A DNA stretch of 64,000 nucleotides from Burkholderia sp. HI2500 (GTDB lineage: Bacteria > Pseudomonadota > Gammaproteobacteria > Burkholderiales > Burkholderiaceae). Position 1 is the stretch's first letter; each line of letters opens with the position of its first letter. The stretch spans positions 992,001 through 1,056,000 of the forward strand of contig NZ_NKFL01000004.1 in NCBI RefSeq assembly GCF_002223055.1, in the 5' to 3' direction. Under the pieces are notes generated by a model. That model did no database searches and had not been told where the DNA came from. It saw only the letters and a list, made by a program, of their open reading frames with translations. This document shows positions 1 to 64,000 of the stretch, piece by piece. The position numbers and the translations under genes are program-made.

Positions 1-2
1 TC

Positions 3-470
3 TATCGCGGCGGCTTCGCCTACCGGCTGCCGTCACGCCGGTTCGCGCAAGCGTGCGACGCATCGGCCGCGATGCGGCGGCAGGTGTTCGCACGCATGCA
101 GCTCGCGCTCTCGCAGGCGTCGCAAGTGATGTTCTGCAGCCGTCATCACGCGATGCGGCAGCAGCTCGGCCGATGGCTGTTGATCGCCTACGAGCGCTCG
201 CGCAGCATCGAGATTCCCGTCACGCACGGCATGCTCGGCCAGTTGCTGGGCGTACGGCGCGAGACCGTCTCCGACACCACGCGGCAGCTCCACGAACTGG
301 GCCTGATCCATCAGCACCGCGGCGCGATCGTGCTGTCGGATCTCGCGAATCTCGAACGGCACGGGTGCGACTGCCATCGCGTGATCCGGGACGAAGCGCG
401 CCGCATCCTGGCGGTCGATGCCGTGGCGAATGCCGGCGTCGGGTCGTCATGCCGGGTGAGGACGACCTAG
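3..470 (+). CDS. Crp/Fnr-family transcriptional regulator, C-terminal part (5' truncated by window)
   Basis: The open frame enters from outside the window and ends at a TAG at 468-470. What is visible is the DNA-binding half of a Crp/Fnr regulator: the dimerisation helix leads into a region containing LLGVRRETVSDTTRQLHELG, a winged helix-turn-helix of the Crp type (LGxRRETVS is the typical recognition-helix sequence). The cyclic-nucleotide-binding-like sensor domain lies upstream of the window, so the signal sensed cannot be judged. The next gene, a c-di-GMP protein, starts about 100 bases downstream on the same strand but has its own start region, so co-transcription is not certain. Family assignment is firm; specific role unknown. 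Confidence 0.85.
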   Translation, partial: YRGGFAYRLPSRRFAQACDASAAMRRQVFARMQLALSQASQVMFCSRHHAMRQQLGRWLLIAYERSRSIEIPVTHGMLGQLLGVRRETVSDTTRQLHELGLIHQHRGAIVLSDLANLERHGCDCHRVIRDEARRILAVDAVANAGVGSSCRVRTT

Positions 471-576
471 CCGCCCCGGGGCGCGGCGAGCCACGCGGGC
501 GCGGAGCAGGGAGAGGCATCGATGCCGGACGCCCGGCCGGTGGCGTCGACAATAATCAGAAAAGCAGCCATTCAGT

Positions 577-2976
577 ATGGAAAACATGTCGAAGCGCCAG
601 AGTGAGCGCAGCTCGTTTTACGTGTGGCCGTGGAGTCCGGCGCTGGGCATCCTGCCGATCGTTGTCGTGATCGTCGCGCTGGCGGGGTTCGTTGCGGTCA
701 GCCTGATCGTGATCATGTCGCTGCGTGTGTATGTCGGCGGCGAGAGCAGCTGGTCGAAGGCGCAGAAGGACGAGGTGATCCTGCTGACGCGCTATGGCCA
801 GACCGGCGACGAGAAGCTGTTCGGCGACTACCTGACGGCCGACCGGACCCTCACGTTTCTCGGCGTCGCGCGCCGCGCGATGGTCGGCGTGCCGGCGGAT
901 TCCGGCATCGCGCGCGCGGCGATGATCGCGGCCGGCATCAATCCCGTCGATGCGGCAGCGGTGGTGTGGTTCTATCCGCTCCTGAGCAGCTTCGCGAGCC
1001 TGAGCGTCGCGCTGCGGTACTGGGAGGACGCGGACCGGCAACTGGTCGACCTGCGCCGGCTTGCCGACGCGCTGCGCGAGGCCGTGCAGGCGGCCGACGT
1101 GCGCCGCACGCGCCGTCTGAACCGCGAGATCTGGGATCTCAATTCGCGCATCGAGCCGCTGCCGAAGCGCTTTTCCGACGAACTGAGCGCCGAATTCCGC
1201 TCGGCGGTGATCCAGCTGTTCCTGTCGTACCTCGTGGCGTCGCTGCTGATCCTCCTGCTGTCGGTGCGCTGGGCGAGTCGTGCGCGACGTCAGCAGCTGT
1301 CGATGCAGACGGAGCTCGACCGGAGCCAGGCGTTCGCGGAAACCGCGCTGCGCTCGGTGGCCGACGCGATCATCACGATCGGCCTCACGCGCAGCATCGA
1401 GACGCTCAACCCGGCGGCCGAGCAACTGCTCGGCGCATCGTCGGACCAGTGCGTCGGCAAGCCGATCAACGACGTGCTGGACCTGATCGATACGTCGACC
1501 GGCATGTCGATCAAGCTGCTCGCGTCGTTCAGCAACAGCGGCGATCACACCTTCACGCGCGATCTCGACCTGATCCGCGGGTGCCGTTCCGCGGTGGCCG
1601 TGCGCGCCTCGCTGTCGAAGATGGACAACGCGGCGGGCCACTGCGTCGGATACGTGCTGATCCTGCGCGACATGTCGCGCGAATACCAGCTGATCGAGAA
1701 GCTGACCTGGCAGGCGTCGCACGATGCGCTGACCGGCCTCATCAACCGCTCCGAGTTCGAGCGGCGCCTCGGTGAAGCGCTGACGCAGCGCGCGGGCGGG
1801 ATGCTGATGGTGCTCGATCTGGACGGCTTCAAGGAAATCAACGACGTATGCGGCCACGCGGCCGGCGACGCGCTGCTGCGCGACGCGACGTCGCTGTTCC
1901 GGCGCGGCCTCGGCGACGCCGACGTGGTCGGTCGGCTTGGCGGCGATGAGTTCGGCATCCTGTTGCCGGCCGGCCGCGACGGTGTGCCGGACGGCGGCAA
2001 GGCCGAGCGGATCCGCGCGAGCGTGGAGGATTTCACGTTCCGATGGGAAGGCGAGCCGTTCAAGATCAGCGTCAGCATCGGCGTGCTGGATCTCGCATGC
2101 CGGCCCGACAACGTCGAGACGGCGATGCAGATGGCCGATATCGCCTGCTATGTCGCGAAGGACCGCGGCCGCAATCGCGTGCACGTCGCCGATTCGCGCG
2201 ACCTGAATTCGGGCCGCCAGGCGTATCACATGCAATGGAGCCGCCGCGTGAAGACGGCGCTCGAAACGGATTCGTTCCAGTTGTATGCGCAACGGATCGT
2301 GCCGATCCAGTCGGGACACGACGCGCGGGAACACGCGGAAATCCTGCTGCGCATCCCGGACGCTGACGGCAAGCTGATCTCGCCGGTGTTCCTGCCGGCC
2401 GCGGAGCGCTACGGCCACATGACGATGATCGACCGCTGGGTCGTGCGCACCGTGATCCGGCGCCTCGCGCGGCTCGAGCGGCGCCAGTACGTCGAATACA
2501 ACGTGAACCTGTCGGCGATGTCGATTACCGACGAGCGCTTCGTCGAATTCGTGATCGCCGAGCTGTCGGCGTCGGCGCTCGATCCGTCGTTGCTGTGCTT
2601 CGAGATTACCGAGACGAGCGCGGTGCGCAACCTGGAAATCGCGTCGCGCTTCATGTGCGAGCTGCGCGATCTCGGTTGCCGGTTCGCGCTCGACGATTTC
2701 GGCGCCGGCATGTCGTCGTTCTCGTATCTGCGCCAGTTGCCGATCGACTATCTGAAGATCGACGGCGGCCTCGTGTCGAATATGACGTCCGACCACATCA
2801 AGCGCGGCATCGCGTGCGCGATCAACGACGTCGCGCACGTGCTGCAGTACCGCACCGTCGCCGAGCACGTCGAGGATACGGCGACGGCCGACATGCTGCG
2901 CGCGCTGGGCGTCGATTATTGCCAGGGCTATTACTTCGGCCGCCCCGCGCCCTGGCAGGAAGGGGGCTTTCATTGA
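577..2976 (+). CDS. Membrane-anchored PAS-GGDEF-EAL cyclic-di-GMP protein
   Basis: A 799-residue bifunctional c-di-GMP turnover protein. Two membrane helices (about residues 18-50 and 208-228) enclose a periplasmic sensor of about 155 residues. A PAS domain follows (about 255-370), then a GGDEF domain with an intact GGDEF motif at 455-459, then an EAL domain from about 575. The product-inhibition motif RxxD normally five residues before GGDEF is absent (GDAD instead). The EAL signature reads E588-I-L, but other phosphodiesterase features are kept: VNLSA, FEITE, the DDFGAG loop, LKID and QGYYFGRP. Both activities are therefore possible; which dominates cannot be read from sequence. An in-frame ATG three codons later is an alternative start. 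It is followed after 19 bases by the TenA-like gene. Confidence 0.93.
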   Translation: MENMSKRQSERSSFYVWPWSPALGILPIVVVIVALAGFVAVSLIVIMSLRVYVGGESSWSKAQKDEVILLTRYGQTGDEKLFGDYLTADRTLTFLGVARRAMVGVPADSGIARAAMIAAGINPVDAAAVVWFYPLLSSFASLSVALRYWEDADRQLVDLRRLADALREAVQAADVRRTRRLNREIWDLNSRIEPLPKRFSDELSAEFRSAVIQLFLSYLVASLLILLLSVRWASRARRQQLSMQTELDRSQAFAETALRSVADAIITIGLTRSIETLNPAAEQLLGASSDQCVGKPINDVLDLIDTSTGMSIKLLASFSNSGDHTFTRDLDLIRGCRSAVAVRASLSKMDNAAGHCVGYVLILRDMSREYQLIEKLTWQASHDALTGLINRSEFERRLGEALTQRAGGMLMVLDLDGFKEINDVCGHAAGDALLRDATSLFRRGLGDADVVGRLGGDEFGILLPAGRDGVPDGGKAERIRASVEDFTFRWEGEPFKISVSIGVLDLACRPDNVETAMQMADIACYVAKDRGRNRVHVADSRDLNSGRQAYHMQWSRRVKTALETDSFQLYAQRIVPIQSGHDAREHAEILLRIPDADGKLISPVFLPAAERYGHMTMIDRWVVRTVIRRLARLERRQYVEYNVNLSAMSITDERFVEFVIAELSASALDPSLLCFEITETSAVRNLEIASRFMCELRDLGCRFALDDFGAGMSSFSYLRQLPIDYLKIDGGLVSNMTSDHIKRGIACAINDVAHVLQYRTVAEHVEDTATADMLRALGVDYCQGYYFGRPAPWQEGGFH

Positions 2977-2995
2977 ACCACGGAGGATCGAACGC

Positions 2996-3733
2996 ATGAG
3001 TGCTCCATTTGAGCTGACCGGCGACCTGATGGACCTGGCCAGCTATCCCGGCTGGTTGCGCGATGTGGTCGGCGCGACCGACGAGCTGAAGGCCCGCGTT
3101 CTCGCGCATCCGGTGTTCGCGGCGATGAGCGCCGGCACCTTGCGCGCGTCGCAGCTGCGCACGTTCTTCGTGACCGGCTGGGCGGTGGTCAGCCAGTTTC
3201 CGGAGTACATGGCGATGAACCTGGTGAAGACCGCCGCGTATCGGTCGCGCGGCGACGAGAAGGCGCGGCGCTACCTGATCCGCAACATCCGCGTCGAGCA
3301 GAATCACGTCGACCACTGGGCCAACTGGGCCGCCGAGTCCGGCGTGACGATCGACATGATGCTGGGCGGCGATGCGTCGCCGGACGGCTTCGCACTGAGC
3401 CACTGGTGCTGGCGCAGCGCCAGCGCCGACGCACTCGCGCCGAGCATCGCCGCGACCAACTATGCGATCGAAGGCGTGACGGGCGAATGGAGCGCGCTGC
3501 TGTGTGCGTCGTCGTACGAGACGCAGTTCGATCCGGCGGCGCGGCATCGCGCGATGCGCTGGCTCAAGTTGCATGCCGACTACGACGACCGGCATCCGTG
3601 GGAAGCGCTCGACATCGTCGCGACGCTGCTCGGCCGGTCGCCCGCCGCCCGCGACGTGCGCGACGTCGAGACGTCGATTCGCAAGAGCCTCGGCTATTTC
3701 GCGACGAGTCTCGATTGCTGCATGCAGGGGTAG
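2996..3733 (+). CDS. TenA/PqqC-like iron-containing redox enzyme family protein
   Basis: A 245-residue all-helical protein of the heme-oxygenase-like (TenA/PqqC/CADD) superfamily. Candidate metal ligands are E101 and H107, E159, and the H193-x3-D197-x2-H200 triad, the pattern of the diiron-oxidase branch rather than that of thiaminase TenA, which uses a catalytic cysteine. Known members oxidise small substrates or make cofactors, but no substrate can be named here. It begins 19 bases after the GGDEF-EAL gene, so the two may be one transcript, and an atypical response regulator follows. Such proteins are often labelled TenA family transcriptional regulators, a historical name with no DNA-binding domain behind it. 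Confidence 0.8.
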   Translation: MSAPFELTGDLMDLASYPGWLRDVVGATDELKARVLAHPVFAAMSAGTLRASQLRTFFVTGWAVVSQFPEYMAMNLVKTAAYRSRGDEKARRYLIRNIRVEQNHVDHWANWAAESGVTIDMMLGGDASPDGFALSHWCWRSASADALAPSIAATNYAIEGVTGEWSALLCASSYETQFDPAARHRAMRWLKLHADYDDRHPWEALDIVATLLGRSPAARDVRDVETSIRKSLGYFATSLDCCMQG

Positions 3734-3826
3734 GAGCCGGCACCGCGCGATCGCCGGCGCGCGAGCCGGCAGGATCGGCGCAACGTCGGCGTGTGTCGTC
3801 CAGGTTGTCGTGTCGAGCAATTTTTC

Positions 3827-4573
3827 ATGGCCACCCAAGTTCTCGTCGTAGAGTCGAATCCGCGCACGCGCGACATGATCCGCGCGTTGCTGCGCAGTGC
3901 GCAGATCGATACGGCCGCGTTCGACGACGTGTCGATGTTGCCGACGCGCGTGGCGGCGGGGCCGCCGGCGCTGGTCGTGCTGCGCGTCGAGCAGCCGGCG
4001 ACGCCCGCGTATGTGGCGCTCCGCGCGCTGCGCCGCGCGGGGTGCGACATCCCGGTGATCGTGCTCAGTCGCAGCGCGCAGACGCCCGACAAGGTCGTCG
4101 CGCTCGAGATCGGCGCGGACGACTACGTCGTCGAGCCGTTCGAGCCGATGGAGTTCATCGCGCGCGTGCGCTGCGCGATGCGCCGTCACGCGGCGAACCG
4201 TCCTCAACGGCCGCGCGCATCCGGCATTCCTGCGCCCTATGCATTCGGCGACATCGAGGTGGATTTCGCGAACCGGCGCGCGAGCCGCGCGGGGCGCGAT
4301 CTCGGGTTGCGCGCGAGCGAGTTCACGCTGCTCGAGCTGTTCATCACGCAGCCGATGCGCGTGCTGTCGCGCACCGAGATCCTCGTGCTGCTCGGACTCA
4401 AGACGGCCGGGCGTTCCGAGCGCGGGCTCGACGTGCTGATCTTCCGCCTGCGCAACCTGATCGAGCAGGCCGTCGGCGACTATCGCTATATCCGCACCGT
4501 GCGCGGCAAGGGCTACATGTTCGTGCCGCTCGGCACGCTCGCCGACGACGGGCCGGCACCGCCGGACGCATGA
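3827..4573 (+). CDS. OmpR-type response regulator with degenerate receiver domain
   Basis: A 248-residue two-domain protein: receiver fold (about 1-125) and C-terminal winged helix of the OmpR/PhoB type (about 140-240, with SRTEIL and RTVRGKGYMF). The ATG at 3827 is chosen because it gives the usual MATQVLVVE receiver start; a longer frame begins at 3791. The phosphorylation machinery is missing: the acidic pair after strand 1 is E9-S10, the phospho-acceptor Asp position is R53 (in VVLRVEQP), the switch Thr is S81, and the invariant Lys is E103 (in EPFEP). It therefore belongs to the atypical receivers that act without phosphorylation. No histidine kinase gene lies next to it, which fits. The target genes are unknown. 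Confidence 0.88.
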   Translation: MATQVLVVESNPRTRDMIRALLRSAQIDTAAFDDVSMLPTRVAAGPPALVVLRVEQPATPAYVALRALRRAGCDIPVIVLSRSAQTPDKVVALEIGADDYVVEPFEPMEFIARVRCAMRRHAANRPQRPRASGIPAPYAFGDIEVDFANRRASRAGRDLGLRASEFTLLELFITQPMRVLSRTEILVLLGLKTAGRSERGLDVLIFRLRNLIEQAVGDYRYIRTVRGKGYMFVPLGTLADDGPAPPDA

Positions 4574-4783
4574 GCGCCGCGGCCGGCTTTCACGATCCTT
4601 CCCGCCGGCCCGCTTGCAGCCGGATGACCGGGCAAGCGAGCATCCGGGCATCCGGGCATTGTCGGTTTAGAACGACCGTGCTAAATTCCCGCCAGCACTA
4701 GCAGTCACCGACTCACAGATCCGGTGCCGGCAACCGGCGCCCACGACGCGCGCCGGCGGGCCGCCCGACAGGAGACAGACGTG
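4574..4783. other. Intergenic region upstream of acyl-CoA dehydrogenase
   Basis: Non-coding stretch after the atypical response regulator. The only structure seen is a short direct repeat of GCATCCGG around 4639-4656. A ribosome-binding-like AGGAGA at about 4770-4775 precedes a small open frame. No terminator or clear promoter recognised. Confidence 0.4.
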
Positions 4784-4882
4784 ATGGAGCTTGCATCGTT
4801 CGGGCGTGCGCGGATCGACCGCGGCGCGCAGCGTACCGGCCGCGCGCGGCGGGCGCCGGGCACGCGGAGGGCAACACGATGA
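4784..4882 (+). CDS. Possible 32-residue leader ORF translationally coupled to the acyl-CoA dehydrogenase
   Basis: A small frame starting at ATG 4784, eight bases after a good Shine-Dalgarno sequence (AGGAGA), ends at a TGA (4880-4882) that overlaps the ATG of the acyl-CoA dehydrogenase in an ATGA junction. The encoded peptide is Arg-rich and resembles no known family. The acyl-CoA dehydrogenase has only GGAGGG well upstream of its ATG, so ribosomes finishing this frame could re-initiate there. It may equally be chance, as stop-free short frames are common at this GC content. Confidence 0.3.
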   Translation: MELASFGRARIDRGAQRTGRARRAPGTRRATR

Positions 4883-6708
4883 GCCTGTTGATGTCGCGAC
4901 GCGATCTCGCGTTCCTGCTGTATGACTGGCTCGACGCGCAAGCGCTCGTCGCGCTGCCGCGTTACGCCGAGCACAGTCGCGAGACGTTCGACGCGGTGCT
5001 CGACACCAGCGAGCGGATTGCCGAAGACCTGTTCGCGCCGCATGCGGCGCGCGGCGATCGCGAGGAACCGCAGTTCGACGGCGAGCGCGTGACGCTGATC
5101 CCGGAAGTCGAACCGGCCGTGCGCGCCTTTGCGGATGCCGGGCTGATCGCCGCGGGCCACGACGAAGCGCTCGGCGGCATGCGCTTGCCGAAGCTGGTCG
5201 AGGCCGCGTCGTTCCTGTTCTTCCAGGCAGCGAACATCGCCACGTCCGCCTATCCGTTCCTGACCGCCGCCAACGCGAACCTGCTCGTCGCGCACGGCAG
5301 CCCCGCGCAGATCGACGCATTTGCGCGCCCCGAGCTGGAAGGGCGCTATCTCGGCACCATGTGCCTGTCCGAGCCGCAGGCCGGTTCGTCGCTGTCCGAC
5401 ATCGCGACGCGCGCGGATTTCGAAGGCGATTCGCCGCTCGGCCCGCGCTACCGGCTGACCGGCAACAAGATGTGGATCTCGGGCGGCGAACACGAACTGA
5501 CGGAGAACATCGTCCACCTCGTGCTCGCGAAGATTCCCGACGAACACGGCCGGCTGCTGCCCGGCACGCGCGGCATCTCGCTGTTCATCGTGCCCAAGTA
5601 CCTGCCGGGCGCCGACGGCGCGGTGCAGGGCGAGCACAACGACGTGGTGCTCGCGGGGCTGAACCACAAGATGGGTTACCGCGGCACCACCAACTGCCTG
5701 CTGAACTTCGGCGAAGGCACGCGCTACCGCCCGGAAGGGCGCGCAGGCGCGATCGGCTATCTGGTCGGCCAGCCGAACCACGGCCTCGCCTACATGTTTC
5801 ACATGATGAACGAGGCGCGCATCGGTGTCGGCGCGGGCGCGGTGGCGCTCGGCTACACGGGTTACCTGCACGCGCTCGACTATGCGCGCAACCGGCCGCA
5901 AGGGCGCCCGCTCGGGCCGGCGGGCAAGGATGCCGCCGCGCCGCAGGCGCCGATCGTCGACCATCCGGACGTGCGGCGCATGCTGCTCGCGCAGAAGGCC
6001 TATGTCGAAGGCGGTCTCGCGCTGATCCTGTATTGCGCGAAACTGGTCGACGAAGCACGCGCGCATGACGATGCGGACGTGCGCGCTCAATCCACGCGCC
6101 TGCTCGACATCCTGACGCCGATCGCGAAAAGCTGGCCGTCGCAGTGGTGTCTCGCGGCGAACGACCTCGCGATCCAGGTGCACGGCGGCTATGGCTACAC
6201 GCGCGACTATGCGGTCGAACGGCTCTATCGCGACAATCGTCTCAACCCGATCCACGAAGGCACGCACGGCATCCAGGCGCTCGACCTGCTGGGCCGCAAG
6301 GTCGCACAGGACGATGGCGCGTTGCTGCACGCACTCGATGCGCGGATCGGCGCGACTGTCGAACGCGCGCGGACGCTCGATGCCGACCTGCGCGAGCGGG
6401 CCGATGTGCTGGCGCGGCGGTGGGCGCGGCTGGTCGAGGTCACACGGCAACTCGGCGCGATCGGCGATCCGCAGGCGCGGCTCGCGAACGCGAGCGTCTA
6501 TCTGGAAGCGTTCGGCCATCTTGTCGTGGCATGGCTGTGGCTCGACGTGACGCTCGCCGCGCACGGGCACGCCGACGATTTCCACGACGGCAAGCGTGCG
6601 GCGGCCCGCTATTTCTTCAACTGGGAATTGCCGAAAGTGGATGCGCAGCTCGATCTGCTCGCGAGCGTCGACACGACGACGCTCGACATGCGCGACGCGT
6701 GGTTCTGA
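4879..6708 (+). CDS. Acyl-CoA dehydrogenase, long (about 600-residue) FadE-like subfamily
   Basis: A 609-residue flavoprotein that introduces the alpha-beta double bond into acyl-CoA esters. It shows the family layout: N-terminal helical domain, middle beta domain (MCLSEPQAGSSLSDI and the GNKMWISGGEHEL region), C-terminal helical domain with VHGGYGYTRDYAVERLYRD and IHEGTHGIQ. A further C-terminal extension of about 130 residues is typical of the large subfamily that includes DmdC-like and other FadE paralogues. The Glu in IHEGTHGIQ is a candidate catalytic base. Substrate chain length cannot be inferred. A quinone oxidoreductase follows after 148 bases on the same strand. Confidence 0.93.
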   Translation: MSLLMSRRDLAFLLYDWLDAQALVALPRYAEHSRETFDAVLDTSERIAEDLFAPHAARGDREEPQFDGERVTLIPEVEPAVRAFADAGLIAAGHDEALGGMRLPKLVEAASFLFFQAANIATSAYPFLTAANANLLVAHGSPAQIDAFARPELEGRYLGTMCLSEPQAGSSLSDIATRADFEGDSPLGPRYRLTGNKMWISGGEHELTENIVHLVLAKIPDEHGRLLPGTRGISLFIVPKYLPGADGAVQGEHNDVVLAGLNHKMGYRGTTNCLLNFGEGTRYRPEGRAGAIGYLVGQPNHGLAYMFHMMNEARIGVGAGAVALGYTGYLHALDYARNRPQGRPLGPAGKDAAAPQAPIVDHPDVRRMLLAQKAYVEGGLALILYCAKLVDEARAHDDADVRAQSTRLLDILTPIAKSWPSQWCLAANDLAIQVHGGYGYTRDYAVERLYRDNRLNPIHEGTHGIQALDLLGRKVAQDDGALLHALDARIGATVERARTLDADLRERADVLARRWARLVEVTRQLGAIGDPQARLANASVYLEAFGHLVVAWLWLDVTLAAHGHADDFHDGKRAAARYFFNWELPKVDAQLDLLASVDTTTLDMRDAWF

Positions 6709-6856
6709 TCATTGCCTCACCGACATTCCGGTATGCAGACGATGTCGCGGATGCCGATTCCGTCGGCTGTTGCGGATTCGTCGTGAACCGGCCATGCGGG
6801 CGCGCCCCGCGGGATGACTCGATGCGCGGCCACGCCGCACAAGGAGAGAGACGAAC

Positions 6857-7837
6857 ATGAAAGCCCTGTTGTGTACCGCATTCGGCCCGATCGACAGCTT
6901 GCGCATCGAGGACGTGGCGATTCCCGAGCCGGCCGCGGGCCAGGTCCGGGTTCAGGTGAAGGCCGCGTCGCTCAATTTCCCCGACGCGCTGATTGTCCAG
7001 GGGCTATACCAGGTGAAGCCGGCGCTGCCGTTTTCGCCGGGCGCGGAATTTGCCGGCGTGATCGACGCGGTGGGCGAGGGCGCGACCGCGTGGCAGCCGG
7101 GGGATGCGGTGGTCGCGTTCACCGGGCACGGCGGCTTTGCGCAGCAGTGCGTGGCCGACGTGCACCAGATTGCCGCGCTGCCGCCGGGCATGACATTCGA
7201 GCAGGGCGCGGCGCTCGTGCTGGCGTACGGCACGTCGCTGCACGCGTTGCAGCAGCGGGCGCGGCTGCAAGCAGGCGAGACATTGCTCGTGCTGGGCGCG
7301 GCGGGCGGCGTTGGCCTCGCCGCGATCGAGATCGCGAAGGCACTCGGCGCACGCGTGATCGCGGCGGCGTCGAGTGCGGACAAGCTGGCGCTGTGCCGCG
7401 AAGCGGGCGCCGACGAGACGATCGACTATGCGACCGAAGACCTGCGCCGCCGCGTGGACGAATTGACCGGCGGGCGCGGTGCGGACGTCGTCTACGATCC
7501 GGTGGGCGGTGCCTACAGCGAAGCGGCGTTGCGCGCGACCGCGTGGCGCGGCCGGTTCCTCGTGGTCGGCTTCGCGGCCGGCGAGATTCCGAAGCTCGCG
7601 CTGAACCTGGCGCTGCTCAAGGAGCGCGACATTCTGGGCGTGTTCTGGGGCGATGCGGTGCGCCGCGATCCGAAGCAGCATGTCGCGAACATGCGCCTGC
7701 TGGCCGAATGGTTCGCGGCCGGCAAGGTACGACCCGCGATCACCGAGCGTGTGTCGCTGGCCGGTGCGGCCGATGCGATCGCGCGGATGGCCAACCGGCA
7801 GGTGAAGGGCAAGGTGGTGATCCTGCCGGACGCGTGA
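6857..7837 (+). CDS. NAD(P)H:quinone oxidoreductase, zinc-independent MDR family
   Basis: A 326-residue medium-chain dehydrogenase/reductase of the Qor type. The N-terminal GroES-like domain lacks the structural-zinc cysteine cluster. The Rossmann domain carries GAAGGVGLAAIEIAKALGA (about 147-165), the usual NADPH-binding signature, followed by GADETIDY. Such enzymes reduce quinones or enoyl compounds with NADPH. A strong ribosome-binding site (AGGAGAGA) precedes the ATG. It lies downstream of the acyl-CoA dehydrogenase and may handle an unsaturated product of the same pathway, which is inference only. It converges with the SGNH hydrolase gene across a GC-rich hairpin region. Confidence 0.9.
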   Translation: MKALLCTAFGPIDSLRIEDVAIPEPAAGQVRVQVKAASLNFPDALIVQGLYQVKPALPFSPGAEFAGVIDAVGEGATAWQPGDAVVAFTGHGGFAQQCVADVHQIAALPPGMTFEQGAALVLAYGTSLHALQQRARLQAGETLLVLGAAGGVGLAAIEIAKALGARVIAAASSADKLALCREAGADETIDYATEDLRRRVDELTGGRGADVVYDPVGGAYSEAALRATAWRGRFLVVGFAAGEIPKLALNLALLKERDILGVFWGDAVRRDPKQHVANMRLLAEWFAAGKVRPAITERVSLAGAADAIARMANRQVKGKVVILPDA

Positions 7838-7848
7838 CCGGCTTTCCG

Positions 7849-7898
7849 CGCGCGGCGCGCCGTGTTCCGGCACACGCCGCGCGGCGGCGGTCCGCCGC
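7849..7898. terminator. Candidate bidirectional terminator (GC hairpins) between convergent genes
   Basis: Perfect 9-base inverted repeat CGCGCGGCG (7849-7857) and CGCCGCGCG (7875-7883), followed by a second small stem CGGCGG/CCGCCG. It lies between the convergent quinone oxidoreductase and SGNH hydrolase genes. There is no clear T-run, so termination efficiency is uncertain. Confidence 0.35.
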
Positions 7899-7907
7899 TC
7901 GTGCGCG

Positions 7908-8552
7908 TTACGCGATCTGCTGCAGAAGGGCCGCGACCCGCTGCCCGAGCGCACGATGCTGATCGGCCGCGAAGTGAACGCCATCCACCGGGCTCACCTC
8001 GATGATCGCGCCGGCATCGAGAAAGTGCGCACCGGCGTCGCTTGCCACCTGTTCGTACCGCTTCGCGAGCTGCCGCGACTTCGCTGCGCCGCCCGCGAAG
8101 ATCTCGCCGAGGAAGCCGACTTCGATGATCGGCGCAGGTGCCATCAGCACGAGCGTCGGTGACGTACCGGACGGACCAGCACCGCACGCGGCGATCTCGG
8201 CAAGCAGCACGCCGACCGACGTCGCGATGTCGGCGGGCGTGACCGAGAAGCGTGTCTTCAGATCGTTGGTCCCGAGCATCAGCACGACGACATCGACGGG
8301 CAAGTGACTTTCGACGCACGCGCGCAGATACGACAAACCGTTCTTGTGCCGGCCTTCGATCGGATCGTCATGCACGGTCGTGCGCGCGGGCAACCCTTCT
8401 TCGATGACCCGCCAGCTCGCGCCGAGCGTGTGCGCCAGCACACCGGTCCAGCGTTCTTCGCGTGCGAACCGCTCCAGTACGCCGGCACGCGTCATCGGGC
8501 GTGTACCGTGTGTGTTCGAATCGCCGTAGCAGAGCACGGTTTTCTGCGTCAT
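7908..8552 (-). CDS. SGNH/GDSL-family hydrolase
   Basis: A 214-residue esterase-type hydrolase without a signal peptide, so probably cytoplasmic. Block I is GDSNTHG, with the nucleophile Ser at residue 12. Block III is LGTNDL, and block V is DGVHF with the Asp and His of the catalytic triad. Burkholderia relatives act as arylesterases or acyl hydrolases on small esters. A ribosome-binding site (AGGACC-like) sits before the ATG. The PadR regulator gene lies just upstream on the same strand, and a tandem repeat fills the short gap between them. Confidence 0.9.
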   Translation of the reverse strand: MTQKTVLCYGDSNTHGTRPMTRAGVLERFAREERWTGVLAHTLGASWRVIEEGLPARTTVHDDPIEGRHKNGLSYLRACVESHLPVDVVVLMLGTNDLKTRFSVTPADIATSVGVLLAEIAACGAGPSGTSPTLVLMAPAPIIEVGFLGEIFAGGAAKSRQLAKRYEQVASDAGAHFLDAGAIIEVSPVDGVHFAADQHRALGQRVAALLQQIA

Positions 8553-8566
8553 CGTCAGGTCCTCCG

Positions 8567-8598
8567 TCAGTCGTTCAGTCGTTCAGTCGTTCAGTCTT
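8567..8598. repeat. Octamer tandem repeat (TCAGTCGT) spanning the 3' end of padR-like gene
   Basis: Three perfect copies of TCAGTCGT (8567-8590) and a fourth with one change (8591-8598). The fourth copy holds the stop codon of the PadR-like gene. The unit length is not a multiple of three, but loss or gain of upstream units would mainly change the gap to the SGNH hydrolase start rather than a reading frame. Confidence 0.8.
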
Positions 8599-9127
8599 TC
8601 GGCAAGCGCAGCACGTCGAGCGCGTGCTGCGAGAATTCGACCCAGAACCGCTCGTTCGCGATGCCGGCTTGCAGGACCAGGTGCTGAAGGCGCTTCGTGC
8701 GCGAATCGGCGCTTTCCGAAAAATCGCGTGCCTCGATCTGCAGATACAGGTCGAGCTTCTCCTGGTGCAACGCGATGCGCCGCCTGATTTCGTCCTCGAG
8801 GCCGGCCGGGCCGAGCACCGCTTCCGCGCGCAGGCGCACCATCAACGCTTCGCGCAGCGGCGTCGGGTCTTCCGGTTCGGCGATCCAGCGGCGCAACTCC
8901 TTCTTGCCCGCCGGCAGGATCCGGTACGCGCGCTTGCGGCCGCGCCCCGATTCGGCCGGCAGCGATTCGATCCAGCCCGTTTCCTCGAGACGTCCCAGCT
9001 CGCGATAGATCTGCTGGTGCGTCGCCTGCCAGAAATAACCGATCGAGCGATCGAAACGGTCGGCGAGTTCGGAGCCCGAACCCGGGCGTTCGGCAAGCGC
9101 GGTGAGGAGTGCGTGGGGCAAGGACAT
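8591..9127 (-). CDS. PadR-family transcriptional regulator
   Basis: A 178-residue regulator. Residues 1-75 form the PadR winged helix (MSLPHALLTALAERPGSGSEL, then QIYRELGRLEETGWI); the remainder is the helical dimerisation domain of the larger PadR subfamily. The ATG at 9127 is chosen because MSLPHALL is the usual PadR beginning; a TTG at 9187 would extend it by 20 residues. PadR proteins usually repress a neighbouring detoxification or catabolic gene and release it on binding an aromatic or related ligand. The divergent gene is a FadH-like reductase, and the shared promoter carries two palindromes, a likely binding target. Confidence 0.9.
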   Translation of the reverse strand: MSLPHALLTALAERPGSGSELADRFDRSIGYFWQATHQQIYRELGRLEETGWIESLPAESGRGRKRAYRILPAGKKELRRWIAEPEDPTPLREALMVRLRAEAVLGPAGLEDEIRRRIALHQEKLDLYLQIEARDFSESADSRTKRLQHLVLQAGIANERFWVEFSQHALDVLRLPKD

Positions 9128-9200
9128 GTCGGATCGGAGGAGGCCGCGGAATGAACCGCATCTTGCCATATCGGGGCCACAGTACAAGATGGCGGATGCG

Positions 9201-11303
<2,103 letters not shown>

Positions 11304-11346
11304 GACCGATACGTTTCTTTTCCGCCCGACGATACAGGAGTTTTCG

Positions 11347-11787
11347 ATGACGAACGCACCGCTGCATCTTCAACCCGCTGTCGCGCAATCGCTCGACACG
11401 TGGCACGCGATGGTCGAACGCAAGGATTTTGACGCACTGGAATCGATCGTCCATCCGGACGCCGTGTTCCGCTCACCGATGGCGTTCAAGCCGTACGGGC
11501 CGGCGCCCGCGTTATTGCTGGCGTTGCGCACGGTCATCACGATCCTCGAGGATTTCACCTATCACCGCCAGTTCGTCACCGACGACGGCGAGAGCGTGGT
11601 GCTGGAGTTCAGTGCGGCCATCGGCGACAAGGCGCTGAAGGGGATCGACATGATCCGCTTCGACGAAGAAGGGCGGATCGTCGAGTTCGAGGTCATGATC
11701 CGGCCGTTCAATGCGCTGCAGGCACTCGGTGCCGAAATGGGCGCGCGGCTCGCCCAGCAGTTGCCGTCGTTCAAGCTCGGCGGTTGA
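11347..11787 (+). CDS. SnoaL/NTF2-like fold protein
   Basis: A 146-residue cytoplasmic protein of the nuclear-transport-factor-2-like superfamily: TWHAMVERKDFDALESIVHPDAVFRSP is the typical helix-then-strand opening, and GIDMIRFDEEGRIVEFEVMIRP the characteristic closing strands. The fold binds small hydrophobic molecules and is used by isomerases, hydrolases and carriers. It follows the FadH-like gene by 43 bases with its own AGGAG site and is probably in the same PadR-controlled operon, so it may act on the same enone or acyl substrate. The exact reaction is unknown. Confidence 0.85.
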   Translation: MTNAPLHLQPAVAQSLDTWHAMVERKDFDALESIVHPDAVFRSPMAFKPYGPAPALLLALRTVITILEDFTYHRQFVTDDGESVVLEFSAAIGDKALKGIDMIRFDEEGRIVEFEVMIRPFNALQALGAEMGARLAQQLPSFKLGG

Positions 11788-11821
11788 GCGGGGCGATTGC
11801 GGCGCAGTGGCCGCCGCGCGC

Positions 11822-12275
11822 TTAGCGCGCGAGTTGTGCCTGCGCGAGCCGCCCCAGGCAGCGGACGCCGTCCTCGATGTGTTCGTTCCACACGTGCCCC
11901 GCGCTCAGGCGCAGGCAATGGCGAAAGCGCCGGCTGGCCGAGAAGATGTCACCCGGCGCGAAGCAAATACCCTGTTCGAGCGCGGCATCGAACAGCGCGC
12001 GTGAATCGAATCGCTTCGGCAGTTCGAGCCAGAGCACGAAGCCGCCGGCCGGCCGGCTCACTTTCGTGCCAGGCGGAAAGCTGGCCTCGATCGTGCGCGT
12101 CATCCGCGCCAGGTTGTCCTCGAACACGCGCCGGACGCGGCGCAAATGCGCGTCGTATGCGCCGCTCCGCCAGGAAGTCGGCCAGCGCGAGCTGCAGCAA
12201 CACGGGGCCCAGCATCGATGCGGCGACGAGGCCGGTCGGGCCGTAGCCGACGATCGCGTCGTCACAGTGTTCGAT
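11822..12275 (-). pseudogene. Remnant of a MocR (GntR/aminotransferase) regulator, 3' end only, frameshifted
   Basis: The C-terminal end of a PLP-dependent aminotransferase-like MocR/YdcR protein. Recognisable parts are VSRPAGGFVLWLELPKRFD, GICFAPGDIFSA and the final helix. Reading upstream, VAASMLGPVLLQLALADFLAE lies in a different frame from GAYDAHLRRVRR that should follow it, so there is a one-base frameshift near 12160. Homology stops at about 12270, right beside the stop codon of the maleylacetate reductase gene. The helix-turn-helix and most of the aminotransferase domain are absent. The likely history is truncation when the hydroxyquinol cluster arrived or after a deletion. Confidence 0.75.
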
Positions 12276-13343
12276 TCAGCGCGCGGTCGTACCGGGCAGG
12301 TTGCCGTCGAACGCGTCCTGCAGCAGCGCGCGCAGGCCGTCGCGTTCGATCGGGCGCGGGTTCCAGTACGGATTGGCGGCCGCGATGTCGGCGGCGCGAT
12401 CGAGGTCGGCTTCCTGCATCCCGATCGCCTTCAGCGAGACCGGCGCGCCGTTGTCGAGCGCCAGCGCGTAGAGGCCGCGTGCGGCGTCGTTCGTGCCGAT
12501 CGCGCGGGCGATCCGCTGCATTGCTTCCGGCGCGTGCGCGGCGTTGTATGCGAGCGCATGCGGCAGCACGACCGTGTGGGTCGGCGCGTGCGGCAGGTTG
12601 AAGCTGCCGCCGAGCGTGTGACAGAGCTTGTGGTGCAGCGCCATGCCGACGTTGCCGAGCACCATGCCGCACAGCCACGCGCCGTAGAGCGCGTCGCTGC
12701 GCGCGTCGAGATCGGCCGGGTCGCGCCGCACGCCGGGCAGGCCGCGCGCGAGTGCGCGAATGCCTTCTTCGGCCACGAGGCTCATCACCGGATTCGCGTT
12801 GTTCGCGTAGAGGCCTTCCGCCGCGTGCGCGATCGCATTGAGGCCGCTCGTCACCGACAGCCCGATGGGCAGCGTGACGGTGAGCGCGGGATCGTAGATC
12901 ACCGTCTTCGGCAACACGCGAGCGTCGGAGCCCGTGCGCTTGACGCCGCCTTCGGTCAGGCCGTAGATCGGCGTCATCTCGCTGCCGGCGTACGTCGTCG
13001 GAATCGCGAGGATCGGCAGGCTGCTTTCGAGCGCGATCGCCTTGCCGAGGCCGATCGTCGAACCGCCGCCGATCGCGATCGCGCAGTCGGCATCGCGCGA
13101 CCTGGCGAACGCCTGCGCATCGCGGGCAATCTCGATCGGCACGTGCATCGTCGCGCGATCGTACAGCCCGGCCGCGCGCGCACCGAGCCGCTCGACGAGG
13201 CGTTGCGCGAGATCGCGCTGTTCCGGTGTGCAGAGCACGATCGCGCGTTGCGCGCCCAGTTCCAGCACTTCGCGTTCGAGATGCTCGAGGCTGCCTGCGC
13301 CGAAGATCACGCGGGCGGGGCGGGCCTGGTAGATGAAGTTCAT
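12276..13343 (-). CDS. Maleylacetate reductase
   Basis: A 355-residue iron-type alcohol dehydrogenase family member of the maleylacetate reductase branch. It shows MNFIYQARPARVIFGAGSL, the nucleotide-binding AIGGGSTIGLGKAIAL, AIPTTYAGSEMTPIYG and the HHKLCHTLGGSFNLPHAPTH region with metal-site histidines. It reduces maleylacetate to 3-oxoadipate with NADH, the step after hydroxyquinol ring cleavage. It is the last gene of a three-gene operon: the Dabb gene ends 7 bases before its start and the dioxygenase lies upstream. The length is normal for the family. The partner enzymes make this assignment strong. Confidence 0.92.
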   Translation of the reverse strand: MNFIYQARPARVIFGAGSLEHLEREVLELGAQRAIVLCTPEQRDLAQRLVERLGARAAGLYDRATMHVPIEIARDAQAFARSRDADCAIAIGGGSTIGLGKAIALESSLPILAIPTTYAGSEMTPIYGLTEGGVKRTGSDARVLPKTVIYDPALTVTLPIGLSVTSGLNAIAHAAEGLYANNANPVMSLVAEEGIRALARGLPGVRRDPADLDARSDALYGAWLCGMVLGNVGMALHHKLCHTLGGSFNLPHAPTHTVVLPHALAYNAAHAPEAMQRIARAIGTNDAARGLYALALDNGAPVSLKAIGMQEADLDRAADIAAANPYWNPRPIERDGLRALLQDAFDGNLPGTTAR

Positions 13344-13350
13344 GGCGTCG

Positions 13351-13653
13351 TTACTCCGTTGCGTAGTCGACCTGATGGCGCGAGATGCGCAGGCCCGTCA
13401 GTGCGTCGCGTACGCGTGCGTGTTCGGGATGCGTCGCGTATGCGTCGAGTGCTTCGCGCGATTCGAAATCGGCGACGAGAATCAGGTCGCACGCGTAGTC
13501 GGCCGCGCTGAAATCCGCGCCGACTTCGAGGTGCATCATGCCCGGAATCCGGCCGCGCAGGCTTTCGAAGGCGGTCTTGACGATGGTGCGTGCCACCGCG
13601 CGCTCGGGTTCGGCCGCGCCGGCGACGTTCCACATCACGACGTGGCGGATCAT
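13351..13653 (-). CDS. Dabb (stress-responsive alpha/beta-barrel) family protein
   Basis: A 100-residue ferredoxin-like alpha/beta-barrel protein beginning MIRHVVMWNV, the hallmark Dabb start, and containing the IPGMMHLEVGADFS segment and a C-terminal HQVDYATE. Dimeric relatives include small cyclases, decarboxylating enzymes and proteins of unknown function. Its ATG overlaps the TGA of the dioxygenase gene (ATGA junction), and the maleylacetate reductase gene starts 7 bases after its stop. It is therefore translated as part of the hydroxyquinol operon and may assist in handling an intermediate; this role is inferred from position only. Confidence 0.85.
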   Translation of the reverse strand: MIRHVVMWNVAGAAEPERAVARTIVKTAFESLRGRIPGMMHLEVGADFSAADYACDLILVADFESREALDAYATHPEHARVRDALTGLRISRHQVDYATE

Positions 13654-14531
13654 GCGGCGCGCTCCGCGGGATTGAGCACGAAGTCGTAATCGAGCGTGTA
13701 GAACGGCGTGTCCATGCGCGAGCCGTCCGGCGCGATGCCGGGCGCGTGCCGGATCCAGTCGGCGACGAGCGTCGACCGTACGCCGAACACCGCATCGGAG
13801 TCGAGATAGCGGTCGCCGTCGCGGAACACGTGCGTAATCAGCGTTTCGTAGCCGCGCGCCTCGATCATGAAGTGCAGGTGCGCGGGCCGCCACGGATGAC
13901 GGCCGAGCGCGTCGAGCATCGCGCCGACGGGGCCGTCGTGCGGAATCGGATACGGCTCCGCGAGGATCGAGCGGAATGCGTAGCGGCCGTCGGTATCCGT
14001 GCGCAGCCGGCCGCGCGCGCGGTGCGTGACCGAGCCGTCGTCGGCCGGAAGCTGCACGTCGTAGTGCCCGTCCTCGTCGGCTTGCCAGACTTCCAGCGAC
14101 GCGTGCGCGATCGGCAGGCCGTCGATGCCGCGCACGTGGCCCGACACGAAGCACGGCTCGCCGCAGGCGCCGTTCGCGATGTCGTCGAACATCCCGAAAT
14201 CGCGGCTGCCTTCGACGTAGAACGGGCCGAACACGGTCGCCTCCGTGCAGCCGGCCGGCTTCGCGTGATTCTGCGCGGTGACGAGGGTCGACAGCCCGAG
14301 CACGTCGGACAGCAGGATGAACTCCTGGCGCTTGTCGTCGGTGATGTGGCCCACGGCCGTCAGGAAGCCGATCGCGGCTTGCCATTCGGCCTCGGTGAGC
14401 TTCGTCTCCCGTGCAAACGAGTGCAGGTGCTGGACGAGGCTGGTCATCACCGTGCGCAACCGCTCGTCGCGACAGCCGCCCAGCGACGCGATCACGGCCT
14501 GTGTGATGGTGTCTTCGTTGAGATTGCGCAT
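13650..14531 (-). CDS. Hydroxyquinol 1,2-dioxygenase (intradiol)
   Basis: A 293-residue non-heme Fe(III) intradiol ring-cleavage dioxygenase converting 1,2,4-trihydroxybenzene to maleylacetate. An N-terminal helical linker domain of about 100 residues precedes the catalytic beta domain. Predicted iron ligands are Y157 (GHYDVQ), Y194 (EPYPIP), H218 and H220 (RPAHLHF). The hydroxyquinol rather than catechol specificity is inferred from overall resemblance and from the maleylacetate reductase in the same operon. An AGGAGA site lies eight bases before the ATG. It is the first gene of the operon, transcribed divergently from the LysR regulator. Confidence 0.92.
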   Translation of the reverse strand: MRNLNEDTITQAVIASLGGCRDERLRTVMTSLVQHLHSFARETKLTEAEWQAAIGFLTAVGHITDDKRQEFILLSDVLGLSTLVTAQNHAKPAGCTEATVFGPFYVEGSRDFGMFDDIANGACGEPCFVSGHVRGIDGLPIAHASLEVWQADEDGHYDVQLPADDGSVTHRARGRLRTDTDGRYAFRSILAEPYPIPHDGPVGAMLDALGRHPWRPAHLHFMIEARGYETLITHVFRDGDRYLDSDAVFGVRSTLVADWIRHAPGIAPDGSRMDTPFYTLDYDFVLNPAERAA

Positions 14532-14649
14532 AGGGGGTGTCTCCTGATGTCGTTGGATAGCGCGTTGACGTAACATTAATTCCTCCCCGGATCGTAAAAA
14601 AGAGGGTTTGGAGGAGTTTTGTTCTCCGCCAGGTGGAAGAATCGAACGC

Positions 14650-15573
14650 ATGGACAAGTGGACGCAGATCGAATTTTTCGTGCAGGTCGCCGAGCTGGGC
14701 AGCCTGTCGAAGGCCGCCGAGCGGCTCGGGATGTCGAGCGCGGCGGCGAGCCGCTGCCTGAACGCGCTGGAGGAGCGGCTGGGGGCGCGGCTCGTCGAGC
14801 GCACCACGCGGCGCCTGTGGCTGACCGATGCCGGGCATGAATACCACCGGCGTTGTGTGGCAATCCTGATGGAACTGTCGGAGGCCGATGCGGCAGTCAA
14901 CGAAGCGAGCGTCAACCCGGCCGGCACGCTGCGCGTGACCGCGTCGGTATCGTTCGCGTCGATCTATATCGCGCCCGCGTTGCCCGAGTTCCATCGGCGC
15001 TACCCCAACCTGAACGTGCAGATCGTCGCGGCGAACCGCTATCCGGATTTCATCGAGGCCGGCATCGACGTGGCGATCCGCACGCGCGAGCATGAAGCGG
15101 ATTCGGGCATCACGGTGCGCAAGCTCGCCGAGACGCGGCGCGTGCTGGCCGCGTCGCCCGGGTATCTGGCGAAGCACGGCGCGCCGGCGACGCCCGATGC
15201 GCTGTGCGACCACCGGCTGCTGGTGTACAACCTCGCGAACGATCCGTACGTCCTGCATTTCCGCCACGGCGCGAAGAAGCAGTCGGTCACGATCAAGAGC
15301 GTGCTCGATGCTAACGAAGGGCAGGTGATCCGCGCGGCGGCGCTTGCCGGGCTCGGCATCCTGATCCAGCCGCTCTACATCATTCACGACGATATCGTCG
15401 CGGGGAAGCTGGTGCCGGTGCTCACCGACTGGCAACTGCCGGCGCTCACCGTCAACATCGCGTACCAGAGCCGCCGTCACCAGCCGGCGAAGATCCGCGT
15501 GTTCACCGAGTTCCTGATCGAGCGCGTCGAACGCCTCGGGCTCGCGCGCAAATGGAAGGAAGTCGGCCGTTGA
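14650..15573 (+). CDS. LysR-family regulator of the hydroxyquinol operon
   Basis: A 307-residue LysR-type regulator: winged helix in residues 1-60 (LGSLSKAAERLGMSSAAASR, then ERTTRRLWLTDAG), followed by the two-lobed effector-binding domain. ATG 14650 gives the canonical MDKWTQIEFFVQVAE start; the open frame extends 14 codons further upstream. It is of the DsdC/AaeR-like subgroup common in aromatic catabolism. It is divergent from the dioxygenase operon with a 118-base shared region containing TTCCTCC and GGAGGAG segments that may be part of its binding site. The likely inducer is a pathway intermediate, by analogy with family members. Confidence 0.9.
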   Translation: MDKWTQIEFFVQVAELGSLSKAAERLGMSSAAASRCLNALEERLGARLVERTTRRLWLTDAGHEYHRRCVAILMELSEADAAVNEASVNPAGTLRVTASVSFASIYIAPALPEFHRRYPNLNVQIVAANRYPDFIEAGIDVAIRTREHEADSGITVRKLAETRRVLAASPGYLAKHGAPATPDALCDHRLLVYNLANDPYVLHFRHGAKKQSVTIKSVLDANEGQVIRAAALAGLGILIQPLYIIHDDIVAGKLVPVLTDWQLPALTVNIAYQSRRHQPAKIRVFTEFLIERVERLGLARKWKEVGR

Positions 15574-15754
15574 TCGCAGGACGGCGTCAAGGTCGCGTCG
15601 GACGGCTCGCGGGCAATCGGTCGCGATCGGCCCGCAGCTGCGTGTCATGTGGGGGCCGGCGTCGGGCGTGGTCGTGAAGTACCAGCACGAGTTCGCGGTG
15701 CGCAACCGGCCGCGGGGCGACAAGCTGTGGGTGCAGTTCAGTTTTCCGTTGTAG
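15574..15754 (+). pseudogene. Remnant of a SphA/MetA-pathway outer-membrane protein (3' end only)
   Basis: Directly after the LysR stop codon, translation shows DGVKVASDGSRA in one frame, then SVAIGPQLRVMWGPASG, KYQHEFAVRNRPRGDKLW and VQFSFPL followed by TAG in another. This matches the C-terminal beta strands of SphA-family (phenol meta-pathway type) outer-membrane proteins, ending with the usual terminal aromatic strand. A one-base frameshift around 15625 and loss of the whole N-terminal part make it non-functional. Together with the MocR remnant on the other side, it brackets the hydroxyquinol cluster between two broken genes. The family assignment rests on a short segment. Confidence 0.6.
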
Positions 15755-15820
15755 GCGCGGCGTACGGCCCCGGCCACGCACCCGGCCGGGACAACCTGAC
15801 GAAATCCTGACGAATCAAAG

Positions 15821-15835
15821 TGATATATTGTATCA
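15821..15835. promoter_or_regulatory. Fur/Zur-like 7-1-7 palindrome upstream of TonB receptor operon
   Basis: TGATATATTGTATCA is a 7-1-7 inverted repeat with one arm mismatch. By hand comparison it matches about 10 of 14 arm positions of the Fur core and about 11 of 14 of the gamma-proteobacterial Zur core, so the metal is undecided. TATCAT (15831-15836) may serve as the -10 with CTGACG (15807-15812) as -35, placing the palindrome over the promoter. Just upstream is a direct repeat of CCTGACGAA (15795-15815). Confidence 0.55.
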
Positions 15836-15913
15836 TCTGAGGTTTGCGTCACCGACGGGCCGGGCTGCCGGGCACGGCCGCGTGCGACGCCACCCTCCGA
15901 AGATCGATACGAC

Positions 15914-18124
15914 GTGACGAAAACCAGACACACCCCGGCGCGCGGGGAGCGGCACCACGCCGCGTCGCGCCGGAACGGCGACGCCTGGCGCGTTCGCGTG
16001 GCCCGCGGCTGCACGACCCTGCTGGGCTGCGCGATGGCGACCTCCGGCGCGTTGGCCGCCGAAGCGGCCGCACCCGCACCGGACGAACGGCATGCGCTGC
16101 CGGCGATCAACGTCAGCGCGCCATCCGCACCGGCCGACCCGCTGACGCAACCGCTCGAAACCGGCTCGCGGCTCGGGCTCGCGAGCCTCGACACGCCCGC
16201 GAGCGTCGAGACGGTCACGGCCGACACGATCGACGCGCGCGGCGATCGCACGGTGCTCGACGCGGTGACGCGCACCGCGGGGTTCTCCAGCGCGATGGCG
16301 CCCGGCACCGGCGGCACCGCATTGAGCGTGCGCGGCTTCAGCGGGCAGGAATCGGTGATGACGCTGCTCGACGGCGTGCGGCTGATGCCGGCCGCCGGCA
16401 CGATCACGTTCCCGTTCGATACGTGGTCGGTCGAGCGCATCGAGGTGCTGCGCGGCCCGGCGTCGATGCTGTACGGCGAAGGGGCGATCGGCGGCGTCGT
16501 GAACGTGGTGCCGAAACGGCCGCAGCGCACGCGCGAGACGACGCTGCAGGTCGGGGTCGGCCTGGATGGTGCGAAGCGCGCCGCGTTCGATACGACGGGC
16601 GCGCTCGGCCCGAAGCTGTCGTATCGCTTCCATGCAAGCGATGCGCGCGCGAACGGTCTCGCCGAGCGGGCCGATACGCATACGACGGCCGTCGGCGGCG
16701 CGCTGAAGTTCGACGTGAGCCCGACGCTCACGCTGACGCTCGACTTCGACTATGGCCGCCAGATGCCGGCGGCCTACTATGGCGTGCCGGCGCCGAACGG
16801 CGTGCTCGATCCGTCGCTGCGCAAGCTCAACTACAACGTCGCCGACGCGTCGATTTCCTATTACGACCAATGGACGCGCCTGTCGGCGACCTACCGGCCG
16901 ACGGCCGGCGTGACGATCGACAACCAGCTCTACTACCTGACGTCGAATCGCCACTGGCGCAATGCCGAATCGTATGCGCTCGATGCCGCGACGGGGCGCG
17001 TCACGCGCGGCGACTATCTCGACATCGGCCACCACCAGCGGCAGATCGGCGATCGGCTGAGTGCACGCTTCGACGGCACGCTGTTCGGCCGCGCGAACCG
17101 CTTCGTCGTCGGCACGGAATTCAGCCAGATCACGTTCAGCGGCACCAACAATTCGCCGTACGGCGGCGAATCGATGGTGCCCGCGCACGGCTTCGACCCT
17201 GGCGTGTTCACGAGCCCCGACCCGACGGTGCCGCAGTTCAGCACGCGCGCGCGGCAGGCGGCGGTGTTCGCCGAGAACCGGCTCGAAGTGCTGCCGCGGC
17301 TCGCGTGGGTGAGCGGGCTGCGCTACGACCACATCGCGTTCAGCCGCGAGCAGGCAGCGACCGGCGCGGGCTTCGACAAGCGTTTCGCGAACGTCGGCTG
17401 GCGCACCGGCTTCGTGTTCGAAGTCGCGCCGACGCTCAGCGCGTATGCGCAGTACACGACGGGCGCGGAGGGCCTCGGCTCGCTCGTGACGCTGTCCGCG
17501 TCGCAGGCGGGCTACCGGCTCGCGACCGGCGAACAGTGGGAAGCCGGCGTCAAGCAGACGTTGCTCGACGGCCGCGCATACTGGACGTTCGCCGTGTACG
17601 ACATCACGAAGCGCAACCTGCTCAGCACCGATCCGTTCAATCCCGCGCGGCGCCAGCAGGTCGGCCGGCAATCGTCGCGCGGCCTCGAGCTGACGGGCGG
17701 CGCGCGGCTGCCGCACGGCTGGACGGTCGATGCGAACGTCGCGCTGCTGCGCGCGCGCTATGACGCGTTCAACCAGAAGGTCGGCAGCGCGACGGTGTCG
17801 CACGCCGGCAATACGCCGGCCAACGTGCCGCGGCAGACGGCGAACCTGTGGCTCGGCTGGGCGTTTGCCGAGCGCTGGCAGGCGAACGCGGGCGTGCGCT
17901 ACGTCGGCGCGACCTACGGCGACGACGCGAACCGCGTGCAGGTGCCGTCGTACACGGTGTTCGACGCGTCGCTGCGCTGGCAGCCGACGTCGCGCACCGA
18001 GCTGGCGCTGATCTTGCGCAACCTCGCGAACCGCACGTATGCGGTGACGACGTCGAACGCCGGCGAGCAATGGCTGCTCGGCCCGTCGCGCTCGGCGGAG
18101 CTCGTCGCGACGATGCGCTTCTGA
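15914..18124 (+). CDS. TonB-dependent outer-membrane receptor
   Basis: A 736-residue TonB-dependent receptor. A signal sequence (LLGCAMATSGALAAE) precedes a TonB-box-like region near ALPAINVSAP. The plug domain (about 75-180) contains SVRGFSGQESVMTLLDGVRL and VERIEVLRGPASMLYGEGAIGG; the 22-stranded barrel ends in the typical terminal Phe. No N-terminal signalling (STN) domain is present, so there is no sigma/anti-sigma control. The GTG at 15914 gives an unusually long charged N-terminus; an internal ATG (residue 41) leaves too short a signal peptide. Its stop overlaps the start of the ABC ATPase gene. The substrate is a metal chelate or cobalamin-type ligand, not determinable here. Confidence 0.9.
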   Translation: MTKTRHTPARGERHHAASRRNGDAWRVRVARGCTTLLGCAMATSGALAAEAAAPAPDERHALPAINVSAPSAPADPLTQPLETGSRLGLASLDTPASVETVTADTIDARGDRTVLDAVTRTAGFSSAMAPGTGGTALSVRGFSGQESVMTLLDGVRLMPAAGTITFPFDTWSVERIEVLRGPASMLYGEGAIGGVVNVVPKRPQRTRETTLQVGVGLDGAKRAAFDTTGALGPKLSYRFHASDARANGLAERADTHTTAVGGALKFDVSPTLTLTLDFDYGRQMPAAYYGVPAPNGVLDPSLRKLNYNVADASISYYDQWTRLSATYRPTAGVTIDNQLYYLTSNRHWRNAESYALDAATGRVTRGDYLDIGHHQRQIGDRLSARFDGTLFGRANRFVVGTEFSQITFSGTNNSPYGGESMVPAHGFDPGVFTSPDPTVPQFSTRARQAAVFAENRLEVLPRLAWVSGLRYDHIAFSREQAATGAGFDKRFANVGWRTGFVFEVAPTLSAYAQYTTGAEGLGSLVTLSASQAGYRLATGEQWEAGVKQTLLDGRAYWTFAVYDITKRNLLSTDPFNPARRQQVGRQSSRGLELTGGARLPHGWTVDANVALLRARYDAFNQKVGSATVSHAGNTPANVPRQTANLWLGWAFAERWQANAGVRYVGATYGDDANRVQVPSYTVFDASLRWQPTSRTELALILRNLANRTYAVTTSNAGEQWLLGPSRSAELVATMRF

Positions 18125-18921
18125 TGCGGCACGGCGCACCTCCCGTGATGCACATGCTCGACATCGAACGCGTGAGCTGGTCTCCCGGCGGCGCGATCAC
18201 CGTGCTCGATTCGGTGACGCTGAGCGTGGCCGACGGCGAGTTCGTCGGGCTGGTCGGCCCGAACGGCAGCGGCAAGACGAGCCTGCTGCGCTGCGTGTTC
18301 CGTTACGCGCGGCCCGATGCCGGCCGTGTCGCGCTCGATGCGCAGGACGTGTGGCGCATGCGGCCGCGCGCGGTCGCGCAGCGCATCGCGGTGCTGCAGC
18401 AGGAGACGCCGGACGATTTCGGGCTGACGGTCGACGAACTGGTCGGCATGGGGCGCACGCCGCACCAGCGGCCGTTCGACGCGGAGACGGCGGACGATCG
18501 CCGGATCGTCGAATCCGCGCTGCACGACGTCGGCCTCGTCGAGCGCCGTGCGCAGCGCTTCGCGTCGCTGTCGGGCGGCGAGAAGCAGCGTGCGCTGCTG
18601 GCCCGCGCACTCGCTCAGCAGCCCGAACTGCTGTTGCTCGACGAACCGACCAACCATCTCGACCTGCGCCATCAGCTCGAACTGCTCGCGCGCGTGCGGC
18701 GCCTCGGCATCGCGACGCTCGCCACGATTCACGACCTCAATCTCGCGGCCGCGTATTGCGACCGGCTCCACGTGCTCGCGCACGGCAGGGTCGTCGCGTC
18801 GGGCGTGCCGGCCGACGTGCTGACCGAAGCGCTGCTGCGCGACGTGTTCGGCGTCGCCGCGCTCGTCGATCGCCATCCCGTCACGGGCCGGCCGCGCATC
18901 ACGCCGCTTCATCCGGAATGA
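18124..18921 (+). CDS. ABC transporter ATP-binding protein, FecE/BtuD-type
   Basis: A 265-residue ATPase energising uptake of a metal chelate. Walker A GPNGSGKTS, Q-loop in VLQQETPDDF, signature LSGGEKQR, Walker B LLLLDEP and the H-loop TIHDLN are all present. The ATG at 18124 shares a base with the receptor stop codon (TGATG); another ATG lies at 18148. The last codons overlap the start of the binding-protein gene (ATGA), indicating translational coupling across the operon. Sequence type is that of siderophore, heme and cobalamin importers (FecCD superfamily). Confidence 0.93.
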   Translation: MRHGAPPVMHMLDIERVSWSPGGAITVLDSVTLSVADGEFVGLVGPNGSGKTSLLRCVFRYARPDAGRVALDAQDVWRMRPRAVAQRIAVLQQETPDDFGLTVDELVGMGRTPHQRPFDAETADDRRIVESALHDVGLVERRAQRFASLSGGEKQRALLARALAQQPELLLLDEPTNHLDLRHQLELLARVRRLGIATLATIHDLNLAAAYCDRLHVLAHGRVVASGVPADVLTEALLRDVFGVAALVDRHPVTGRPRITPLHPE

Positions 18922-19922
18922 TTGCCATGCCGTTTCCTGTCTTGTCCTCTGCTTTGTCGCCTGTATTTCGCCGGCTGGTTGCCGCGACCGTGCTCGGCTG
19001 CGCGGCCGCGCATGCGGGCGCCTATCCCGTCACCGTGCGCAGCTGCGATCGCGACGTGACGTTCGAGCGCGCGCCGACGCGTGCGGTGAGCAACGACGTG
19101 AACCTGACCGAGATGATGCTCGTGCTCGGCCTGAAGGACCGGCTCGTCGGCTACACCGGGATCGGCGGCTGGAAGACGGGCACCGCACGCGTGCGTGAAG
19201 CGCTGCGCGGCGTACCCGAACTGGCGAGCCAGTATCCGTCGCTCGAGGTGCTGGCGGCCGCGCGCGCCGACTTCTATCTCGCGGGCTGGAACTACGGGAT
19301 GCATGTCGGCGGCCCGGTGACGCCCGCGACGCTCGCGCCGTTCGGCATCCGTGCGTACGAGCTGACCGAATCGTGTTCGCACGTGATGAAGCAGGCGGCC
19401 GCGTCGTTCGACGACGTGTTCCGCGACCTGAACAATCTCGGCCGGATCTTCGGCGTCGACGCGCGCGCCGCGCAGGTCGTCGCGTCGATGCGCACGCGTC
19501 TCGCGGCGGTGTCGCGCACGATCGGGCATCCGGAGCCGCTGCGCGTGTTCGTCTACGACAGCGGCACCGACAAGCCGATGACGGCCGGCGGGCTCGCGAT
19601 GCCGACCGCGCTGCTGGCGGCGGCCGGCGCGCGCAACGTGATGGCCGACCTGCCGCGCAGCTGGACGCAGGTGAGCTGGGAAAGCGTGGTCGCGCGCGAT
19701 CCGCAGGTGATCGTGATCGTCGACTATTCGGCCGTGACGGCTGCGCAGAAGCAGCAGTTCCTGCTGAGCCAGCCGTCGCTCGCACGGGTGGCCGCGATCC
19801 GCGACCGGCGCTTCATCGTGATTCCCTACGATGCGGCGACGCCGGGCCCCGAGAACGTCGCGGCCGTCGAGACGCTGGCGCGCGCGCTGTATCCGGCCGC
19901 GTTCGCCGGGCCGGCGCGATGA
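18918..19922 (+). CDS. Periplasmic substrate-binding protein, FecB/BtuF-type
   Basis: A 334-residue periplasmic binding protein with a signal peptide (LVAATVLGCAAAHAGA). The mature part starts YPVTVRSCDRDVTFERAPTRAV, the usual opening of class III (helical-backbone) binding proteins for iron chelates and cobalamin. The residues GYTGIGG and YDSGTDKPMTAGG are likely part of the ligand cleft. It delivers the ligand to the FecCD-type permease encoded next, whose start overlaps its stop (ATGA). The start shares bases with the ATPase stop; a second ATG three codons later is possible. Ligand unknown. Confidence 0.9.
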   Translation: MIAMPFPVLSSALSPVFRRLVAATVLGCAAAHAGAYPVTVRSCDRDVTFERAPTRAVSNDVNLTEMMLVLGLKDRLVGYTGIGGWKTGTARVREALRGVPELASQYPSLEVLAAARADFYLAGWNYGMHVGGPVTPATLAPFGIRAYELTESCSHVMKQAAASFDDVFRDLNNLGRIFGVDARAAQVVASMRTRLAAVSRTIGHPEPLRVFVYDSGTDKPMTAGGLAMPTALLAAAGARNVMADLPRSWTQVSWESVVARDPQVIVIVDYSAVTAAQKQQFLLSQPSLARVAAIRDRRFIVIPYDAATPGPENVAAVETLARALYPAAFAGPAR

Positions 19923-20959
19923 GCGTGCACGTGCGTGCAGCGCGGCCCGCCATGCGCGTGGTGCTGCCGGCGCTGGCGCTGCTGTTGATCGTGTCGATCG
20001 TCGCGTCGGCCGCGTTCGGGCCGGCGCCGATCGCGATGCCTGCGGCGGTGCGCATCGTCGCCACGCATATCGTGTCGGCGTTCGGCGAGGCCGGCGCAGT
20101 GGCGGCGGGGGCGGGCGACGACAGCATCGTCTGGCTGATCCGGATGCCGCGCGCGCTACTGGCCGCGATCGTCGGCGCGACGCTGGCGGCGGTCGGCGTC
20201 GCGCTGCAGGCCGCGACCGCGAACCGCCTGGCCGATCCGCACCTGCTCGGCGTGAGTGCGGGGGCGATGCTCGGCGCTGTCGCGGTCACCGTGATGGCCG
20301 GTGCGGCATTCGGCCCGTTCACGCTGTCGGCTGCCGCGTTCGCGGGCGCGCTCGCGGCGACCGCCTGCGTCGTCGCGCTCGCTTACCGGCGCGGCCGGCT
20401 CGAATCGGACCGGCTGCTGCTCGCGGGGGTCTCGGTGTCGTTCATGATGGCCGCGTTCGGCAACCTGCTGCTGTATCTCGGCGACCAGCGCGCCGCGTCC
20501 TCCGTGCTGTTCTGGATGCTCGGCGGCGTCGGGCTGGCGCGCTGGGATCTGCTGCTGGTGCCGGCCGTCTGCGCGGCGCTCGCCGGCGGCGCGTTGTACG
20601 CGCGCCGGCGCGAACTGAATGCGCTGATGTCGGGCGATGTTGCCGCGGCTGCGCTCGGCGTGCCGAGCGCGCGGCTGCGGCGCGAGGTGTTCGTCGTCGC
20701 GTCGTTCGCGACGGGCGCGATGGTGGCGGTGAGCGGGGCGATCGGCTTCGTCGGGCTCGTGACGCCGCATCTGTGCCGTCGCGTCGTCGGCGCCGAGCAT
20801 GGCAGGCTGCTGCCGGTGGCCGCGCTGACGGGCGCGATCCTGCTCGTCTGGGCCGATGTGGCCGCCCGCACGCTCGCGGCGCCGGAGGATCTGCCGATCG
20901 GGATCGTGACCGCGATGTTCGGCAGCCTGTTCTTCGTCGCGCTGCTGCGCCGCCGCTGA
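19919..20959 (+). CDS. FecCD-family ABC permease
   Basis: A 346-residue integral membrane protein with about ten helices of the FecCD/BtuC family. It contains RMPRALLAAIVGATLAAVGVALQ, ADPHLLGVSAGA and the coupling-helix region GVPSARLRREVFVVAS followed by GFVGLVTPHLCRRVVG, all family signatures. It is the last gene of the receptor-ATPase-binding protein-permease operon; every junction overlaps by one or four bases, so the four products are made in step. A hairpin follows the stop before the convergent histidine kinase gene. Confidence 0.93.
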   Translation: MSVHVRAARPAMRVVLPALALLLIVSIVASAAFGPAPIAMPAAVRIVATHIVSAFGEAGAVAAGAGDDSIVWLIRMPRALLAAIVGATLAAVGVALQAATANRLADPHLLGVSAGAMLGAVAVTVMAGAAFGPFTLSAAAFAGALAATACVVALAYRRGRLESDRLLLAGVSVSFMMAAFGNLLLYLGDQRAASSVLFWMLGGVGLARWDLLLVPAVCAALAGGALYARRRELNALMSGDVAAAALGVPSARLRREVFVVASFATGAMVAVSGAIGFVGLVTPHLCRRVVGAEHGRLLPVAALTGAILLVWADVAARTLAAPEDLPIGIVTAMFGSLFFVALLRRR

Positions 20960-20972
20960 GCGGCGCGCAGGT

Positions 20973-21000
20973 CAGGCGACGGCGGCCGGGGCGCCGCCTG
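20973..21000. terminator. Candidate bidirectional terminator hairpin
   Basis: CAGGCG (20973-20978) pairs with CGCCTG (20995-21000) and GGCGGC (20981-20986) with GCCGCC (20993-20998) in alternative stems. It sits in the 50-base gap between the convergent permease and histidine kinase genes. No T-run is seen. Confidence 0.35.
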
Positions 21001-21009
21001 CCGCGCGCT

Positions 21010-22386
21010 TCATTGCCGCGGGAGGGCCATGCCGGTGCTGCCGCCGAACGCGTCGGCATGCGAGAGGGCATCCGGCAAGTCGAACAGGTTGTCCGGCAGC
21101 GACAGCGCGGGCAGCGTGATCACGAAGCGTGCGCCGCCGAGCGGTGAATCCTCGAGCCGCACGTCACCGCCATGCACCTGCGCGACGCGCCGCACGATCG
21201 CGAGCCCGAGCCCGAAGCCGCCGGTCTGTCGGTCGCGGCTGGAGTCGAGCCGCTGGAACGGTTCGAACACGCGGGCGCGTTCGGCGGCCGGAATGCCGGG
21301 GCCATCGTCGTCGACGCTCAACACGAGCGCGCCGGACGCGTTGCGCTCGGCGGCGAGCAGCACCGTGCGCGAGGCGTAACGTGCGCCGTTGCGGATCAGG
21401 TTCAGCAATGCGCGGGCGACCAGCTTCGGGTCGCATACGTGGGTCGCGGGCGCGTCGAGGGCCGACACGTCGAGCGTGATGCCGCGATCGACGATGTCGT
21501 TCGCGACGTTGCCGGCGACACTGTCGAGCAGCGCGTCGACGACGACTTCCATCGGCGCGAGCTGGCTTGCACCCTGTTCGAGCCGGCCGATCGTCAGCAG
21601 CTCGGTGACGAGCTCGTCGAGCTCGCGCACGTCGCGCCGCAACGCGTCGCGGCGTTCGCGCATCCGGGCCGTTTCGTCAGGCTCGGCGAGCAGCGCGAGC
21701 CCGAATTCGAGCCGCGCGAGCGGCGTCTTCAGTTCGTGCGAGATGCCGTGCATCATTTCGCGCTGCTGCTTGATCGACGCCTCGATGCGCTCGGCCATGT
21801 CGTTGAACTGCTGCGACAGCTCGTAGATGTTCGACTTGCCGGACAGCTTCACGCGCGTCGACAGCGTACCGGCGCCGAATGCGCGGGCGGCTTCCTGCAG
21901 CCTGCGCAGGTCGCGCCAGTGATAGTGAATCCACAGCACCACCGCGAACAGCGTGCTGAGCGCGAGCAGCATGTACGCATAGATCCTGATGTCGAGGCTG
22001 AATGCCTCGATCGGCCGCGCATGCAGCACCGAACCATCCGCGAGCGGCATGTAGTAATCCTTCGCGTCGTAGCTGATCGCGATCAGGCCGGCGTCGAGAT
22101 CGCGCAGCGGCTCGCCGCTCAATTGCGCGCGGGCGGTGGCCATCGGCATGAAGTCGAACCGTTCGTTGCCGTGTTTCGCGAGCTCGCGCAGCGCCACCTT
22201 GCGCTGCTCGCCCGGATGGCGTTCGAGGTAGTCGTTGAGCACGAACGCGTAGGTCGTCAACGCGTCGCGCTCCGCCTGCGCGCTGCGATCGTAGAAGATC
22301 CGGTCGAACGACAGCTGGATGAAGATGATCGACGCCGCGACGAACAGGATCACGACGAGGTACAGCCGAATCAATGGGCGGAGCAT
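21010..22386 (-). CDS. Sensor histidine kinase, RstB-like
   Basis: A 458-residue membrane histidine kinase. Transmembrane helices at about 6-26 and 136-155 flank a periplasmic domain of about 110 residues; a HAMP region (about 156-208) is followed by the dimerisation helix with H217 in HGISHELKTPLARLE, then the ATPase domain with NLIRNGARYA, VDDDGPGIP and GGFGLGLAIVRR. All catalytic motifs are intact. It starts immediately after the stop codon of the response regulator gene (TAA directly followed by ATG). The organisation and divergent MipA gene resemble RstAB-type systems responding to envelope or ionic conditions; the signal itself is not known. Confidence 0.92.
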   Translation of the reverse strand: MLRPLIRLYLVVILFVAASIIFIQLSFDRIFYDRSAQAERDALTTYAFVLNDYLERHPGEQRKVALRELAKHGNERFDFMPMATARAQLSGEPLRDLDAGLIAISYDAKDYYMPLADGSVLHARPIEAFSLDIRIYAYMLLALSTLFAVVLWIHYHWRDLRRLQEAARAFGAGTLSTRVKLSGKSNIYELSQQFNDMAERIEASIKQQREMMHGISHELKTPLARLEFGLALLAEPDETARMRERRDALRRDVRELDELVTELLTIGRLEQGASQLAPMEVVVDALLDSVAGNVANDIVDRGITLDVSALDAPATHVCDPKLVARALLNLIRNGARYASRTVLLAAERNASGALVLSVDDDGPGIPAAERARVFEPFQRLDSSRDRQTGGFGLGLAIVRRVAQVHGGDVRLEDSPLGGARFVITLPALSLPDNLFDLPDALSHADAFGGSTGMALPRQ

Positions 22387-23112
22387 TTATTCGTCCCACG
22401 CGGAAGGGCTGAACAGGTAGCCGCGGCCCCAGATCGTCTTGATCTTGTGCGGCTCCGACGACGCATCCTCGAAGCGGCGGCGCAGCTTCGAGATGCCGGA
22501 ATCGACCGAGCGATCGAGCCCGTCGAACTCGATCCCGCGCAGCTGCTTCAGGATGTCGTCGCGGCTCAGCACGGTGCCGGCCGCGCGCGCGAGGATCAGC
22601 AGCAGGTTGAATTCGGCGGTCTTCAGGTCGACCGGCTCGCCGCGCCACGTGACGGTGCGGTTCGGCGGCGAGATCGCCAGTTCGCCGAACACGAGCGCTT
22701 CGGGCGCGGCCACCGGCGCTTCCGCGACGGCCGGCTGCGCGCGGCGCAGCAGCGCGCGGGCGCGGGCGACCAGCACGCGTGGTTCGATCGGCTTCGTCAC
22801 GTAGTCGTCGGCGCCCGTCTCGAGGCCCGCGACCTGGTCGTAGACGTCCAGGCGCGCAGTCAGGATCAGCACGGGGACGTTGGTGAACGCGCGGATGCGC
22901 CGGCAGACTTCCATGCCGTCGAGGTTCGGCAGCATCAGGTCGAGTATCACGAGGGCCGGCTGGTGCTCGCGCACCGCGGCGACGGCGAGGTCGCCGCGTC
23001 GCACGACCGTCACCGCGAATTCATAACCGTCGAGGTATTCGCGGACGAGCTGCGCCAGGCGGTCGTCGTCTTCGATCAGCAGTACACGGTATTTGAGTGG
23101 GTCTTCGTTCAT
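22387..23112 (-). CDS. OmpR-family response regulator, RstA-like
   Basis: A 241-residue response regulator. The receiver is fully equipped: acidic cluster E14-D-D-D, phospho-acceptor D58 (VILDLMLPNLDG), T85 and K107 (TKPIEP). The winged helix carries LSRDDILKQLRG and IKTIWGRGYLF. ATG 23112 follows GAGGAGA and gives the normal receiver start; the longer upstream frame is not supported. It is co-transcribed with the kinase gene. Direct repeats phased at 10 bases in the divergent promoter region are a likely binding site. Confidence 0.93.
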   Translation of the reverse strand: MNEDPLKYRVLLIEDDDRLAQLVREYLDGYEFAVTVVRRGDLAVAAVREHQPALVILDLMLPNLDGMEVCRRIRAFTNVPVLILTARLDVYDQVAGLETGADDYVTKPIEPRVLVARARALLRRAQPAVAEAPVAAPEALVFGELAISPPNRTVTWRGEPVDLKTAEFNLLLILARAAGTVLSRDDILKQLRGIEFDGLDRSVDSGISKLRRRFEDASSEPHKIKTIWGRGYLFSPSAWDE

Positions 23113-23214
23113 GGTCTCCTCGAGGCGCACGCGCCAACGCACGCCCGGGCAAGCCGGTGCGTGGCGCGGCACGCGAATTCTATCCGGCGCATCGAAGGCC
23201 GGGGGAGCGGGGCG

Positions 23215-23250
23215 ACAATCTCGAACAATCGAACACAATTGAGCACAGAT
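23215..23250. promoter_or_regulatory. Four ACAAT-type direct repeats at 10-base spacing (response-regulator site)
   Basis: ACAATC at 23215, ACAATC at 23225, ACAATT at 23235 and a degenerate ACAGAT at 23245 are spaced exactly one helical turn apart, the arrangement bound by OmpR/PhoB-family dimers. They lie between the divergent RstA-like and MipA genes, about 40 bases before a -10-like TAGACT (23291-23296) that could serve mipA. Confidence 0.6.
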
Positions 23251-23325
23251 TCTCCGAATATTCAGGACAGTCGCGGCGCAGGGCGGCACCTAGACTGCGG
23301 GCTCCGTCACTTTTATCTCAATATT

Positions 23326-24105
23326 GTGCGCCCACTACTCCGCCGCTACCGCTATTGCATGCCGCTCGCCGGCCTGACCCTTGCCGCCGCCGCCCACGCG
23401 GAAAACCAGTATTCGTTGTCGCTGGGTGGCGGTATCGCGCCGCGCTACCCGGGCAGCAACCAGTCTCGCGGCGTCGTCGCGCCGGGGTTTTCCGCGAAGT
23501 TCGGCAATGGCTTCTTCATCGACAGTACCCAGGGCGCCGGTTACCGGCTGGACCTGCCGCACGGCGCGTTCGTGTCGGCGGCGGTGAGCTATGACCCGGG
23601 TCGAGCCGACGAGAACCGCCTCGACTTGCCGGGCTCCGACTACCTGAAGGGCATGGGCCGGGTTCCGGGCTCGGTGCTGGTCGGCGTGCGCGCGGGCGTG
23701 ACGCTGTTCAACGCGGCGGAACTGAGCGTCACGATCGACTCACCCGTGACGCATACGTCGCGCGGCGTGTCGGGTCACATGGATCTCGCGGTGCCGGTGT
23801 TCAAGACCGCGCAGCACGAGATCATCGTGACGGGCACCGTGCATGCGGGCTCGGGGCGCTACACGCAGACGTTCTACGGCGTGACCGATGCGCAGTCGAT
23901 GACGAGCCGGTTCCGGCCGTATTCGACGCGCGGCGGGATCGACAGCGCGTCGATGGCGCTCGCGTGGAACTGGACGCTCTCGCAGCACTGGTCGGTGCTC
24001 GCGACCGGCGGCGTGACGCGATTGCTCGGCCGCTACGGCGACAGCCCGATCGTCCAGTCGCGCAGCAACTACTACGCCATCGCGGGCGCGACCTACAAGT
24101 TCTGA
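23326..24105 (+). CDS. MipA/OmpV-family outer-membrane protein
   Basis: A 259-residue beta-barrel protein. A cleavable signal (MPLAGLTLAAAAHA then ENQYSLS) leads into GGGIAPRYPGSNQSRGVVAPG, typical of MipA/OmpV, and the chain ends with the terminal YKF strand. Members act as scaffolds for murein hydrolase complexes or as osmolarity- and antibiotic-responsive barrels. The GTG at 23326 is the best available start because the only downstream ATG leaves a 14-residue signal; no good ribosome-binding site is visible, so the start is uncertain. It is divergent from the RstA-like regulator and probably controlled by it. Confidence 0.85.
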   Translation: MRPLLRRYRYCMPLAGLTLAAAAHAENQYSLSLGGGIAPRYPGSNQSRGVVAPGFSAKFGNGFFIDSTQGAGYRLDLPHGAFVSAAVSYDPGRADENRLDLPGSDYLKGMGRVPGSVLVGVRAGVTLFNAAELSVTIDSPVTHTSRGVSGHMDLAVPVFKTAQHEIIVTGTVHAGSGRYTQTFYGVTDAQSMTSRFRPYSTRGGIDSASMALAWNWTLSQHWSVLATGGVTRLLGRYGDSPIVQSRSNYYAIAGATYKF

Positions 24106-24325
24106 GCGAATCGTCGCGGCACGCATCGTGTGGCGCGGTCGGCCTGCACGTGCCGTCACGCCGCGCCGCGTGCGGTAACATGCAGGCGGCTTCGGCGGCA
24201 GGCCGAACCCGCGGCTGGGGACACGCGGAATCGGCGTGGCCCGGGCGCGCGGACCGAACATGCATGCAACGCCCGGTCGGCGGGAACGCCGCACAGGTTC
24301 CACCGGGCGCAACAGGGAGAATCCG

Positions 24326-24655
24326 ATGAAGAAGACGATCGCGATGATGATGGCGCTGGTTGCGGGCGCAACGTTTGCGGGATGCACGGACATGAAAACG
24401 AAGAATGCGACCGCGGGCGGCATGGTGATGAATGGCGAGCCGGCACGCACGTCGCAGGCCTGCAAGGCGGACGCGGGGCCGGACGACGCGCTGGTCGGCA
24501 AGACCGAGGCCGATGCGGCGGCGCAACTGGACGGCTGCCTGTGGCGCGTGCTCGAGCGCGACGGCAAGTCGTTGCCGGGCACGATGGATTACCGGCAGGA
24601 ACGCCGCAATCTCGGCATTCGCGACGGCAAGGTGATCTGGGTGCGGCGCGGGTGA
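24326..24655 (+). CDS. Lipoprotein with I78-family peptidase inhibitor domain
   Basis: A 109-residue lipoprotein. The signal MKKTIAMMMALVAGATFAGC carries a lipobox with Cys20 as the lipidated residue. The C-terminal part (DALVGKTEADAAAQL, then TMDYRQERRNLGIRDGKVIWVRRG) fits the I78 peptidase-inhibitor family, whose members block serine proteases in the periplasm or outside. AGGGAGA precedes the ATG at suitable spacing. The small DUF3304-type lipoprotein gene follows after 5 bases, so both may be made from one transcript. Confidence 0.8.
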   Translation: MKKTIAMMMALVAGATFAGCTDMKTKNATAGGMVMNGEPARTSQACKADAGPDDALVGKTEADAAAQLDGCLWRVLERDGKSLPGTMDYRQERRNLGIRDGKVIWVRRG

Positions 24656-24660
24656 GCGGT

Positions 24661-25239
24661 ATGGCCGGTGGCGGCGTGTGTGCGGGTATGCGCGTGAATG
24701 TGGTCGGCATGCGTGCGGTGTCCGGGATTGCCGCGTTTGCGAGGCTGTCGACGCAGACCAGGGCAGGGGCCCGCGCGCTGACACTGGCGGTGCTGGGCGT
24801 GCTCGGCATGCTGGCCGGATGCGAACGACATGACGGCGCAGCATCGTCGGCGCGTCGCACCGTTTGCGTCACCGGCTATAACGAGTACACCCGCAAGCTT
24901 CACGAGTTCTGGCTCGACGGCGAACACAAGTCCGGATGCTTCGGCAATCCGTCCGCGCGGGAAACCGGTGAAGCCTTCGGCGGGGGCGGCGGGTTCGCTT
25001 GCGGCTGCAAGGTCGCGCCGGGGCAAACAGTGAAGCTCGCGTGGGTGTTCGCGCAACCGCTGGACGAGATCGAGCGTGGCATCGCGGCGGAACACAAGAC
25101 GATCGACGTGACGATTCCGCAGCCGGAATCGTCGACGTCGCGCTATTTGCGCGTGTATTTCAGGAAGAACGGCACGGCCGAACTGCAATGGGTGGACGAC
25201 ATGAACGCGCCCAAGCTGCCGCCGACCGTGGCGCAATGA
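24661..25239 (+). CDS. DUF3304-like lipoprotein
   Basis: A protein of up to 192 residues (ATG 24661), with further in-frame ATGs at 24691 and 24709. A hydrophobic segment LTLAVLGVLGMLAGC ends in a lipobox. The mature part, with CVTGYNEYTRKLHEFWLDG, GGGGFACGCK and YLRVYFRKNGTAELQWVDD, resembles DUF3304 lipoproteins, whose function is unknown and which often occur in multiple copies near secretion or envelope genes in Burkholderia and relatives. The ribosome-binding site is poor, so it may depend on coupling to the preceding I78 lipoprotein gene 5 bases upstream. Confidence 0.7.
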   Translation: MAGGGVCAGMRVNVVGMRAVSGIAAFARLSTQTRAGARALTLAVLGVLGMLAGCERHDGAASSARRTVCVTGYNEYTRKLHEFWLDGEHKSGCFGNPSARETGEAFGGGGGFACGCKVAPGQTVKLAWVFAQPLDEIERGIAAEHKTIDVTIPQPESSTSRYLRVYFRKNGTAELQWVDDMNAPKLPPTVAQ

Positions 25240-25270
25240 TCGCCGCGCGACGCGTGCGATCGGCGGTGCG

Positions 25271-26494
25271 CTACTTCGAGATGTACCACAGCGCATCCGC
25301 GCTGGCGCGCGACGGCTGAGCGGCTGCAGCGGGCACCTGGGCCGGCGCGGGCGGCGGCGTGTTCGACGTGATCGCGGTCGGCAGCGTGGCCGGCATGTTC
25401 GCGGTCGACGGCGAGGCCGCCGCGGTTCCCGACGTCGAAGGCGTATTCACGTACCACAGCGCATCGGCCGACGCCGTGCGCTTTGCCGCGGTCGCTGCCG
25501 CCGCCGGATTGGCTGCCGTATTCGTCGCCGTATTCGCCGACTTTTTCAACCCGGCGGCCGCAGCCGCGCCCCCCGTCCCGGTCTGCGCCGTCATCCCGGC
25601 GCCATTGCCCGCGCTACGCTGCGCGCGTGCCTCGAACGGCCCGAGCTGGAAGATCAACGTTTGCGCGGGTCGCGTCAGGACGGCATACGGAAACTGCAGC
25701 TCCCACGACATCAGCACGCGCCCGGACGACGTCTCGGTGAAGATCGCCGGCACGTGCTTCATGTCGCTGAACTGCACGTAGATCCGCGCGCCGTCGTCGA
25801 ACACCTGGGTCGGCTTCGCCTGGTCCGCCCCCGTGACCGTCCATCCGAAGTTGTATGAGCCGGCCGGGCCGGCGGGGCCGCCCTGCGGCGGCGGAGGCGG
25901 CGGAGCCGACGAAATGGTGCGCGGACGCGTGACCTGCTGCGGGGCGGACACGCTCAGGCTCGCGAACGGGTTGTACGCCTGGGCCTGTTGCGGCGGCGTA
26001 AAGGACGGTGGAAGGATGGGCATGGGAGTATCCGGCGAATCCGGCATGGTCCGGATTGCATCATAGACCTTGCGCGCATACGCGAGGCGCTTGTCGGGCG
26101 AGGCGGAGTTGTACGCGCCGATCGCGTTCCAGTTGGCGCCGAGTTGGCGAATGTTCTGCGACAGGATCCACGCGCCGACGTACGCGTTCGTGCAGGCATC
26201 GAACAGGCTCTCCCGCGTGATGCCTTCGCGCGCGAGCGTCGGCAGCCAGGTGCTGTTGATCTGCATCAGGCCGATGTCGACCGTGCCGTTCGTGTTGGTG
26301 TTGACGGCGCTCGGATTCATGCCCGACTCGACCTGCGCGATGCCGCGCATCAGGCTGACGCTCACGTGCTGGAACGCGGCCGCGTCGTCGAGGCAATCGG
26401 CCCGCGCGACACCGGCGAGCGCGCACGACAGCGCAATCGTCGCGGCGATTTTCAGCGTATCTCGGCTGATCGAACGGGTTGTCTGACGCGGCAT
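25271..26494 (-). CDS. Secreted lytic transglycosylase fused to a VirB9/TrbG-like domain
   Basis: A 407-residue exported protein with a signal peptide (about 1-32). Residues 35-150 form a VirB1/IagB-type SLT domain with catalytic E56 (AQVESGMNPSA), GLMQIN and AIGAYNS. A Pro-rich linker (about 190-210) leads to residues 214-292, where YNFGWTVTGADQAKPTQVFDDG, PAIFTE and FPYAVLTRPAQTLIFQLG resemble the C-terminal beta domain of VirB9/TrbG secretion-channel proteins. An Ala-rich tail ends with two copies of ASADALWY (341-348 and 397-404). No other conjugation or type IV secretion gene is near. Such a fusion suggests local wall cleavage coupled to an envelope complex. Confidence 0.8.
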   Translation of the reverse strand: MPRQTTRSISRDTLKIAATIALSCALAGVARADCLDDAAAFQHVSVSLMRGIAQVESGMNPSAVNTNTNGTVDIGLMQINSTWLPTLAREGITRESLFDACTNAYVGAWILSQNIRQLGANWNAIGAYNSASPDKRLAYARKVYDAIRTMPDSPDTPMPILPPSFTPPQQAQAYNPFASLSVSAPQQVTRPRTISSAPPPPPPQGGPAGPAGSYNFGWTVTGADQAKPTQVFDDGARIYVQFSDMKHVPAIFTETSSGRVLMSWELQFPYAVLTRPAQTLIFQLGPFEARAQRSAGNGAGMTAQTGTGGAAAAAGLKKSANTATNTAANPAAAATAAKRTASADALWYVNTPSTSGTAAASPSTANMPATLPTAITSNTPPPAPAQVPAAAAQPSRASADALWYISK

Positions 26495-26898
26495 GGCAGG
26501 ATGGGGCGGAAACCGGCCGCCCGGTGCAAGGAAATTACGCAGACGCGAAGTGTGCCATAGCGCGCACGCAAATGGCTCACGTCAAACTTTCCTTTGCATT
26601 TGCCCATGCGTTCGCCACGCATTTTTATCGCGTCGGATCACGCGGTTCGGCGAAGCATTATCGGTAAAAATGGCCGGATTTTCGCGCGAATACCAGCGTA
26701 ATGGCGGGGCCGGAATACTGACGCGTCGCGTCATTTACTCGCGGAAATCGGTGCTGAATCAAACCGGATGGAAATCGCGCTGAAGTCGATATCCGGGATG
26801 AAAAGGGAAGGGCGATTCAAAAGCAACGGCGGCCGAAGCCGCCGTATCGGTGAAAGCGCACCCGACCGGCCGCGCGGCGCGCAGCCGGCCGTCTCGCA
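26495..26898. other. Intergenic region, AT-richer than surroundings
   Basis: About 400 bases between the transglycosylase start and the porin stop, both genes pointing left. AT content is raised around 26540-26810. Several short frames on the plus strand were read and show no family resemblance or ribosome-binding site. A GC-rich inverted repeat (CCGGCC about 26864 with GCCGG about 26882) may be the porin transcript terminator. The promoter of the transglycosylase gene should lie near 26500-26600, but no convincing boxes were found. Confidence 0.5.
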
Positions 26899-28059
26899 TC
26901 AGAAGCGGTGCCGCAGGCCGAGGTTGACCATCGTCTGCGAGCTCGTGCCCGCATAGCCGTACGAACCGATCGACGCCTGCGCGGCCATCGAGCCGCCCTG
27001 GCCGTCGCCGGTCTGGCCGCTGGCGTGCTGGTACGCGGCGGTCAGGTAGACGTCGGTGCGCTTCGACAGGGTGTAGTCCGCGCCGGCCGATACCTGGTGA
27101 TAGGTGGCCGACGTGTCGCCGCCCGAGCGCGTATAGCTGTAGCCGACGCCGACCAGCAGCGCATTGGTCGCCTGGTAGTTCACGAAGCCTTGCCCGGTGT
27201 TGTAGTGCTCGTTCGAGCCGAACACCGAGCTGCCATCGCGGCGGTACTGCGCGTTGCTGTAGCCGAGGCCGACCGTGAACGGGCCGGCGACGTACTGGCC
27301 CGCGATGCGCGCGATGCCGATCGAATGCGCGCTCGCATAGCCGCTGTTGACCGGGCCGTCGAACGTGCCGTCCGACGAGCTGGTCCAGCCGGTGCGCTGC
27401 GTGTTCGACGCGGGGCTGTTGGTCGTGTGGAAGTAGCCGCCCGCGACGCTGAACGGCCCGTTGCTGTACGACACGGCGGCCGAATACGAATTCGCGGCGC
27501 CGGTGCTGCCGGCGATGCCGCCGAACGAGTACATCGCCGAGAACTGCAGGCCCGAATAGACGGCCGACGTGTACTTCACCGCGTTGTCGACGCGGAAGCT
27601 GTTGTCGTAGTTGTCGACGTCGCCCGCCGTTGCGAACACGCTGCCGAGATAGTTGTCGGCGGTGATGCCTTGCACGAGATCGACGAGCGGATCGTACTGG
27701 CGGCCGAACGTGAGCGTGCCGTAGCGGTCGCTCGTCAGGCCGACGAACGCCTGCCTGCCGAACAGGCGGCCGCCCTGGCCCATCCGGCCGTTGCTCGGGT
27801 CGAAGCCGTTCTCGAGCTGGAACAGCGCCTTGAGCCCGCCGCCGAGATCCTCGGTGCCTTTCACGCCCCAGCGGCTGCCGGCCAGGTTGCCCGCGCTGCT
27901 GTTGCCGAGCATCCACGCGTTGTCCTTGCCCTGCGCATGATTCACGTAGGTGATCGACGTGTCGATCACGCCATACAGCGTGACGCTCGACTGCGCCTGC
28001 GCGACGGGTATCGCCGCGAATGACGCGACGGAAATCAGCGAGAGGGTCGTGCGTTTCAT
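26899..28059 (-). CDS. Gram-negative porin (OmpC-like, trimeric)
   Basis: A 386-residue general porin of the Burkholderia/Neisseria type. A signal peptide MKRTTLSLISVASFAAIPVAQA ends before QSSVTLYGVIDTSITYVN, the universal start of this porin family. Further signatures are SRWGVKGTEDLGGGLKALFQLE, RQAFVGL and the C-terminal LGLRHRF with terminal Phe. ATG 28059 follows AGGAGATGA at ideal spacing; an upstream start six codons earlier is less likely. It passively admits small hydrophilic solutes. It is a single-gene unit with an AT-rich upstream region. Confidence 0.93.
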   Translation of the reverse strand: MKRTTLSLISVASFAAIPVAQAQSSVTLYGVIDTSITYVNHAQGKDNAWMLGNSSAGNLAGSRWGVKGTEDLGGGLKALFQLENGFDPSNGRMGQGGRLFGRQAFVGLTSDRYGTLTFGRQYDPLVDLVQGITADNYLGSVFATAGDVDNYDNSFRVDNAVKYTSAVYSGLQFSAMYSFGGIAGSTGAANSYSAAVSYSNGPFSVAGGYFHTTNSPASNTQRTGWTSSSDGTFDGPVNSGYASAHSIGIARIAGQYVAGPFTVGLGYSNAQYRRDGSSVFGSNEHYNTGQGFVNYQATNALLVGVGYSYTRSGGDTSATYHQVSAGADYTLSKRTDVYLTAAYQHASGQTGDGQGGSMAAQASIGSYGYAGTSSQTMVNLGLRHRF

Positions 28060-28568
28060 TGTCATCTCCTTGCGCATTGGCTTGTGTGCGTGATCCGGAA
28101 TGGCAGGAGACTACCGAGCCCGATTAAAACGGCAAAAATGAAATTCTCTTTTGTGGCCTGACGCAGACAGGGATGTCCTCCGATTGCCGCGATCGAGGGA
28201 TTTGAATTGTTGAAAATTGCGTATCAATCGATTGGCATTTCGCGATTTGGCCATTGCGGCTTGCATATCTCGCGATAATTTCGGGCAATTCGCGGAGGAA
28301 TCGGGATGGCCGGGATATTGTTATCGATCCGTCAAATAATTATTGAATGAATCGAATTGGCCCGGGTGTAATGAATGTGTTAATTACGCGGCGCGTGCGG
28401 CCGGCGACGGCCTCATGGTTGGGTGGCCGATTCCTCATCATGGGTGCCGCGCGTGTGGAACGTCGTGCGTGTGTCACGCCGGCGTGACCGACAGCACCGC
28501 GCCGCCCGCCCCAGCGCAGCCACCACCCCCGCGCACCGAAACGCCGGTCGCCGATCTGGTTTTGTATA
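28060..28568. other. AT-rich intergenic region between porin and FecI-type sigma gene
   Basis: About 500 bases without a gene, strikingly AT-rich from 28120 to 28390, with many runs such as GAATTG and ATTATTGAA. It must hold the porin promoter (left-pointing); no specific operator was identified. No small gene with a ribosome-binding site was found. Low GC content here is typical of regulatory DNA bound by H-NS-like proteins, but that is inference. Confidence 0.45.
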
Positions 28569-28583
28569 TAATAATCATTCTCA
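28569..28583. promoter_or_regulatory. Fur box upstream of the FecI-type sigma factor gene
   Basis: TAATAATCATTCTCA matches 12 of 14 arm positions of the Fur 7-1-7 core (TGATAAT, one base, ATTATCA), within a longer AT-rich run from 28565 to 28590. It lies about 40 bases before the start of the sigma factor gene, the classic location for iron repression of iron-starvation sigma factors. Confidence 0.8.
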
Positions 28584-28624
28584 TTTACAAAATCGTTGAC
28601 GCCTGCGCCTCCCGGAACCCGGCC

Positions 28625-29134
28625 ATGTCTGCTGACAAGCTGTCTCTCCATCGAGAAATCGACGCCCTCTACACCGGCCACCATGCGTGGCTGCGCGGCT
28701 GGTTGAGCCGGAAGCTCGGTTGCGCGCACCGCGCGGCCGATCTCGCGCACGACACGTTCATGCGCCTGCTTGCGCGCGACGAGCCGATCGGCGCCGACGA
28801 GCCGCGCGCGTTCCTGACGACGGTCGCGCAGCGCGTGCTGAGCAATCACTGGCGGCGCGAGCAGATCGAGCGCGCCTATCTCGATGCGCTCGCACTGCGC
28901 CCCGAAGCGCATGCGCCGTCGCCGGAGGAGCGGGCCGTCGTGCTCGAGACGCTGCTTGAAATCGACCGGCTGCTCGACGGCCTGCCGCTCGCCGCGAAGC
29001 GGGCGTTCCTGCTCGCGCAGCTCGACGGGCTCACGCAGGCCGAGATCGCGCGCGAACTCGGCGTGTCGCTGGCGACGGTGAAGCGCTATCTCGTGAAGGC
29101 CGGCACGCAGTGCTTCTTCGCGATGGCGGCCTGA
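28625..29134 (+). CDS. FecI-type extracytoplasmic-function sigma factor
   Basis: A 169-residue ECF sigma factor of the iron-starvation group. Region 2 spans about 12-75 (WLSRKLGCAHRAADLAHDTFMRLL, with FLTTVAQRVLSNHWRR) and region 4 about 108-160 (LPLAAKRAFLLAQLDGLTQAEIARELGVSLATVKRYL). It directs RNA polymerase to the TonB receptor gene when the receptor signals through the FecR-like protein. ATG 28625 is chosen because the upstream frame has no homology. A Fur box lies upstream, and the FecR-like gene follows after 3 bases. Confidence 0.93.
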   Translation: MSADKLSLHREIDALYTGHHAWLRGWLSRKLGCAHRAADLAHDTFMRLLARDEPIGADEPRAFLTTVAQRVLSNHWRREQIERAYLDALALRPEAHAPSPEERAVVLETLLEIDRLLDGLPLAAKRAFLLAQLDGLTQAEIARELGVSLATVKRYLVKAGTQCFFAMAA

Positions 29135-29137
29135 CCG

Positions 29138-30124
29138 ATGGCCGCCCCGGGAGCGCCGGCGGTGCCGCCGCAAGTGGCGCGGCGCGCGGTGGAATGGTGG
29201 GTCGACCGGCAGGCCGGCCGCACCGACGAAGCGTTCGATGCCGCGCTCGCGCGCTGGCGCGCCGAGGATCCGGCGCACGACGTGGCATGGCGTCATATCG
29301 AAGCGATGCAGCGCAGGTTCGGCGGGCTGGCGGCCGGGCTCGACCCGCAGGCCGCGCAGGCGGCGCTGCTGCCGCCGCGTGCGGGCCGCCGCCGCGCGGC
29401 CGTGAAGGCGCTGGCCGTGTTGCTGTTCGCGGGCGGTGCCGCATGGATGGCCGAACCCGCGCGGCGCGCGGCGGTCTGGCCGGCGGACCTGCGCACGGCG
29501 GTCGGCGAGCGGCGCACGGTGACGCTCGCGGATCGCACGGTCGTCGTCCTCGATACCGACACGGCGCTTGACGTGCGCTTCGACGATACGACGCGCGGCC
29601 TGCGCCTCTTGCGCGGCACGATCATGGTGACGAGCGGCCATGACGATCGCGTGCCCGCGCGGCCGCTGGTCGTCGCGACGGCACAGGGCGAACTGCGGCC
29701 GCTCGGCACGCGCTTCGCGGTGCGGCAGCGCGACGGCGCGACCCGCATCGAGGTGTTCGCCGGTGCCGTGCGCGTGCAGCCCGACGATGCGACGGCCGAC
29801 GCGCGCGTGATCGCAGCCGGAGAGGGCGCGGATTTCACGCGCGACACGATCGGTGCGCCGGCGCCGCTCGATGCGTATGCGTCGGCGTGGACGGGCGGCA
29901 TGCTCGTCGCGTCGCGCATGCGGCTGGCCGACCTCGTCGCCGAGCTCGATCGTTACCGCCGCGGCAGCCTGCGCTGCGACGCGGCCGTGGCCGACCTGCG
30001 CGTGTCGGGCACCTATCCGCTCGACGATCCCGCGCGCGTGCTCGATACATTGAAGGCGACGCTGCCGATCGACGTTCACTACCTGACGCGCTACTGGGCG
30101 ACGGTCGTGCCGGCCCGTTCGTGA
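29138..30124 (+). CDS. FecR-family anti-sigma/sigma regulator
   Basis: A 328-residue inner-membrane regulator. The cytoplasmic N-terminus (ARRAVEWWVDRQAGR, a DUF4880-type segment binding the sigma factor) is followed by a transmembrane helix (about 87-104, KALAVLLFAGGAAWM) and a periplasmic FecR domain (DLRTAVGERRTVTLADRTVVVLDTDT through PLVVATAQGELRPLGTRFAV). The C-terminal part contacts the receptor's signalling domain. It passes the ligand-bound state of the receptor to the sigma factor encoded 3 bases upstream. The stop is followed by about 100 bases that probably carry the sigma-dependent promoter of the receptor gene. Confidence 0.93.
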   Translation: MAAPGAPAVPPQVARRAVEWWVDRQAGRTDEAFDAALARWRAEDPAHDVAWRHIEAMQRRFGGLAAGLDPQAAQAALLPPRAGRRRAAVKALAVLLFAGGAAWMAEPARRAAVWPADLRTAVGERRTVTLADRTVVVLDTDTALDVRFDDTTRGLRLLRGTIMVTSGHDDRVPARPLVVATAQGELRPLGTRFAVRQRDGATRIEVFAGAVRVQPDDATADARVIAAGEGADFTRDTIGAPAPLDAYASAWTGGMLVASRMRLADLVAELDRYRRGSLRCDAAVADLRVSGTYPLDDPARVLDTLKATLPIDVHYLTRYWATVVPARS

Positions 30125-30130
30125 GCGTTT

Positions 30131-30190
30131 CAAAAAATATTTCCGCTGACCTGAGCTGTTTCTCGATGTTCGCGTGACAGGGGTAGTGAA
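30131..30190 (+). promoter_or_regulatory. Candidate FecI-type sigma-dependent promoter of the receptor gene
   Basis: Between fecR-like and the receptor gene lies an A-run and T-rich element (CAAAAAATATTTCC, 30131-30144), a pyrimidine-rich TGTTTCTCGATGTTCGCG and then TGACAGGGGTAG (30175-30186). This layout resembles regions in front of FecI-regulated receptors as I recall them; exact -35 and -10 assignments were not attempted. Confidence 0.35.
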
Positions 30191-30226
30191 AGCAGCACTG
30201 GCCCATCGTCCACCGACCTCCCGATC

Positions 30227-32773
30227 ATGGTTTCCATCCGTCTCACGTATCGGCGCCGTCCGGCGCCTGCCCGACATCTGCCGCGCGCGTCGCGCCCGGC
30301 CGCATCCGCCGCATCCGCCGCATCGGCCGCCCCCGGTCGCCTCGCGCGCCGGCTGGCCGGCGCCGTCCTGGTGTCGGCGCTGCTGCCGCTGCCGGCGCTG
30401 GCCGACACCGACACCGATGCGGCGCCGGCCGTGCAGCGCGCGGCGCGCCGTGCGTTCGACATTCCGGCCGGGCCGCTCGAAGCGGCGCTGAACCGGTTCG
30501 GCCGCGACGCGGGCATCCTGCTCGCGTTTCCGGCCGAGCTGACCGCCGGCCTGACGAGCGGCGGCGTGCAGGGGCGCTTCGACGTCGACGGCGCGCTCGA
30601 CCGCCTGCTCGCGGGCACCGGGCTCGTCGCGTTGCGGCAATCGGGTGGCGGTTACACGCTCAAGCGCGCGGACGGTTCGGTCGCACGGCCCGCGGCGGCC
30701 GGCGTCGCGGCGGGCGCCGAGTTGCCCGCGATCAATGTGCGCACCCGCGCGCTGCGCGCCGAAAGCTATCGCGCGCCGAAGGAGGCGGGCGTGCTGCGTT
30801 CCGAGATCCCGCTGCTCGACACCGCGCAGGCCGTCAACATCGTGCCCGCGCAGGTGCTGCGCGACCAGCGGCCGCGCAACCTGGACGACGCGCTCGGCAA
30901 TGTCAGCGGCATCACGCAGGGCAACACGCTCGCAGGCACGCAGGACACGATCATGAAGCGCGGCTTCGGCGGCAACCGCGACGGATCGGTCATGCAGAAC
31001 GGGATGCCGCTCGTGCAGGGGCGCGCGTTCAACGCGGCGGTCGACAGCGTCGAGGTGCTGAAGGGGCCGACGTCGCTGCTGTACGGGCTGATGGACCCGG
31101 GCGGCGTGGTCAACGTCGTCACCAAGCAGCCGCAGCTCAAGCGCTACAACGCGATCTCGCTCGGCGCGTCGACGTTCGGGCACGGCAAGAACGGCGGCAG
31201 CGCGACCTTCGATTCGACCGGGCCGGTCGGCGATTCGCGGCTCGCGTACCGGCTGATCGTCGACCAGTCGAACGAGCAGTACTGGCGCAACTTCGGCGAA
31301 TACCGGCAGACCTTCGTCGCGCCGTCGCTCGCGTGGTACGGCCGCGATACGCAGGTCGCGGTGTCCTACCAGTACCGGAAATTCCATTCGCCGTTCGATC
31401 GCGGCACCGCGCTCGACCCGCGCACCAACGCGCCGCTCGACATTCCCGCGCGGCGGCGCATCGACGAGCCGTTCAACAACATGGACGGCGAATCGCACCT
31501 CGCGCAGGTGAGCGTCGATCACCAGTTCAACGCGGACTGGAGCGCGCATTTCGGCTACAGCTACAACCGCGAGACCTACGACGCGAACCAGTTGCGCACG
31601 ACCGGTGTCGATCCGGTGAAGGGCACGATGACGCGCAGCAATGACGCGACGCACGGCTCGCTCAGCACCGACAGCTACGGGATCGGCTACGTGAACGGCA
31701 AGCTGATGCTGGGCGGGATGCGGCACGACGTGCAGGTCGGCTTCGATACCGAATACCGCCGCATCTACCGCAAGGACATGCTGCGGCAGGCCGTGAAGAC
31801 GCCGTTCAGCTATCTCAACCCCGTCTATGGGCTGCTGCCGCCGTCGAGCACGGTATCGGCGAGCGACAGCGACCAGACCGACACGCTGCACGATGCGTCG
31901 GCGTTCGTGCAGGACACGATCCACCTGACCGACAAGTGGATCGTGTCGGGCGGGTTGCGCTACATCACGTACAACCAGGTCGCGGGGCGCGGGCGGCCGT
32001 TCGTCGCGAACACCGATCTCAGCGGCTCGAAGTGGCTGCCGCGCGCGGGTGTCGTCTACAAGTGGACCGACACGTTCTCGCTGTACGGCAGCTATTCGCA
32101 ATCGCTGAAGCCGTCGTCGTCGATCGCGCCGATGACGGGCTACATCATCGACGGTGCGACGCCGCCCGAGGAAGCGACCGCGTGGGAAGTGGGCGGCAAG
32201 CTCGACCTGCCGGGCGGCATGACGGGCACGCTCGCGCTCTTCAATATCGACAAGAAGAACGTGCTCGTGTCGCAGTACAACGACGCAACCAAGCTGACCG
32301 ACTGGCGCACGTCGGGCAAGGCGCGCTCGCGCGGGATCGAGCTCGACGTGTCGGGCAAGATCGGCGAGCGCGTGAACGTGATCGCGAGCTACGCGTACAT
32401 CGACGCGAAGACGACCGAGGATCCGCTGTACGCGGGCAACCAGCTGTGGAACGTCGCGCGTCACACCGCGTCGCTCGCGGCCGTCTACGACTTCGGCACG
32501 GTGGCCGGCGGCGACGACCTGCGCATCGGCGCGGACATGCGCTACGTCGGCGCGCGGCCCGGCGATTCGGCGAACAGCTTCACGCTGCCGTCGTACGTGC
32601 TCGCCGACGCATTCGCCACGTACGACACGCGGATCGGCAAGCAGAAGCTGTCGTTCCAGCTCAACGTGAAGAACCTCTTCAATCGCACGTACTACCCGTC
32701 GAGCGCGAACCGTTACTTCGTCGCGATCGGCGATGCGCGACAGGTGTCGCTGCTCACCACGCTGCAATTCTGA
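30227..32773 (+). CDS. TonB-dependent siderophore receptor with STN signalling domain
   Basis: An 848-residue transducing receptor. After a long signal region (to about residue 62) comes an STN domain (about 80-145: FDIPAGPLEAALNRFGRDAG, GVQGRFDVDGALDRLLAGTG) that contacts the FecR-like protein. The plug has LDTAQAVNIVPAQVLRDQ, MKRGFGGNRDGSVMQNG and VEVLKGPTSLLYG; the barrel ends in LLTTLQF. It takes up a ferric siderophore and signals occupancy to the sigma factor, amplifying its own expression. Which siderophore is unknown; plug features suggest hydroxamate-type (FhuE/FpvA-like) receptors. The start codon has a weak ribosome-binding site. A secreted-protein gene follows after 55 bases. Confidence 0.92.
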   Translation: MVSIRLTYRRRPAPARHLPRASRPAASAASAASAAPGRLARRLAGAVLVSALLPLPALADTDTDAAPAVQRAARRAFDIPAGPLEAALNRFGRDAGILLAFPAELTAGLTSGGVQGRFDVDGALDRLLAGTGLVALRQSGGGYTLKRADGSVARPAAAGVAAGAELPAINVRTRALRAESYRAPKEAGVLRSEIPLLDTAQAVNIVPAQVLRDQRPRNLDDALGNVSGITQGNTLAGTQDTIMKRGFGGNRDGSVMQNGMPLVQGRAFNAAVDSVEVLKGPTSLLYGLMDPGGVVNVVTKQPQLKRYNAISLGASTFGHGKNGGSATFDSTGPVGDSRLAYRLIVDQSNEQYWRNFGEYRQTFVAPSLAWYGRDTQVAVSYQYRKFHSPFDRGTALDPRTNAPLDIPARRRIDEPFNNMDGESHLAQVSVDHQFNADWSAHFGYSYNRETYDANQLRTTGVDPVKGTMTRSNDATHGSLSTDSYGIGYVNGKLMLGGMRHDVQVGFDTEYRRIYRKDMLRQAVKTPFSYLNPVYGLLPPSSTVSASDSDQTDTLHDASAFVQDTIHLTDKWIVSGGLRYITYNQVAGRGRPFVANTDLSGSKWLPRAGVVYKWTDTFSLYGSYSQSLKPSSSIAPMTGYIIDGATPPEEATAWEVGGKLDLPGGMTGTLALFNIDKKNVLVSQYNDATKLTDWRTSGKARSRGIELDVSGKIGERVNVIASYAYIDAKTTEDPLYAGNQLWNVARHTASLAAVYDFGTVAGGDDLRIGADMRYVGARPGDSANSFTLPSYVLADAFATYDTRIGKQKLSFQLNVKNLFNRTYYPSSANRYFVAIGDARQVSLLTTLQF

Positions 32774-32828
32774 CCATGCAATCGCCGCGCGGCCGTCACG
32801 GCGGCGCGCGGCTTCGGAGAAGATCCAG

Positions 32829-33608
32829 ATGAACCGGAACATGAAGACCGGCGCCGTGCGCGCCGTGGCCGCGAGCGCTCGGCGCCGCGCAATGCGCGCG
32901 ATCGCGGGCTCGGTGCTCGCGATCGGCGCGGGCCTCGGCCTCGGCGCAGGTGCCGCTACGCCTGCATTGGCGGCCGATGCACCACAGGCCGTGACGCGCG
33001 TCGCGATGCTCGTGCAGCTGCGCGGGCCGAACCTGAAGGTCGACGAACGCATCGTCCAGCATCTCGGCGAGCGCGGCTACGCGGTGCGCCTGATCGACGA
33101 GTCGTCGACGCCCGATGCGGCGCGCGATGCCGACCTGGTCGTGATTTCGTCGACGGTGTCGTCGAAGAACGTGCGACCCGGCTGGCGCACGCTCGACAAG
33201 CCGCTCGTGACCTGGGAAAACGACCTGCTCGACGATCTCGCGATGACGGGCAAGCGCCACGACGTCGACTTCGGCGAAACGGGCAAGGAGCGCTACCTGT
33301 GGCTCGTCAATGCACCGCACCCGATCGCGGCCGGGCTGCCGGCCGGCGCGACGAACGTGTACGGCAAGCAGGCGCCGATGAGCTGGGGCAAGCCGGGGCT
33401 CGGCGCGATCACGATCGCGACCGTGTATGGCCAGCCCGACAAGGCCGCGATCTTCGCGTACGAGAAGGGTGCGACGATGGACTACGAAGCGCTCGCGCCC
33501 GCGCGTCGCGTGATGTTCTTCCTCGACAACGACACGTTCGTGAACCTGTCGCCGGCCGGTGTCGCGCTGTTCGACGCGGCCGTCGACTGGGCGGCCGGGC
33601 GGCGCTGA
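32829..33608 (+). CDS. Secreted protein of unknown function, possible class I amidotransferase-like fold
   Basis: A 259-residue protein with an Arg-rich signal region (AIAGSVLAIGAGLGLGAGAA, cleavage near ALAAD). The mature part has a Rossmann-like pattern: RVAMLVQLRGPNLKVDERIVQ, LGERGYAVRLIDES, DADLVVISSTVSS, KPLVTWENDLLDDL, and a late MFFLDNDTFVNLSPAGVALFDAA. This resembles flavodoxin/ThuA- or amidotransferase-like exported domains that lack an obvious catalytic Cys. Position directly behind a sigma-controlled siderophore receptor, with AGAAGATCC before its ATG, suggests iron-dependent expression. It could process or bind a siderophore in the periplasm; that is inference. Confidence 0.6.
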   Translation: MNRNMKTGAVRAVAASARRRAMRAIAGSVLAIGAGLGLGAGAATPALAADAPQAVTRVAMLVQLRGPNLKVDERIVQHLGERGYAVRLIDESSTPDAARDADLVVISSTVSSKNVRPGWRTLDKPLVTWENDLLDDLAMTGKRHDVDFGETGKERYLWLVNAPHPIAAGLPAGATNVYGKQAPMSWGKPGLGAITIATVYGQPDKAAIFAYEKGATMDYEALAPARRVMFFLDNDTFVNLSPAGVALFDAAVDWAAGRR

Positions 33609-33623
33609 TCGGCAACGCCGGCG

Positions 33624-34499
33624 CTAGGCCGGCTGCCGTGCCGCCGCTTCGATCAGTTGCGCGAGCTTCTGCGCCGGCTCCGACATCGTGCGCCGCGCGC
33701 GATGCACGAGCCCGATGTCGCGGTGGAACGTGTGATGCCCGAGGTCGATCGCGCGTACGCCGGCCGGCCAGCGGCGATACACGGCGGTCTGCGGGACGAT
33801 TGCGACGCCGACGCCGTTCTCGACCAGCTTGACGATCGCGTCGAGCTCGTCGAGCTCACACGTGTCACGCACCGCGATATGCATCTTCCTCAGGAAGCGG
33901 TCGACCTGGCGGCCGCCGAACGACGCGCGGTCGTAGCGCACGAACGGCTCGCGCGCGAGCAGCTCGGCCCAGTCCTTGCCCTTCACGCTGCGCGGCACGA
34001 TCAGCCGGAACGGTTCCTGCACGAGGGTCGTCCAGTGCAGGTCGCTCTGCAGCGAAAACGGCGGCCGGATGATCGCGGCCATGTCGATTTCACCGGCGTC
34101 CACCCGGTTGACCAGCTCGATCGACAGCCCCGGGATCACGTGCGTCCGGCACGCGGGATCGCGGCGATGGAAATCGGCGAGCGCGGCCGGCAGCAGCGCG
34201 CTCTGCACCGACGCGATCGCGCCGATCGTCACGCGCACGGCGGCCGGCGAGCCGGGCGACGTCGAGCTCAGGTTCTCGTACAGGCCGATCAGCGCCTGCG
34301 CCTGGTCGAGCACGTGATGACCCATCTCGTTGAGCCGCGCCGAGCGGCCTTGCCGGTCGAACAGCGCGAAGCCGAGTTCCGCTTCGAGCCGCTGCATCTG
34401 CGCGCTCACGGCCGCCTGCGTGAGCCCGATACGGTTGCCGGCCGCGGCGAACGTGCCTTCCCGGGCGACGGCGACGAGGGTTTTCAGTTCGCGGATCAT
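33624..34499 (-). CDS. LysR-family transcriptional regulator
   Basis: A 291-residue LysR-type regulator: MIRELKTLVAVAREGTFAAA and NRIGLTQAAVSAQMQRLE form the winged helix, followed by a normal effector domain (about 85-285). It is divergent from the VOC protein gene with a 112-base AT-rich spacer that includes ATCAAT (34502-34507) and ATTGAT (34534-34539), a possible inverted-repeat binding site, and a TATATAT -10-like run. It likely regulates the VOC and possibly the flavin reductase gene. It converges with the secreted-protein gene only 15 bases away. Confidence 0.9.
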   Translation of the reverse strand: MIRELKTLVAVAREGTFAAAGNRIGLTQAAVSAQMQRLEAELGFALFDRQGRSARLNEMGHHVLDQAQALIGLYENLSSTSPGSPAAVRVTIGAIASVQSALLPAALADFHRRDPACRTHVIPGLSIELVNRVDAGEIDMAAIIRPPFSLQSDLHWTTLVQEPFRLIVPRSVKGKDWAELLAREPFVRYDRASFGGRQVDRFLRKMHIAVRDTCELDELDAIVKLVENGVGVAIVPQTAVYRRWPAGVRAIDLGHHTFHRDIGLVHRARRTMSEPAQKLAQLIEAAARQPA

Positions 34500-34611
34500 T
34501 CATCAATTTCGTTTGTGAATGACGCAACTATATATTGATTTAATTTCTGCTTGACCTTGACTACCATGGTGCCGTCCTCGCGCCACGCGAGCGTTCCATC
34601 ACGAGGCCACC

Positions 34612-35037
34612 ATGAGTCTTTCCCCGTTTCACCTGGCGATTCCCGTCTACGACCTGCCGGCCGCGCGCGATTTCTACGGCCGTGTGTTCGGGCTGGCAGA
34701 GGGGCGCTCGAGCGCGCAGTGGGTCGACTTCGACTTCTACGGGCACCAGCTCGTGATTCACGAGCATCCGAAGACCGCGTCGCAGGAAGGCGCGCATACG
34801 AACGCGGTGGACGGTCACGACGTGCCGGTGCCGCATTTCGGGATCGTGCTCGACTGGCCGAGCTGGGAAGCGCTGGCCGAGCGGCTGAAGTCGTTCGGCG
34901 TGACCTTCGTGATCGAGCCGTATGTGCGGTTCCAGGGGCAGGTCGGCGAACAGGCGACGATGTTCCTGTTCGATCCGTGCGGCAACGCGCTCGAGTTCAA
35001 GGCGTTCCGCGATATCGGCCAGTTGTTCGCGAAGTGA
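34612..35037 (+). CDS. VOC (glyoxalase/extradiol dioxygenase) superfamily protein
   Basis: A 141-residue vicinal-oxygen-chelate protein with two beta-alpha-beta-beta-beta units: [23 protein letters not shown] opens the first, and [29 protein letters not shown] the second; [16 protein letters not shown] closes it. Candidate metal ligands are His7 in FHLAIP, His in VPHFGI and Glu in ALEFKAF. Members include dioxygenases, isomerases and resistance proteins; no substrate can be assigned. It is divergent from a LysR regulator that probably controls it. The flavin reductase-like gene follows in the same direction after 132 bases. Confidence 0.88.
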
Positions 35038-35169
35038 CCGGCGGTGCGGTCAGCGCCGATTGACATTGGGTGCGAGAATGCGGCCTCCGGCCCGGTTGCG
35101 CGCCTGCGCACCGGCCGGCGCCGCGCCGCACGGCATCCGTCCGTGCGAGCCGTTCTCCAAGGAACCCGT

Positions 35170-35754
35170 ATGGACAGTCACATCGCTCCGGTGGAGCTGA
35201 AGAAGGCCTACCGTCTCCTCAACCACGGCCCGACCGTGCTCGTGTCGGCCCGCCACGATGGCGTCGACAACGTGATGGCTGCCGCCTGGGCGTGCGCGCT
35301 GGATTTCCTGCCGCCGAAGCTGACGGTCGTGCTCGACAAGACCGCGAAGACGCGCGAGCTCGTCGAGCGCAGCGGCAGGTTCGTGATCCAGGTGCCGACG
35401 GCCGCGCAGCTGCGGCTCACGCATGCGGTCGGCAGCCACAGTCTCGCGGAGCGCCCCGACAAGCTGCGCGAAGCGGGTGTCACGCTGTTCGACGTCGAAG
35501 GCCACGACCTGCCGTTCGTCGCCGGCTGTTCCGGCTGGCTCGCGTGCAAGCTGGTTCCGGAGCCGCACAACCAGCAGACCTACGATCTGTTCATCGGCGA
35601 GGTGGTCGCGGCGTGGTCCGACACGCGCGTGTTCCGCGACGGCCACTGGTATTTCGAATCGGCCGATCCGGCGCTGCGCAGCCTGCACTACATCGCGGGC
35701 GGCAATTTCTATGCGATCGGCGAATCGCTGCACGTCGATCCGGACGCGAAGTAA
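35170..35754 (+). CDS. Flavin reductase-like (FMN-binding split barrel) protein
   Basis: A 194-residue protein of the flavoredoxin/flavin reductase family, with VELKKAYRLLNHGPTVLVSARHDG, NVMAAAWACALDFLPPKLTVVLD and TRELVERSGRFVIQVP forming the FMN-binding split barrel, and CKLVPEP, DLFIGEVVAAW near the end. Such proteins supply reduced flavin to monooxygenases or act as redox proteins. ATG 35170 is the start with the family beginning; the frame upstream has no homology. It stands 132 bases behind the VOC gene, so co-expression is possible. It converges with the LysR gene at 35776. Confidence 0.88.
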   Translation: MDSHIAPVELKKAYRLLNHGPTVLVSARHDGVDNVMAAAWACALDFLPPKLTVVLDKTAKTRELVERSGRFVIQVPTAAQLRLTHAVGSHSLAERPDKLREAGVTLFDVEGHDLPFVAGCSGWLACKLVPEPHNQQTYDLFIGEVVAAWSDTRVFRDGHWYFESADPALRSLHYIAGGNFYAIGESLHVDPDAK

Positions 35755-35775
35755 GCACCAATCCGGGCGCGCGGT

Positions 35776-36672
35776 TCACGCGCGCTTGTTCAATTCCGTC
35801 AGCATGGCTTCGGCGAACGCCTGCGCGACGCGCGGCAGCGTGCGGCCGCGCTTCGTGACGAGCGCGATCGGCCGCTCGAACGCGGGGTCGTCGATCGGCT
35901 TTGCAACCAGCTCGGGCTCGGCGCGCACCTCGCGCGCGGTTGCCGGCAGGATCGTCACGCCGAGCCCGCCGCGCACCATCGCGACGGCCGTCATCATGTA
36001 GGTCGGCTCGCACGCGATGGCGGGCGTGCAGCCGGCCGCGTCCAGCGCGGCATCGACGACGCTGCGCACGCTCGTGCCCCGTGCGGTGAGCACGAGCGGC
36101 ACGGCTGCGACGTCGGCGGTGGTCAAGCGGCGCTTGCGCGCGAGCGGATGATCCTTCGGGCACACGGCGACGAGCTGGTCGGCGCCCGCATACAGCACCT
36201 CCAGCGACGCATCGAAGGTATTGCCACCCGTCAAGCCGAGATCGGCTTCCTCGTTGCGCACGAGCGCCGTGACGAGGCTCGCGACGCCGTCGCGGATCTC
36301 GAAGCCCGCAAGCGGCACCTCGCGCCGGAACGACTGGATCAGCTCGGGCAGCACGCTGGACGCGAAGGTCGGCAGGCACGCGAGCCGCACCGTGCCGCTC
36401 GTGCCTTCGCCGAGCGCACGCGCGTCGCGCAGCACGCGCTCCATGTCGTCGAGCGAGCGTTGCAGCAGCGGCAGCAGCTCGCGCCCGGTCTGCGTGAGCG
36501 CGACGCTGCGGCTGTTGCGGTCAAACAGGCGCGCGCCGACGATCTCCTCGAGCCGGCGGATCTGCACGGTCAGCGCCGGCTGCGACAGATGCAGGCGTGC
36601 GGCCGCACGCGTGAAGTTGCCGGCCTGCGCGACGGTGACGAACGCGCGAATGTCGCGAAGATTCAGATCCAT
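35776..36672 (-). CDS. LysR-family regulator divergent from CitMHS transporter
   Basis: A 298-residue LysR-type regulator: the helix-turn-helix comes from MDLNLRDIRAFVTVAQAGNF, and TRAAARLHLSQPALTVQIRR follows; the rest is a periplasmic-binding-protein-like effector domain. It resembles CynR/CysB-like catabolic regulators in general form. The 97-base gap to the transporter gene contains a TGAT-N7-ATCA inverted repeat beside its own start, the type of site LysR proteins use for autoregulation and activation. It probably responds to a carboxylic-acid substrate of the adjacent transporter-AtuA operon. Confidence 0.9.
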   Translation of the reverse strand: MDLNLRDIRAFVTVAQAGNFTRAAARLHLSQPALTVQIRRLEEIVGARLFDRNSRSVALTQTGRELLPLLQRSLDDMERVLRDARALGEGTSGTVRLACLPTFASSVLPELIQSFRREVPLAGFEIRDGVASLVTALVRNEEADLGLTGGNTFDASLEVLYAGADQLVAVCPKDHPLARKRRLTTADVAAVPLVLTARGTSVRSVVDAALDAAGCTPAIACEPTYMMTAVAMVRGGLGVTILPATAREVRAEPELVAKPIDDPAFERPIALVTKRGRTLPRVAQAFAEAMLTELNKRA

Positions 36673-36681
36673 AACGGTTCG

Positions 36682-36696
36682 TGATTGCTGCGATCA
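36682..36696. promoter_or_regulatory. Candidate LysR binding site
   Basis: TGATTGCTGCGATCA: inverted repeat TGAT and ATCA around a 7-base centre, 12 of 15 positions symmetrical. It is placed between the divergent LysR and CitMHS genes, 10 bases from the LysR start. A good AGGAGA site for the transporter follows at 36758-36764. Confidence 0.5.
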
Positions 36697-36769
36697 AATC
36701 ATTTCAATTGTGCTATCGCTGCGCCGACCTTACGCTCGTCTCCAACAAAAGACAAGGTAGGAGACACGG

Positions 36770-38068
36770 ATGCTGCCGTTACTCGGGCTGGGCACGATCG
36801 TCGTGCTGCTGGCCGCGATTCTGTCGAAGCGGATGTCGCCGCTCGTTGCGCTGATCATCGTGCCGATCGCCGCGTCGCTGATCGGCGGCTTCGGGCTGCA
36901 CACCAGCAAGTTCGTCATCGACGGGCTGAAGGGGCTCGCGCCCGTCGTCGGGATGTTCGTGTTCGCGATCCTCTATTTCGGGACGATCACCGACGCCGGC
37001 ACGCTCGACCCGATCATCGACCGCATCCTGCGCGCGGTCGGCACGCGGCCCACGCGCATCGTGATGGGGACGACGCTGCTCGCGCTGCTGATTCACCTCG
37101 ACGGCTCGGGCGCCGTCTGCTTCCTCGTGACGATTCCGGCCGTGCTGCCGCTGTACGACCGGCTGAAGATGGACCGGCGCGTGCTGGCCGCCGCGGTGTC
37201 GATGGCCGCGGGCATCAACTTCCTGCCGTGGACGGGGCCGATGATCCGCGCGTCGGCGTCGCTGCACCTGCCGGTCTCGGCGCTGTTCAATCCGCTGATC
37301 CCGGTGCAGGCGATCGGGCTCGTGTTCGTGTTCGGCGTCGCATACTGGCTCGGGCGGCGCGAGGAGAAGCGGCTCTGCCTGTCGCGCGACGATGCGTCGA
37401 TCCCGCTGCCGAAGCGCGAGCTGACGCCCGACGAGCAGGCGCTGCGCCGGCCGCACCTGTTCTGGTTCAACCTGGTGCTGACGCTCGTCGTGCTCGGCAC
37501 GATGGTCGTGATGGGCGAGAAGATCCCGCCCGCGATCATGTTCATGGTCGGCCTGTGCATCGCGCTGATGGTGAACTACCCGAACGTCGACATGCAGAGA
37601 AAGCGCATCGACGCGCATGCGCGCGCCGCGCTCATGATGGCCGGCATCCTGCTCGCGGCCGGCGTGTTCACGGGGATCATGCAGGGCAGCGGGATGCTGA
37701 AGGCGATGGCGCAGGCGGCGGTCGGCTTCGTGCCGCCGTCGATGGCCGGCCACGTCCCGGTGGTGCTCGGCCTCGCGTCGATGCCGCTCAGCATGCTGTT
37801 CGATCCCGATTCGTTCTATTTCGGCGTGCTGCCCGTGATCGCGGAAGTGGCCGGCCAGCTCGGCGTGCCGGCCGTGCAGGTCGGGCAGGCTGCGTTGCTC
37901 GGCCAGATGACGACCGGGTTCCCGGTCAGCCCGCTGACGCCCGCGACCTTCCTCGTCGTCGGCCTGTGCGGCATCGAGCTGGCCGAGCACCAGAAATTCA
38001 CGTTCCCGCTGCTGTTCGGCGCCTCGATCGTGATGACGATCGCGTGCGTCGTGCTGGGCATCTTTTGA
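36770..38068 (+). CDS. CitMHS-family citrate/carboxylate transporter
   Basis: A 432-residue inner-membrane transporter with about twelve helices of the CitM/CitH family, metal-citrate:proton symporters of the ion-transporter superfamily. Signatures include the repeated motif in ILYFGTITDAGTLDPII, LIHLDGSGAVCFLVTIPAVLP and FLPWTGPMIRASASL, and late ATFLVVGLCGIELAEHQKF. It probably imports a tricarboxylate or related acid that the AtuA-type proteins encoded next then process. AGGAGA precedes the ATG. It is the first gene of a three-gene operon with a divergent LysR regulator. Confidence 0.9.
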   Translation: MLPLLGLGTIVVLLAAILSKRMSPLVALIIVPIAASLIGGFGLHTSKFVIDGLKGLAPVVGMFVFAILYFGTITDAGTLDPIIDRILRAVGTRPTRIVMGTTLLALLIHLDGSGAVCFLVTIPAVLPLYDRLKMDRRVLAAAVSMAAGINFLPWTGPMIRASASLHLPVSALFNPLIPVQAIGLVFVFGVAYWLGRREEKRLCLSRDDASIPLPKRELTPDEQALRRPHLFWFNLVLTLVVLGTMVVMGEKIPPAIMFMVGLCIALMVNYPNVDMQRKRIDAHARAALMMAGILLAAGVFTGIMQGSGMLKAMAQAAVGFVPPSMAGHVPVVLGLASMPLSMLFDPDSFYFGVLPVIAEVAGQLGVPAVQVGQAALLGQMTTGFPVSPLTPATFLVVGLCGIELAEHQKFTFPLLFGASIVMTIACVVLGIF

Positions 38069-38108
38069 TCTTTCCCGGCGGTGACCGCCGCCGGACGACG
38101 GTACGGAC

Positions 38109-39467
38109 ATGACAGCAAAGCAACCTGAACGGCGCGTGCGCATCGGCGCGGGCGCCGGCTACTCGGGCGACCGGATCGAGCCCGCGGTCGAACTGGCCGA
38201 ACACGGGCAGCTCGACTATCTCGTCTTCGAATGCCTGGCCGAGCGCACGATCGCGATCGCGCAGCAGGCGCGGCGCCAGGACCCGGCACTCGGCTACGAC
38301 CCGCTGCTCGACGCGCGGATGCAGGCGGTGCTGCCGGTCGCCGTGCCGAAGGGCGTGCGCATCGTGTCGAACATGGGTGCGGCGAATCCGCGTGCGGCCG
38401 CGCGGCGCACCGCGCAAATCGCGCAATCGCTGGGTTTCGCGAAGCTGAAGGTCGCGGCGGTCGAAGGCGACGACGTGCTCGACGTCGTGCTGCGCGGCGC
38501 ATTCCGCTTCGAGGAATCGGGCGACGACGTCGCCGCGTATCGCGACCGCATCGTGTCCGCGAACGCGTACCTCGGCGCCGCGCCGATCGTCGATGCGCTC
38601 GCGGCCGGCGCGGACGTCGTGCTGACCGGGCGCGTCGCCGATCCGTCGCTGTTCGCCGCGCCGCTGATCCACGCGTTCGGCTGGCGGATGGACGACTGGG
38701 ACACGCTTGGCGCCGCGACGGTCGTCGGCCACCTGCTCGAATGCGCGGGGCAGGTGACGGGCGGCTATTTCGCCGATCCCGGCTACAAGGATGTGCCGAA
38801 CCTCGCGCGCCTCGGGTTTCCGATCGGCGAAGTCGCGGCCGACGGCACGGTCGTGATCACCAAGGTGCCGCACGCGGGCGGCCGCGTGAGCGCGGCGACC
38901 TGCAAGGAACAGCTGCTCTACGAGATTCACGACCCGGCGCGCTATCTGCAGCCCGATGTCGTCGCGGATTTCACGCAGGTCACCGTCGCCGAGGAGGCGA
39001 CCGATCGCGTGCGCGTGACGGGCGGGCGCGGCACCGCGCGGCCCGATACGCTGAAGGTATCGGTGGCTTATGTCGACGGCTGGATCGGTGAAGGCCAGAT
39101 GTCGTACGGCGGCCCGGGCGCGCTCGAACGCGCGCGTCTCGCGCTCGAGATCGTCCGCGAGCGGTTGGCATTGACCGGCGTCGCCGCGACCGAGTTGCGC
39201 TTCGACCTGATCGGTGCCGATGCGCTGTATGGCGACGCGACGCCGGCCGTGCGCGGCGAGCCGGCCGAGGTGCGCGTGCGGGTGGCCGGCCGTGCGGCGA
39301 GCGCCGCCGAAGCCGCGCGCATCGGCAACGAAGTCGAGACGCTCTATACGAACGGGCCGGCCGGCGGCGGCGGCGCGTTCAAGTCGACGCGCGAGGTGAT
39401 CGCGGTGCAGTCGGTGCTGCTGCCGCGCGCGGCCGTGACGCCGTCGTTTTCATTCGTGGAGGCATGA
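38109..39467 (+). CDS. AtuA-family (DUF1446) protein
   Basis: A 452-residue protein of the acyclic terpene utilisation AtuA family. RVRIGAGAGYSGDRIEPAVELAEHG and DYLVFECLAERTIAIAQQ are the hallmark N-terminal sequences, with LTGRVADPSLFAAPLIHAFGW in the middle. AtuA is required for citronellol/geraniol use in Pseudomonas, but its reaction is not established and the family is wider than terpene pathways. Here the company of a carboxylate transporter and LysR regulator suggests a role in degrading an organic acid. Its stop overlaps the start of the small partner gene (ATGA). Confidence 0.88.
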   Translation: MTAKQPERRVRIGAGAGYSGDRIEPAVELAEHGQLDYLVFECLAERTIAIAQQARRQDPALGYDPLLDARMQAVLPVAVPKGVRIVSNMGAANPRAAARRTAQIAQSLGFAKLKVAAVEGDDVLDVVLRGAFRFEESGDDVAAYRDRIVSANAYLGAAPIVDALAAGADVVLTGRVADPSLFAAPLIHAFGWRMDDWDTLGAATVVGHLLECAGQVTGGYFADPGYKDVPNLARLGFPIGEVAADGTVVITKVPHAGGRVSAATCKEQLLYEIHDPARYLQPDVVADFTQVTVAEEATDRVRVTGGRGTARPDTLKVSVAYVDGWIGEGQMSYGGPGALERARLALEIVRERLALTGVAATELRFDLIGADALYGDATPAVRGEPAEVRVRVAGRAASAAEAARIGNEVETLYTNGPAGGGGAFKSTREVIAVQSVLLPRAAVTPSFSFVEA

Positions 39468-39778
39468 TGCAACTGCGTGAACTCGCGCATGCGCGCACCG
39501 GCGACAAGGGCAATACGCTGAACGTGTCGGTGATCTGCCACGATCCGCGTCATTACGATCACCTGCGCACGCATCTGGATGCCGACGCCGTGAAGGCGTG
39601 GCTCGCGGGCATCGTGCACGGCGACGTCGTGCGCTATGAACTGCCGGCGCTCGGCGCATTCAATTTCGTGCTGCGCGATGCGCTCGGCGGCGGCGTCACG
39701 CGCTCGCTCGCGCTCGACGCGCACGGCAAGTCGGTCAGTTCGGCGCTGCTGGCGATCGAGGTGCCCGCCCCGGCGTGA
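39464..39778 (+). CDS. Small AtuA-related partner protein
   Basis: A 104-residue protein (or 103 from the adjacent second ATG) homologous to the C-terminal domain of longer AtuA proteins: LRELAHARTGDKGNTLNVSVICHDP and YELPALGAFNFVLRDALGGGVTRSLALDAHGKS are characteristic. In many genomes the two pieces are a single polypeptide; here they are split into overlapping genes, implying they form a complex. It ends the transporter-AtuA operon and converges with the nitrilase-family gene. Confidence 0.85.
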   Translation: MMQLRELAHARTGDKGNTLNVSVICHDPRHYDHLRTHLDADAVKAWLAGIVHGDVVRYELPALGAFNFVLRDALGGGVTRSLALDAHGKSVSSALLAIEVPAPA

Positions 39779-39808
39779 CGGATGTCGCCGCCGGAGGCGG
39801 GCCAGCGC

Positions 39809-40630
39809 TTACGGAATCAGCAGTTCGCGCAGGCCGCTGGCGTGCTCGATGCGTTCGCCTGCGATGTGCAGGCGCTGATCGCGGCGATAGTCGTAGACCG
39901 CGCGCGACGCGGCGAGCTGGTCGAAATCGAGCTCGACCGCATGACGCGATTCGGTATTGCCGGCCTCGAAGATCAGGTTGCCGAACGGATCGGCCGCGAG
40001 GCTGCCGCCCGCGAACACGATGTCGTGCGCGCTGCCGCCGACGCGGTTGGCGACCACTGCGAACACCTGGTTCTCCATCGCCCGCGCTGTGGCCGATGTG
40101 CGGTGGACGGGGCGGTACGGCTCCATGTTGCCGTCGGTGATGAGGATCAGCTCGGCGCCGAGCGCGGCGAGCGCGCGGCCGGTTTCGGGGAATTCGTTGT
40201 CGTAGCAGATCAGCAGGCCGATCCGCACGCCGCGCCATTCGATCGTCGCGAAACGGTCGCCGGGCAGCACGACGCCGTGCTCGCTCACCCACAGATGCGT
40301 CTTGCGATAGCGCAGCGCGATGCCGTCCGGCGTGACGAAGACGGTCGTGTTGTAGAAGCGGCCGCCGTCGTTCTCGACCAGCCCGACCACGACCGCCACA
40401 TCGCGTGCGCGTGCGGCTGCCATGACCGCGCCGACGCTCGGGCCGTCGAGCGGCTCGGCGCATTCCGCGAGATTCGACGGATCGAGGAAGCCGGTGAGTT
40501 GCGCTTCCGGAAACATCACGATGTCGGTGCCCGGTGCGCAGGTTGCGATCGCGTCGAGCGTGCGTTGCAGGTTGTAGGGCGTGTCGCCGTCGCGACCGGC
40601 GAGCTGGACGATATCGAGCTTCAGTTTCAT
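39809..40630 (-). CDS. Carbon-nitrogen hydrolase (nitrilase superfamily)
   Basis: A 273-residue cytoplasmic amidase/nitrilase-fold enzyme. The Glu-Lys-Cys triad is intact: E42 (MFPEAQLTGF), K110 (RYRKTHLW) and C142 (LLICYDNEFPE). It hydrolyses an amide, nitrile or carbamoyl bond; overall type is that of branch-member amidases such as omega-amidase-like enzymes. ATG 40630 gives the family start MKLKLDIVQLAG; the frame upstream is not conserved. A LuxR-type regulator gene lies 177 bases upstream on the same strand and may control it. Substrate unknown. Confidence 0.9.
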   Translation of the reverse strand: MKLKLDIVQLAGRDGDTPYNLQRTLDAIATCAPGTDIVMFPEAQLTGFLDPSNLAECAEPLDGPSVGAVMAAARARDVAVVVGLVENDGGRFYNTTVFVTPDGIALRYRKTHLWVSEHGVVLPGDRFATIEWRGVRIGLLICYDNEFPETGRALAALGAELILITDGNMEPYRPVHRTSATARAMENQVFAVVANRVGGSAHDIVFAGGSLAADPFGNLIFEAGNTESRHAVELDFDQLAASRAVYDYRRDQRLHIAGERIEHASGLRELLIP

Positions 40631-40807
40631 GGCGATTTCGGTAGCAGGGGCCCGTCGCCGGTGGCGCCGGAAGGGTGGGTAAGGAGGCCCCAGTATGCGC
40701 CGAAGCGGCGGATTTCCCATCCCGCCGGCGCGTTAACCCTTCGGGGGTATTGATCTGTGACGCCGCCGGTGCCGGCGAGCACCGGCACGCGCGGCCCGCG
40801 ATGCGTG

Positions 40808-41605
40808 TCAGGTGCAGGCTTGCGCGTTCAGGAACAGCGAGAACAGCTCCGATTGCGAGTTGATGGCGAGCTTCCCGTAGATGTTGCGGCGATGGACCTT
40901 GACCGTTTCGGCGGATATCGCCAGCTTGTTCGCGACTTCCTTGTTCGAGCGCCCGCTCAGGATCAGCCGGATCACGTCGAGTTCGCGCGCGGTGAGCGGC
41001 GTGCCGAGCCGCGCCATGGCGCGCTCGAAGCCGTCCTGCGCACGGGTGCCGGCCCGCGGCGGCACCGCGGCTTCGATGGCGGCCGGCTCGAACGCGAGCC
41101 GCTGCCGCATCAGCCCGGCCACCCATGGCCGGATCAGGTCGAGCAGCGCCACCTGCTCGGGGCTGAAGCGCCGCTTGCTGCCGAGCGACAGGCATAGCGT
41201 GCGTGCATCGTCGAGCACGACGTTGAACTGCACCTCGTCCTCGACGACGTTGTGCGTGAAATAGAGCGTGTAGTACTCGGTATCGCGGAAGCATTCGGGC
41301 GCGACGTCGGACAGCCGGAACAGGCCGCTCTTGGGCGCGTCGCGGTTCGCGATGTAGAACGGGTCGAGCTGGTACAGGCCCTGCACGTAGTCGCGGAACA
41401 GCGGGTCGGGGCCGCCGCCTTCGTACGGGCATTCGGCGAACACCTGCGGGCGGCCGTCGCCGAACGTCAGCGCGACCCAGCTGTCGACCGCGACGTATTC
41501 CTCGATCAGCCGGATCAGCGCCAGCCAGAAGCCCGGCTGGTCGAGCGACTCGATGAGCCGCCCGACCGAGCGGTGCCAGGCGACGTCCTGCAACGTGAGG
41601 TTCAT
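40808..41605 (-). CDS. LuxR-family transcriptional regulator
   Basis: A 265-residue regulator with a C-terminal LuxR/FixJ helix-turn-helix (about 198-258: LTARELDVIRLILSGRSNKEVANKL, SAETVKVHRRNIYGKL). The N-terminal 190 residues look like a sensor fold (FWLALIRLIEEYVAVDSWVALTF, LDPFYIANRDAP) but lack the conserved Trp/Tyr/Asp residues of acyl-homoserine-lactone receptors, so it is probably not a quorum sensor. No receiver Asp is present. It is divergent from the helical-repeat/PcfJ operon (215-base gap) and upstream of the nitrilase-family gene; either could be its target. Confidence 0.85.
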   Translation of the reverse strand: MNLTLQDVAWHRSVGRLIESLDQPGFWLALIRLIEEYVAVDSWVALTFGDGRPQVFAECPYEGGGPDPLFRDYVQGLYQLDPFYIANRDAPKSGLFRLSDVAPECFRDTEYYTLYFTHNVVEDEVQFNVVLDDARTLCLSLGSKRRFSPEQVALLDLIRPWVAGLMRQRLAFEPAAIEAAVPPRAGTRAQDGFERAMARLGTPLTARELDVIRLILSGRSNKEVANKLAISAETVKVHRRNIYGKLAINSQSELFSLFLNAQACT

Positions 41606-41820
41606 GCGTGTTCCGGGTCGGGCGGGACCGGTCGGGACGCATCGCGCCGTCGCGCGATGCGCATCGACCGGATCCGGGAATGAAGAACGAGATCGTAACG
41701 CCGGACGACGCGAATGGCGAGGCCGCGCACTGCCTCCGTCTCCTGATAAGCTATCGCGATTCCGAGAGGGGGGTAGCCGTTGCCCCCAGTGCCTATACCA
41801 AGACCAAGACTCATAACGAT

Positions 41821-44169
41821 ATGACAACGATGCCTTTGACGGGCCAGTCGCTCGACACGCTGATGAACCGGCTCGAAGCCGATCTCGAAGAAAGCGACTC
41901 GAGCCGCGAGAGCGACCTTGCGGCAAGACTGCGGGCCCAGCCGTTGCGTGCCGATTCGCTCGACGCGATCGAGCGCCTGCACACGCTCTGGATGCACGCC
42001 GGCGATCCGGCCGCTGCACGCGCCGTGCTCGACGACGACGGCGCAGGCGTGCACGACGCGGCGCCGCCCGACGCGCGGCCCGACATCCGCATGCAACTCG
42101 CGCTGTACCGGTTGCAGATCGCCCGGCACCTGGGCGAGAACGACGCCGTCACCCACGCGATCGGCGAGATGCATGACGTCGTGCGCACGTCGCCGACGCT
42201 CGATGCCGATCGCTTCGTCCGCGCCCGCATTCTCGATACGCTGGAATACGACCACGCGGAGCACGCGCTCGACGCGATCGAACTGCGTCACGCATTGAAT
42301 GGCGCGCTGGCCGACCGCGCCGCGTTTCGCGCCTGGGACGAAGCGAACCGGCAATGCCTGCGTGCGTGGGCCTTGCGGCGGCTTGGCCGGGACGACGACG
42401 CGCGGGCGGCGGCCGAGGCCGCGGTGGCGGCCATCGCATCGGCAGGTGCGGACCAGGACATCGACGCCGATGACTGGCTGCGGATCGGCCGGGCGATGAT
42501 CGAGATTGCGCCGCTGCAGTTCGACACGATTCGCCGGGCCGTCGAGTCGCGCATCGCCGACTGGGCACTACCGCCGCGCCGCGAGGCCGAGGTGAGGCTG
42601 GCGCGGCTTGCCGCGCGGGCGGCACATGCGCAAGGCGATCTCGACGGCGCGCTCGCCCGGTGCGAGATGGCGAGTCACAGCCTCGAGTCGGACGGCGGCG
42701 ACGACTTCATCGAATACGAACTGCCGTGGCTGCTCGAGGCGGGCCGCTTCGACGACGCGGGGCGCCGCGCGTTCTTCCACGTGTACCAGATCGAAAGCAG
42801 CATGCTCGACCGGGTGGGGCAGATCATCCACGCACGCCTCGCCGAGCCGACCGACACATCGGTCTGGTGGCCGCTGTGTGCGATGCGCGCAGCCGGTTTC
42901 GCGCCGACGCTCGAACGGCTCGTCGAACTCGGCGCGGAACAGCCCGACGCGCTGGCCGCGCGTTCGCCGACCCACGGCGAGATCTTTGCCGCGCTCGGCT
43001 CGCTCGAGGGCGACGCGTTGCGCTACGCGATCGCCGACGCCGCGCGCGAGGTCGCGCTGCGGCGCGCGCCCGGCCATCCGTGGATCGCGCGGCTCGCGGC
43101 GGTCTACGACGGCGAAACCGGCCGCATCGATGCGACGACCCAGGCCGCGCGCCTGTTCGCGGCCGCGCAGGAAGGCGAGATGCACGACAACCGCACCGCG
43201 TTCACGCTGACCGAGGCGCGCATACGCGCGCTGGGGGTCGCCGCCGCGCTGAGACTGCCGCCGCCGTCGCTGCGCAGCGGCTTGTGGAGCTACGCATTCT
43301 CGGGCTGGATCGAGGACCGGGTCGAGGAGGCGATCGAGGCACTGCCGGCCGCGGAACGGGCGCCGGTGCGTGCCGACCTTCAGCGCCTGCGGATCGCCGC
43401 GTACGAGCAGGGCCGTGCGTGCATGGAGCGCTTCTTCGAGACCGGCAAGGGGCACCCGTACGATTCTTGTGCGCACCTGTATTCGATGCTCTGCAACAAC
43501 CTCGCGATTCTCTACCGCGACGAGGACCGTTACGACGAGGCGCTGGTCCTGCATCGCAACGGGATTGCGGCGAGCTCGTTTGCCGAGCATTACTCCGGTG
43601 TCCGCTACGTGCTCGCGTGCCAGGGCAAGGACGACGAGATGGTCGAGGCCGCCGAGCAGCTTTGGCATTACGCCGCCGAATACGGTTTCAGCCGGCATGA
43701 CCCGAACTGGTACGTGCGCGACGTGGTGCGCGCGCTGTATCGCCTCGATCGTTGCAACGAATTGCCGATCTGGCTCGAACGCCTCGTCGGCTGGCAGCGC
43801 GAACACGATCAGGTCGACGGCAGCCTGCCCGACGAGGCGCTGATCGCCCGCTTCGTGTTCGCCTCCCACATGGCGGCATCGCATCCGGATCAGGCGTCGG
43901 CGCTGTACGACGCCGCGCGCGGGCAGGCCGATGCGTCGCACGATCTGGATGTCCTGCTCCGGGCTGCCGACGCGGCATACGAACTGGGCCGGCAGTCGGA
44001 TGCGAAGTATTTCTACGAGCGTGTGCTTGCCGGCAACCGGCACGCTGCGGAACCGCTCGACCTGATGGAGGACGTGATCGAGCGACGGATCCGCGAGGCC
44101 GATGCGCCGGCCTCGCCGGATTCAGCGACCGCCGCGCCGAACAAGCGCTGGTGGAAGTTCTGGCAATGA
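41821..44169 (+). CDS. Large helical-repeat (TPR-like) protein of unknown function
   Basis: A 782-residue, highly acidic, mostly helical cytoplasmic protein with no signal peptide or membrane span. Repeated helix pairs such as HLYSMLCNNLAILYRDEDRY followed by DEALVLHRNGIA, and LRAADAAYELGRQSDAKYFYERVL, fit tetratricopeptide-like repeats, densest in residues 540-760. The C-terminus ends with a striking aromatic/basic KRWWKFWQ. ATG 41821 is chosen over upstream in-frame ATGs (for example 41680) because homology-like structure begins there, but no good ribosome-binding site exists. Its stop overlaps the PcfJ-like gene start (ATGA), so the two are translated together. Function unknown; probably a scaffold. 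Confidence 0.7.
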   Translation: MTTMPLTGQSLDTLMNRLEADLEESDSSRESDLAARLRAQPLRADSLDAIERLHTLWMHAGDPAAARAVLDDDGAGVHDAAPPDARPDIRMQLALYRLQIARHLGENDAVTHAIGEMHDVVRTSPTLDADRFVRARILDTLEYDHAEHALDAIELRHALNGALADRAAFRAWDEANRQCLRAWALRRLGRDDDARAAAEAAVAAIASAGADQDIDADDWLRIGRAMIEIAPLQFDTIRRAVESRIADWALPPRREAEVRLARLAARAAHAQGDLDGALARCEMASHSLESDGGDDFIEYELPWLLEAGRFDDAGRRAFFHVYQIESSMLDRVGQIIHARLAEPTDTSVWWPLCAMRAAGFAPTLERLVELGAEQPDALAARSPTHGEIFAALGSLEGDALRYAIADAAREVALRRAPGHPWIARLAAVYDGETGRIDATTQAARLFAAAQEGEMHDNRTAFTLTEARIRALGVAAALRLPPPSLRSGLWSYAFSGWIEDRVEEAIEALPAAERAPVRADLQRLRIAAYEQGRACMERFFETGKGHPYDSCAHLYSMLCNNLAILYRDEDRYDEALVLHRNGIAASSFAEHYSGVRYVLACQGKDDEMVEAAEQLWHYAAEYGFSRHDPNWYVRDVVRALYRLDRCNELPIWLERLVGWQREHDQVDGSLPDEALIARFVFASHMAASHPDQASALYDAARGQADASHDLDVLLRAADAAYELGRQSDAKYFYERVLAGNRHAAEPLDLMEDVIERRIREADAPASPDSATAAPNKRWWKFWQ

Positions 44170-45386
44170 CGGCCGTCGATCGGCGGGCCGGCTACGCGCC
44201 GCGCAACGCGCTGAACGCCGATGCGCTGAAAGCGGCGATCGCCGCGCGCAGCACCGCGCGGGGCGATGCCGACGCGGTGCGCGCGTGGCTGCTCAATCAT
44301 TTCTACCGGCATGTCGTCGCCAACTTCGAGCCCGCGCGCACGATCGGGTCGCTCGACGAGGCGCGGCAGGCGCTCGGCCAGGCTGCGCCGCCGGCGTGGG
44401 TCGCGCGGCGCTTCGGGCCCGGCGCGAAGACGATCGGCGAGGGCGACGCCGGCAGGCAGGCCCCTGTCGTCTGGGTCGACCCGGCCGATCCGCACCTTCT
44501 CGCACTCGAAACCACGCTCGTCGAGTTTCTCGAATCGCGCAAGGGCACCGGGCTCGAGGGCAAGCTCGACCGTGTCAATTGCCCGCAGGCGCTCGCGATG
44601 TGGGAACGCGAGCATGCGGAGATGGCGGACCGGATCGCGCGCGGCTGGCGCGAGAGCCAGCCCGATGCGCTGCGCACGTGGTGCGAAACCGCCAACGGGC
44701 GCTTTGTCGAATTCCTGCCCGACAGCGCGCTGCTGCGCGCCGAAATGGCGTTCGAGAGTTACGTGATGCGCCATTGCCTCGGCCAGTTCGCCGACCGGCA
44801 AGCGCTGACGGGCGGCTACGGCGGGCGCTATGCGGAAGCGATCGAGGCGCGCACGCTGCGGTTGCTGAGCTTTCGGGATGCGGGCGGCCAGCCGCACATC
44901 ACGATCAGCGTCGCGGTGCAGGCGGACGGCAGCCTCGACGTCGATCAGGTCAAGGGCAAGCAGAACCGGCCGCCGGTCGAGCGCTACGTCGACGACGTGC
45001 TGGCCTGCCTGAATGCGCTGGGGACGACGGATCGCACGCCGCCCGACTGCATCGCGCTCGGCGTCGTCCATACGCCGTCGGGGTGGTGCAGGATCGAGGA
45101 CGTGACGGATGCCGCGTCGCAAGCACGGCTCGTCGCGCGCCATCCGCAATTGTTCGGACGGCTCGCCGAGCCGACGCCGACCGTCGAGTGGCTGGTCGCC
45201 GCGCGGCAGCCTGAACTGCTGCACGCGCGGCCGCCGCGTGCCGGTTCGGTGCGTTACGCGGTGCGCGCGACGCTGGCGCCGGCGGTGCCGTCCGCACGGC
45301 CGGACGACGCGCAGCCTGCCTTTGCCACCGAGGGCGTGCGCTGGCCCGGCTACGACGCGCCGCGTGGCGTCGGTGCCGCGCAATGA
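44166..45386 (+). CDS. PcfJ-like domain protein
   Basis: A 406-residue protein. Residues about 180-280 match the PcfJ-like domain: SYVMRHCLGQFADR, LLSFRDAGGQPHITISV and VDQVKGKQNRPPVERYVDDV contain the conserved MxHCxG, a strand pair and the QxKGKxNRPP signature. The family is named after a protein of the enterococcal conjugative plasmid pCF10 but is widespread and its biochemical role is not established. Conserved His, Cys, Lys and Asn could form an active site. The N-terminal 170 residues and the tail are not recognised. Its start overlaps the helical-repeat gene and the DUF1266-like gene follows after 13 bases. Confidence 0.72.
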   Translation: MTAVDRRAGYAPRNALNADALKAAIAARSTARGDADAVRAWLLNHFYRHVVANFEPARTIGSLDEARQALGQAAPPAWVARRFGPGAKTIGEGDAGRQAPVVWVDPADPHLLALETTLVEFLESRKGTGLEGKLDRVNCPQALAMWEREHAEMADRIARGWRESQPDALRTWCETANGRFVEFLPDSALLRAEMAFESYVMRHCLGQFADRQALTGGYGGRYAEAIEARTLRLLSFRDAGGQPHITISVAVQADGSLDVDQVKGKQNRPPVERYVDDVLACLNALGTTDRTPPDCIALGVVHTPSGWCRIEDVTDAASQARLVARHPQLFGRLAEPTPTVEWLVAARQPELLHARPPRAGSVRYAVRATLAPAVPSARPDDAQPAFATEGVRWPGYDAPRGVGAAQ

Positions 45387-45399
45387 CGGGGCGAAGACC

Positions 45400-46071
45400 A
45401 TGATATTCAAGTTGATCGTTGCGCTGTTCGTGCTGTGGCGCATCGTGCGCTACTTCCGCCGGCGCGGTGGGCGCTATCGGGCGTTGCCGGCCCGCAAGCA
45501 CTGGGCGCTGCTGCTCGCGCACCCGTACGTGGAAGCGACGGGATTCTCGGGTTTCGACGATGCGGACACGAGCCACCTGAACGACACGTCGCGCAAGTTC
45601 CTGCGTGCCCAGATGCTGCACCAGATGGAGTTGCGCACCGACGCGACGGACGACGATGCGCGCGCGCACCTGGCGCGCGTGCTCGAGACGCAGTGGTTTC
45701 GCGCCGACCTGCATGCGCTGCGGCCGACCGACGACCCGCGTGCGGCGCTCGCGTTCGCCTGTGCGCGGATGGCGTTCCTCGCGCGCGTGGCGATGCTGAT
45801 GGGCTGGACCGAGCCGGACACCGCCTGGCGCGTGTTGTTGCTCAACGCGCAGCGCGCCCAGGACTGTTTCGACAGCTGGACGGATTTCGGCCACGCGTAC
45901 GTCGCGGGCCGCAGGCAGTGGGTGGCGGGATTTCGCGCCGATCCGTTCGGCAAGGCGTTCGACGACGCGACGCTGCAAGGCTGGCTCGCACCGGGTGGCG
46001 GTGCATGGGGGCACGCGGCGTGGCCGGGGCTGGCGGCGTTCGATCCCGAGCCGGTCGCGCAACCGCGTTGA
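45400..46071 (+). CDS. DUF1266-like protein with N-terminal membrane anchor
   Basis: A 223-residue protein with one N-terminal transmembrane helix (MIFKLIVALFVLWRIVRYFR), leaving a cytoplasmic domain of about 200 residues. The segment AWRVLLLNAQRAQDCFDSWTDFGHAYVAGRRQW is typical of DUF1266 (E. coli YbeR/YbeU-like) proteins, where an SWxxFGxxYxxGRxxW motif is conserved. Function is unknown for the family. It belongs to the tight operon beginning with the helical-repeat protein, 13 bases after the PcfJ-like gene, so a shared membrane-associated task is plausible. Confidence 0.68.
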   Translation: MIFKLIVALFVLWRIVRYFRRRGGRYRALPARKHWALLLAHPYVEATGFSGFDDADTSHLNDTSRKFLRAQMLHQMELRTDATDDDARAHLARVLETQWFRADLHALRPTDDPRAALAFACARMAFLARVAMLMGWTEPDTAWRVLLLNAQRAQDCFDSWTDFGHAYVAGRRQWVAGFRADPFGKAFDDATLQGWLAPGGGAWGHAAWPGLAAFDPEPVAQPR

Positions 46072-46131
46072 TGCCGTGATGCCGCTGGCCGTTTGCTTCC
46101 CGCACCGTTTCTCATTCCTGGCGACGCCGAC

Positions 46132-46938
46132 ATGATTTCATCCATTCCTCCCCTGGTGCGACGCCTGGGGCTGTCCGCTGCGTGTGCGGTGCCGGCGTTG
46201 ACGTTGCCGGCTGCGGCGCACGCGATCGAGCCGGCGGTGGCCGACCGGCTGCTGCGCACGTTCATCCACGACAGCTATGGCAACTGGCGCGCGGACCGCA
46301 AGGGCTGGCAGGCGGACCGCGGCGATCTTGTCTATTCGCCATGCGGTTCGCTGCGCGTCGCGACCGCGGAGGGCCCGCGCACGCTGCTCGCGATGTGCGG
46401 CGAGACCGAGGTGGCCGTGCAGAACGGGATGCCGGGCATGGATACGGACGCGACGACCGGCACGATCGACCTGTACGTGCTGAAACCGGCGGCGGACGGC
46501 AAGACGCTCGAGCCGGTCATGAAGAAAACGGAGATCGCGTCGGGCGGGCGCGGCGAGCCGGGCACGGTGCGTATCGAGCGGCTCGGGCCGCATCTGTTCG
46601 GGTTCGTCATCGGCGAAAGCGACACGCGGCAAGGCTATTCGCAACGCTTCCGCGCGATCTGGCTGCCGGTCGGCAATGCACTGGTGCTGGCGGCGGCGCG
46701 CATCGACGAGGCGCTCGACAACGCGGAGTCGACCGAATGCGCGCACGCGCGGGCGCGCTGCGAGGAACGCCGCTTCGAGATCGCGCCGGACCTGACCGGC
46801 GCCGGCGACGTCTATCCGCTGACGGTCACGGAAACGGGCACGCGCGGCGACAGGACGATCCACGCGCGCCATACGGTGAAGTTCGACGCGGCGCGTGGCC
46901 GCTACGTCGTGCCGAAGGCCTTGCGCGAAGGGTACTGA
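46132..46938 (+). CDS. Secreted protein of unknown function
   Basis: A 268-residue exported protein with a signal peptide (LVRRLGLSAACAVPALTLPAAAHA, cleavage before IEPAV). The mature part is beta-rich; YSPCGSLRVATAEGPRTLLAMCGETEV, TIDLYVLKP and FGFVIGESDTRQGYSQRFRAIWLP are notable, with two cysteine pairs likely forming disulfides (SPCG/AMCG and ECAHARARCEE). No family recognised. ATG 46132 is chosen because it starts directly at the signal sequence; an upstream in-frame ATG exists at 46093. It is 60 bases after the DUF1266-like gene and may be the last gene of that operon. Confidence 0.6.
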   Translation: MISSIPPLVRRLGLSAACAVPALTLPAAAHAIEPAVADRLLRTFIHDSYGNWRADRKGWQADRGDLVYSPCGSLRVATAEGPRTLLAMCGETEVAVQNGMPGMDTDATTGTIDLYVLKPAADGKTLEPVMKKTEIASGGRGEPGTVRIERLGPHLFGFVIGESDTRQGYSQRFRAIWLPVGNALVLAAARIDEALDNAESTECAHARARCEERRFEIAPDLTGAGDVYPLTVTETGTRGDRTIHARHTVKFDAARGRYVVPKALREGY

Positions 46939-46956
46939 TCCATCGCGCGCAGGAAC

Positions 46957-46975
46957 GGGCGGCGTGGCGCCGCCC
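46957..46975. terminator. Candidate bidirectional terminator hairpin
   Basis: GGGCGGC (46957-46963) and GCCGCCC (46969-46975) form a 7-base stem with a five-base loop in the 42-base gap between the convergent secreted-protein and phosphatidate cytidylyltransferase genes. No T-run. Confidence 0.45.
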
Positions 46976-46980
46976 GCGCA

Positions 46981-47910
46981 TCACACGTACAGATACCGCA
47001 CGAGGTGGAAGAACACCGGCGCGGCGAAGCAGATCGAGTCGACGCGATCGAGCATCCCGCCGTGGCCCGCGATCATCGAGCCCCAGTCCTTGGTGCCGAG
47101 CGAGCGCTTGACGGCCGACAGCACGAGGCCGCCGACGAAGCCCGCGATCACGATCGCGAGCGAGATGCCGAACGCCGACCCGAAGCTGAACGGCGTCACA
47201 CGATACAGCGAGGCGCCGCACAGCGTGGCCAGCAGGCCGCCGCCGATGAAACCCTCGATCGTCTTCGACGGCGACAGCTGCGGTGCGATCTTGCGCTTGC
47301 CGAACAGCTTGCCGACCACGTACTGCAGCACGTCGCTGATCTGCACGACGAACAGGAAGAAGAACAGCAGCAGCGCGTTCTGCCCCGCGTAGTGCGGAAT
47401 GTCGAGGATCAGCACGGCCGGCGCATGGCTCAGCCCGTACACGCACACCATCAGCGCCCAGTTGATCTTCGCGTTGCGGCTCAGGAAGTCGCGCGTGTCC
47501 TGCGTGAGTGCCGACACGAGCGACATCGCGAAGAACAGGTGCACGGGCACGAAGATCGAATACATCCCGTACCAGTTGATCCCGAGCAGCAGGTATTGCA
47601 CGGGGATCGCGACGAAGAACGCGATGAACAGCGTCGTATGGTCGCTCGGCGTGGTGGGCGTGAGCGTGATGAATTCGCGCAGCGTCAGGTAGGACAGCAC
47701 CGCGAACACGAGATAGGTGATGTTGTTGCCGAGGCCGATCGCGATGGCCATGATCGCGATCATCGCCCACCACGCACGGATGCGCTGGTTCAGGTTGACG
47801 ATGGTCGCGCTGGTGCCGCCGCTGCGTGCGCCGAGGATCGCGCCGATCACGGTCGCGACGACGAGCACGCCCGTGACGCCCGCGACCAGTTCCCAGAAAA
47901 TGGTTCGCAT
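46981..47910 (-). CDS. ynbB: CDP-diglyceride synthetase (CdsA/YnbB-like)
   Basis: A 309-residue integral membrane cytidylyltransferase that makes CDP-diacylglycerol from phosphatidate and CTP. About eight helices; the family signature is near the C-terminus: SAVKRSLGTKDWGSMIAGHGG followed by MLDRVDS. Further conserved points are QISDVLQYVVGKLFGKRKIAPQLSPSKT. It differs from a housekeeping CdsA by its context: acyltransferase, CDP-alcohol transferase and YnbC/YnbD-type genes surround it, as with E. coli ynbB. It is the second gene of a left-pointing pair, 37 bases behind the acyltransferase gene. The symbol is given by analogy. Confidence 0.88.
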   Translation of the reverse strand: MRTIFWELVAGVTGVLVVATVIGAILGARSGGTSATIVNLNQRIRAWWAMIAIMAIAIGLGNNITYLVFAVLSYLTLREFITLTPTTPSDHTTLFIAFFVAIPVQYLLLGINWYGMYSIFVPVHLFFAMSLVSALTQDTRDFLSRNAKINWALMVCVYGLSHAPAVLILDIPHYAGQNALLLFFFLFVVQISDVLQYVVGKLFGKRKIAPQLSPSKTIEGFIGGGLLATLCGASLYRVTPFSFGSAFGISLAIVIAGFVGGLVLSAVKRSLGTKDWGSMIAGHGGMLDRVDSICFAAPVFFHLVRYLYV

Positions 47911-47947
47911 TATTGATATCCGGAAAAGGGAGAAGAGGGCGCCGCGT

Positions 47948-48580
47948 TCAGCCGGCCGGCCGCTGCGGCGGCGCGAGCGCGACGACCGCGTCGCGCATGC
48001 GGGCGAGGAACGTCGGCTTGTCCTCGTCGGCGCCGCGCTGTTCGTTCGCGCCGAAGTGCACCTTGCAGATCAGCGGCACCGGCCAGATCGCGCCCTTCGG
48101 CATGATCCGCTGCAGGTTCTCGAGATAGACGGGCGCGAGCGCGACGTCCGGAAACTCGGTCGCGAGGTGGAACAGCCCGCTCTTGAACGGCTGCGGCAGG
48201 ATCTCGGCGCCGCGCGTGCCTTCCGGGAAGATGATGATCGAATGGCCCTGCTTGAGCGCGTCGCGCACCGGATCGAGCGGGTCACCGCCGGATTCGCGGT
48301 GGCGGTCGATCAGCACGACGTTCAGCAGCTTCTGCGCGATGTGGCGCTTCATGTCGCTGCTGTCCCAGTAGTCGCGCGCGGCGACCGGCCGCACGACCGC
48401 GCGCACGTTGCGCGGCAGCGCGGCGAGGATCGCGAGCGTGTCGATGTGGCTCGTGTGGTTCGAGAAGTAGATCTTCTGCGTCGGGGACGGCGGCGCCTGA
48501 TGCCAGACCGGATACGCACCGGCGACGAGCCGCACGATGGACAGCAGGAAATCGCGCTGCCAGACGTTGAGGATGTTCAT
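47948..48580 (-). CDS. 1-acyl-sn-glycerol-3-phosphate acyltransferase (PlsC-like)
   Basis: A 210-residue acyltransferase. Block I H42-x4-D47 (NHTSHID) and block III FPEGTRG are intact, and a block II-like segment (VVLIDRHRESGGD) lies between; a hydrophobic N-terminus suggests peripheral membrane association. It would acylate lysophosphatidate to phosphatidate, feeding the cytidylyltransferase encoded 37 bases downstream. ATG 48580 is the family start; upstream frame not conserved. It is divergent from the CDP-alcohol transferase gene over a 456-base regulatory region. It is shorter than housekeeping PlsC proteins and is probably a specialised paralogue. Confidence 0.88.
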   Translation of the reverse strand: MNILNVWQRDFLLSIVRLVAGAYPVWHQAPPSPTQKIYFSNHTSHIDTLAILAALPRNVRAVVRPVAARDYWDSSDMKRHIAQKLLNVVLIDRHRESGGDPLDPVRDALKQGHSIIIFPEGTRGAEILPQPFKSGLFHLATEFPDVALAPVYLENLQRIMPKGAIWPVPLICKVHFGANEQRGADEDKPTFLARMRDAVVALAPPQRPAG

Positions 48581-49036
48581 CGGCGCTGCGCCTCCTGCGT
48601 GCCTGCATGGCCCGCTGCGCATGAGCGGCGGGCGGGACCCCGGAATGCCGGCGCGGCAGGATGCGCGCCGGACGGCCCTTGTTTAAATTTTTTCAAATTC
48701 GTGGCTGCCTGTCGCAGGTCCGCGATAATCGGACGAGTCGCCGTCATACGCTGTTGCGTCGCGGCGAATGCGCCGGTCGGCGGCGTGATAATCGGCTGTT
48801 GCACGCGTGCCCGTTTGCAGTTCGAATGGATCTCGCTGCGATCGGGCCAGCGGATTATCGCGAGTTTCCGTCAAAAACGCCAGATTGGCGCCGCGCGTGC
48901 GGGCCGGGCGCGTGCTTGACGCATCGGGGCCGCTCGGCGACGATGAGGGCCGTCCATGGAAGGCCGTCCAGGGCCGTTTCGCCGCCCGGGGCATGGCGGC
49001 GGGAAATGTATCCGACTGTGCCGCGCAAATAAAACG
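48581..49036. promoter_or_regulatory. Divergent promoter region of the phospholipid cluster with three repeated elements
   Basis: A 456-base gap between divergent lipid genes with no convincing ORF. It contains an AT-rich core (TTTAAATTTTTTCAAATTC, 48682-48700) and three copies of a 12-base element: CGCGATAATCGG (48721-48732), CGTGATAATCGG (48784-48795) and an inverted copy CGGATTATCGCG (48851-48862), spaced about 63-67 bases, that is roughly six helical turns. They are candidate sites for one regulator controlling both transcription units. Confidence 0.55.
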
Positions 49037-49642
49037 ATGAGCCTCTACGCACTCAAACCCAAATTCCAGAACACCCTGCGCCCGTTCGCGAACTCGCTCG
49101 CCGAACGCGGCGTGACGGCCAACCAGGTCACGCTGTTCGCGGCCGGCGGCTCGATCGTCGTCGGCGCGCTCGCCGGGCTCGGCGTGTTTGCCCGCGCGCT
49201 GTTCCTGCTGATCCCGCTGTGGCTGTTCGCGCGCATGGCGCTCAACGCGATCGACGGGATGCTCGCGCGCGAGCACGGCCAGAAGAGCACGCTCGGCGCG
49301 TACCTGAACGAGCTCGGCGACGTCGTGTCCGATGTCGCGCTGGTGCTGCCGTTTCTCGCGATTTCCGCGTTCGCTCCGGCAGACGTCTGGCTGTTCGCGC
49401 TGACGGCGGTGATCGTCGAATGCGCGGGGCTGATCGGCCCGCTGGTCGGCGTCAGCCGCCGCTACGACGGCCCGTTCGGCAAGAGCGACCGTGCGCTCGC
49501 GCTCGGCGCGTTCGCGCTGTGGATCGGACTCGGCTTTCCGGTCGGCGGCGTCGCCGTCTGGCTGTGGCGCCTGCTGATCGTGCTGTCGATCGTGACCGTG
49601 GTGCGGCGCGTGCAGGCCGGCATCGCGGAAAAGGGCGGTTGA
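49037..49642 (+). CDS. ynbA: CDP-alcohol phosphatidyltransferase family protein (YnbA-like)
   Basis: A 201-residue membrane enzyme with about six helices that would transfer phosphatidate from CDP-diacylglycerol to an alcohol. The CDP-alcohol phosphotransferase motif lies at about 70-99: N70-A-I-D73-G74-x2-A77-R78, G87, N91, D95, D99. Two of the four canonical Asp positions (the first and third) are Asn, while D73 and D95 are kept. This may be a feature of the YnbA subgroup or indicate altered metal use. The acceptor alcohol (inositol phosphate, glycerol phosphate or other) is unknown. It starts the right-pointing operon; the YnbC-like gene follows after 105 bases. Confidence 0.8.
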   Translation: MSLYALKPKFQNTLRPFANSLAERGVTANQVTLFAAGGSIVVGALAGLGVFARALFLLIPLWLFARMALNAIDGMLAREHGQKSTLGAYLNELGDVVSDVALVLPFLAISAFAPADVWLFALTAVIVECAGLIGPLVGVSRRYDGPFGKSDRALALGAFALWIGLGFPVGGVAVWLWRLLIVLSIVTVVRRVQAGIAEKGG

Positions 49643-49747
49643 AAGGGCAGTTGAAGCGGCGGGTGAAACAGTCGTCAACACAGTTGCGGTACCGGGCGCC
49701 GGAGGGCGGCGCACCAAGATTCGAATAACGAAACGAGAGAGAAACGC

Positions 49748-51517
49748 ATGAGCGCACGCATGGCCCGCGAGGCCGACTTCATCACGCACGACGGCGAAAC
49801 GCTGTTCTATCGTCACTGGCCCGCCACGGGCCCGTGCTGCCGCGGCGCCATCGTGTTGCTGCACCGCGGCCACGAACACTCGGCGCGCGTCGCGCACCTG
49901 GTCGACGAGCTCGACCTGCCCGATTTCGCATTTTTCGCATGGGATGCGCGCGGCCACGGCCGCTCGCCCGGCGCGCGCGGCTACAGCCCGAGCGCGGCCG
50001 CGTCGGTGCGCGACCTTCAGACCTTCGTCGAACATATCCGCGACTCGCACGGCATCGCGATCGAGGACATGGCGGTGGTCGGCCAGAGCGTCGGCGCGGT
50101 GCTCGCGGCCACCTGGGCGCACGACTACGCGCCGCCGATCCGCGCGCTCGTCGTCGCGTCGCCGGCGTTCCACATCAAGCTCTACGTGCCGTTCGCGCGG
50201 CCGGGCCTGCGGTTGATGCACAAGCTGCGCGGGCTGTTCTACGTGAACAGCTACGTGAAGCCGAAATTCCTCACGCACGATCCCGAGCGGATCGCGAGCT
50301 ATGCGTCCGATCCGCTGATCACGCGGCCGATCGCGGTCAACATGCTGCTCGACCTGCACGACACCGCGCAGCGGATCGTCGCCGACGCGGCCGCGATCAC
50401 CGTGCCGACGCAGCTGCTGATCTCCGGCGCCGACTGGGTCGTGCATCGCGGCCCGCAGGACCGCTTCTTCGAACGCCTCGGCGCCGCGCGCAAGGAGCGC
50501 ATCGTGCTGCCGGGCTTCTATCACGACACGCTCGGCGAACGCGACCGCGCGCAGGCGCTCGCCCCGCTGCGTGCATTCGTGCTGCGCGAATTCGATGCGC
50601 CGAGCCCGCGCGTGTCGCTCGCCGACGCCGACCGGCGCGGCGCGTTCCACGACGAATACGCGGCGCTCGGCCGGCCGCCCGCGAATGCGTTCGCGCGGGC
50701 GTACTGGGCGCTCACGCGCGCCGGCCTGAAGGCCGGCGGCGCGCTGTCGGACGGCATCGCGCTCGGGCTGCGCCTCGGCTTCGATTCGGGCTCGACACTC
50801 GACTACGTGTACCGCAACCGCGCGCAAGGGCGGCTCGGCGTCGGCGCGCTGATCGACCGCACCTATCTCGATTCGCCGGGCTGGGTCGGCATCCGCCAGC
50901 GCAAGGTGCATCTGCAGGAGCTGATCGGCGCGGCGATCGGCCGCCTGCGCGGCCACGGCTCACCGGTGCGGATCGTCGACATCGCGGCGGGACACGGGCG
51001 CTACGTGCTCGACGCGATCGCGTCGGCCGCCGAGCGCGACGGCGCGGCGCCCGACGACATCACGCTGCGCGACTACAGCCCGCCGAACGTCGAGGCCGGG
51101 CGCGTGCTGATCGCGCAGCGCGGCCTCGAGTCGATCGCGCGCTTCGAGCGCGGCGATGCGTTCGACGAGGCGTCGCTCGCGACGCTCGAGCCGCGTCCGA
51201 CGCTCGCGATCGTGTCGGGCCTCTACGAGCTGTTCGGCGAGAACGCGCTGATCGAGCGCTCGCTGCGCGGGCTCGCGCAGGCCGTGCCGCCGGGCGGCTA
51301 TCTCGTCTATACGGGGCAGCCGTGGCATCCGCAGCTCGAGTTCATCGCCCGTGCGCTGAACAATCACCGCGGCGAAGCGACCTGGGTGATGCGCCGCCGC
51401 TCGCAGGCCGAGATGGACGAGCTCGTCGCGCGCGCGGGCTTCCGCAAGCTCGACCAGCGGATCGACGAAATGGGCATCTTCACGGTCAGCCTCGCGCAGC
51501 GGGTCGACGCGTCATGA
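49748..51517 (+). CDS. ynbC: Bifunctional alpha/beta hydrolase-methyltransferase (YnbC-like)
   Basis: A 589-residue two-domain protein. Residues 1-285 form a lysophospholipase-like alpha/beta hydrolase: LLHRGHEHSARV replaces the usual HG oxyanion segment, the nucleophile is S114 in VVGQSVGAV, and late GADWVVHR and PGFYHDTLG supply the Asp and His. Residues 380-585 form a class I SAM-dependent methyltransferase with motif I VDIAAGHGRYVLD (about 410-420). The fusion is typical of YnbC. It could trim or transfer an acyl group and methylate the head group, but the reaction is unknown. AGAGAGA precedes the ATG; the stop overlaps the next gene (ATGA). Confidence 0.85.
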   Translation: MSARMAREADFITHDGETLFYRHWPATGPCCRGAIVLLHRGHEHSARVAHLVDELDLPDFAFFAWDARGHGRSPGARGYSPSAAASVRDLQTFVEHIRDSHGIAIEDMAVVGQSVGAVLAATWAHDYAPPIRALVVASPAFHIKLYVPFARPGLRLMHKLRGLFYVNSYVKPKFLTHDPERIASYASDPLITRPIAVNMLLDLHDTAQRIVADAAAITVPTQLLISGADWVVHRGPQDRFFERLGAARKERIVLPGFYHDTLGERDRAQALAPLRAFVLREFDAPSPRVSLADADRRGAFHDEYAALGRPPANAFARAYWALTRAGLKAGGALSDGIALGLRLGFDSGSTLDYVYRNRAQGRLGVGALIDRTYLDSPGWVGIRQRKVHLQELIGAAIGRLRGHGSPVRIVDIAAGHGRYVLDAIASAAERDGAAPDDITLRDYSPPNVEAGRVLIAQRGLESIARFERGDAFDEASLATLEPRPTLAIVSGLYELFGENALIERSLRGLAQAVPPGGYLVYTGQPWHPQLEFIARALNNHRGEATWVMRRRSQAEMDELVARAGFRKLDQRIDEMGIFTVSLAQRVDAS

Positions 51518-52926
51518 GCGCGCTCGGCGGCGGCGCGAGCGACCTCGCCGAACCGGCCCCGGCGGCCGGCGCCGGCGCGCGCGACGCGTCGTTCGCGCTG
51601 CGTTTCGGCTGGCTCGCGGTGATGGGCGCCGTGTTCTTCTCGACCTACGGTTTCGCGAACTGGCTCGCCGCGCGCCGCGTGGCGGTGCCGACCTTCGCGT
51701 TCGGCTGGGAGCACGCGATCCCGTTCGTGCCGTGGACGATCGTGCCGTACTGGTCGATCGACCTGCTGTATGCGCTGTCGTTCTTTTTCTGGACGCGCCG
51801 CGCCGACCTGCTCGATCACGTGAAGCGGCTGTTGACCGTGCAGCTGATCTCGGTCGCGTGCTTCATCGCGTGGCCGCTGCGCTTCGGGTTCGAGCGGCCC
51901 GACGCCGGCGGCGTGGCCGGTGCGCTGTTTACGCTACTGATGGGCTTCGACAAGCCGTTCAACCAGGCGCCGTCGCTGCACATCGGGTTGCTCGTCGTGC
52001 TGTGGGCCGTGTATGCGAAGCACCTGCGCGGCACGCTCGCGCGCGGCGTGCTGCACCTGTGGTTCGCGGCGATCGGCGTGTCGGTGCTGACCACCTACCA
52101 GCATCACGCGATCGACGTGCCGACCGGCGCTGCCGTCGGCTGTCTCGCGCTGTTCCTGTTTCCGCTGCGCGATGCCGCGGGCCGGCTGCCGGGCGCCGAT
52201 GCGTCGCCGGGCGCGGCCGGCCGTGCGCTCGCGCGCCGCTATGCGCTTGGCGCGGCGGCGCTCGCGCTCGTGGCGCTCGGGTGCGTGCCGCGCGCGCCCG
52301 GCTGGGCGCTGGCGGCCGGGTGGGTCGCGCTGGCGCTCGCCTGTGTCGCGTGGATCTACCGGCGCGGCGCGCCCGGCGCCTTCCAGAAGGACGCGTTCGG
52401 GCGGTTCCCGGTCGTCATGCGCTGGCTGCTCGCGCCGACGATTGCGGGCGCGTTCATCAATTCGCGGCTGTGGACGTTCCGGCAGCCGGCGCCGGTGCGG
52501 ATCGACGAACGCGTGTCGATCGGGCGTACGCCGACGACACGCGACGTGCGCCGCCACGGCTTCACGGCGCTGGTCGACCTGACCGCCGAAATGCCGCGCT
52601 GGGCGTCGGTGGATGCGTCGCTCGCGTATGCGACCGTGCCGCAGCTCGATCTCGTCGCGCCGACGGCCGGGCAACTCGCGCAGGCCGTCGCGGCGCTCGA
52701 AAGCCTGCATGGGGAAGGGCGCGACGTGCTGGTCTGCTGCGCGCTCGGCTACGGGCGCAGCGTGCTGTGCGCGGCCGCGTGGCTGGCGGCGCGACGCGGG
52801 CTCGGCGATGCGCGCGACGCGCTGGCCGCGGTGCGTGCGGTACGGCCGCATGCGGTGTGGTCGGACGACGGCGTGGCCGTGCTGCAGCAGTGGGTCGATC
52901 GCCGTCGCGGCGCGGGAGGCGCGTGA
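51514..52926 (+). CDS. ynbD: PAP2 phosphatase/synthase fused to dual-specificity phosphatase (YnbD-like)
   Basis: A 470-residue membrane protein. The N-terminal part (about 30-330) has some eight helices with PAP2/inositol-phosphorylceramide-synthase type motifs: PSLH153-156 and H197-x3-D201 (YQHHAID). The C-terminal cytoplasmic domain (about 345-465) is a dual-specificity phosphatase with C409-x5-R415 (CALGYGRS) as catalytic loop. Such a fusion could remove a phosphate from a newly formed phosphatidyl-alcohol phosphate, much as the phosphatase PTPMT1 acts on phosphatidylglycerophosphate; this is inference. The start overlaps the YnbC-like stop, and the stop overlaps the next gene (TGATG). 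Confidence 0.85.
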   Translation: MSALGGGASDLAEPAPAAGAGARDASFALRFGWLAVMGAVFFSTYGFANWLAARRVAVPTFAFGWEHAIPFVPWTIVPYWSIDLLYALSFFFWTRRADLLDHVKRLLTVQLISVACFIAWPLRFGFERPDAGGVAGALFTLLMGFDKPFNQAPSLHIGLLVVLWAVYAKHLRGTLARGVLHLWFAAIGVSVLTTYQHHAIDVPTGAAVGCLALFLFPLRDAAGRLPGADASPGAAGRALARRYALGAAALALVALGCVPRAPGWALAAGWVALALACVAWIYRRGAPGAFQKDAFGRFPVVMRWLLAPTIAGAFINSRLWTFRQPAPVRIDERVSIGRTPTTRDVRRHGFTALVDLTAEMPRWASVDASLAYATVPQLDLVAPTAGQLAQAVAALESLHGEGRDVLVCCALGYGRSVLCAAAWLAARRGLGDARDALAAVRAVRPHAVWSDDGVAVLQQWVDRRRGAGGA

Positions 52927-53378
52927 TGCGCGACCCGTCCGCGCCATTCAGGATTGCCGCCGCGCGCGGCGCGCTCGATGCAGGCGCGTGGGCGATCGCG
53001 GCCGCGCTGGCCGCGGCCGGCGCCGGCTGGTGGATCGCGTCGGGCTGGGCGCCGGCGACGATCGCCCGCGTGCTGCTGGCGGTGGTCAGCACTGGGTCGG
53101 GGATCGTGGCGCTGTGGTACGCGGTGCGCATCGAGATCGACCGCCGGCTGTTCGCCGCGCTCGCGCGTGCGGCGGCGGGCGACGGATCGGTCGACGACGG
53201 CCTCGCGGCGCTCGACCGCGCACTCGCCGATCTCGGCTGGATCGATGCGTCGAAGGCCGGGCGCGCACTCGACGCACGCGTGCGCGGTGCGGTCGGGCTG
53301 TGCCGGGCCGGTGTGCTCGTCGCGATCGTCCAGTGGCTCGTGGTCGGGCTCGCGATCGCCGTTCCGCAGATCGGCTAG
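52926..53378 (+). CDS. Small membrane protein of the ynb-like cluster
   Basis: A 150-residue protein with three predicted membrane helices (about 20-40, 43-67 and 122-145) and a soluble, acidic loop (RAAAGDGSVDDGLAALDRAL). No family recognised. Its ATG overlaps the TGA of the phosphatase gene, so it is translated as part of the YnbA-YnbC-YnbD operon and likely acts in the same membrane pathway. It has no counterpart in E. coli ynbABCD as I recall that locus. It converges with the GGDEF gene across a hairpin. Confidence 0.65.
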   Translation: MRDPSAPFRIAAARGALDAGAWAIAAALAAAGAGWWIASGWAPATIARVLLAVVSTGSGIVALWYAVRIEIDRRLFAALARAAAGDGSVDDGLAALDRALADLGWIDASKAGRALDARVRGAVGLCRAGVLVAIVQWLVVGLAIAVPQIG

Positions 53379-53391
53379 CGCCCGTTCAAGG

Positions 53392-53410
53392 CAGCCGCCG
53401 CCGCCGGCTG
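53392..53410. terminator. Candidate terminator hairpin
   Basis: CAGCCG (53392-53397) and CGGCTG (53405-53410), a 6-base stem with a seven-base loop, in the 43-base gap between the convergent small membrane protein and GGDEF genes. No T-run follows on either side. Confidence 0.35.
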
Positions 53411-53421
53411 GCCGAGCCGCG

Positions 53422-54444
53422 TTACGCGTGAGCGACCCGTTGCGACCGCGTGCGTTTCACTTCATACATCGCCTGGTCCGCGTGCTCGATCAGCGCGTTC
53501 ATGTCGGTGCCGTCGTCGGGCAGCAGCGCGATCCCGACGCTGACGCCGAGCCGCATCGGGCGCCCCTCGAATTCGAACGGTTCACTGACCTGGCGCGCGA
53601 GCCGCGTGCTTTGCGCATGCGCATCGTCGCGATTGCCGATGTTCGGCAGGATCACCGCGAATTCGTCGCCGCCGATGCGTGCGACCGTGTCCGAGCGCCG
53701 CACCGCCCCCTGCATCCGCGTGGCGATCTCGCGCAGCGCCGCGTCGCCCGCGCGATGGCCGAACCCGTCGTTGATCGGCTTCAGCCCGTCCATGTCGATG
53801 TTGAGGATGCCGAGCCGGCCGTTCGCGCGCAGCGTCGTGTGCATCGACTGCCGCAGGCGGTCGTAGAACAGCGCGCGGTTGGGCAGGCCCGTGAGCGCGT
53901 CGTGTGTCGCGCGCAGGTACAGTTCGTTCGCCTCGTTGCGCGCCGCGTGGAACATCGCGGCGGCGATCAGGTCGGCCGTCAGCCGCAGCGTGGCCGCGTC
54001 GGCCTGCGAAAAGCCGTCGACTTCCGGCGACATCACTTTCAGCACGCCGACGGTCGTGTCGGCATGGGTGAGCGGCATCACGAGCATCGAGCGCAGGCCG
54101 ACCCGCCGGCAGGCGTCGCGATCGACGCGCGGGTCGGTTTCCGAGTCGATGCAGTGCAGCAACGCGCCTTGCTGCACGCACAGGCCCGACAGGCTGCCCG
54201 AGCGCCGCAGCCGCAGGCCGAGCATCCCGGCGGCCGTGCCCGACGCGGCGCGGTACACCATGTCGTCGCCCTCGGCGAATTCGACCGCGGCGGCGCTCGC
54301 GCCGGTGAGCTGCGGCACCTGCTCGGCCACGTAGGCCATCACGCTGCCGAGATCGAGGCCGAGCTTCGCGATCTCGGTCTGCACGGCGATGATGCGCAGC
54401 AGCGTATCGGGGGACGGGGTGGCAGTGTCGACGATTTGATTCAA
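53422..54444 (-). CDS. GAF-GGDEF diguanylate cyclase
   Basis: A diguanylate cyclase of about 340 residues. A GAF domain (about 25-165) is followed by a GGDEF domain with intact GGDEF at 258-262 and the product-inhibition site R249-R-S-D252 five residues before it, so it should make c-di-GMP under feedback control. No membrane helix. The open frame continues well upstream, but that part looks non-coding; the first sensible start is a TTG at 54444, so the start is uncertain. It is divergent from the cellulose operon, whose synthase needs c-di-GMP, suggesting a dedicated or local supply. Confidence 0.85.
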   Translation of the reverse strand: MNQIVDTATPSPDTLLRIIAVQTEIAKLGLDLGSVMAYVAEQVPQLTGASAAAVEFAEGDDMVYRAASGTAAGMLGLRLRRSGSLSGLCVQQGALLHCIDSETDPRVDRDACRRVGLRSMLVMPLTHADTTVGVLKVMSPEVDGFSQADAATLRLTADLIAAAMFHAARNEANELYLRATHDALTGLPNRALFYDRLRQSMHTTLRANGRLGILNIDMDGLKPINDGFGHRAGDAALREIATRMQGAVRRSDTVARIGGDEFAVILPNIGNRDDAHAQSTRLARQVSEPFEFEGRPMRLGVSVGIALLPDDGTDMNALIEHADQAMYEVKRTRSQRVAHA

Positions 54445-54795
54445 GTCAGTTTTCCGTGAAAGAAAGCACGTCCGGCAGCGCGGATTGCGGTAGCATACGC
54501 GCCGCCTCGCGGCCGCGTGTTCAGCCGGGGTGGTCTGCAACGGACCGCCGCCGGCCAGCCGATCCGCGCCGGCAGTATGCCGTTCGGCCTGCCGGGCGAC
54601 AACGGCGCAATTCTTACCATTCATCCCTCTCGCGCAGCATTTCCGACCGGATTGAGGTTTTTTCGCTTCAATGTCGCGAATCGTGGTGAGTTTTGTCCTG
54701 TTTTTGAGATAGTGTGACGAATGGGCGTGTGCCGGTGCCAGGCGCGCGTAGCACGATGCCGTGCGATTAAAGAAATCGCCGCATCGTTTCGATAA
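54445..54795. other. Intergenic region between GGDEF gene and cellulose operon
   Basis: About 350 bases without a recognised gene. TATGCT (about 54491-54496, left-pointing strand) may be a -10 for the GGDEF gene. AT content rises from 54600 to 54800, with TTGAGGTTTTTTCGC and GTTTTTGAGATAGTGTGA, where the promoter of the cellulose operon should be. No clear -35/-10 pair or known operator was identified. Confidence 0.4.
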
Positions 54796-54927
54796 ATGAA
54801 TCAGGCCAGTTGGATACATATGAGGGAAGCAGTGGGGATGTTCACTCACGGGCATAGCTGCTTTGCGGGCATCGATTCCGATGCGACGGACGACCGGATG
54901 ATCCTGATGAAACGGAGTGCCGCATGA
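54796..54927 (+). CDS. Possible 43-residue ORF coupled to bcsB
   Basis: A short frame from ATG 54796 (another ATG at 54820) ends at a TGA (54925-54927) that overlaps the bcsB ATG (ATGA). The peptide contains GMFTHGHSCFAGIDSDATDD and no membrane segment. Cellulose operons often begin with small accessory genes such as bcsR, but no resemblance to BcsR is evident. No convincing ribosome-binding site. It could be a coupling leader or chance. Confidence 0.35.
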   Translation: MNQASWIHMREAVGMFTHGHSCFAGIDSDATDDRMILMKRSAA

Positions 54928-57233
54928 AGCCGGCCGTGTCGCTGCTCATCCTCTCGGCCGCGATGGCCGGCGCCTTTCATGCCGCCGCGCTGTCGGCCGC
55001 GCCGATGCCGGCCGTGCCAGTTGCGGCCGCGTCCGGCGCTGCGCCGGCGCCGGTGCTTGCGGCCGCGCCCGCGGCGGCCAGCCCGAGCCCAGCCGGCCTG
55101 CCGGCGACGACGGTGCGCCTGCCGTTCGCGTCGCTCGGCGCGTTCGATCCGCTGCGCCTGCGCGGCGCCGACGACGCCCGCACGATCAATGCGGGCGTGC
55201 GACTCGACCGCGTGGTCACCGGCGCGCGGCTGCGCCTGACCTACGCGTATTCGCCGTCGCTGGTGTTCCCGATGTCGCACCTGAAGGTGTCGGTGAACGG
55301 CGAGGTCATCGCGACCGTCCCGTTCGACGCCGCGCAGGCGGGCCGCACGGTCACGCAAGAGATCCCGATCGATCCGCGCTACTTCTCGGATTTCAACCAG
55401 ATCGGCCTGCGCCTGATCGCGCACTACACGCTCGACCATTGCGAGGATCCGTCGAACTCGGCGCTGTGGGCCGACGTGAGCCCGAAGAGCGAGCTGATCC
55501 TCGACGAATCGCCGGTCCGCCTGCCGAACGATCTCGCGCTGCTGCCCGCGCCGTTCTTCGACCGGCGCGACAACGGCCGCGTGCGGCTGCCGTTCGTGCT
55601 GCCGGCGTCGCCCGATTCGGCGACGCTGCGCAGCGCGGGCGTGCTCGCGTCGTGGTTCGGCGCGCTGGCCGACTACCGGCATGCGCGCTTCCCGGTGTCG
55701 ACCGGGCTGCCGGCCGACGACCAAGCGGTGGTGATCGGCACGGCCGCGACGCTGCCGGCCGGCCTCGCGCTGCCGTCGATCAACGGCCCGCTGCTCGCGG
55801 TGGCCGACAACCCGGCCGCGCCGGGGCGCAAGCTGCTCGTCGTCACGGGCCGCACGGCGGCCGAGGTCGACGATGCGGTCGCGACGCTCGTGCTGGGCCG
55901 CGCGGCGCTGTCGGGGCCGTCGGCGACGGTCGCGCACGTCGATCTCGGCGCGCCGCGCAAACCGTACGACGCGCCGCGCTGGCTGCCGGTGAACCGGCCG
56001 ATCACGTTCCGCGAGCTCGTGTCCGATACGCGCGAGCTGGAAGTGCGCGGCACGTCGCCCGACGCCATTCGCCTGAACCTGCGCGTGCCGTCCGACCTCC
56101 ATTCGTGGAACGGCGCGGGCGTGCCGATCACGCTGCGCTACCGCTACACGGCGCCGACGGTGCAGGACAACTCGACGCTTGCCGTCGAGATCAACGACCA
56201 GCTCGTGAAGTCGTACCGGCTCGGGCCGGCCCATGCCGAGGACGCGCACGGCCGCATGCAGCTGCCGTTGCTGTCGGTGCCGGAAGGGCGCGTGACGAGC
56301 GACGTCGACATCCCGGCGTTCCGGGTCGGCAGCGGCAACCAGCTGCAGTTCCGCTTCACGCTCGACTCGCAGAAGACGGGCCTGTGCTCGAGCACGGCGA
56401 CCGAGCCGCAGCGTGCGGCGATCGATCCCGATTCGACGATCGACTTCTCGCACTTCGTCCATTACGCGCAGTTGCCGAACCTGGCGTTCTTCGCGAACAG
56501 CGGCTTCCCGTTCACGCGCTTCGCCGACCTGTCGCAGACGGCCGTCGTGATGCCCGACCGGCCGTCGCCGCAGGAGCTCGAGGCCTACCTGACGATGCTC
56601 GGCCACATGGGCGAATGGACCGGCTTCCCGGCGCTGCGCGTGCAGGTCGCGCGGCCCGGCGACGTCGCCGCGCTGTCGGGCAGCAAGGATCTCCTCGTGA
56701 TCGACGGCTCGCCCGCGTCGCCGCTGCTCGCGCACTGGCGCTCGGCGCTGCCGCTCGTGATCGGCGAGCAGGGCAGCGCGGGCGGCGAGGGCGCCGCGCG
56801 CATCGCCTTCTCGGTGAAGGAGCGCTGGCGCAACGGCGTCGGCCTGACCGAAGGCGGCGCGCACATCGAGCAGACGGGCTCGCTCGCGGCGCTCGCCGGG
56901 TTCGAGCTGCCGGGCAGCCGGGGGCGCAGCGTCGTCGCGCTGACGGCGACCGACCAGCCGCGCCTCGGCGATCTGCTCAACGTGTTCGAGAACGCCGGGC
57001 TCGTGTCGCAGCTGCAGGGCGACCTGGCGCTGGTGCGGCCGGGGCAGGTCGACAGCCTGCGCGTCGGCGAGCCTTACGTGGTCGGGTTCGTGCCGTGGTA
57101 TGCGCGGGTGTGGACGCAGGCGGCGCGGCATCCGGTCGTGCTGGGCGCGGTCGGCGTCGTGGCGGGGCTGCTGCTCGCGCTCGGCGTGTTCAGCGTGCTG
57201 CAGAGAATCGCCGCGCGTCGACGGGGGATGTAA
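54924..57233 (+). CDS. bcsB: Cellulose synthase regulatory subunit BcsB
   Basis: A 769-residue periplasmic protein anchored by a C-terminal helix (about 740-760, PVVLGAVGVVAGLLLALGVF). A signal peptide and Ala/Pro-rich stretch precede alternating carbohydrate-binding and flavodoxin-like domains, with LTYAYSPSLVFPMSHLKVSVNG, HCEDPSNSALWADVS and VGFVPWYARVWTQAARHP as family landmarks. BcsB guides the glucan chain from BcsA across the periplasm. No bcsA gene precedes it, which is unusual, as bcsA normally lies directly upstream; it may be beyond the right edge or elsewhere. The bcsZ gene starts 3 bases after its stop. Confidence 0.93.
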   Translation: MKPAVSLLILSAAMAGAFHAAALSAAPMPAVPVAAASGAAPAPVLAAAPAAASPSPAGLPATTVRLPFASLGAFDPLRLRGADDARTINAGVRLDRVVTGARLRLTYAYSPSLVFPMSHLKVSVNGEVIATVPFDAAQAGRTVTQEIPIDPRYFSDFNQIGLRLIAHYTLDHCEDPSNSALWADVSPKSELILDESPVRLPNDLALLPAPFFDRRDNGRVRLPFVLPASPDSATLRSAGVLASWFGALADYRHARFPVSTGLPADDQAVVIGTAATLPAGLALPSINGPLLAVADNPAAPGRKLLVVTGRTAAEVDDAVATLVLGRAALSGPSATVAHVDLGAPRKPYDAPRWLPVNRPITFRELVSDTRELEVRGTSPDAIRLNLRVPSDLHSWNGAGVPITLRYRYTAPTVQDNSTLAVEINDQLVKSYRLGPAHAEDAHGRMQLPLLSVPEGRVTSDVDIPAFRVGSGNQLQFRFTLDSQKTGLCSSTATEPQRAAIDPDSTIDFSHFVHYAQLPNLAFFANSGFPFTRFADLSQTAVVMPDRPSPQELEAYLTMLGHMGEWTGFPALRVQVARPGDVAALSGSKDLLVIDGSPASPLLAHWRSALPLVIGEQGSAGGEGAARIAFSVKERWRNGVGLTEGGAHIEQTGSLAALAGFELPGSRGRSVVALTATDQPRLGDLLNVFENAGLVSQLQGDLALVRPGQVDSLRVGEPYVVGFVPWYARVWTQAARHPVVLGAVGVVAGLLLALGVFSVLQRIAARRRGM

Positions 57234-57236
57234 CGG

Positions 57237-58457
57237 ATGGCGCGGGCAATGGCGAAGCGACGGGCAACGCGGCCGGCGCGGCGCGTCGGCGCGGCACTCG
57301 CGCTGGCGGTGGCGATGACGTGCACGGCGGCCGGCATGGCCACGCGCGCGCAGGCCGCGGGAGTCGGTGCGACCGACGCGGGATGCAGTGCGGCGTGGCC
57401 GCGCTGGGACGCGTTCAAGCGCGATTTCATCTCGGCCGACGGCCGCGTGATCGACGTCGGCTCGGCCGATTCACGCACGGTATCGGAGGGGCAGGCGTAT
57501 GGACTTTTCTTCGCGCTGGTCGCGAACGACCGGCGCATGTTCGACACGATCCTCGCATGGACCGAGAACAATCTCGCGCAGGGCGACCTGAGCGCGCACC
57601 TGCCCGCGTGGCTGTGGGGCCGCGCGCCCGACGGCGCGTGGCGCGTGCTCGACGCGAACGCGGCATCGGACGCCGACCTGTGGATCGCGTATGCGCTCGT
57701 CGAGGCCGGGCGGCTGTGGCACGAACGCAGCTACACGGCGCGCGGCGCGCTGCTCGCGAAGCGCGTGCTCGACGTCGAGACGGCGACCGTGCCGGGCCTC
57801 GGCCTCACGCTGCTGCCCGGGCCGACGGGGTTCAAACTCGCCGACGGCCAGTGGCGCGTGAACCCGAGTTATTCGCCGCCGCAGGTGATCCGTGCGCTCG
57901 GCGCGCGCCTGCCCGACGACAAGCGCTGGGCCGCGCTCGTCTCCAGTACCGGCCGCGTGCTGCTCGACACCGCACCGAAAGGCTTTTCGCCCGACTGGGC
58001 GCTGTATCGCGCGGGCACGGGTTTCGGGCCCGACCGCGACACGCATGCGGAGAGCGCGTACAACGCGATTCGCGTGTATCTGTGGGCCGGCATGCTCGAC
58101 CGCGCCGATCCGCTCGCCGCGCCGCTGCTCGCGCGTTTTGCGCCGTTCGCCGACTACATCGCCGCACATGGCGCGCCGCCGGAGAAGGTCGACACGACGA
58201 CCGGCGTCGCCGGGCCGAACGACGGCAACGGCGGCTTCTCGGCGGCGGCCGTGCCGTTCCTCGACGCACGCGGCCAGCGCGCGCTGGCCGATGCCCAGGC
58301 GGCGCGTGTCGATACGCTCGCGCGCCAGTCGCCGCCCGGTTACTACACGAGCGTGCTGACGCTGTTCGGGCTCGGCTGGCGCGACGGGCGCTACCGGTTC
58401 GGCGCGGACGGCACGCTCGACGCCCGCTGGGGAGGCCGCTCGTGCGCCGCCCGCTGA
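57237..58457 (+). CDS. bcsZ: Periplasmic endo-1,4-beta-glucanase BcsZ (GH8)
   Basis: A 406-residue secreted cellulase of glycoside hydrolase family 8, with a signal peptide (ALALAVAMTCTAAGMATRAQA). Catalytic-site landmarks are SEGQAYGLFFALV with candidate acid E84 and ASDADLWIAYAL with D147; NPSYSPPQVIRAL and GNGGFSAAAVPFL follow the family. It trims or edits nascent cellulose and affects fibre properties. The ATG at 57237 is 3 bases after bcsB; a second ATG (57249) is possible. The end overlaps the probable GTG start of bcsC. Confidence 0.93.
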   Translation: MARAMAKRRATRPARRVGAALALAVAMTCTAAGMATRAQAAGVGATDAGCSAAWPRWDAFKRDFISADGRVIDVGSADSRTVSEGQAYGLFFALVANDRRMFDTILAWTENNLAQGDLSAHLPAWLWGRAPDGAWRVLDANAASDADLWIAYALVEAGRLWHERSYTARGALLAKRVLDVETATVPGLGLTLLPGPTGFKLADGQWRVNPSYSPPQVIRALGARLPDDKRWAALVSSTGRVLLDTAPKGFSPDWALYRAGTGFGPDRDTHAESAYNAIRVYLWAGMLDRADPLAAPLLARFAPFADYIAAHGAPPEKVDTTTGVAGPNDGNGGFSAAAVPFLDARGQRALADAQAARVDTLARQSPPGYYTSVLTLFGLGWRDGRYRFGADGTLDARWGGRSCAAR

Positions 58458-61400
58458 AGCGCGCCGCGCCGCACGTCGCGGGATTCGCATGGCTCGCGTC
58501 GTCGGTGTGCGCGGCGGCGCCGGGCACCGCCGCGCACGCGCCGCTGGCGAACCCCGCAGCGCCGGCGACTGCCGCGTCCGCCGATGCGCAGCGTCTGCTC
58601 GACACTGCGCGGATGTGGGGCGTCAAGCATCGCGACGACCTCGCGCGCGACGCGCTGCGCAAGGGGCTGCTGATCGCGCCGGGCGATCCCGAGCTGCTGG
58701 CCGAACAAGTGCGCGTGCTGTTGCGGCTCGGCGACGCGAAAGGCGCGCAGGCGTCGCTCGCGCGGCTGCAGGCGCAGTCGCCGAATGCGCCCGCCACGCG
58801 GCGGGTGGCTGACGAATATCGCGTCGCGACGAGCGGGCGCGGCGAGATGGCACAGATCCGCCTGCTCGCGCGCAGCGGCCGCGCGGACGAAGCGGCCCGG
58901 CGGATCGTCGCGCTGTTTCCGAACGGCGCGCCGTCGGGTGCGCTCGGCGCCGAGTATTACCAGATCGTGTCGAATGCGCCGGGCGGACGCGAGCCGGCGA
59001 TCGCCGCGCTGCGCCGCGCGGTCGCGGCCGATCCGCAGGACACGAGCGCGACGATGGCGCTCGCGCGGCTCTTGAACCAGCGTGCCGACACGCGGCCGGA
59101 GGCGAACCGGATCGCCTGGGCGCTCGCGAAGCGCGCCGACGCCGACCATACGGAGGCGATGGCGCTGTGGCGGCGCGTGCTGCAGTCGGCCGGCAGCGAT
59201 CCCGCGTATCTCGATGCACTGCATGCGTATCTCGTGCTCGTGCCGGACGATACCGAATTCGTCGACCGCGTCGCGGAACTGGATCGCCAGCGCGACGCGC
59301 AGCGCCAGCTCGAACGCAATCCCGACTACATCGCACGGCAGCGCGGCCTGCAGGCGCTCGCGCGCGGCGACCTGGCCGGCGCCGATCCGCTGCTCACGCG
59401 CGCCGCGCGGGCGCGGGCGGACGACGCCGACGCGGTCGGCGGGCTCGGCCTGTTGCGCCTGCGCGAAGGGCGGCACGACGAAGCGCGCACGTTGTTCGCG
59501 CGTGCCGCGACGCTGTCGACCGACCAGCGCGGCAAATGGCAGGGCCTCGCGCGCACCGCGCAGTTCTGGGGGCTGCTCGCACAAGGCCGCGCGGCAGCCG
59601 CGGCAGGCCGTCCGCAGGACGAGGAGCGCGCCGCACGCGCGGCACTCGCGATGCAGCCGGACAGCCCGGATGCGAAGCTGCAGCTTGCCGACGCGTTGCT
59701 CGCGCAGCGCGACTGGGCACGCGCGGAGCCGTTGCTGCGCGAGTTGCTGGCCGCACGTTCGCCGGACCTCGCGGCCGTGCGCGGCACGGCCACGCTGTAC
59801 GAGAACACCGGCCGCGCGGACCAGATCGGCCCGCTGCTCGGTGCGCTGCAAGGCCGCGTGACGGGCCGCGACGATCGGCGCGCGCTCGACGGCCTGCGTG
59901 CCGACCTGCTCGCGGACCAGGCGCGTGCGCTGGCGGACAAGGGCGAACGCGGGCCCGCCGCGCAGCGCTACGAGGCGGCCGTGCGCGCGGCGCCCGACGC
60001 GCCGTGGACGCGCTTCGCACTCGCGCGCCTCTATCGCGACATGGGGCTGCCGCAGCTCGGCCGCACGGTGATGGACGACGGGCTGGCGCAGAGCGCGACG
60101 CCCGAGATGCGCTACGCGACCGCGCTGTACCGCAATTCGCTCGACGACGTCGCGGGCGCGCAGGCCGCGCTCGCGCCGGTCGACGACGCGCACCGTTCGG
60201 ACGGGATGCGCGCGCTCGCGCGCAAGCTCGAGGCGCAACGCGCGCTGGCCGACGCACGCGGCGCGCTCGCGCGCGGCGACCGCACGGCGTTTGCCGCGTC
60301 GCTCGCACAGGCGCAGGCGAGTGCGCCGGACGATCCCGACATGCTCGCCGCGATCGGCGCGCAATGGATCGACGCGGGCGAAGCCGACCGCGGGCTCGCA
60401 CCGTTGCACGACTGGATCGCCGCGCACCCGCGCGAAGCCGACGCGGACGTGCGGCTGCGCTACGGCGACCTGCTCGGCAGCGCGGGGCGCGACGACGCGC
60501 TCGCCGCATGGCTCGACACGCTGCGCCGGGAACCGTCGCTGACGCCCGCACAGACGGCGAGGATCGAGGACCAGTCGCTGCGGCTCGTGCTGCGGCAGAC
60601 GGACGACGCGATCGCGCAGCAGGATTACGCGCAGGCGCGCAAGCTGCTCGATCGCGCGAGCCCGGCCGGCCGCGCGGACCAGCGTTATGCGCTCGAACTG
60701 GCCGATCTCGAACGTGCGCAAGGCCATTACGATGCGGCGCGCGCCGCGCTTGCGCCGGCCGTCGCGCGCACGCCGGACGATGCGGATACGCAGCTCGCGC
60801 TGGCCCGCATCGACGAGGACAGCGGCAATCGGGCCGCGGCGCTTGCACGCGTGCAGGCCGTGCTGGCCCGCACGCCGGACGACGACGTCGATACGCAACT
60901 GTCGGCCGTGCGTCGCCTGAATGCGCTGCGCCGTCCGGACGAAGCCGGGCAGGTGACCGACCGGCTGCATGCCGCGTACCCGGCGCGCGCCGACGTGACG
61001 GTCGCGGCCGGCCGCGTGGCCGAGGCGCAGGGGCGCTATGACGATGCGGCGTCGCTGTACCGGATGTCGCAGTCGCAGGAGCGCACGACGGGCGTGAGCC
61101 CGGGCCGTGACGGACTGACGCCCGCGCAGGCCGCGTTCGCGGATCTCCAGCAGCGGCGCAATCCCGAGATCGAAACCGGCTGGACGCCCGCCTACAAGTC
61201 GGGCGACGAAGGCATCTCGTCGTATCGCGCGCAGCAGGTGCCGATCTACATGCAGATGCCGATCCGCTACGACGGGCACGTGTTCGCGCAGATCGACACC
61301 GTGCATCTCGACCCGGGCACGCTCGACACGAGCAACCCGAACGCGTATTCGCTCAGCACGTTCGGCAGCTACGCGGCGCTCAAGGCGCAGAACGCGCTGA

Positions 61401-62323
61401 CCCCCGCATCGATCGCGAATCCGCCGGGCTCGCTGCACCAGACCGCCACGGGCGTCGCGCTCGGCGCCGGCTACCTGACGGACGCATGGCGCTTCGATCT
61501 CGGCACGTCGCCGCTCGGTTTCCCCGTGCATTACCTGGTCGGCGGCGTGCGCTATCGCTTCGACGCCGGCCCGGCCAGTTTCTCGGTGAATGCATCGCGG
61601 CGGCCGGAAACGAGCAGCGTGCTGTCGTACTCGGGGATGCGCGACCCGTGGACGGGCGCGGTCTGGGGCGGCGTGCGCCGCGACGGCGTGACCGTGCGCG
61701 CGTCGGTCGACGTCGGCCGCACGAACCTGTTCGCGGAACTCGGCGCGGGCGTGCTGTCCGGCCGCAACGTCGAACGCAACGCGGAAGTCACGCTGCGCAC
61801 CGGCTTCACGGTGCCCGTGTACGAGCGTGCGACGATGAAGGTCAGCACCGGGCTCGTCGGCAACGCATGGCACTACGCGGAGAACCTGCGCTACTACACG
61901 TACGGGCAGGGCGGCTACTACAGCCCGCAACGCTACCTGTCGCTCGGCGTGCCGATCGAATGGGCGGGGCGGCACGATGCGCTGTCGTGGGACCTGACCG
62001 TCACCGGCGGGATCTCGAACAGCTACGAGAAGGATTCGCTGTATTACCCGATGTCGTCGGACCAGCGGGCCGCGCAGGTGGCGGCCGGGTTCGTGTACAC
62101 GGGCAGCTCGACGCGCGGCGTGTCGTTCTCGTACGGGATCAACGGGATCGTCGAGTACCGCGTGAACCCGCACCTGAGCGTCGGCGCGCAGCTGAAGGTC
62201 GACCGGTCGCACGACTACGCGCCGAGTTCGGCGCTCGTGTACCTGCGCTATGCGTTCGACGCGCGCGCGCAACGCAGCTGGCTCGTCACGCCGACGCCGG
62301 TGCGGCTTTATTCGGATTACTAG
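58442..62323 (+). CDS. bcsC: Cellulose export protein BcsC (TPR + outer-membrane barrel)
   Basis: A protein of about 1293 residues. A signal region (HVAGFAWLASSVCAAAPGTAAHA) is followed by some 18-20 tetratricopeptide repeats over about 40-880, then a C-terminal outer-membrane beta barrel (about 940-1290) with TGWTPAYKSGDEGISSYRAQ-like opening and repeated aromatic strands ending in RLYSDY. It exports cellulose from the periplasm to the cell surface. The GTG at 58442 overlaps the end of bcsZ by 16 bases and gives a usable signal peptide; no ATG is in a better place, so the start is moderately certain. The bcsE gene starts 18 bases downstream. Confidence 0.9.
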   Translation: MRRPLKRAAPHVAGFAWLASSVCAAAPGTAAHAPLANPAAPATAASADAQRLLDTARMWGVKHRDDLARDALRKGLLIAPGDPELLAEQVRVLLRLGDAKGAQASLARLQAQSPNAPATRRVADEYRVATSGRGEMAQIRLLARSGRADEAARRIVALFPNGAPSGALGAEYYQIVSNAPGGREPAIAALRRAVAADPQDTSATMALARLLNQRADTRPEANRIAWALAKRADADHTEAMALWRRVLQSAGSDPAYLDALHAYLVLVPDDTEFVDRVAELDRQRDAQRQLERNPDYIARQRGLQALARGDLAGADPLLTRAARARADDADAVGGLGLLRLREGRHDEARTLFARAATLSTDQRGKWQGLARTAQFWGLLAQGRAAAAAGRPQDEERAARAALAMQPDSPDAKLQLADALLAQRDWARAEPLLRELLAARSPDLAAVRGTATLYENTGRADQIGPLLGALQGRVTGRDDRRALDGLRADLLADQARALADKGERGPAAQRYEAAVRAAPDAPWTRFALARLYRDMGLPQLGRTVMDDGLAQSATPEMRYATALYRNSLDDVAGAQAALAPVDDAHRSDGMRALARKLEAQRALADARGALARGDRTAFAASLAQAQASAPDDPDMLAAIGAQWIDAGEADRGLAPLHDWIAAHPREADADVRLRYGDLLGSAGRDDALAAWLDTLRREPSLTPAQTARIEDQSLRLVLRQTDDAIAQQDYAQARKLLDRASPAGRADQRYALELADLERAQGHYDAARAALAPAVARTPDDADTQLALARIDEDSGNRAAALARVQAVLARTPDDDVDTQLSAVRRLNALRRPDEAGQVTDRLHAAYPARADVTVAAGRVAEAQGRYDDAASLYRMSQSQERTTGVSPGRDGLTPAQAAFADLQQRRNPEIETGWTPAYKSGDEGISSYRAQQVPIYMQMPIRYDGHVFAQIDTVHLDPGTLDTSNPNAYSLSTFGSYAALKAQNALTPASIANPPGSLHQTATGVALGAGYLTDAWRFDLGTSPLGFPVHYLVGGVRYRFDAGPASFSVNASRRPETSSVLSYSGMRDPWTGAVWGGVRRDGVTVRASVDVGRTNLFAELGAGVLSGRNVERNAEVTLRTGFTVPVYERATMKVSTGLVGNAWHYAENLRYYTYGQGGYYSPQRYLSLGVPIEWAGRHDALSWDLTVTGGISNSYEKDSLYYPMSSDQRAAQVAAGFVYTGSSTRGVSFSYGINGIVEYRVNPHLSVGAQLKVDRSHDYAPSSALVYLRYAFDARAQRSWLVTPTPVRLYSDY

Positions 62324-62340
62324 GTTACTAGGGGAACGCC

Positions 62341-64000
62341 GTGAATACGGAACTCGATGCCACCCGTCCCGCATTCGGCGCCGCCGGCCTGCTGGGCCGC
62401 CTGCGTGCGCTGCTGGGCGCGCCGGCCGGCGGCCGTATCGGCACGGTGAGCCGGCTCGCGATCGACGGCTTGCCCGATGCATGGACGCAACTGGAAGCCG
62501 GCGGCCTGTACGCGATCTACGCGGCCGGCGGCACGCCGGCCTGCGACGCGCTCGTGTGGGAGAGCGCGCGACAGGCGCGCACGCGCGACGTGACGGTCGT
62601 GCTCGCGCGCGACGCGGCCCACGTTGCCGACCAGATGCAGGCGCGCGGCTTCGCGGGCGGCGCGCAGCCGGCCGGCTGGCCGCGCAACCTGAACGTGCTG
62701 GCGATGCCGCCCGCGGCCGAGCCGGCCAACGGTGACAACCCCGGCGCCGGCGCAACCGCGGACGCCCCGCGCCGCGCGGCGCCGGGCCCGTTCGCACGAC
62801 TGACCGGCGGCCTGCGCGCGCTGAAGCGCTACGGCTTTCGGGCGCGCTCGCTGTATTTCGTCGAGGGCGCGCAGCGCTGGTTCAGCTGGGACGACCCGAT
62901 CGCGCTCGCCGACGAGGCGCACGCACTCGCCGACTGGTGCCGCACGCGCCGGATCGCGCTGGTGCTGCTGCTCGATCCCGAGGCGACCCGCGCGGACGGC
63001 GCAGCACGCACCGACGATGCGCCGCTCGTGCGCGATGCGGATCGCACGCCGCGCAGCGGTTTCCACGGTATCTGCTCGGGCGTCGCGCAGTTGCAGCGCA
63101 CGCACGGCGAGCTGCTGTGGGTCGTCGATTTCTGGCGGGCGGGCGACACGCTCGCGGCCGGCGAAGTGCGGCCGCTGCGCTTCGCGCCGGGCGGCCGGCT
63201 GTCGGCGAACGTCGACGGCGGCGCGACCGAGCCCGCGCACCGGATGAAGCTCGCGAGCGACGAGGATCGCGTCGTCGTCAGCCGCGCGGTGCTCGAAGGC
63301 GCGAACCGCGTGCCGGACGGCTGGGAGATCGTCGAAGACAACGCGGCCGTCGTCGCCGCCTGCGCGCATGCGCAGGCCGCCACCGCGGTGCTCGTGTTCC
63401 GCTCGCATGCGCAGCTCGAAGCGCTCTGCGCGGACGTGCACGCATTGCGCCGGCAGTGCGGCGGTGCGCTGAAGATCGCGGTCGTCGAGCGCGGCGAAGT
63501 GCTGCGCCAGCAGTTCGAGATGCTCGTGCTGAGCGTCGGCGCGAGCCGCGTCGTCGCGCGCGACCTGCCGGTCTCGCGGATGCAGGCCGCCGTGCACGCG
63601 TTGCCCGGCCAGCTCTATGCGCGGCCCGTCGCGGCCGACTATCGTGCAGCGCTCGCGGCCGCGCTCGGCGATTCGGTGCTCGGCTACCTGCCGGTCGGCG
63701 CGTTCTGCCTGCGGATTCGCGCGGTGCTCGATCGCGGCGCCGTGCTCGCGCTGCCGCACACGCTCGCGAAGATCGCGCTGCTGCCGGGCGTGTCGCACGT
63801 CGACGCGCTGCGGTGTTGCCGGCCGCGCCGCGCGGGCGACGTCGTGACGGCCGATGCCGCGCACCTGTACGTGTTCCTGTTCGCGTGCGAGCCGGCCGAT
63901 GCGGAGGACGCGCTCGCGCGCATCTTCGACGTGCCGGTCGACACGCTGTCCGACCGCGTCGTATGCCTCGGCCACGGCAGCATCGACACCGAGCTCAACG
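62341..64000 (+). CDS. bcsE: c-di-GMP-binding cellulose biosynthesis protein BcsE (3' truncated by window)
   Basis: At least 553 residues are visible from GTG 62341 (AGGGGA ribosome-binding site upstream) and the frame is open at the window edge. The order fits BcsE: an N-terminal degenerate ATPase-like domain (LEAGGLYAIYAAGG, RALKRYGFRARSLYFVEGA), then a REC-like domain (VVERGEVLRQQFEMLVLSVGASRVV) and the start of the GGDEF-like GIL domain, with the c-di-GMP-binding motif R497-A-G-D500 (CCRPRRAGDVVT). BcsE boosts cellulose synthesis by sensing c-di-GMP beside the BcsA complex. In this window it follows bcsC directly. Confidence 0.88.
   Translation, partial: MNTELDATRPAFGAAGLLGRLRALLGAPAGGRIGTVSRLAIDGLPDAWTQLEAGGLYAIYAAGGTPACDALVWESARQARTRDVTVVLARDAAHVADQMQARGFAGGAQPAGWPRNLNVLAMPPAAEPANGDNPGAGATADAPRRAAPGPFARLTGGLRALKRYGFRARSLYFVEGAQRWFSWDDPIALADEAHALADWCRTRRIALVLLLDPEATRADGAARTDDAPLVRDADRTPRSGFHGICSGVAQLQRTHGELLWVVDFWRAGDTLAAGEVRPLRFAPGGRLSANVDGGATEPAHRMKLASDEDRVVVSRAVLEGANRVPDGWEIVEDNAAVVAACAHAQAATAVLVFRSHAQLEALCADVHALRRQCGGALKIAVVERGEVLRQQFEMLVLSVGASRVVARDLPVSRMQAAVHALPGQLYARPVAADYRAALAAALGDSVLGYLPVGAFCLRIRAVLDRGAVLALPHTLAKIALLPGVSHVDALRCCRPRRAGDVVTADAAHLYVFLFACEPADAEDALARIFDVPVDTLSDRVVCLGHGSIDTELN

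Follow-up and report, generated by a model that had tools for sequence, protein, structure and literature searches.

Phospholipid synthesis in Escherichia coli is usually regarded as worked out. To our knowledge, no product is known for the ynbABCD genes or for YnbA, and we know of no lipid change tied to this cluster. The ynb cluster of E. coli K-12 (b1408-b1411) is matched in 4579 of 5426 complete E. coli genomes, in 4242 of them over at least 80%. In the accessible text of the report on the glycolipid MPIase, overproduction of E. coli YnbB raises MPIase about as much as that of CdsA, but YnbB fails to replace CdsA or to rescue cdsA loss, and deletion of ynbB is of marginal effect, with no noticeable drop in MPIase (PMC6362211). 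E. coli ynbD, even when induced, is described in the part available as complementing neither PGP- nor C55-PP-phosphatase-lacking strains (PMC7413402). In a strain that makes only phosphoglyceride-linked ECA, ynbB is among five genes with depleted insertions, although the same source, as far as it is accessible, gives it as dispensable for making this form of ECA (PMC8609368).

The window analysed here, a stretch of 64,000 nucleotides from Burkholderia sp. HI2500, contains relatives of all four E. coli K-12 proteins (identity to the window proteins of 44% for A, 36% for B, 57% for C and 38% for D) and two further genes. As the original prediction had it, the six genes form two divergent operons, confirmed by coordinates and Pfam matches. 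The minus strand carries B, a YnbB-type CDP-diacylglycerol (CDP-DAG) synthase-like protein (46981-47910; 309 aa; CTP_transf_1, PF01148, 211 bits, cut-off 24), and P, a PlsC-like acyltransferase (47948-48622; 224 aa; Acyltransferase, PF01553, 57 bits, cut-off 23). On the plus strand lie A, the CDP-alcohol phosphotransferase-like YnbA (49037-49642; 201 aa; CDP-OH_P_transf 22.4 bits, just above the cut-off of 22); C or YnbC, a fusion of a monoacylglycerol-lipase-like alpha/beta hydrolase with Methyltransf_20 (49748-51517; 589 aa; Hydrolase_4 238 bits, Methyltransf_20 453 bits); D or YnbD, a PAP2-like membrane domain followed by a C-terminal dual-specificity phosphatase, DSP (51514-52926; 470 aa; DSPc 44 bits, PAP2_3 18 bits and thus below its cut-off of 27); and S, a small membrane protein and conserved partner of D (52926-53378; 150 aa), for which Pfam and NCBIfam scans gave zero matches and whose homologues follow D in other loci. 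C and D overlap by ATGA, D and S by TGATG. The divergent intergenic region (48623-49036) holds, ahead of A, a TTGACG...GACGAT-like promoter candidate by consensus match only; its TTGACG is conserved in 11 of 11 aligned regions upstream of A, which yielded nothing further on regulation. The claimed likeness to ynbABCD holds for A to D, while P and S are absent beside the E. coli set, which is a single A-B-C-D operon instead of B-P divergent from A-C-D-S. Likewise, the divergent arrangement is true here but special to Burkholderia-type loci, the commonest order being a single run A-C-D-S-P-B (54 of 118 loci).

The enzyme classes originally proposed are supported by catalytic motifs in B, P, C and the DSP half of D. 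B contains the C-terminal CDS signature SAVKR...KD...HGGMLDRVD (SAVKRSLGTKDWGSMIAGHGGMLDRVD), which differs from the PROSITE pattern at one residue (Ala for Pro/Gly), and P contains HTSHID and FPEGTR. Both are set apart from their counterparts in the same genome: the B model gives 484 bits for B vs 83 for the other CTP_transf_1 gene, and the P model 305 bits for P vs 36-52 for the three other PF01553 genes. C carries GQSVG and DIAAGHGR, its best PDB match being the monoacylglycerol lipase 6qe2 (E 8e-21). In D, C409 and R415 of the Cys-x5-Arg motif are invariant in the 39 rows of alignment A4, some of which begin upstream of the likely start codon; the residue preceding the catalytic Cys is Cys in the window protein and His in E. 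coli. The structure model of D has a mean pLDDT of 90.9, and for its DSP half the matches include PTPMT1 and further DUSPs; nearly all Foldseek/VIA-align matches shown for the whole model lie from about residue 315 on. PAP2 phosphatases have the motifs K..RP, PSGH and SR..H..D. In the PAP2 half of D, PSLH and HHxxD are invariant in the same 39 rows and the Arg of the third motif is absent; PAP2_3 is detected in 29 and PAP2 in 30 of the 39 at E <= 0.1, and a PDB profile search gave weak matches only (phospholipid phosphatase 1 at E 0.008).

The original prediction had named co-travel beforehand as its refuting test, and across 398 Pseudomonadota genomes and 118 loci the genes do travel together, beyond what chance would give. 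YnbA is present in 37 of the 398 genomes; 32 of these also have B and P close by, and 23 have the full set of six genes. At the level of loci, B and P both lie <=9.5 kb from A in 98/118, all six genes are near A in 73/118 in several arrangements, and S is near A in 81/118, always together with D; loci close to contig ends may miss genes, and the genome of one carrier, G257, has a completeness of just 68%. Strong matches to C occur in 27 of the 398 genomes, all 27 with A adjoining and none without A; two lower-scoring second hits to PF12147, at 29.5 and 19.8 bits, are not part of this count. Full-length D is found in 26 genomes, each with A and C, and is absent from 11 of the 37 YnbA genomes sampled; in one genome (G204), D is located about 42 kb from A-C-P-B and is followed, by eye, by an S-like ORF. 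Seventeen further genomes have partial matches to the D model, mostly to the DSP half or the PAP2 half and not to full-length D; the three DSP-half matches examined each carry a diacylglycerol kinase domain (DAGK_cat), so that outside the cluster the DSP half is also seen in fusions with a lipid kinase domain. At 22 of the 118 loci, A is accompanied by B and P only, with C, D and S absent nearby. The steps of these three proteins are therefore not needed everywhere, which rules them out as core parts. Another candidate, gene X (46093-46938), was not accepted as a seventh component: it occurs in 5 of the 398 genomes at E <= 1e-6, in four of these with ynb genes no more than about 3 kb away, was not found in a congener (G324), and in another family (f17) stands between genes that read, by eye, as purH and purD. 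Its link to the ynb genes may therefore be due to chance.

The most distinctive feature of the cluster is YnbA itself. The class I CDP-alcohol phosphotransferase signature is D1xxD2G1xxAR...G2xxxD3xxxD4, and YnbA of the window has Asn at D1 (N70) and D3 (N91) together with Asp at D2 (D73) and D4 (D95). As an own-genome control, the three other PF01066 proteins keep all four signature Asp residues (D1, D3 and D4 listed). Among the 37 carriers, D1 is Asn in 36 and Ala in one and D3 is Asn in all 37; D73, G74, A77, G87 and D95 are kept in 37/37 and R78, the Arg of AR, in 36/37. This sample was found by profile and is free of the bias for N91 that affects the 80 named loci (the best 80 of 572 confirmed, from 591 pattern matches), since one of the search patterns for the latter held the LNE stretch. 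In the accessible text of two structural reports, D1 and D3 are said to be absolutely conserved and metal-binding (PMC4634129, PMC6506517), and ordinary CDP-alcohol transferase chemistry by YnbA is doubtful because both are Asn. YnbA could be a pseudo-enzyme, a binder of CDP-DAG or of some anionic ligand, with a regulatory or scaffolding role for B and P; these two would then supply phosphatidate or CDP-DAG for another purpose. This is quite unlikely: besides the double replacement, it has in its favor the loss of the Arg of AR in the sister family described below, but D2, D4, G1, A and G2 are intact in 37/37, the arginines of the acceptor site are retained, and the acidic residue directly after N91 (E92 in 37/37) could stand in for D3. 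Purifying selection (dN/dS 0.08-0.40) also speaks against a pseudo-enzyme, although it would fit a scaffold too.

The same replacement recurs in a sister transferase family, in which both positions are Asn in 12 of 12 proteins, the Arg of AR is lost, and the residue after the Asn at D3 is E or D in all 12. Eleven of the 12 sister loci have beside them YnbB-type genes scoring 335-515 bits and P-type genes scoring 192-307 bits, values to be compared with those of the other copies in the window genome (83 bits with the B model, 36-52 with the P model). In a tree of the transferases, from which the too short L096 was omitted, YnbA and the sister family group against the canonical rows with 95/85 support, although long branches meet there; this is compatible with a single origin of Asn/Asn. 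Altogether, the Asn/Asn class is present in 48 of the 398 genomes, 37 with YnbA (including one with Ala at D1 and one broken copy) and 11 with the sister family only. The Asn/Asn break of the YnbA signature and its recurrence beside B- and P-type genes are new here; in the mostly open literature covered, by title and start of abstract, neither an Asn/Asn CDP-alcohol phosphotransferase class nor an A-B-P module was found. What appears to form the core is an Asn/Asn transferase combined with a dedicated acyltransferase and a dedicated CDP-DAG synthase.

The acceptor of YnbA is probably an alcohol phosphate, as originally proposed, to judge from the ranking of NCBIfam models and two conserved arginines. 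The top two models for window YnbA are those for archaetidylinositol-phosphate synthase (73 bits) and phosphatidylinositol-phosphate (PIP) synthase (45 bits), well short of their curated cut-offs of 180 and 170 (NF040950, NF045883); each of the 61 relatives scanned is also matched by both models. Its R152 and R191, kept in 36/37 with one gap, align with RsPIPS R153 and R191, which the accessible part of the structural report proposes to hold the acceptor phosphate (PMC4634129). YnbA may have the six-helix membrane fold of the class I enzymes, as it shows six hydrophobic stretches and sequence matches to PIPS and AF2299 structures (best for its profile 6h53, E 1.9e-9). The pgsA model, by comparison, gives 18.6 bits, which argues against the cluster being a backup or stress copy of phosphatidylglycerol or phosphatidate synthesis with YnbA as a second PGP synthase and YnbD as PGP phosphatase. 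Because YnbB cannot replace CdsA and YnbD lacks complementation, a straightforward duplicate of the housekeeping pathway is very unlikely. An inositol lipid is rejected as a general product: inositol-phosphate synthase (PF01658) was not found in 33 of the 37 YnbA carriers, the window genome included, and of the control genomes six gave a match, E. coli not being one of them. In the four carriers that have the synthase, the product may be an inositol lipid.

We therefore favor, tentatively and at slightly below an even chance, a dedicated phospholipid side branch that uses as acceptor an alcohol phosphate other than de novo inositol phosphate, with D and C editing the product. P would form phosphatidate by acylating a lysophospholipid (probably lysophosphatidate), B would convert this phosphatidate to CDP-DAG held apart from the housekeeping pool, and A would transfer the phosphatidyl group to the phosphorylated alcohol, so that a phosphatidyl-alcohol-phosphate results. 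Its outer phosphate may then be cleaved off by the DSP half of D. Headgroup, chains or methyl groups may be edited by the PAP2 half and by C, the hydrolase-methyltransferase, and S would act as membrane partner of D. The best reading of the end product would be a phosphatidyl-polyol made from the phosphate of an alcohol other than inositol. The sequences themselves show the gene content and motifs, the joint occurrence of the genes, the Asn/Asn signature and the arginine pair, and no inositol-phosphate synthase was found in 33/37 carriers; from these we infer all catalytic steps, their order, topology and product. The separate phospholipid pathway of the original prediction is supported in part. 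A different and unlikely possibility is an MPIase-type route, in which YnbB and YnbA make a pyrophosphate-linked glycolipid starter, GlcNAc-PP-diacylglycerol, the phosphate of a sugar-1-phosphate rather than a hydroxyl attacking CDP-DAG, and this glycolipid is then processed by D, C and S. The reaction amounts to a transfer from CDP-DAG that releases CMP, the site of YnbA, with two acidic metal ligands lost and the phosphate-site arginines retained, suits a phosphate nucleophile, and both the effect of YnbB overproduction on MPIase and the depletion of ynbB insertions fit. However, ynbB deletion brings no noticeable MPIase decrease, the gene is dispensable for phosphoglyceride-linked ECA, and the assumed base D4, superfluous for a phosphate nucleophile, is kept in 37/37. 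We also know of no MPIase production in the YnbA carriers Rhizobium and Neisseria, which counts against this possibility.

With regard to the side branch, a further clue to its destination comes from gene neighborhood. In one family (that of G370, presumed from its E. coli-like genes to be Enterobacteriaceae), 6 of 18 genera have ynbA within 0.6-0.75 kb after ydbH on the same strand. The gene ydbH is a phospholipid-transport gene, and this neighborhood points to the outer membrane. It is conceivable, if doubtful, that the Asn/Asn class works with a remodelled metal site and, served by a dedicated CDP-DAG synthase of YnbB type and a dedicated acyltransferase of PlsC type, produces a phospholipid not described so far, in E. 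coli K-12 as well; the YdbH/YnbE transport route to the outer membrane might then receive this lipid. If true, this would give one of the best-studied bacteria an extra lipid and a large enzyme family a catalytic variant. YnbA carriers amount to about one in eleven sampled Pseudomonadota species (37/398), the Asn/Asn signature raises a clear catalytic question, and the A-B-P core indicates which genes belong together in tests, E. coli having no P beside the rest.

Compared with known systems, YnbA resembles PIP synthase (PIPS/PgsA1; 6h53, 5d91) and archaetidylinositol-phosphate synthase in the two acceptor-phosphate arginines and in its best PDB sequence matches, but differs in having Asn at D1 and D3, in scores under the cut-offs and in carriers mostly without inositol-phosphate synthase. 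The synthesis of MPIase, via GlcNAc-PP-DAG, by CdsA and YnbB shares YnbB with the ynb cluster, whereas YnbA, C and D are given no role in the accessible text of that work (PMC6362211). The inositol-lipid cluster BT_1522-BT_1526 of Bacteroides thetaiotaomicron likewise combines a CDP-alcohol transferase that uses an alcohol phosphate with a dedicated phosphatase and an AUR1-like enzyme, and in D a phosphatase and a PAP2-like domain are united in one protein; unlike YnbA, BT_1523 keeps the full Asp signature, and that system has a PgpA-like phosphatase and its own inositol-phosphate synthase, with no CDS or PlsC gene described in the portion of the source available (PMC9246714). In E. coli K-12, finally, YnbA has the same Asn/Asn motif as YnbA of the window.

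All six genes of the ynb-like cluster, encoding the CDP-alcohol phosphotransferase-like YnbA, the CDP-DAG synthase-like YnbB, a PlsC-like acyltransferase (P), the hydrolase-methyltransferase YnbC, the PAP2-dual-specificity phosphatase (DSP) fusion YnbD and a small membrane protein (S), are present where the original prediction placed them. They form two operons, ynbB-P and ynbACD-S, with start-stop overlaps at ynbC/ynbD and ynbD/S, in a genome of 8.26 Mb whose YnbA has proteins of Burkholderia lata and B. cepacia as its closest named relatives. Catalytic motifs are present in YnbB, P, YnbC and the DSP half of YnbD, and dN/dS of ynbA, ynbB and ynbC against a congener is 0.08-0.18. The cluster is followed by a gene for a GAF-GGDEF protein (53422-54855, minus strand) and, as judged by eye, a BcsB-like cellulose-synthase gene (54924-57233, plus strand).

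That these genes might not travel together, a refuting condition named in the original prediction, was examined in a single fixed sample of 398 genomes of Pseudomonadota, used for all phylum counts, and in 118 loci (those of the 37 sampled carriers, 80 named loci and E. coli), and the cluster held together in both. Strong YnbA matches (at least 160 bits) occur in 37/398 genomes, which include all 27 with a strong YnbC (Methyltransf_20) match, and ynbA adjoins ynbC in each of these 27. Full-length YnbD (at least 464 bits) was found in 26 of the 398 genomes, invariably with YnbA and YnbC (26/26); one YnbC-carrying genome is without YnbD, and partial YnbD matches occur in 17 others. Near ynbA in the 37 carriers lie ynbB (33), P (32), ynbC (27), ynbD (25) and S (25), with all six together in 23. 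Among the 118 loci, of which the named ones are the best 80 of 572, the corresponding counts are 104, 98, 89, 84 and 81, the full set is found in 73, the most frequent order is A-C-D-S-P-B (54) and the divergent arrangement of the window occurs in 12; neither S without ynbD nor ynbD without ynbC was seen in any of them. A Cupriavidus necator genome has A-C-D-S-P-B (L132). YnbC, YnbD and S are dispensable additions to the cluster. The last two may move as a unit, as suggested by genome G204, in which ynbD is paired with an S-like ORF (locus L193, 8324-10019) ~42 kb away from A-C-P-B. In one genome a gene between ynbC and ynbD (L054:10208-12361) encodes a protein of 717 aa that gave a WG-repeat match, and in proteins of ~540 aa encoded at three loci of other genomes (L190, L191, L192) a diacylglycerol-kinase domain is fused to the membrane-DSP half of YnbD. 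Beside ynbB in the window lies the gene for protein X (46093-46938, plus strand; 281 aa), which by eye has a likely signal peptide and gave no Pfam or NCBIfam match; X occurs in 5/398 genomes, in four of them within ~3 kb of ynb genes.

The transferase of the cluster departs from the signature of its family. Eight residues (D1xxD2G1xxAR...G2xxxD3xxxD4) define the CDP-alcohol phosphotransferases and are described in PMC4634129 as absolutely conserved, with D1-D3 binding metal and D4 as the likely base. In mycobacterial PIP synthase, according to PMC6506517, Mg-1 is bound by D68, D71 and D89, the last of which also binds Mg-2, with D93 presumed to act as the base. Whereas these canonical enzymes have Asp at D1 and D3, YnbA has Asn at D1 in 36/37 sampled carriers and 117/118 loci and at D3 in 37/37 and 118/118 (named loci again being the best 80 of 572). 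D2 and D4 are retained in all, and E79, E92 and E128, candidates to replace the lost carboxylates, are invariant, E92 being the next residue after the D3 Asn. In the window genome, the three further CDP-alcohol phosphotransferases that were found carry Asp at each of D1, D3 and D4. The change is therefore neither a sequencing error nor a quirk of one lineage. This Asn/Asn signature appears to be new.

A sister family of 12 weaker matches to the YnbA search (42-55 bits) shows the same two substitutions: every member has Asn at both D1 and D3, the second Asn is followed by an acidic residue, and Val, Ile or Met replaces the 'AR' Arg. A YnbB-type gene (335-515 bits) and a gene for a P-type acyltransferase (192-307 bits) are located close to 11 of the 12; neither was found in the 16 kb examined around the twelfth, L211. 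For comparison, the second CDP-DAG synthase gene in the window genome scores 83 bits with the YnbB model, and the three other acyltransferases of that genome score 36-52 bits with the P model. The YnbB-type gene and the sister transferase are separated by a small membrane-type ORF at L209, L212 and L213. A maximum-likelihood tree was built from 55 rows, six of them canonical. In it YnbA and the sister family are each set apart by a branch (100/99 and 99/97), and a further branch (95/85) divides both from the canonical rows; because branches are long, this grouping is tentative. The three-gene core common to both families appears to be a new finding. Most simply read, it is an old unit of Asn/Asn transferase, YnbB-type synthase and acyltransferase, two genes of which persist in the E. 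coli cluster.

Regarding the acceptor, the two best NCBIfam models for the window YnbA, both far below their cut-offs, are archaetidylinositol-P synthase and PIP synthase, and all 61 relatives scanned match both. Moreover, R152 and R191, present in 36/37 sampled YnbA proteins (one gap), align with R153 and R191 of the PIP synthase RsPIPS, thought to hold the acceptor phosphate. Models and arginine pair thus favour an alcohol phosphate as putative acceptor. De novo inositol phosphate was rejected as the general acceptor, since genome searches found inositol-1-phosphate synthase in only four carriers (G123, G274, G262, G103) and not in the other 33 of 37 or the E. coli control; this evidence against it is new.

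Among 89 sampled genera of the family taken to be Enterobacteriaceae, 18 have ynbA. In six of these, ydbH, a gene for phospholipid transport, is located 0.6-0.75 kb upstream of ynbA in the same orientation; it is 21 kb away in one and farther away or on another contig in 11. At one of the six loci (L090:8307-13703) the intervening gene is YdbL-like (DUF1318).

The E. coli work bears on what such a cluster might make. According to PMC6362211, YnbB overproduction increases the glycolipid MPIase, ynbB deletion has hardly any effect, and YnbB does not rescue loss of cdsA. In PMC7413402, YnbD fails to rescue mutants in C55-PP or PGP phosphatases, and PMC8609368 reports a depletion of ynbB insertions in a strain making only phosphoglyceride-linked ECA, a product formed without need for ynbB. 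This work argues against a mere copy of the housekeeping phospholipid route and is compatible with a special lipid or a glycolipid starter. For comparison with YnbD, loss of BT_1525 in Bacteroides leads to accumulation of a phosphorylated precursor (PMC9246714). The best single reading, a putative alternative phospholipid pathway, stands at about an even chance. In E. coli, 4579/5426 complete genomes match the K-12 ynb cluster, dN/dS of ynbA-D between two strains is 0.14-0.40, and insertion sequences lie under the match in some strains (ET12567, E8; matches H1, H28). The proposed match in content to E. coli ynbABCD holds for YnbA-D, which are 44, 36, 57 and 38% identical to their K-12 counterparts, but does not extend to P and S, which belong to the window cluster and do not adjoin ynbA in E. 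coli.
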